A stretch of DNA of 20,106 nucleotides from Roseateles sp. (lineage in GTDB: Bacteria; Pseudomonadota; Gammaproteobacteria; Burkholderiales; Burkholderiaceae): NCBI GenBank assembly GCA_019232985.1, contig JAFAMW010000070.1, forward strand, positions 1 to 20,106, written 5' to 3'. Below, one piece after another: positions 1-20,106 of this stretch. Under the pieces are notes generated by a model. It was not told the origin of the DNA, searched no databases, and saw nothing but the letters and a program-made list of their open reading frames with translations. A program made the position numbers and the translations under genes. Position 1 is the first letter of the stretch; every line of letters begins with the position of its first letter.

Positions 1-785
1 CTGGCCTCGTTCACGTCGACCTCGACCTCGATCGAGTCCATGTCGACGAGCGTGCCCACGCCCGTGCGCGTAAAGCCGCCGCCGGCGGACAGCGGCGAGA
101 CGATCTCGCCGACCTGCGCGGCCTTCGCGATGATCACGCCGGCAAACGGCGCGCGCACCGTGGCGTAGTCGAAGTTGACCTCGGCCTGCGTCTGCTGCGC
201 GTGCGCGGCCTCGGCGGCGCGCTCGCGCGCCTGCAGCGTGGCGACATTGACGGCCACGGCGTTGTCGGCCTGCTCGGTGCTCTGCTTCGAGACCATGCCT
301 TGCGCCGCGAGGTCCGCCGCGCGCTTGGCGTCGGCACGCGATTGATCGAGCTGGGCGCGCGCTTGGTCCGTCTGCGCATCGGCCGAGCGCGCATTCGCGC
401 GGGCCGAGTCGAGACCGGCGCGCAGCGCGCTGTCCTCGAGCCGGGCGAGCACCTGGCCCTTGGCGACATGGTCGCCTTCGTCGAACAGCACCTGCGTCAG
501 CGTGCCGGTGATCTGTGTGGAGACGGTGGCCTCGCGCTTGGCTACGAGGTAGCCGGTCGCCTGCAGTACCGCGTTGCTGCCGCCTGCGCCGCCTTCGGCC
601 ACGGCGGCCGCGACGCGCACCGGCACGGCCTTGTGCGCCTGCCACCACCAAGCGCCGCCGCCGGCCAGCAGCGCCAGCACCACGACGCCGCCCGCCACGG
701 GTAGCAGCCAGCCGGGCAGGCGGCTGCGTTCTTCGCGCGCGTCGTCGGCGATGCGCAGTTGGTTCAGCAGGTTCGCGTCGATGAT
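1..785 (-). CDS. HlyD/RND-type periplasmic adaptor (membrane-fusion protein), C-terminus cut by window edge
   Basis: The minus-strand frame is open from the left edge to about 785 and gives about 261 residues of a membrane-fusion protein. It has a short cytoplasmic N-terminus (ANLLNQLRIADDARE), one membrane segment at about residues 27-46, and a first lipoyl half (TGYLVAKREATVSTQITG, then DEGDHVAKGQVLARLED). A long Ala/Gln/Arg-rich alpha-hairpin follows, then the second lipoyl half (VRAPFAGVIIAKAAQVGEIV). Such adaptors bridge an inner-membrane transporter (ABC or RND) to an outer-membrane channel. The transporter partner should lie beyond the left edge. The gene follows dolP by about 26 nt and probably shares its transcript. 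Oddly, this frame has no ATG, GTG or TTG between the end of dolP and the membrane segment. A GGAG at 789-792 precedes two ATC codons (785-783 and 782-780), so the given start is a placeholder. The family call is firm; the start and substrate are unknown. Confidence 0.78.
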   Translation of the reverse strand, partial: MIDANLLNQLRIADDAREERSRLPGWLLPVAGGVVVLALLAGGGAWWWQAHKAVPVRVAAAVAEGGAGGSNAVLQATGYLVAKREATVSTQITGTLTQVLFDEGDHVAKGQVLARLEDSALRAGLDSARANARSADAQTDQARAQLDQSRADAKRAADLAAQGMVSKQSTEQADNAVAVNVATLQARERAAEAAHAQQTQAEVNFDYATVRAPFAGVIIAKAAQVGEIVSPLSAGGGFTRTGVGTLVDMDSIEVEVDVNEA

Positions 786-788
786 GGT

Positions 789-792
789 CTCC
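789..792 (-). promoter_or_regulatory. Possible Shine-Dalgarno for the HlyD-type gene
   Basis: The minus strand reads GGAG here, 3 nt before one ATC codon and 6 nt before the next. It is the only plausible ribosome-binding site near the expected N-terminus, and it points to a non-canonical AUC start or a base error. This is inference from spacing only. Confidence 0.3.
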
Positions 793-811
793 GGTCGGGC
801 CGCGGACGGTC

Positions 812-1468
812 TTACTGGTTGGTCTGCGCCGGCTGATCCGCCTTCTTCGGCGGCACCATGCGGGCGAGTTCTTCCTCGCTGATGACGTCGAAGCAGCGGA
901 CCACCTTCTGCACGCCGCTGATCGTGCGGATCACGTCGGTGGCGCGCGAGGCCTCGCGTTCGGTCACGCGGCCCATCAGGTAGACGTTGCCGCGCTCGAC
1001 GACGACGTAGAACGCGCTCGAGATCAGGTCCTGGGCGTTGAACAGCGTCGCCTTGATCTTGCTCGCGATCAGCACGTCGTTCGAGCGACTGGTCAGCGAG
1101 CTCGCGGGCGTCACGTCGAGCTCGTTGATCACGTTCGCGGCGTTCTCGACGTTGCCGGCGATCTGACCGGCCTGGTCGCGCGCCTCGGCCGTCGTCGCCT
1201 CGCCGGTCAGCAGCACGACGCGGTTGTAGGAGTTCACGCTCACGTGGACCTTGTCGCCGAGCTGCTGCTTGATGTTCGCGCCGGCCTTGAGTTCGATCGT
1301 CTCGTCCTCGACCTGGGTGCCCGCGGTGCGGCGGTCGGTCGCGACGAGCGCGCTGCCGACCATCGCGCCGCCGACCACGATCGGCGCGCAGGCGCCCAGG
1401 CCCAGCGTGGCCGCGAGCAGGCTCAGGATCAGCAGGGAGGGGCGGGTCTTCATCAGGGTCTTCATCAT
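812..1468 (-). CDS. dolP: DolP (YraP) family BON-domain outer-membrane lipoprotein
   Basis: This is a 218-residue lipoprotein. The signal peptide ends in a lipobox, LGAC, with the lipidated Cys at about residue 27. Two BON domains follow. ATDRRTAGTQVEDETIELK and VYLMGRVTEREA match the E. coli DolP/YraP pattern (ATDPRS-GTQVDD and VFLMGLVTEREA). In E. coli DolP sits at the inner face of the outer membrane, at division sites, and supports envelope integrity and regulation of septal amidases. Start: GAGGA at 1474-1478 lies 5 nt before the ATG at 1468; other ATGs at 1480, 1465 and 1453 are less well placed. It follows the SIS gene by 8 nt, so the two are co-transcribed. The yraN-diaA-dolP order matches enterobacteria. 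The C-terminus has a short polar tail (PKKADQPAQTNQ) beyond the second BON domain. Confidence in family and role is high. Confidence 0.9.
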   Translation of the reverse strand: MMKTLMKTRPSLLILSLLAATLGLGACAPIVVGGAMVGSALVATDRRTAGTQVEDETIELKAGANIKQQLGDKVHVSVNSYNRVVLLTGEATTAEARDQAGQIAGNVENAANVINELDVTPASSLTSRSNDVLIASKIKATLFNAQDLISSAFYVVVERGNVYLMGRVTEREASRATDVIRTISGVQKVVRCFDVISEEELARMVPPKKADQPAQTNQ

Positions 1469-1473
1469 TGGAT

Positions 1474-1478
1474 TCCTC
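1474..1478 (-). promoter_or_regulatory. Shine-Dalgarno of dolP
   Basis: GAGGA is read on the minus strand 5 nt before the ATG at 1468. It overlaps the stop codon of the SIS gene (TGA at 1479-1477). It chooses the 1468 start over the ATG at 1480 and suggests translational coupling. Confidence 0.6.
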
Positions 1479-2028
1479 ATTCGGTGTCGCCGAGCAGCTG
1501 CATATCGACGGCGTCGCACAGGCAATGGGTGAGCAGACGCAGGCCCTCGGCGACGCGCGCGGGGCGCGTCGACGCGATGCGCAGCGCGAGGTCGGTGTCG
1601 TGCAGGTGCGCGCGCCACGACTCGCCGGCGCCGCCGCCGAGCGCGATCACGTTCATGTCCTGCTCGTGCGCGGCGTCGAGCACCGCGGCCCAGTCGGCGG
1701 CCGGCGCGCCCTGGGCGTCGAATACGACGAGCAGGTCGCCCGGGTGGCCGAGCGTCTGGATCTGGCGCGCCGCGTCGGTCAGCGCGTCGAGCGCGAGCGC
1801 GCCGAGGCCCGGGCGCTCCTGCTCGAAGCGCCCGACGAGCAGCGCGGCGAGGTAGCGCGCGTCGAGCTGGGCCGGGCCGAAGCCGCAGCACAGCACGCGG
1901 CCGCCGGCCGTGATGCCGTCGACGAGCAGCTGGGCCGCGGCCGCGAGCGGGCGCGACAGCGCCTCGGCCGATTGGTAGAGCAGGTCGGCGCTCTCGAAGA
2001 ACTGTTGTTGGATGCGGGGCTCGAGCAT
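1477..2028 (-). CDS. Divergent SIS-domain protein (DiaA/GmhA-like)
   Basis: From the ATG at 2028 this is 183 residues. It aligns by eye with phosphoheptose isomerase/DiaA proteins: an N-terminal helical part (RIQQQFFESADLLYQSAEALSRPLAAAAQLLVDGI), then a Rossmann-like SIS core (GGRVLCCGFGPAQLDARYLAALLVGRFEQERPGL, GDLLVVFDAQG, DMNVIALGGGAG) and the C-terminal HCLCDAVD helix typical of the family. In E. coli DiaA binds DnaA and promotes replication initiation, while GmhA isomerises sedoheptulose 7-phosphate. The sugar-phosphate loop usually written GNGGSAADAQH is changed here to GFGPAQLDARY, so isomerase activity is doubtful. The position between yraN and dolP favours the DiaA branch. Upstream in-frame ATGs at 2043, 2070 and 2088 exist. 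I prefer 2028 because family homology begins there and a TATGAT box lies just upstream. Confidence 0.75.
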   Translation of the reverse strand: MLEPRIQQQFFESADLLYQSAEALSRPLAAAAQLLVDGITAGGRVLCCGFGPAQLDARYLAALLVGRFEQERPGLGALALDALTDAARQIQTLGHPGDLLVVFDAQGAPAADWAAVLDAAHEQDMNVIALGGGAGESWRAHLHDTDLALRIASTRPARVAEGLRLLTHCLCDAVDMQLLGDTE

Positions 2029-2038
2029 GACGCGGCGG

Positions 2039-2044
2039 ATCATA
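2039..2044 (-). promoter_or_regulatory. -10-like box upstream of the SIS gene
   Basis: TATGAT (minus strand) matches the sigma-70 -10 consensus at 5 of 6 bases and lies 10 nt before the ATG at 2028. No clear -35 is seen at 16-18 nt. It would give a very short or absent 5' UTR for the SIS-dolP-hlyD transcript, separate from yraN, which ends 132 nt away. Confidence 0.4.
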
Positions 2045-2160
2045 ACGACGGATGCTGAGGAAATCGTCATGCCTGTGACAGAGTGCACGTTGCGCGGCGC
2101 GAGTGGCGCCCGGCGGGCGCGAATGGCGGGACGGCACCCGGCGGTGGCATCCGGCCGCCG

Positions 2161-2547
2161 TCAGGCCGCGTCGAACGCGCCGCGCAGCCACGCGAGCGTC
2201 GCGCCGTCGATCGCGACCACGTCGAAGCGGCAGGCCGGCGGCGTCGCGAAGCGTTGCAGGTAATGGCGCGCCGCGTAGACGATGCGGCGCCGCTTGGCCG
2301 GGGTGACGCTCGCCGCGGCGCCGCCGTGGCGGGTGTCGGCGCGCGCGCGGACCTCGCAGAACACGAGCGTGCCGTCGGCGTCGCGCAGGATCAGGTCGAT
2401 TTCGGCGCCGGGCGCGGCGGGGCCGCGCGCGACTCGATAATTGCGCTCGACGAGCCGCAGGCCCCGGGCCGCGAGGAAGCGCAGCGCGCGCACCTCGGCG
2501 GCCGCGCCTTCCTCGGTCTTGCTCATGGGAGCCCAGCGCTTGAACAT
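2161..2547 (-). CDS. yraN: YraN (UPF0102) endonuclease-fold protein
   Basis: This is a 128-residue protein of the YraN/UPF0102 family, small proteins with a PD-(D/E)XK nuclease-like fold and no settled function. The core signature is visible: an N-terminal helix (EGAAAEVRALRFLAARGLRLVERNYR), then E49-I-D51-L-I-L-R and F63-C-E65-V-R67-A-R in the positions of the family's EIDL...FVEVK motif, then PAKRRRIVYAARHYL. An extra segment (RGPAAPGA) sits just before EID, where most members have GGEID or a similar short turn. Start: GAGG at 2553-2556 lies 5 nt before the ATG at 2547. An internal ATG at 2526 (MSKTEEG) is the alternative. The gene is divergent from rsmI with overlapping 5' ends, as in enterobacteria, where lpoA lies between them; no lpoA is present here. 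Confidence 0.88.
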   Translation of the reverse strand: MFKRWAPMSKTEEGAAAEVRALRFLAARGLRLVERNYRVARGPAAPGAEIDLILRDADGTLVFCEVRARADTRHGGAAASVTPAKRRRIVYAARHYLQRFATPPACRFDVVAIDGATLAWLRGAFDAA

Positions 2548-3457
2548 CGACGCCTCGCGGCTGCAACGGGACGCCGCCGCCGCCGCGGCCGGCGGCCAGC
2601 AGTATCCGGCCGCCACACTCTATGTCGTCGCGACGCCGATCGGCAACCTCGCCGACCTCACGCTGCGCGCGATCCATGTCCTCGGTCTGGTCGACGCGGT
2701 CGCCTGCGAGGACACGCGCGTGAGCGCGGGCCTGCTGCGCCACCTCGGCCTGCACAAGCCGCTCGTCGCGCTGCACCAGCACAACGAGCAGGGCGAGAGC
2801 GCGCGCATCGTCGCGCGCCTGCAGGCCGGCGAGCGTGTCGCCTATATCTCCGACGCCGGCACGCCGGCGATCTCCGACCCGGGCGCCGTGCTCGTCGCGG
2901 CCGTCGCGGCCGCGGGCCTGCGCGCCGTGCCGATCCCGGGCGCGAGCAGCGCGGCCGCGCTGCTCAGCGTCGCCGGCGACGCGGCGGCCGAGGGCTTCGA
3001 TTTCGTCGGCTTCCTGCCGACCAAGGCGGCCGAACGGCGCACGCGCGTGCAGGCGCTCGTCGGCCAGGCGCGCAGCCAGGTGCTGTTCGAGGCGCCGCAC
3101 CGGATCCAGGCGCTTGTCGCGCTGCTCGCCGAGCTCTGTCCGGCGCAGACCGTGACGCTGGGCCGCGAGCTGACCAAGCAGTTCGAGACCGTCCATACGG
3201 CGCCGGCCGCGAGCCTGCCGGCCTGGCTCGCCGCCGACGCGCAGCGCGAGCGCGGCGAGTTCGTGCTGGTGCTGCACGCCGCGCCGCGTGCCGCCGCCGG
3301 CGCGGCCGAGCTGCCGGCGGATGCGCTGCGCGCGCTCGACCTGCTGCTCGCCGAGCTGCCGCTCAAGCAGGCCGTGAGCCTTGCCGCCGCGATCAGCGGC
3401 GCGCCGCGCAACGGGCTTTACGAGGCAGCATTGAAACGCCGCGGCGAGGCAAGCTGA
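2525..3457 (+). CDS. rsmI: 16S rRNA (cytidine-1402-2'-O)-methyltransferase RsmI
   Basis: The protein is 310 residues, slightly above the usual ~280-290. RsmI 2'-O-methylates C1402 in the 16S rRNA decoding centre using S-adenosylmethionine. The tetrapyrrole-methylase-like fold is clear: YVVATPIGNLADLTLRA, then CEDTRVSAGLLRHLGL, YISDAGTPAISDPGA, IPGASSAAALLS, FDFVGFLPTKAAERR and LGRELTKQFE, all RsmI hallmarks, followed by the C-terminal helical part (LLLAELPLKQAVSLAAAISG). The ATG at 2525 overlaps the internal ATG of yraN on the other strand in the palindrome CATG. No Shine-Dalgarno is seen upstream. About 35 poorly conserved residues precede the YVVATPIGN core, so the true start could be slightly different. 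An in-frame ATG at 2441 would lie well inside yraN and is unlikely. Confidence 0.93.
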   Translation: MGAQRLNIDASRLQRDAAAAAAGGQQYPAATLYVVATPIGNLADLTLRAIHVLGLVDAVACEDTRVSAGLLRHLGLHKPLVALHQHNEQGESARIVARLQAGERVAYISDAGTPAISDPGAVLVAAVAAAGLRAVPIPGASSAAALLSVAGDAAAEGFDFVGFLPTKAAERRTRVQALVGQARSQVLFEAPHRIQALVALLAELCPAQTVTLGRELTKQFETVHTAPAASLPAWLAADAQRERGEFVLVLHAAPRAAAGAAELPADALRALDLLLAELPLKQAVSLAAAISGAPRNGLYEAALKRRGEAS

Positions 3458-3522
3458 CGCCTGGGTTTCAGAGGTGTAGCCGGGCGCACATCTCTTTACT
3501 TTGCCGGATCATGGCCGTGGGC

Positions 3523-3549
3523 TGACTGAATTGTCATTTATAAGTCAGC
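3523..3549 (+). promoter_or_regulatory. Candidate CusR/CopR-type operator for the RND-regulator operon
   Basis: TGACTGAATTGTCAT (3523-3537) fits the heavy-metal response-regulator box TGACAAnnTTGTCAT at all but two defined positions. A further AGTCA half-site follows 11 bp after the TGTCA half-site, the usual spacing for OmpR-family dimers. The outer arms GCTGACT (3521-3527) and AGTCAGC (3543-3549) form a perfect 7-bp inverted repeat. The site is centred about 54 bp before the predicted transcript start and is AT-rich against its surroundings. It is the natural target for the regulator encoded at 9381. Confidence 0.6.
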
Positions 3550-3554
3550 TTCTC

Positions 3555-3576
3555 GCCGGGGCCCCCGGCCTAGAGT
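3555..3576 (+). promoter_or_regulatory. GC palindrome and -10-like box in front of nodT
   Basis: GCCGGGG and CCCCGGC (3555-3569) form a near-perfect palindrome with a single central base. Directly after it TAGAGT (3571-3576) lies 7 nt before the nodT ATG. No -35 consensus and no Shine-Dalgarno are visible. An activator-dependent promoter giving a leaderless transcript is the simplest reading. This is inference. Confidence 0.4.
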
Positions 3577-3583
3577 CGCGCCC

Positions 3584-4999
3584 ATGTGGAGATCCAAGCA
3601 ATCGAGGCGGGCTCGCGGGCCTGCCGTCGCCCTGGCGGCGCTCGTGTCGGCCCTGATCCTGGCCGGCTGCGCCGTCGGGCCTGACTACCAGCGCCCCGAA
3701 CTGCCGGCTGCGCCGGCCCAGTTCAAGGAAGACGGCCCGTGGCGCCCGGCCGTGCCGGCCGCGGCCGACGCCAAGCAGCCCTGGTGGCAGGCCTTCGGCG
3801 ACGCCGACCTGAACGCGCTCGTGGTCCAGGCCAACGACGCAAACCAGACGCTGCGCCAGGCCGAGAGCCAGCTGCGCAACGCCCAGGCCCTGGTGCTGAA
3901 CGCGGGCGCGCAGCTCTGGCCCATCGTCGGCGTGACCGGCCAGATCGGGCGCGAGCGCCAGTTCTCGCCGAACACGCCGCTCGACACGCGCGGCGCGGCC
4001 ATCGCTGCGAGCTGGGAGCCCGACTTCTGGGGCCGCGCGCGGCGCGGCCTCGAGAGCGCGCAGGCCTCGGCGGCCGCGAGCGGCGACGACCTCGCCGCCG
4101 CGCGCCTGGCGGTGCAGGCCACGGTCGCGAGCAGCTATGTGCAGCTGCGCATCGACGACGCCATGCTCGACCTGCTCGACCGCACCGTCGATGCCTACCG
4201 CGCGTCGCTCGGGGTGGCGCAGGCGCAGGAGCGCGCGGGCGTCGCGACGCCGGCCGACGTCGCGCTCGCGCAGAGCACGCTCGCGTCGGCCGAGGCGCAG
4301 CGCGTCGACCTGCGGCTCGCGCGCGTCCAGGGCGAGCACGCGCTGGCCGTGCTGCTCGGCCGCCTGCCCAGCGACTTCTCTCTGCCGGCCAAGCCGCTCG
4401 CGCTGAGCCTGCCGGCGATCCCGCCGCTGCTGCCCTCGCGGCTGCTCGAGCGCCGCCCCGACGTCGCCGGCGCCGAGCAGCGCGTGCGCGCGGCGAACGC
4501 CCAGATCGGCGTGGCCAAGGCCGCCTGGTTCCCGAACCTGTCGCTGACGGCCAGCGACGGCGTGACCGCGCTCGGGAAATGGGCCGGCGCGCCGCTGCGC
4601 GTCTGGTCGCTCGGCGCGAGCGTGACGGCGCCGCTGTTCGACCCGGGCCAGCTGCGCAGCCTCAACGACCAGGCGCGCGCGGCCTACGACGGCGCGGTCG
4701 CGAGCTACCGCCAGAACGTGCTCGCGGCCTTCCAGGACGTCGAGGACCAGCTCGCGGCGCAGCGCGAGCTCGCGCGCGAGCGCGTGTTCGAGGACCAGGC
4801 GCTCGCCGCCGCCGTCGAGGCCGAGCGGGTGCTCGCGCGCCAGTACGAAGTCGGCAGCGCGAGCTACGTCTCTCTCGTCACCGCCCAGGCCAACAGCCTC
4901 GCGGCAGGCCGCACCGCCCTGCAGCTGCAGGGCCGCGAGTTGCTCGCCCATGTCGCGCTGATCCGCGCGCTCGGCGGCGGCTTCGGAACCGAACCATGA
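3584..4999 (+). CDS. NodT/OprM-family outer-membrane efflux lipoprotein
   Basis: This 471-residue outer-membrane factor forms the exit duct of a tripartite efflux pump. A signal peptide ends in the lipobox LAGC, with Cys at residue 29, followed by the family's AVGPDYQRPELP. Two repeats of the TolC-type fold follow: WWQAFGDADLNALVVQANDANQTLRQAESQLRNAQ early in repeat 1, and ERRPDVAGAEQRVRAANAQIGVAKAAWFPNLSL at the start of repeat 2. LFDPGQLRSLNDQARAAYDGAVASYRQNVLAAFQDVEDQLAA follows, all diagnostic of the NodT family. It is the first gene of the pump operon, overlapping the next gene by ATGA. The ATG at 3584 gives a proper signal peptide; no Shine-Dalgarno precedes it. The exported compound cannot be told from this protein. 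Confidence 0.93.
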   Translation: MWRSKQSRRARGPAVALAALVSALILAGCAVGPDYQRPELPAAPAQFKEDGPWRPAVPAAADAKQPWWQAFGDADLNALVVQANDANQTLRQAESQLRNAQALVLNAGAQLWPIVGVTGQIGRERQFSPNTPLDTRGAAIAASWEPDFWGRARRGLESAQASAAASGDDLAAARLAVQATVASSYVQLRIDDAMLDLLDRTVDAYRASLGVAQAQERAGVATPADVALAQSTLASAEAQRVDLRLARVQGEHALAVLLGRLPSDFSLPAKPLALSLPAIPPLLPSRLLERRPDVAGAEQRVRAANAQIGVAKAAWFPNLSLTASDGVTALGKWAGAPLRVWSLGASVTAPLFDPGQLRSLNDQARAAYDGAVASYRQNVLAAFQDVEDQLAAQRELARERVFEDQALAAAVEAERVLARQYEVGSASYVSLVTAQANSLAAGRTALQLQGRELLAHVALIRALGGGFGTEP

Positions 5000-6213
5000 A
5001 CGACCAGACCATGCAATCCACTTCCCTCCGCGACCGCCTTGCCGGCCGTGCCGGCTTCGGCCTCGCCGCGCTCGCCCTCGCCGTGCTCGTCCTGCGCATG
5101 AACCACAGCGCCGTCGCCGACGACGGCGCGGCCGCCGCCAAGGCCAAGGCCGCGCCGGTGCCGATCGTCAGCGCGGCGGTCCAGCAGCAGACCCTGCCGG
5201 TCGAGCGCACGGGCCTCGGCCAGGTGCTCGCCGGCGTCAGCGTGACGGTGCACACGCGCATCGACGGCGAGCTCGAGACCGTCAACTACCGCGAAGGCGA
5301 GGACGTGCGCAAGGGCGCGCTGCTCGCCCGCCTCGACGACCGCATGATCGTCGCCCAGCTCCAGCAGGCCGAGGCCGCGCAGCAGCGCGACGAGGCCCAG
5401 CTCGCGAACGCCCAGGTCGACCTGCGCCGCTTCCGCACCCTCGTGCCCGAGAAGGCCGCGACGCAGCAGCAGCTCGACACCCAGGAAGCGCTCGTGCGCC
5501 AGCTCCAGGCCGCGATCGCGAACGACGCGGCGGCCGTCGCCGCGGCGCGCGTCCAGCTCAGCTACACGCGCATCACGGCGCCGAGCGCCGGCCGCGCGGG
5601 CGCGCGCCTCGTCGACCCCGGCAATATCGTCCACGCCGCCGACCCGGGCGGCCTCGTCGTGATCAACGAGATCGACCCGATCCAGGTCCAGTTCACGCTG
5701 CCGCAGGAGGACTTCCAGGCCGTCAACGCCGCGATCAACGCGAGCAAGGGCCGCGCGCTGACCGTCCAGGCCTCGGACCGTGACACCCACGCCGTGCTCG
5801 CGACCGGCCAGCTCTCGCTGCTGAACAACCAGATCGACGTGAGCACCGGCACCGTGCTGCTCAAGGCGCGCTTCACGAACCCGCAGCACCGGCTGTGGCC
5901 GGGCCAGACCGTCGACGCGCGCCTCGTGCTCGGCACCCAGGCCGACACGCTGACCGTGCCGGTCGCGGCGATCCAGCGCACCCAGCAGGGCCTGATGGTC
6001 TACGTCGTCGACGCCGGCAACACCGTGCGCGTGCAGGCCGTCACGGTCGCGTCGAGCGACGACAAGATCGCGCGCATCAGCAAGGGCGTCAAGCTCGGCG
6101 AGCGCGTCGTCGTCGACGGCCAGTACCGCCTGTTCCCGGGCGCGAGCGTCCAGGAGCGCCCGCCCGAGACCGCGGCCAAGGGCGGCGCCGCGAGCGCGGC
6201 CGCGTCACGTTAA
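4996..6213 (+). CDS. RND efflux periplasmic adaptor, MdtA-like
   Basis: This 405-residue membrane-fusion protein links the RND permease to the NodT-type duct. The N-terminus carries one uncleaved hydrophobic segment (about residues 20-34, GFGLAALALAVLVL) and no lipobox. Then come the first lipoyl half (GELETVNYREGEDVRKGALLARLDD), an alpha-hairpin (residues about 120-190), the second lipoyl half (YTRITAPSAGRAGARLVDPGNIV), a beta-barrel region with VVINEIDPIQVQFTLPQEDF and RLWPGQTVDARL, and a membrane-proximal part with TVPVAAIQRTQQGLMVYVV. This matches MdtA/AcrA-type drug adaptors. It lacks the Met/His-rich segments of copper adaptors such as CusB. The start overlaps the nodT stop by ATGA, and the permease gene follows after 18 nt. 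Drug versus metal substrate is not proven. Confidence 0.92.
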   Translation: MNDQTMQSTSLRDRLAGRAGFGLAALALAVLVLRMNHSAVADDGAAAAKAKAAPVPIVSAAVQQQTLPVERTGLGQVLAGVSVTVHTRIDGELETVNYREGEDVRKGALLARLDDRMIVAQLQQAEAAQQRDEAQLANAQVDLRRFRTLVPEKAATQQQLDTQEALVRQLQAAIANDAAAVAAARVQLSYTRITAPSAGRAGARLVDPGNIVHAADPGGLVVINEIDPIQVQFTLPQEDFQAVNAAINASKGRALTVQASDRDTHAVLATGQLSLLNNQIDVSTGTVLLKARFTNPQHRLWPGQTVDARLVLGTQADTLTVPVAAIQRTQQGLMVYVVDAGNTVRVQAVTVASSDDKIARISKGVKLGERVVVDGQYRLFPGASVQERPPETAAKGGAASAAASR

Positions 6214-6231
6214 GCGCGGAGCAAATCAGCC

Positions 6232-9200
6232 GTGAGCATTTCCAGCAACTTCATCAAGCGCCCGATCGGCACGACGCTGCTCGCCGCGGCGCTGCTGTTG
6301 ATCGGCCTCGCGGCCTGGCCGCTGCTGCCGGTCGCGCCGCTGCCGCAGGTCGACTTCCCGACCGTCCAGGTCACCGGCCGCCTGCCCGGCGGCGCGCCCG
6401 AGACCATGGCCGCGACCGTGGCCCAGCCGCTCGAGCGCCAGTTCTCGCTGATCCCGGGCCTCGCCCAGATGACCTCGACGAGCTCACTGGGCCAGACGCA
6501 GATCACGCTGCAGTTCGACCTCGACCGCAATATCGACGGCGCCGCGCTCGACGTCCAGACCGCGATCAACGCGGCCACCGGCCAGCTGCCGAAGAGCCTG
6601 CCGAGCCCGCCGAGCTTCCGCAAGATCAACCCGGCCGACTCGCCGATCGTCATCTACGCGGTCCAGTCCGACGTGCTGCCGCTGACCCAGGTCGACGACT
6701 ACGCCGAGAACATCCTCGCCCAGCAGCTTTCGCGCATCAAGGGCGTTGGCCTCGTCAACGTGTTCGGCCAGCAGAAGCCCGCCGTGCGCGTGCAGGTCGA
6801 CCCGGCCAGGATCCGCGCGCTCGGCCTGTCGCTCGAAGACGTGCGCGGCGTGATCGCGAACACGACGGTCAGCAGCGCGACCGGCACGATCGACGGCGCG
6901 ACCCAGTCGTTCAACGTCCAGACCAACGACCAGCTGCTCCAGGCCGGCCCGTGGAACGACGCCGTGATCGCCTGGCGCAACGGCGCACCGATCCGCATCC
7001 GCGACATCGGCGTCGCGATCGACGGCCCCGAGAACACCAAGTACGCGGCCTGGGGCTTCCAGGGCGCGGGCGCGCCGGCCGGCTCGAACATCTCGGGCGG
7101 CCGCTCGATCATGCTCGCGATCACCAAGGAGCCCGGCGCGAACGTGATCGACACGGTCGACCGCGTCGAGGCCGCGCTGCCGCGCATCCGCGCGGCGGTG
7201 CCGCCGGCCGTCACGATCAACAAGCTGATCGACCGCACCCAGACGATCCGCGCGTCGGTCAAGGACGTCGAGTTCACGCTCGTGCTGTCGGTGCTGCTCG
7301 TCGTCGCCGTGATCTTCCTGTTCCTGCGCGACGTGATGGCGACGGTGATCCCGAGCGTGACCGTGCCGCTCGCGATCCTGGCGACGGCCGCCGTGATGTA
7401 CCTGCTCGGCTACAGCCTCGACAACCTGTCGCTGATGGCCCTGACCATCGCGGTCGGCTTCGTCGTCGACGACGCGATCGTGATGCTCGAGAACATCTAC
7501 CGCCACGTCGAGGCGGGTGTGCCGCGCTTCGAGGCCGCGCTCAAGGGCGCCGGCGAGGTCGGCTTCACGATCGTCTCGATCTCGGTCTCGCTCGTCGCGG
7601 TGTTCATCCCGCTGCTGCTGATGGGCGGCATCGTCGGCCGGCTGTTCCGCGAGTTCGCCGTCACCGTGACGCTGACGATCGCGGTCTCGGTCGTCGTCTC
7701 GCTGACGCTCACGCCGATGCTGTGCTCGAAGTTCCTGCGCAACGCGCACGACGTCAAGCATGGCAAGGTCCTCGAGTGGTTCGAGCGCGGCTTCGGAGCA
7801 ATGCAGTCGGGCTACAGGCGCGGCCTGACCCATGTGCTCAAGCACCCGTTCATCACCCTGATGAGCTTCTTCGCGACGCTCGCGCTGACGATCGGGCTGT
7901 TCGTCGTCATCCCCAAGGGCTTCTTCCCGCAGCAGGACACCGGCTTCGTGTTCGGCCAGGCCGTCGCCGGCCAGGACATCTCGAGCGGCGCGATGTTCGA
8001 GCATATGGAGCAGCTCGCCGACATCGTGCGCCAGGACCCCGACGTGTCGGCGTTCGGCGTGTCGATCGGCTCGTCGACCTTCAACCAGGGCAATATGTTC
8101 ATCGCCCTGCGCCCGCTCGACGAGGGCCGCAAGGTCACGGCCGACGAGGTCATCGCGCGGCTGCGTCCCAGGCTCGCGAGGGTCGCCGGCGTGACCCTGT
8201 ACCTGCAGGCCGGCCAGGACATCACGGTCGGCGGCCGGCCCTCGCGCACCCAGTACCAGTACACGCTGACCGACGTCGACCTCGACGAGCTCAACGACTG
8301 GGCGCCGCGCCTGACCGACCGGCTGTCGAAGCTGCCGGGCCTGACCGACGTGACTTCCGACCAGCTGAACTCGGCGCCGGTCGCGCGCATCGTGATCGAC
8401 CGCGAGCGCGCCGCGACCTACGGCCTGACGGTCGCGCAGATCGACGCGACGATCTACGACGCGATCGGCCAGCGCCAGGTCGCCCAGTACTTCACCCAGC
8501 TCAACAGCTACAACGTCGTGCTCGAGGTCCCGCCCGAGCTGCAGCGCGACACCCAGCTGTTCGACAAGCTCTACCTGAGCTCGCCGACGACCGGCCAGCA
8601 GGTGCCGCTGTCGAGCTTCGCGAAGTGGGATACCTCGCACACGGCCTACCTGGCGGTGAACCACCAGGGCCAGTTCCCGGCCGTGACGATCTCGTTCAAC
8701 CTCGCGCCCGGCCATGCGCTCGGCGACGCGGTCAAGGCGATCGAGAAGGCGCAGCTCCAGATGGGCGTGTCGGCGACGCTGTCGGGCAGCTTCCAGGGCA
8801 CGGCCCAGGCCTTCGGCGACTCGCTGCGCAGCCAGCCCTACCTGATCGCCGCGGCGCTGATCGCCGTGTACATCGTGCTGGGCCTGCTCTACGAGAGCTA
8901 CATCCACCCGCTGACGATTCTCTCGACCCTGCCCTCGGCCGGCGTCGGCGCGCTGCTGATCCTGATGGCCGGCGGCTTCGACTTCAGCGTGATCGCGCTG
9001 ATCGGCATCATCCTGCTGATCGGCATCGTCAAGAAGAACGGCATCATGATGGTCGACTTCGCGCTGCACGCCGAGCGCGACCGCGGCCTGGCGCCGCAGG
9101 ACGCGATCTTCGAGGCCTGCCTGCTGCGCTTCCGCCCGATCATGATGACGACGATGTGCGCGCTGCTCTCGGGCCTGCCGCTGATGCTCGGCCACGGCGC

Positions 9201-9384
9201 GGGCTCCGAGCTGCGCCGGCCGCTCGGCTTCGCGATGGTCGGCGGCCTGATCCTCTCCCAGATCCTGACGCTGTTCACGACCCCGGTGATCTACCTCTAT
9301 CTGGACCGCGCGCACCACTGGTACGTCAGGAGCCGGGCGGCGCGCGCGGCCCGCAAGGCAGCGAAGGTGGCCCCCCAATCATGA
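6232..9384 (+). CDS. RND multidrug efflux permease, MdtC/MdtB-like
   Basis: The 1050-residue inner-membrane proton antiporter is full length. The N-terminal helix and pore domain (PVAPLPQVDFPTVQVTGRLPGGAPETMA, LERQFSLIPGLAQMTSTSSLGQT) follow the MdtC/MuxC pattern closely. The TM4 motif FVVDDAIVMLENIYRH carries the proton-relay Asp pair at 413-414, and TM10 carries Lys 934-935 (IGIVKKNGIMMVDFA). SLTLTPMLCSKFL and the two large periplasmic loops are in place. The MdtB/C branch normally works as two different permeases encoded side by side; here there is one, so it presumably forms a homotrimer. The start is GTG at 6232, with GGAG about 12 nt upstream. The end overlaps the response-regulator gene by ATGA. 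The HAE (drug) rather than HME (metal) branch is inferred from overall sequence. Confidence 0.93.
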   Translation: MSISSNFIKRPIGTTLLAAALLLIGLAAWPLLPVAPLPQVDFPTVQVTGRLPGGAPETMAATVAQPLERQFSLIPGLAQMTSTSSLGQTQITLQFDLDRNIDGAALDVQTAINAATGQLPKSLPSPPSFRKINPADSPIVIYAVQSDVLPLTQVDDYAENILAQQLSRIKGVGLVNVFGQQKPAVRVQVDPARIRALGLSLEDVRGVIANTTVSSATGTIDGATQSFNVQTNDQLLQAGPWNDAVIAWRNGAPIRIRDIGVAIDGPENTKYAAWGFQGAGAPAGSNISGGRSIMLAITKEPGANVIDTVDRVEAALPRIRAAVPPAVTINKLIDRTQTIRASVKDVEFTLVLSVLLVVAVIFLFLRDVMATVIPSVTVPLAILATAAVMYLLGYSLDNLSLMALTIAVGFVVDDAIVMLENIYRHVEAGVPRFEAALKGAGEVGFTIVSISVSLVAVFIPLLLMGGIVGRLFREFAVTVTLTIAVSVVVSLTLTPMLCSKFLRNAHDVKHGKVLEWFERGFGAMQSGYRRGLTHVLKHPFITLMSFFATLALTIGLFVVIPKGFFPQQDTGFVFGQAVAGQDISSGAMFEHMEQLADIVRQDPDVSAFGVSIGSSTFNQGNMFIALRPLDEGRKVTADEVIARLRPRLARVAGVTLYLQAGQDITVGGRPSRTQYQYTLTDVDLDELNDWAPRLTDRLSKLPGLTDVTSDQLNSAPVARIVIDRERAATYGLTVAQIDATIYDAIGQRQVAQYFTQLNSYNVVLEVPPELQRDTQLFDKLYLSSPTTGQQVPLSSFAKWDTSHTAYLAVNHQGQFPAVTISFNLAPGHALGDAVKAIEKAQLQMGVSATLSGSFQGTAQAFGDSLRSQPYLIAAALIAVYIVLGLLYESYIHPLTILSTLPSAGVGALLILMAGGFDFSVIALIGIILLIGIVKKNGIMMVDFALHAERDRGLAPQDAIFEACLLRFRPIMMTTMCALLSGLPLMLGHGAGSELRRPLGFAMVGGLILSQILTLFTTPVIYLYLDRAHHWYVRSRAARAARKAAKVAPQS

Positions 9385-10049
9385 AAGTACTGATCGTCGA
9401 GGATGAACGCAAGGCGGCGGACTACCTCCGCCAGGGCCTGAGCGAGCAGGGCTGCAGCGTCGACATCGCCCACGACGGCGTCGACGGCCAGCACCTCGCG
9501 GTCCACCAGGACTACGACGTGATCGTGCTCGACGCGATGCTGCCGGGGCTCGACGGCTTCGAGCTGCTGCGCTCGCTGCGCGCGGTCAAGAACACGCCGG
9601 TCATCATGGTCACGGCGCGCGACGCGGTCGAGGACCGCGTGCGCGGCCTGCAGAACGGCGCCGACGACTACCTCGTCAAGCCCTTCTCCTTCGTCGAGCT
9701 CTACGCACGGCTCCAGGCGCTCACGCGCCGCAGCCGCGTGCTCGACGCGACGCTGCTGCGCGTCGGCACGCTGCAGATCGACCTGATCGCGCGGCGCGTC
9801 ACGCGCGAGGGCCAGCGCATCGACCTGACGGCCAAGGAGTTCGGCCTGCTCACGCTGCTCGCGCGGCGCCAGGGCGAGATCCTGTCGAAGACGACGATCG
9901 CCGAGCTCGTCTGGGACATGCATTTCGACGGCAGCACCAACGTGATCGAGGTCGCGATCAAGCGCCTGCGCAACAAGATCGACGCGCCGTTCGACCGGCC
10001 GCTGCTGCACACGGTGCGCGGCATGGGCTACCTGCTCGAGGAACGGTGA
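9381..10049 (+). CDS. OmpR-family response regulator, heavy-metal (CusR/CopR) type
   Basis: The 222-residue regulator has a receiver domain (residues 1-120) with acidic pocket E7-D8, phospho-acceptor D51 (VIVLDAMLPGLDGFELL), T78 (IMVTARD) and K100 (YLVKPFSF). The DNA-binding winged helix starts at about residue 127 (LRVGTLQIDLIARRVTREGQRIDLTAKEFGLLTLL). The ending ILSKTTIAELVWDMHFDGSTNVIEVAIKRLRNKID...HTVRGMGYLLE is the pattern of CusR, CopR, PcoR and SilR regulators. It is joined by ATGA overlaps to the permease before it and the kinase after it, so it is co-expressed with the pump. It should bind the TGAC/TTGTCA site at 3523-3549. The signal may be a metal ion, but the pump is drug-like. 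Confidence 0.93.
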   Translation: MKVLIVEDERKAADYLRQGLSEQGCSVDIAHDGVDGQHLAVHQDYDVIVLDAMLPGLDGFELLRSLRAVKNTPVIMVTARDAVEDRVRGLQNGADDYLVKPFSFVELYARLQALTRRSRVLDATLLRVGTLQIDLIARRVTREGQRIDLTAKEFGLLTLLARRQGEILSKTTIAELVWDMHFDGSTNVIEVAIKRLRNKIDAPFDRPLLHTVRGMGYLLEER

Positions 10050-11413
10050 AGCGCCCGGCCTCGATCGCCTGGCGTCTCGCGCTCGCGTTCAGCGTCGCGG
10101 CGCTGCTCGGCTTCGCCCTGAGCGCGGCGATGCTGCGTACGGCCTCGCAGAACGCGATCGAGCGCCTCCAGGCGCTGCAGGCGCACGACCGCATCGAGGA
10201 CCTGCGCTACCTGCTCGAACGCGGCCGCGCGACCGACCTCGCGCAGCGCGCGCGCGACAAGATCGAGACCCTGAGCCGCGACGGCCGCACGCGCTACTGG
10301 CTGTGGTGCGACACCGACCCGGCCTGGCGCTACGGCCCCGACGCCGAGGCGCTCGCGCAGCGCATCAAGGGCAGCGGCGACACGCCCGACATCGAGGAGA
10401 TCGACGGCCTGAGCATGGCGCTGCGCGCGGTCGCGCTGCCGGCCACGCCGGTGCGCCCGCCCGTCACGCTGATCGTCGGCGTGAACCGCGAGCCCTACCG
10501 CGCGTCGCTCGCGCGTTTCCAGGCGCGCCTGCTGCTGCTCAGCGTCGGCGGCGCGCTGCTCGTCGCGGTGCTCGGCTTCTGGGGCGTGCGCTGGAGCCTG
10601 CGGCCGATCGCGCGCATGGCCGCCGAGGCCCAGCGCGTCGGCCCCGACAACCGCGGCCAGCGCCTGCAGCTGCCCGCGCTGCCGGTCGAGCTCGCCGACC
10701 TCGGCCGCTCGTTCAACGCCGCCATCGACCGCCTCGACGCGGCCTATGCGCAGCTCGAGACCTTCAACGCCGACGTCGCCCACGAGCTGCGCACGCCGCT
10801 CGCGACCCTGATCGGCCAGACCCAGGTCGCGCTCTCGCGGCCGCGCCCGGCCGCCGAGATGGAGGAGCTGCTGCACTCCAACCTCGAGGAGCTCGAGCGC
10901 CTGCGCACGATCGTCGCCGACATGCTGTTCCTCGCGCGCGCCGAGCAGGGCGCGCGCGCCGAGCGCCGCGCCGACGCCTCGCTCGCGGCCGAGCTGCTCA
11001 AGACCGTCGAGTTCTTCGACGCGCTGCTCGAGGACGCGGGCGTGAGCGTCTACGTCGAGGGCGACGCGCGCGCGCGTGTGGAGGTCTCGCTGATCCACCG
11101 CGCGCTGTCCAACCTGCTGCACAACGCGATCCAGCATGCGCCGGCCGGCAGCCGCATCGAGGCGCGCGTCGAGCGCGGCGAGGGCTTCGTGCGCATCGCG
11201 CTGAGCAACCCGAGCGAGACGATCCCGCCCGAGCAGCTCGCGCGCCTGTTCGACCGCTTCTACCGCGTCGACGCGTCGCGGCCGAACAGCGACGCGAACC
11301 ACGGCCTGGGCCTCGCGATCGTCAAGGCGGTCGCGGCGATGCACGGCGGACGGGCCTTCGCGCGCAGCGAGCGGGGCCTGACCACCGTGGGGTTTTGCGT
11401 CTCCCTAGAATAG
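10046..11413 (+). CDS. Sensor histidine kinase, heavy-metal (CusS/CopS) type
   Basis: The 455-residue membrane kinase has TM1 at about residues 10-30, a periplasmic sensor of about 120 residues, TM2 at about 157-180 (LLLLSVGGALLVAVLGFWGV), then HAMP (SLRPIARMAAEAQRVG). The H-box is FNADVAHELRTPLATLIGQTQVALS with phosphorylated His at 246, the pattern of CusS/CopS kinases. The ATP-binding domain follows: LSNLLHNAIQHAP (N box), LFDRFYRVD (F box), NHGLGLAIVKAVAAMHGG (G2 box). The GTG start overlaps the regulator's stop (GTGA), with GAGGA at 10038-10042. The sensor contains a WLWCDTD segment but no Met- or His-rich cluster typical of copper sensing, so the ligand is open. The stop codon lies at the edge of the tldD promoter box. 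Confidence 0.92.
   Translation: MKRPASIAWRLALAFSVAALLGFALSAAMLRTASQNAIERLQALQAHDRIEDLRYLLERGRATDLAQRARDKIETLSRDGRTRYWLWCDTDPAWRYGPDAEALAQRIKGSGDTPDIEEIDGLSMALRAVALPATPVRPPVTLIVGVNREPYRASLARFQARLLLLSVGGALLVAVLGFWGVRWSLRPIARMAAEAQRVGPDNRGQRLQLPALPVELADLGRSFNAAIDRLDAAYAQLETFNADVAHELRTPLATLIGQTQVALSRPRPAAEMEELLHSNLEELERLRTIVADMLFLARAEQGARAERRADASLAAELLKTVEFFDALLEDAGVSVYVEGDARARVEVSLIHRALSNLLHNAIQHAPAGSRIEARVERGEGFVRIALSNPSETIPPEQLARLFDRFYRVDASRPNSDANHGLGLAIVKAVAAMHGGRAFARSERGLTTVGFCVSLE
11406..11411 (+). promoter_or_regulatory. -10-like box of tldD, inside the kinase gene end
   Basis: TAGAAT lies 6 nt before the tldD ATG (11418) and overlaps the last codons and stop of the kinase gene. There is no Shine-Dalgarno in front of tldD. 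It suggests a separate, leaderless tldD transcript in addition to any read-through from the efflux operon. Confidence 0.45.
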
Positions 11414-11417
11414 CCGG

Positions 11418-12881
11418 ATGATCTCCATCGAACCGACCCTGGCGCGGCTCGCGACCGCGAAGGCGCAGCTGCTCGACCCCTGCGGCCTCGACGAGGCGAA
11501 GCTCGCGCAGGCGCTGCGCGTGATCACCGAGCACCGCGTCGACGACGCCGACCTGTACTTCCAGCACACGCGCGCCGAGGGCTGGAGCCTCGAGGAGGGC
11601 ATCGTCAAGAGCGGCAGCTTCTCGATCGACCAGGGCGTCGGCGTGCGTGCGGTCGCCGGCGAGAAGACCGCCTTCGCCTACTCCGACGACATCACCGAGG
11701 CCGCGCTGCTCGACGCCGCGCGCACCGTGCGCGCGATCGCCGCGAGCGGCCAGAGCCGCCGCGTCAAGGTGCCGGCCGCGCCGCGCTTCGCGGGCAGCCG
11801 CGCGCTGTACGGCGTCGCCGACCCGATCGCGAGCCTCGACAGCACGGCCAAGGTCGCGCTGCTCGAGCGCGTCGAGAAGCTCGCGCGCGCGAAGGACCCG
11901 CGCGTCGTCCAGGTCATGGCCGGGCTCGCGGCCGAGCACGAGATCGTGCTCGTCGCGCGCGCCGACGGCCTGCTCGCGGCCGACGTGCGGCCGCTCGTGC
12001 GCCTGTCGGTGACCGTGATCGCCGAGAGCAACGGCCGGCGCGAGGTCGGCAGCGGCGGCGGCGGCGGGCGCTTCGGCCTCGCCTATTTCGACGACGCGAA
12101 GATCCGCAGCTACGTCGACCAGGCCGTCAATGCGGCGCTGACCAACCTCGAGTCGCGCCCGGCCCCGGCCGGCGAGATGACGGTCGTGCTCGGCCCGGGT
12201 TGGCCTGGCGTGCTGCTGCACGAGGCGATCGGCCACGGCCTCGAGGGCGACTTCAACCGCAAGGGCTCGAGCGCGTTCTCGGGCCGCGTCGGCGAGCGCG
12301 TCGCGGCCAGGGGCGTGACCGTGCTCGACGACGGCACGCTGCCCGACCGGCGCGGCTCGCTCAACGTCGACGACGAGGGCGCGCCGAGCCAGCGCAACGT
12401 GCTGATCGAGGACGGCATCCTCAAGGGCTATATCCAGGACGCGCTGAACGCACGCCTGATGGGTGTCGCGCCGACCGGCAACGGCCGCCGCGAGAGCTAC
12501 GCCCACGTGCCGATGCCGCGCATGACCAACACCTACATGCTCGGCGGCGACAAGGATCCCGCCGAGATCGTCGCGAGCATCAAGCGCGGCCTGTTCGCGA
12601 CCAACTTCGGTGGCGGCCAGGTCGACATCACGAGCGGCAAGTTCGTGTTCTCGGCGAGCGAGGCCTTCTGGGTCGAGGACGGCCGCATCCAGTACCCGGT
12701 CAAGGGGGCGACGCTGATCGGCAACGGCCCCGACGCGCTCACGCGCGTGTCCATGATCGGCAATGACATGGCGCTGGACACCGGCGTCGGCGTATGCGGC
12801 AAGGAAGGCCAGAGCGTGCCGGTCGGCGTCGGCCAGCCGACGCTGCGCATCGACGGACTCGTGGTCGGCGGCACGGCATGA
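11418..12881 (+). CDS. tldD: TldD metalloprotease subunit
   Basis: The 487-residue protein is close to E. coli TldD (about 480). TldD and its partner TldE (PmbA) form a zinc protease that degrades unfolded peptides, matures microcin B17 and removes CcdA antitoxin. The catalytic signature HEAIGH (HExxxH, His 268 and 273) lies in GVLLHEAIGHGLEGDFNRKGSSAFSGRVGERVA. Other family blocks are DLYFQHTRAEGWSLEEGIVKSGSFSIDQGVGVRAV near the N-terminus, and KGYIQDALNARLMGVAPTGNGRRESYAHVPMPRMTNTYML and QPTLRIDGLVVGGTA at the end. It starts 4 nt after the sensor kinase stop but has its own -10-like box. tldE is not in the window. The tldD-aroG pairing is common in Burkholderiales. Confidence 0.96.
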   Translation: MISIEPTLARLATAKAQLLDPCGLDEAKLAQALRVITEHRVDDADLYFQHTRAEGWSLEEGIVKSGSFSIDQGVGVRAVAGEKTAFAYSDDITEAALLDAARTVRAIAASGQSRRVKVPAAPRFAGSRALYGVADPIASLDSTAKVALLERVEKLARAKDPRVVQVMAGLAAEHEIVLVARADGLLAADVRPLVRLSVTVIAESNGRREVGSGGGGGRFGLAYFDDAKIRSYVDQAVNAALTNLESRPAPAGEMTVVLGPGWPGVLLHEAIGHGLEGDFNRKGSSAFSGRVGERVAARGVTVLDDGTLPDRRGSLNVDDEGAPSQRNVLIEDGILKGYIQDALNARLMGVAPTGNGRRESYAHVPMPRMTNTYMLGGDKDPAEIVASIKRGLFATNFGGGQVDITSGKFVFSASEAFWVEDGRIQYPVKGATLIGNGPDALTRVSMIGNDMALDTGVGVCGKEGQSVPVGVGQPTLRIDGLVVGGTA

Positions 12882-13002
12882 AGTGAGGCCCCTCGCCTGG
12901 TCCTGCCGCGCTGGACGCGGGCCGGCGCCGGCCCGGGCGGCACAGCTTCCTCGGCCGGCGAGGGCGGACTTGCCGGGGCGCGAACCCACGGGCGCGCATC
13001 CA
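12882..13002 (+). other. tldD-aroG spacer, upstream part with GC palindrome
   Basis: This stretch of about 120 nt shows no coding pattern. It contains a perfect 16-bp palindrome (GGGCCGGC/GCCGGCCC, 12919-12934) not followed by a T run, so it is not a classic intrinsic terminator. It could still weakly terminate or stabilise the tldD transcript 3' end. Confidence 0.4.
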
Positions 13003-13011
13003 TGCTAGATT
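13003..13011 (+). promoter_or_regulatory. Extended -10 promoter of the aroG leader
   Basis: TGCTAGATT is an extended -10 element (TG-n-TAGATT). No good -35 is found at the right distance, which extended -10 promoters tolerate. The hexamer ends 7 nt before the leader-peptide ATG at 13019, so the transcript should begin at or next to that AUG. Confidence 0.5.
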
Positions 13012-13018
13012 TGCGGCG

Positions 13019-13087
13019 ATGTCCCGCGCTGCGTTCTTCTTCTGCTTTTGGCACTTTCCCCGCTCCGGCGGTGGGAAAGAAGCCTGA
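13019..13087 (+). CDS. Phe-rich leader peptide of the aroG attenuator
   Basis: This 22-codon ORF (ATG 13019, TGA 13085-13087) has residues 6-13 reading FFFCFWHF: five Phe and one Trp among eight residues. The Phe codons are TTC TTC TTC at 13034-13042 and TTT at 13046 and 13055. The peptide ends PRSGGGKEA. Such runs are characteristic of attenuator leader peptides such as E. coli PheL/PheM. The ORF overlaps the first RNA hairpin (13054-13079) and lies upstream of a terminator in front of DAHP synthase, as the mechanism requires. No Shine-Dalgarno is seen; the transcript is probably leaderless. The peptide is likely only a sensor of charged tRNA-Phe. A trans role is possible but unsupported here. 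Confidence 0.85.
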   Translation: MSRAAFFFCFWHFPRSGGGKEA

Positions 13088-13130
13088 ACGCGCGCAGCCG
13101 CCAGACTTCCCTCCCCACGAAACCGCCGGA
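13054..13130 (+). promoter_or_regulatory. Attenuator segments 1:2 hairpin and 2:3 antiterminator
   Basis: Segment 1 CTTTCCC (13054-13060) pairs with GGGAAAG (13073-13079), and CGC/GCG pairs inside the loop; this is the protector hairpin. Segment 2 TCCGGCGGT (13064-13072) is exactly complementary over 9 bp to segment 3 ACCGCCGGA (13122-13130). Segment 3 is also the left arm of the terminator, so the two structures exclude each other. A ribosome stalled at Phe codons 13034-13048 would cover segment 1 and leave segment 2 free to pair with segment 3, allowing aroG transcription. With ample Phe-tRNA, or without translation, hairpin 1:2 forms and the terminator closes. Confidence 0.8.
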
Positions 13131-13158
13131 CCCGCAAAGTCCGGCGGTTTTGTTTTTG
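13120..13158 (+). terminator. Intrinsic terminator (attenuator segments 3:4) before aroG
   Basis: AAACCGCCGGAC (13120-13131) and GTCCGGCGGTTT (13139-13150) form a perfect 12-bp stem with a 7-nt loop (CCGCAAA). TGTTTTTG follows directly. It is the strongest intrinsic terminator in the window, and it lies 39 nt upstream of aroG rather than after a gene, which marks it as a regulatory attenuator. Confidence 0.92.
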
Positions 13159-13196
13159 TGCCCCGAGTTTTGTTTGATCCTCAACCGAGCCCTCCG

Positions 13197-14321
13197 ATGA
13201 ACGCCAAGTCCACCGAACCCAAGGCCGAGCGCTGGTACTCGCCGGCCGACAAGACCAGCGCGACCGACGACCAGCGCATCCGCGACGTCACGCCGCTGCC
13301 GCCGCCCGAGCACCTGATCCGCTTCTTCCCGATCGTCGGCACGCCGATGGAGCGCCTGATCACGGGCACGCGCCAGAAGATCCGCGACATCATGCAGGAA
13401 CGCGACGACCGCCTGCTCGTGATCATCGGCCCCTGCTCGATCCACGACCCGGCCGCCGCGCTCGACTACGCGCGCAAGCTGCTCGAGCAGCGCGAGCGCT
13501 ACGCCGACACGCTCGAGATCGTCATGCGCGTGTACTTCGAGAAGCCGCGCACGACGGTCGGCTGGAAGGGCTTGATCAACGACCCCTACCTCGACGAGAG
13601 CTATCGCATCGACGAGGGCCTGCGCATCGCGCGCCAGCTGCTGCTCGAGATCAACCGCCTGGGCCTGCCCGCGGGCAGCGAGTTTCTCGACGTGATCAGC
13701 CCGCAGTACATCGGCGACCTGATCTCCTGGGGCGCTATCGGCGCGCGCACGACCGAGAGCCAGGTCCACCGCGAGCTCGCCTCGGGCATCTCGGCGCCGA
13801 TCGGCTTCAAGAACGGCACCGACGGCAATATCAAGATCGCGACCGACGCGATCCAGGCCGCCGCGCGGCCGCACCATTTCCTGTCGGTCCACAAGAACGG
13901 CCAGGTCGCGATCGTCGAGACCAAGGGCAACAAGGACTGCCACGTGATCCTGCGCGGCGGCAAGGCGCCGAACTACGACGCCGCGAGCGTCGCCGCGGCC
14001 TGCGCCGACCTGACGGCGGCCAAGCTCGACGCGCGCCTGATGGTCGACTGCTCGCACGCGAACAGCAGCAAGAAGCACGAACGCCAGGTCGAGGTCGCGC
14101 GCGACATCGCCGCCCAGATGGCCGCCGGATCCAGGGCGATCTTCGGCGTGATGGTCGAGAGCCACCTGAAGGACGGGGCGCAGAAGTTCACGCCGGGCAA
14201 GGACAGCCCGGCCGCGCTCGAATACGGCAAGAGCATCACCGACGCCTGCCTCGGCTGGGACGACTCGATCGCGACGCTCGACATCCTGTCGGACGCCGTG
14301 AAGGCGCGCCGCAAGCGCTGA
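13197..14321 (+). CDS. aroG: 3-deoxy-7-phosphoheptulonate (DAHP) synthase, type I alpha (AroG family)
   Basis: The 374-residue cytoplasmic enzyme condenses phosphoenolpyruvate and erythrose 4-phosphate to DAHP, the first step of the shikimate pathway. Family blocks are complete and near-identical to E. coli AroG: DDRLLVIIGPCSIHDP, VMRVYFEKPRTTVGWKGLINDP, SPQYIGDLISWGAIGARTTES, HRELASGISAPIGFKNGTDG, DCHVILRGGKAPNYD, VDCSHANSSKKH and GVMVESHL. The N-terminus is about 20-25 residues longer than in E. coli AroG. The effector-pocket region resembles the Phe-sensitive isozyme, but the inhibitor cannot be fixed by eye. The Phe-rich leader and terminator upstream argue for control by phenylalanine supply. 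Start is the ATG at 13197 after a weak GAG-containing site. An in-frame ATG at 13002 would translate through the terminator and is rejected. Confidence 0.96.
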   Translation: MNAKSTEPKAERWYSPADKTSATDDQRIRDVTPLPPPEHLIRFFPIVGTPMERLITGTRQKIRDIMQERDDRLLVIIGPCSIHDPAAALDYARKLLEQRERYADTLEIVMRVYFEKPRTTVGWKGLINDPYLDESYRIDEGLRIARQLLLEINRLGLPAGSEFLDVISPQYIGDLISWGAIGARTTESQVHRELASGISAPIGFKNGTDGNIKIATDAIQAAARPHHFLSVHKNGQVAIVETKGNKDCHVILRGGKAPNYDAASVAAACADLTAAKLDARLMVDCSHANSSKKHERQVEVARDIAAQMAAGSRAIFGVMVESHLKDGAQKFTPGKDSPAALEYGKSITDACLGWDDSIATLDILSDAVKARRKR

Positions 14322-14930
14322 TCAGCGGTACAGCTCGGGGCTCGGCAGCTGCCAGTCGTAGCGGATCGCGGCGAGCCGCAGGCCCGCGACGCAGCCGATG
14401 CCGAGCACGAAGGCCCAGTCGCGCTTGAGCCCCGCGCGGCGCAGCAGCTGGTACAGCGCGATGCCCGCGATCGCGGCCGTCGCGTAGATGTCGCGGCGCA
14501 GCAGCAGCGGCACCTGGCCGCTGAGCAGGTCGCGCACGACGCCGCCGCCGACCGCCGTCAGCGTGCCCATCAGGAGCGCCGGCACGCGCTTGATGCCCTG
14601 GTCTTCGGCGAGCTCGGTGCCGGTCAGCGCGAACAGCGCGAGGCCCAGCGCGTCGGCGACGCGCAGGCCCTTCATCGCGCCCGGCGAGAGCTGGCCGAAC
14701 ATCGCCGTCGCGAGCGCCGCGACGGCGATCACGAGCAGGTAGCGGCCGTCGCGCATCCAGACCACCGGGTGGCGGTTCAGGAGCAGGTCGCGCAGCGTGC
14801 CGCCGCCGATCGCGGTGACGGCCGCGAGCACGAGCAGGCCGAACAGGTCGAGCCCGGCCTGCATCGCCGCGAGCGCGCCGCTGACCGCGAACACGGCGAC
14901 GCCGAGCAGGTCGAACCAGTACAGAAGCAT
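14322..14930 (-). CDS. TRIC-type/UPF0126 membrane protein (YadS/YicG family)
   Basis: This 202-residue inner-membrane protein has about seven hydrophobic segments arranged as an inverted repeat. The two family signatures are GGGTLRD (residues 42-48) and GGGVVRD (128-134), each after a hydrophobic helix. The family was long called UPF0126; bacterial and archaeal members have been shown to be trimeric cation (K+) channels related to animal TRIC proteins, though the physiological role in bacteria is unsettled. Its stop abuts the aroG stop with no spacer (palindrome GCTGATCAGC at 14317-14326), so the two genes converge. It is divergent from htpG. A TACACT box precedes the ATG by 7 nt and no Shine-Dalgarno is seen. 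Confidence 0.92.
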   Translation of the reverse strand: MLLYWFDLLGVAVFAVSGALAAMQAGLDLFGLLVLAAVTAIGGGTLRDLLLNRHPVVWMRDGRYLLVIAVAALATAMFGQLSPGAMKGLRVADALGLALFALTGTELAEDQGIKRVPALLMGTLTAVGGGVVRDLLSGQVPLLLRRDIYATAAIAGIALYQLLRRAGLKRDWAFVLGIGCVAGLRLAAIRYDWQLPSPELYR

Positions 14931-14937
14931 GGCCGCG

Positions 14938-14943
14938 AGTGTA
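14938..14943 (-). promoter_or_regulatory. -10-like box of the TRIC-type gene
   Basis: TACACT on the minus strand lies 7 nt before the ATG at 14930. With no Shine-Dalgarno present, a leaderless transcript is likely. No -35 consensus is seen at 17 nt. Confidence 0.4.
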
Positions 14944-14951
14944 GGGTCGGC

Positions 14952-14980
14952 CTTGAAGCGCGCCGATCTGGCCCAAAATA
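14952..14980 (+). promoter_or_regulatory. Candidate heat-shock (sigma-32) promoter of htpG
   Basis: CTTGAAG (14952-14958), a 13-nt spacer and CCCAAAATA (14972-14980) compare with the sigma-32 consensus CTTGAAA-N11-16-CCCCATNT. There is one mismatch in the -35 and two in the -10. It predicts a start near 14987, about 36 nt before the htpG ATG. htpG is a classic sigma-32 gene, which supports the reading. Confidence 0.55.
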
Positions 14981-15022
14981 CCGCCGCGCCGACGCAGCCG
15001 CGTCCCTGATTCAGTACTGACC

Positions 15023-16915
15023 ATGACGACGAAGCAAACCCATTCCTTCCAGGCCGAGGTTCAGCAGATCCTGCACCTCGTCACGCATTCGCTGTACTCC
15101 AACAAGGAGATCTTCCTGCGCGAGCTCGTCTCGAACGCGTCCGACGCGTGCGACAAGCTGCGCTTCGAGGCGCTCGACCATCCGCAGTTCCTCGAGGACG
15201 CGCCGAACCTCGAGGTGCGCGTGAGCTTCGACGAGGCCGCGCGCACGCTGACCATCAGCGACAACGGCGTCGGCATGAGCGCCGAGGAGGCGATCGCCCA
15301 CCTCGGCACGATCGCCAAGAGCGGCACGCGTGAATTCATGGCCAGGCTCGACGGCGACCAGAAAAAGGACGCCGCGCTGATCGGCCAGTTCGGCGTCGGC
15401 TTCTACTCGGGCTTCATCGTCGCCGACAAGATCGTCGTCGAGTCGCGCCGCGCCGGCCTGCCGGCCGAGCAGGGCGTGCGCTGGATCAGCGCGGGCACCG
15501 GCGACTTCGAGGTCGAGACCATCGCCAAGCCCGGCCGCGGCACCGACGTGATCCTGCACCTGCGCGAGGGCGAGGACGAGTTCTTCAAGACCTGGCGCCT
15601 GAAGTCGGTCATCTCGAAGTACTCCGACCATATCTCGCTGCCGATCCTGATGCGCAAGGAGGAATGGATCGCCGAGGAGGCCAAACAGGTTCTCAAGGAC
15701 GAGTGGGAGCCGGTCAACAAGGCCTCGGCGCTGTGGTCGCGCAACAAGAACGAGGTCACTGCCGAGCAGTACGAGGACTTCTACAAGCAGATCAGCTACG
15801 ACACCGAGGCGCCGCTCGCCTACACGCACAACCGCGTCGAGGGCCGCAGCGAGTACACCCAGCTGCTCTACATCCCGAAGAAGGCGCCGTTCGACCTGTG
15901 GAACCGCGACAAGCGCGGCGGCGTCAAGCTCTACGTCAAGCGCGTCTTCATCATGGACGACGCCGAGGCGCTGATGCCCGTGTACCTGCGCTTCGTCAAG
16001 GGCGTGATCGACTCGGCCGACCTGCCGCTGAACGTCTCGCGCGAACTGCTCCAGGAGAGCCGCGACGTCAAGGCGATCCGCGAGGGCTCGACCAAGCGCG
16101 TGCTCTCGATGCTCGAGGGCCTCGCCGACAGCGAGGACGCGGCCGAGCGCCAGAAATACGCGGACTTCTGGAAGGACTTCGGCCAGGTGCTCAAGGAGGG
16201 CGTCGGCGAGGACCACGCGAACCAGGAGCGCCTCGCCAAGCTGCTGCGCTTCGCGTCGACGACGCACGACGAGGGCGTGAGCCTCGCCGACTACGTCGCG
16301 CGCATGAAGCAAGGCCAGGAGACGATCTACTACATCGCGGCCGACTCGCTCGCGGCCGCGAAGAACAGCCCGCAGCTCGAGATCTTCCGCAAGAAGGGCA
16401 TCGAGGTGCTGCTGTTCGTCGACCGCGTCGACGAGTGGATGCTCGCCCACCTTTATGAATTCGAGGGCAAGTCGCTGCAGTCGGTGGCGAAGGGCGCCGT
16501 CGACCTCGGCCGCCTCGAGGACGAGGCCGAGAAGCAGGCGGCCGAGCAGGTCGCCGAGCAGTTCAAGCCGCTCGTCGAGCGCCTCAAGACGGCGCTCGCC
16601 GCGCGCGCGAAGGAGGTCCGCGTGACGACGCGCCTGGTCGACTCGCCGGCCTGCATCGTCGTCGACGAGGGCGACATGAGCGGCCACCTCGCGCGCCTGC
16701 TCAAGCAGGCCGGCCAGCCCGCCGCGACGAGCCTGCCGACGCTCGAGATCAACCCCGCGCATGGCCTCGTGCGCAAGCTCGGCGACGCGACGGCCGACGC
16801 GCGCTTCGACGACCTGGCGCAGGTGCTGTTCGACCAGGCCGTGCTCGCCGAGGGCGGCCAGCTCGAGGACCCGGCCGCCTACGTGCGCCGCGTCAACGCG
16901 CTGCTGACGGCCTGA
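15023..16915 (+). CDS. htpG: Molecular chaperone HtpG (Hsp90)
   Basis: The 630-residue protein is the expected length for bacterial Hsp90, an ATP-driven cytosolic dimer that helps client proteins fold with DnaK. The N-terminal GHKL ATPase domain has all its motifs: [24 protein letters not shown] (N box), [10 protein letters not shown] (G1), [17 protein letters not shown] (G2 lid region) and RGTDVILHL. The middle domain shows [33 protein letters not shown] and [19 protein letters not shown] with the conserved catalytic-loop Arg. The C-terminal domain holds [11 protein letters not shown] and [13 protein letters not shown]. No part is missing. No clear Shine-Dalgarno precedes the ATG. It converges on srkA with a 19-nt gap and no visible terminator. 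Confidence 0.98.
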
Positions 16916-16934
16916 AGCCGCTCGCTCGGGCCGC

Positions 16935-18011
16935 TCACTCGTCCCAGAAGCGGTAGGGCTCGTCGTCGCCGGCCGCAGCGGCCGGCGGCGGCGCGTCGCC
17001 CTCCGCCGCGTCGCGCATCAGCTCGAGCTGCTCGCGCAGCTTGACGACCTGGTCGCTCCAGTAGTTCGGCGTGCCGAACCAGGGGAACGCGAGCGGGAAG
17101 GCCGGGTCGGCCCAGCGCCGCGCGAGCCAGCCGCTATGGTGGATCATGCGCAGCGTGCGCAGCGGCTCGATCAGGCGCAGCTCGCGGCGGTCGAACGCGG
17201 CGACGCTCTCGTAGCCGTCGAGCACATGGACGAGCTGCTGGCGCGCGCTCAGCGCGTCGCCCGACAGCAGCATCCACAAGTCCTGCACGGCCGGGCCGTT
17301 GACGGCGTCGTCGAGGTCGACGAAATGCGGCCCGCCGTTCGGCGTCCACAGGATATTGCCCGGGTGGCAGTCGCCGTGCAGGCGCAGCGTGCGCAGGTCC
17401 GGCACGGTGGCGAACGCGGCGTCGACCGCCGCCAGGCATTGCGCGACCGTGTCGCGCCAGGCCGGCGCGATCTCGGGCGGCAGCGCCTCGCTCGCGACGA
17501 GGAAGTCGCGCGCGGCCGCGCCGGGCGCGCTGCCGACCCAGTCGAGCCGGTGGTCGAAGCGGCGGCGCCGGCCGACGTTGTGCAGGCGGCCGAGCAGGCG
17601 ACCGATCCAGGCGAGCACCTCGGGGTCCTCGAGCTCGGGCGCGCGGCCGCCCTGGCGGCCGGTCGCGGCGAAGCGCTGGCCGCGGTAGTGGCTCAGCGTG
17701 GACGCGGGCGCGTCCGGCGCGGCGAGCGCGGGCAGGGACCAGGGGGCGGCGACCGGGACCTCGGCCGCGGCGAGCTCGGCCGCGAAGGCGTGCTCCTCGA
17801 GGATCTGCGCGTCGCTCCAGCGGCCGGGCCGGTAGAACTTCGCGACCGCGACGCGGCCGTCCTCGAGGTGGACCTGGAGCACCCGGTTCTCGTAGGAGTT
17901 CAGCTGCATGAGCCGGCCGTCGCCGTGCAGCCCGACCGCGTCGAGCGCGTCGAGCATGAACTCGGGCGTGAGGCCGGCGAAGGCCGCCGCGTCGTCGCTG
18001 CTGCTGTCCAA
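16935..18011 (-). CDS. srkA: Stress response Ser/Thr kinase SrkA (YihE/RdoA)
   Basis: The 358-residue cytosolic protein has the aminoglycoside-phosphotransferase/choline-kinase fold. In E. coli SrkA protects cells from stress-induced death linked to MazEF. The match is strong: LNSYENRVLQ, AVAKFYRPGRWSDAQILEEHAFAAELAAAEVPVAAP (Lys of the ATP site), catalytic loop HGDCHPGNILW (residues 212-222, Asp 214), metal-binding FVDLDDAVNGPAVQDLWMLLSGD (Asp 232/234) and WLARRWADPAFPLAFPWF. The start is a TTG at 18011: family similarity (FAGLTPEFMLDAL) begins before the first ATG (17957), and the upstream stop leaves no other start. It lies 9 nt after the DUF2726 gene, so the two form an operon. The C-terminal tail is Ala/Pro-rich. 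Confidence 0.93.
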   Translation of the reverse strand: MDSSSDDAAAFAGLTPEFMLDALDAVGLHGDGRLMQLNSYENRVLQVHLEDGRVAVAKFYRPGRWSDAQILEEHAFAAELAAAEVPVAAPWSLPALAAPDAPASTLSHYRGQRFAATGRQGGRAPELEDPEVLAWIGRLLGRLHNVGRRRRFDHRLDWVGSAPGAAARDFLVASEALPPEIAPAWRDTVAQCLAAVDAAFATVPDLRTLRLHGDCHPGNILWTPNGGPHFVDLDDAVNGPAVQDLWMLLSGDALSARQQLVHVLDGYESVAAFDRRELRLIEPLRTLRMIHHSGWLARRWADPAFPLAFPWFGTPNYWSDQVVKLREQLELMRDAAEGDAPPPAAAAGDDEPYRFWDE

Positions 18012-18020
18012 CGCGGGGGC

Positions 18021-18848
18021 TCAGCGCGGCGCGAGGCCGCCGCGGTAGCGCGGCGAGTCGACGACGACGCCGACGATGTCGTTGGGCGCTTCGCCCGGGT
18101 ATTGCGAGTCGGCGCCGAGCGGCTCGGCGAACGGCCGGCTCGCCGCGAAGCCGCTGCGGCCGCCGCGCGACGAGCCGTCGAAGCCGGTTGCGTCGAAGCG
18201 GCTGTCGGGCGCGAAGAAGGAGTCGCCGAACAGCGCCGAGTCCTGCCACAGGCCCGCGCGGCTGCCGCCGCGGGCGGCCGCACCGGCATGCGAGGCCGCC
18301 GGCGCCGGGCTGCGCACCGGCATCGGCGCCGCGTGCGGGCCGCGCGCCTGGGTGTTCGAGAAGGGCACGAGCAGCTGCAGCTCGGCCGCGCTCGGCAGGT
18401 TGTTGACCGGGCAGCGCAGGTAGCGCACGCGGCAGGCGCCGAGCACCGACTGCTTGATCTGCAGGTTGCGGCCCGAGATGCTGCGCTCGCCGTCGAGGTC
18501 GATCGCGGCGAGTACGCGGCCGTTCGGGCTGCAGATCGCGAAGCTCACGTGGATCGAGCCGAGCAGCTCGTACCAGTAGCGGACCTCTTTCGCCTCGTTC
18601 GGCTGGCAGAAGCGCACGAGCGGCAGCTTGGCGAGGATCACGTGGTGCGGCAGCGCGTCCTTGAGCAGGCGGTAGACGCGCCGCTCGTCGGTGCTGAACA
18701 CCGGTCGCGCAGTGAGCGACCACTCAGTGGGTAGCGCGCGCTGGCTGCGCGCCGGCCGTCGCAGCAGCCACAGGATCGCGGACACGGCGAGGGCCAGCAC
18801 CGCGGCGGCGGCGATGATCCAGGGGGCGGCGACGGGCAGGCCTTGCAT
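18021..18848 (-). CDS. Membrane-anchored DUF2726 protein
   Basis: The 275-residue protein has one N-terminal membrane segment (about residues 10-29, WIIAAAAVLALAVSAILWLL) and a cytoplasmic DUF2726-like domain at about 45-165. That domain is recognisable by RPVFSTDERRVYRLLKDALPHHVILAKLPLVRFCQ, then SFAICSPNGRVLAAIDLDG and KQSVLGACRVRYLRC. The DUF2726 domain resembles restriction-endonuclease-like folds; no activity is established. The last 100 residues are a low-complexity Ala/Gly/Ser/Pro/Arg-rich tail, probably disordered. Such membrane-anchored DUF2726 proteins are frequent in Burkholderiales. The gene is directly upstream of srkA (9 nt). No Shine-Dalgarno is obvious before the ATG. The family assignment is from memory of the pattern and is moderately sure; the function is unknown. 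Confidence 0.72.
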   Translation of the reverse strand: MQGLPVAAPWIIAAAAVLALAVSAILWLLRRPARSQRALPTEWSLTARPVFSTDERRVYRLLKDALPHHVILAKLPLVRFCQPNEAKEVRYWYELLGSIHVSFAICSPNGRVLAAIDLDGERSISGRNLQIKQSVLGACRVRYLRCPVNNLPSAAELQLLVPFSNTQARGPHAAPMPVRSPAPAASHAGAAARGGSRAGLWQDSALFGDSFFAPDSRFDATGFDGSSRGGRSGFAASRPFAEPLGADSQYPGEAPNDIVGVVVDSPRYRGGLAPR

Positions 18849-19007
18849 GGCGACGGGTGAAAGAAGGAAAAGCCGGGGCTTTGGGGTTCAGATTCGCGGA
18901 CTTTAGCCGATGGGCGTGACGCTTTACCCTGGGCCTAGCCCCAGGACTCCCCCGCTCGGGGGGCCCGGCATGCGCCGCGGCGGCGCGTTTTGCGGCCGCA
19001 GGGAGCC
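18849..19007 (-). other. Spacer between the GNAT gene and DUF2726 gene, with GC hairpins
   Basis: This 159-nt stretch is not coding-like. It holds several short palindromes: TGCGGCCGCA (18991-19000), GCGCC-GCGGCGGCGC (18973-18987), CCCCC-GCTC-GGGGG (18949-18962) and CCTGGG...CCCAGG (18928-18945). On the minus strand these lie just after the GNAT stop (19010) and could end its transcript or be a REP-like intergenic element. None has a clean T tract. The part next to the DUF2726 gene should contain its promoter, but I see no convincing one. Confidence 0.4.
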
Positions 19008-19703
19008 TTAACCGCCGCCGCGGCCGAACAGCGTGGCGCCAAGCCGGCGCAGGCGCTCGCGCCAGCGGCGCAGCGTGCGCAGGTGGCGCTTGAACTCGAA
19101 GTCGACCTCGGCGAGGTGGCGCTCGAGCGCCTCGTCGACATGCGAGCTCAGCGTGTCATGCGGCAGGCGCAGCCAGGCCTCGGACTCGGCGCCCTCGCGC
19201 TCGACCTTCGCGCCGGCGCGGCGCGCGATGCGCAGCATCGGCGTGTTCTCGCTGAGCGCGTGGATGAACAGCGTGCCGACGCCGCGGTTGCGCGCGTGCA
19301 GCGCGGCGCGGTCGAACAGGCGCTGGCCGACGCCCTTGCCGCGGGCCCGCGCGTGGACCGACACGCCGAACTCGGCCATCGCCGGCCTGCCCGGGCGCTG
19401 GGGTGCCGGGTCGTAGGCGAGGTGGGCCATCGCGACGAGCTCGAGGCGGCGGTTGAAGATGCCGAGCAACTCGTCGCGGCCGAAGTCGAGCCGCTCGGTG
19501 TAGCGCGCGACCTGCTCGTCGGAGGCCGCGTAGCCGAAGCGCAGGTAGCGGTCGCGCGCGCCGAGGCTCAGCAGGTGCTCGAGGATGCGGCGCCGGTGGC
19601 GGGCGCTCAGCGGGCGGATCGGCACCCATCGCGACGGGTGCAGGCGGCCGAGCCAGTCGCCGGGGTGGCGGTTGCCGGGGTCCGGGGCGCTGGGCGGGGT
19701 CAT
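19008..19703 (-). CDS. GNAT-family N-acetyltransferase
   Basis: The 231-residue protein holds one GNAT domain. WVPIRPLSARHRRRILEHLLSLGARDRYLRFGY matches the N-terminal part of acetyltransferases related to those fused to acyl-CoA synthetases. FGVSVHARARGKGVGQRLFDRAALHARNRGVGTLFIHAL carries the acetyl-CoA pyrophosphate loop R121-G-K-G-V-G126, and NTPMLRIARRAGAKVEREG is the usual motif-B region. The last about 45 residues are Arg/Glu/Leu-rich helix (ERHLAEVDFEFKRHLRTLRRWRERLRRLG), probably a coiled or amphipathic extension. It lies head-to-head with rplM, an arrangement that might hint at a ribosome-related target, but the substrate is unknown. A TAGAAT box lies 6 nt before the ATG at 19703 and there is no Shine-Dalgarno. 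Confidence 0.88.
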   Translation of the reverse strand: MTPPSAPDPGNRHPGDWLGRLHPSRWVPIRPLSARHRRRILEHLLSLGARDRYLRFGYAASDEQVARYTERLDFGRDELLGIFNRRLELVAMAHLAYDPAPQRPGRPAMAEFGVSVHARARGKGVGQRLFDRAALHARNRGVGTLFIHALSENTPMLRIARRAGAKVEREGAESEAWLRLPHDTLSSHVDEALERHLAEVDFEFKRHLRTLRRWRERLRRLGATLFGRGGG

Positions 19704-19709
19704 GGCGGA

Positions 19710-19715
19710 ATTCTA
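19710..19715 (-). promoter_or_regulatory. -10-like box of the GNAT gene
   Basis: TAGAAT on the minus strand ends 6 nt before the ATG at 19703, predicting a leaderless transcript. It lies only 5 nt from the -35 box of the divergent rplM promoter, so RNA polymerase binding at the two promoters should compete. Confidence 0.45.
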
Positions 19716-19720
19716 GCGAT

Positions 19721-19749
19721 TTGGTCTTTCCTGGCCGAGCTGATACACT
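19721..19749 (+). promoter_or_regulatory. Sigma-70 promoter of rplM
   Basis: TTGGTC (19721-19726), a 17-nt spacer and TACACT (19744-19749) form a good housekeeping promoter. A TGA before TACACT adds an extended -10 (TGnTACACT). The predicted start is near 19756, about 209 nt upstream of the rplM ATG. Confidence 0.7.
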
Positions 19750-19755
19750 AGCGGG

Positions 19756-19964
19756 CTTTCCTCCATCTGGCTGGGGGGAAGAGTCACGGATCGTGAGGGT
19801 TCCCGGAGTTTTTCGGTTTCGGGGATCCAGGTGAGAGGCCGTCGGCGCCGGGTTTTGCACCCGCGGCGTCACATAAGCGGCACCGAACCCGGTCGCGGCC
19901 CGTCGATGCAGTTCAGCCATTCAGCTGCCCGCCGTCTTTTGGCGGGCAACAGTGAAAGAAACTC
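19756..19964 (+). promoter_or_regulatory. Long structured 5' UTR of rplM
   Basis: About 209 nt without a convincing ORF separates the predicted start from rplM. Stems visible by eye: TTTCCTCC/GGGGGGAA (19757-19764 with 19773-19780, including G-U pairs), CCGGGTT/AACCCGG (19848-19854 with 19886-19892), and a perfect 8-bp hairpin TGCCCGCC/GGCGGGCA (19926-19948) that ends 16 nt before the ATG, next to the weak ribosome site GTGAAAG. In E. coli L13 represses its own operon through the rplM leader; a similar site here is inference. Confidence 0.5.
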
Positions 19965-20106
19965 ATGAAGACCTTCAGCGCCAAGCCGGCCGAAGTGACG
20001 CACGAGTGGTTTGTGATTGACGCCACCGACAAGGTGCTCGGACGTGTTGCCAGCGAAGTGGCACTCCGTTTGCGCGGCAAGCACAAGGCCATTTACACGC
20101 CTCACG
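19965..20106 (+). CDS. rplM: 50S ribosomal protein L13, N-terminal part (cut by window edge)
   Basis: The first 47 codons are present. [20 protein letters not shown], then [25 protein letters not shown], is the L13 N-terminus with the conserved WFVIDA and LGRLA/VAS-type blocks. L13 binds 23S rRNA early in 50S assembly. In most bacteria rpsI (S9) follows in the same operon; that part lies beyond the right edge. The ATG at 19965 is preceded by an AG-rich stretch (GTGAAAGAA) as a weak Shine-Dalgarno. Confidence 0.97.

Follow-up and report, generated by a model that had tools for sequence, protein, structure and literature searches.

A probable ribosome-mediated transcription attenuator of aroG in Burkholderiales, with a leader message predicted to be leaderless

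Here, we present evidence for RNA-based control of aroG, the gene for DAHP synthase, in the order Burkholderiales. DAHP synthase catalyzes the first step in the synthesis of aromatic amino acids. In the window (the whole 20,106-nucleotide stretch of Roseateles sp. DNA that was analyzed), positions 13003-13160 are very probably a ribosome-mediated transcription attenuator of aroG, with a start of transcription inferred at the leader AUG. Four lines of evidence support the attenuator by sequence comparison: a leader open reading frame (ORF) under selection, alternative 2:3 and 3:4 stems, an order-wide link to aroG, and the spacing of a promoter-like element.

In the mechanism that we propose, transcription would start no more than about 2 nt from the leader AUG, so that the ribosome would load on a bare 5′ AUG. 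When charged tRNA-Phe or tRNA-Trp (in most relatives tRNA-Tyr too) is short, the ribosome would stall at codons 6 to 11, leaving segment 2 free to pair with segment 3; the terminator then could not form and aroG would be transcribed. Translation that reaches the stop codon would place the ribosome over segment 2, segments 3 and 4 would pair, and transcription would end near 13158. Where transcription starts, that translation is leaderless, and how the element responds to each amino acid are the inferred parts of this scheme. We also lean, by a small degree, toward a broader reading: that Burkholderiales have a leaderless attenuation module, in which an extended -10 element is fused to the leader AUG of both aroG and leuA, and that the leader at aroG is a three-input sensor of tRNA-Phe, tRNA-Tyr, and tRNA-Trp.

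The tldD-aroG locus

The attenuator (13003-13160) is housed in the 314-nt spacer between tldD (stop at 12881) and aroG (ATG at 13197), and all of the features described here are on the plus strand. The regulated gene (13197-14321) encodes a type I DAHP synthase of 374 amino acids, recognized from its ORF translation and its match to the TIGR00034 (aroFGH) profile (527 bits; cut-off 173). We use “aroG” as a working name, because the protein narrowly misses the cut-off of the NCBI AroG equivalog model (539.8 bits; cut-off 568) and passes that of the Trp-sensitive AroH subfamily model (500.5 bits; cut-off 463). The aroG frame is open in the 5′ direction as far as an ATG at 13002 (13002-14321), spanning the attenuator, and gene finders may therefore call its start too early. 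The region 5′ of tldD (3739-11413) contains an RND efflux adaptor and a heavy-metal–type sensor kinase, and htpG (15023-16915) lies 3′ of aroG.

Conservation across Burkholderiales

Scanning genome contigs with the aroG protein yielded at least 593 relatives, and the best 80 loci among them were taken forward. An aromatic-rich leader ORF is present in 74 of the 81 aroG loci made up of the window and these best 80 of at least 593 (ORFs were filtered by F/Y/W density; an earlier filter used F density). In the same set, the leader is followed by a terminator in 73 of 74 cases, the exception being L050. Seven loci are without a leader (L014, L059, L061, L067, L075, L079, and L078). L014 is at a contig end, with no upstream sequence, and L078 is a Cupriavidus chromosome 2 copy. 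The other five are from Polynucleobacter or similar organisms and have no leader ORF; in L059 and L075, aroG sits close behind the upstream gene. Two metagenome-assembled genomes labelled Polynucleobacter (L022 and L045) have the leader ORF.

A covariance model, R1, was built from the 73 leader-plus-terminator loci found through aroG. A search with R1, which makes no use of aroG itself, covered 399 Burkholderiales genomes and at E <=0.01 gave 100 matches, spread over 99 of them. When all 100 were fetched, 99 proved to be directly 5′ of aroG (L187 was without aroG), and the identity of their aroG proteins to that of the window goes down to about 58%. A second model, R2, was built with the promoter left out from 110 diverse sequences (alignment A2), sampled by taking every third locus through L100, the window, and all later loci except L129, L136, L180, and L185. 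At E <2e-9, R2 gave 104 matches, and 103 of the 399 genomes had at least one. These are the 99 of R1, many of which had gone into building R2, plus five additional places, likewise 5′ of aroG; the remaining 296 genomes gave no strong match. R2 matched 204 of 399 genomes at E <=0.01, a figure that we do not use as a prevalence because many of the matches listed beyond the top 104 cover the terminator only. Ten chosen weaker places comprised one aroG, two leuA (by eye), five genes for an unknown protein, and two with nothing recognizable downstream. Among 369 genomes across the whole class, seven had a match at E <1e-12 (the next best was 8e-6); three of these overlap with the order sample, and in the four others, whose order is not given, the match is also 5′ of aroG. 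These searches point to an element that is common in Burkholderiales and, at this sensitivity, rare outside the order if present at all.

The preliminary description of this DNA, made from the window alone, had suggested comparing orthologous spacers, and had named loss of the Phe codons or of the complementarity among segments 2, 3, and 4 as evidence against an attenuator; the comparison found the opposite, with both conserved. Rfam release 15 gave no matches in the window at the gathering cut-off, and the eight sub-threshold window matches at E <=5 include none to a leader family. One genome (G306) carries two attenuated aroG copies (L142 and L183), each with its own leader and terminator.

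The leader ORF and its control codons

The leader ORF, MSRAAFFFCFWHFPRSGGGKEA (13019-13087 including the stop), has 22 codons and a TGA stop. It appears in the ORF listing as previously described, with the aromatic run FFFCFWHF at 13034-13057, and recurs in the comparison. A ribosome that stalls within FFFCFW should keep segment 2 accessible. Among 2000 dinucleotide shuffles of the 314-nt spacer, none gave a comparably aromatic-dense ORF (10-45 codons, with 6 aromatic residues within 8 codons). Upstream of segment 2, pN/pS is 0.163, with 527 synonymous versus 337 non-synonymous single-change codon differences in 237 pairs of similar leaders (uncorrected, pairs not independent). This codon pattern indicates that the leader ORF is under protein-level selection. 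The leader peptides matched no family in NCBIfam or Pfam. In the aroG-found set, a typical leader ends C-terminally in YFWFS...GGREA. The distance from the start of the GGCGG motif to the leader stop has a median of 21 nt (5-95%: 10-28) and is 18 nt in the window; the stop codon is thus positioned such that a ribosome there would cover segment 2.

Which amino acids are sensed should depend on the codons at which a stalled ribosome leaves segment 2 free. We defined this control zone as the codons at least 9 nt 5′ of segment 2, using a generally accepted ribosome footprint, and analyzed it in 167 leaders scored by a rule separate from that of the segment analysis below. Phe codons occur in all 167 control zones, Tyr codons in 153, Trp codons in 108, and all three in 103, and Burkholderiales leaders have a mean of 6.3 aromatic codons per control zone. 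The window's zone reads FFFFW, that is, four Phe, one Trp, and no Tyr. Trp is found in 76 of 83 control zones for the window and its close relatives, and in 32 of 84 for the remaining leaders. The description of the element as a “Phe-codon” attenuator thus stands as far as the attenuator is concerned and fails as to Phe alone: The codon counts support a leader that is aromatic in general (Phe, Tyr, and Trp). We consider it unlikely that the leader senses Phe only, its Tyr and Trp codons being there by chance or for codon context. The universal presence of Phe, the lack of Tyr in the window, and the Corynebacterium AroR leader, described as responding to Phe limitation (in the portion of PMC11802643 available), would all fit such a sensor, but the frequency of Tyr and Trp across the order, and of Trp in the close relatives above all, argues against it.

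A promoter-like element next to the leader ATG

An extended -10 promoter-like element, TGC-TAGATT (13003-13011), is separated from the leader ATG by a 7-nt gap. The element, which is absent from the preliminary description, was recognized by sequence and comparison; a simple sigma-70 scan that requires a -35 hexamer found no promoter here. Of the 73 aroG-found loci (from the best 80 of at least 593, plus the window), 72 have a TGn-TANNNT that ends 5-9 nt 5′ of the leader ATG. These 73 were chosen without using the promoter, and for two of them (L056 and L068) the start was reassigned to an inner ATG once the spacing had been seen. In the larger set of 172 leaders, where one further start (L095) was likewise moved, TANNNT occurs 5-9 nt 5′ of the ATG in 126, against about 5 expected from other positions; its L089-L188 subset (54 of 99 with TANNNT) is biased because R1, the model used to find it, includes the promoter. 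Among the 120 leaders with a gap of 6-8 nt, the base at -1 is C or T in 110 and TG precedes the hexamer in 105.

A -10 element so close to an ATG should place the start site at or beside the AUG. With the element 5-9 nt before the leader ATG, the leader mRNA is therefore predicted to be leaderless, its 5′ end falling at or next to the first A of the ORF (13019). A Shine-Dalgarno (SD) core of at least 4 nt precedes 6 of the 126 leaders with an adjacent -10 element and 2 of the 46 without one, and an SD core precedes 28 of 34 aroG starts in a hand-made list covering a subset of the loci. The missing SD core proves little alone, because it is equally missing from leaders without an adjacent -10. 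Leaderlessness is not universal, since those 46 of 172 leaders have no TANNNT 5-9 nt upstream; five of them have a TTGAAT- or TATCAAT-like sequence at the same distance, and the Cupriavidus leader (L169) and similar ones may, as judged by eye, start further upstream.

These leaders also bear on an alternative, in which the attenuator would lie on a transcript begun further upstream and the adjacent -10 would be coincidental. The 46 leaders without TANNNT, themselves mostly without an SD core, and the absence from the window of a sigma-70 match with a -35 are compatible with this idea. Nevertheless, coincidence would hardly produce the sharp 6-8 nt peak with its preceding TG and its C or T at -1, and we regard an upstream start as improbable in general.

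Mutually exclusive RNA structures

The terminator consists of segment 3, its left arm (13118-13131), and segment 4, its right arm (13139-13152), followed by a T-rich tail (13153-13160) and then, as had been noted, by the aroG ATG at 13197. A terminator of 12 bp had been placed at 13120-13150; its existence is upheld by the terminator search and its length is revised to 14 pairs (13118-13131/13139-13152), followed by TTTTTGTG. Segment 2, TCCGGCGGT (13064-13072), is in the last third of the leader ORF, and its 9-nt identity to the right arm of the terminator makes segment 3 its alternative partner. This identity can be read directly from the sequence, as can the 1:2 (pause) hairpin at 13054-13079, which folds at -12.4 kcal/mol within 13052-13090 and has its pairing examined on alignment A1; both agree with the preliminary description.

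The fold of the 161-nt region is more stable than that of any of 200 shuffles (z = -4.5), and that of 13030-13112 alone is unremarkable (z = -0.7). When segment 2 is free and segment 4 is absent, the antiterminator is the minimum free energy structure in 162 of 167 modelled leaders, in keeping with the stalling geometry first described, in which a ribosome stalled upstream frees segment 2. With a ribosome placed on the stop codon, the terminator folds in all 167, which is not an independent result, since having a terminator was part of how the sets were selected.

For segment analysis, 172 leaders were reduced to 167 by removing two without a terminator (L135 and L154) and three without a CCGCC/GGCGG core. 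Lineages differ in whether C or T precedes GGCGG, and coding segment 2 and non-coding segment 4 agree in this base. Of the 167 sequences, 118 have a single C or T here; for these, the segment 2 versus segment 4 table is 67/10/8/33 (p = 3e-13, uncorrected for relatedness, the related sequences not being independent); within L089-L188, it is 19, 9, 6, 32 (p = 3e-5). GGCGG is missing from the leader in 17 of 167. At the corresponding alignment positions, pair 86-185 of the 2:3 stem is UA in 37 sequences and CG in 36, and is unpaired in 34 of 108 scored sequences, while pair 185-202 of the 3:4 stem is AU in 53 and GC in 47.

On A2, 90.0% of cells in the 2:3 stem are paired (87.5% when shuffled), with a covariation score of 0.102 (shuffled, 0.069); for the 3:4 stem, the values are 95.5% (92.5%) and 0.150 (0.094). 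For both stems, none of 500 shuffles equalled the observed cells paired, the double-change cells, or the covariation score. The counts of covarying pairs and pair types were no better than those of shuffles (reached by 303 and 161 of 500 for 2:3, and by 65 and 343 of 500 for 3:4), since most of the signal comes from a single position; there is little variation in the terminator core, so that the covariation depends on one main position. Displacing the partner by 1-3 columns brought the paired share below 62% in both stems, and the 2:3 pairing was absent from the structures supplied to R1 and R2. Thus, a mutually exclusive antiterminator is backed by covariation, mainly at one covarying position.

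In the close family (A1), 84.9% of cells in the 1:2 hairpin are paired versus 80.6% in shuffles, a value that 0 of 500 shuffles matched. Three of five measures are supportive, and the pair and type counts were reached by 90 and 84 of 500 shuffles. Across the order, the consensus fold retained only three pairs, and we therefore do not claim the 1:2 hairpin order-wide. The compensatory changes suggested for all three stems are consequently found in 2:3 and 3:4, mainly at one position, and for 1:2 in the close family and hardly across the order.

Two further alternatives can be weighed against this structural evidence. The terminated short RNA or peptide might also act in trans, like rnTrpL/peTrpL of Sinorhizobium meliloti, whose layout of leaderless ORF and terminator is similar in the portion of PMC7298713 available, and the peptide C-terminus is conserved in the close family; however, segments 1 and 2 account for the C-terminal codons, and we give a trans function little credence. 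A plain intrinsic terminator of tldD beside a chance short ORF, with no regulation of aroG, would suit a stem that is 3′ of tldD as well as 5′ of aroG, but is highly implausible given that the tldD stop and the stem are about 240 nt apart and have the promoter-like element between them, that ORF, segment 2, and aroG link are conserved even at about 60% aroG protein identity, and that segment 2 covaries with segments 3 and 4, which largely contradicts it.

aroG copies without the attenuator

Two aroG copies were found in 10 of 18 genomes searched. None of 14 other or sole copies examined (10 second and 4 sole) has a GGCGG-type terminator upstream, the only type sought; two of them (L284 and L292) have an ORF with 5 aromatic residues in 9, one from a GTG start. 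On a tree of 49 AroG proteins, 35 of them attenuated, the attenuation label needs 5 changes, compared with a shuffled mean of 12.4. This fits an old attenuator that may have been lost from later aroG copies, a reading limited by the two long branches and 10 weak forks of the tree.

A promoter-ATG arrangement shared with leuA

Searching 15 genomes for the pattern GTGCTACATT-N6-8-ATG gave 13 matches, which fall in 11 of the genomes, and the reversed-pattern control gave 0. All 13 matches open a leader ORF with a terminator, 10 before aroG and 3 before leuA. The 10 aroG matches are expected, because the 15 genomes were chosen for carrying the aroG element. The three leuA matches (L265, L266, and L275) have Leu-rich leaders plus a terminator, and their leuA products score above the TIGR00973 cut-off. 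Leaders of this type (e.g., MNRISLSLLLGVRHGQVW) have a -10-like element 6-8 nt 5′ of the ATG, and two other leuA leaders (L257 and L260) look alike by eye. The leuA leaders are predicted to be a second leaderless attenuator in Burkholderiales.

Five other loci (L254, L255, L256, L258, and L259) have an aromatic leader of the type MITFSAVFNAYFYWYRSSRRLQGASLD and a GCCGCCG terminator before an unknown protein. In most of them, TTGACA and a -10-like element just 5′ of the ATG can be seen by eye. The one downstream protein scanned had no Pfam match.

Relation to known attenuators

The element had been likened to attenuators of the PheL/TrpL type. The likeness holds for leader ORF, antiterminator, and terminator, and breaks down at the start of the leader, which is predicted to be leaderless, unlike Escherichia coli pheL and trpL, whose leaders are translated from an SD site. 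The E. coli pheL, pheST, and trpL attenuators, as described in PMC11802643, share with it a leader ORF with cognate codons and a competing antiterminator and terminator; they control pheA, pheST, and trp, whereas the Burkholderiales element precedes aroG. In the available parts of PMC11802643 and PMC4046766, the Corynebacterium glutamicum AroR leader (Phe-Tyr-Phe) attenuates aroF, which encodes a DAHP synthase. By that description, AroR/aroF resembles our element as a DAHP synthase gene attenuated by an aromatic leader; it differs in being actinobacterial and in that those parts mention no Trp codon.

Leader messages that begin at the leader-ORF AUG also have precedents. The portion of PMC7298713 available describes one for S. 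meliloti trpL (rnTrpL/peTrpL), which resembles the start predicted here. That system is a Trp leader before trpE(G) in an alphaproteobacterium and has a reported trans function. Leaderless leader peptides are likewise described in attenuators of leuA, trpE, and ilv in Streptomyces (PMC8079986) and Corynebacterium, including C. diphtheriae (PMC5784534); these belong to a different phylum, and the available parts of both papers describe no promoter-ATG module in common with a DAHP synthase attenuator.

For proteobacteria, the available text of PMC11802643 and PMC5343134 places the aromatic entry step of E. coli under TyrR and TrpR, and the regulon survey in the latter assigns aroG to TyrR or TrpR in gammaproteobacteria. 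The words DAHP, heptonate, and aro are absent from the main text, as available, of a survey of premature terminators (PMC2965389). In searches of an open-access library and Rfam, we recognized no Burkholderiales aroG attenuator, aromatic trio, or promoter-AUG module shared with leuA. Each element is therefore already known; their combination at Burkholderiales aroG was not found in that library, and its novelty is unproven.

If the proposed mechanism is true, the aromatic entry step is under RNA control in a large order of bacteria from soil, plants, and water, through an RNA element that Rfam 15 does not recognize in the window. Attenuation requires the ribosome to keep up with RNA polymerase, and the predicted leaderless start would offer a natural setting in which to test how this is achieved on leaderless mRNA; the leader could provide a simple genetic handle on aroG expression for the production of aromatic compounds. 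A three-input leader at aroG would let a shortage of any one of the aromatic amino acids set the common step.
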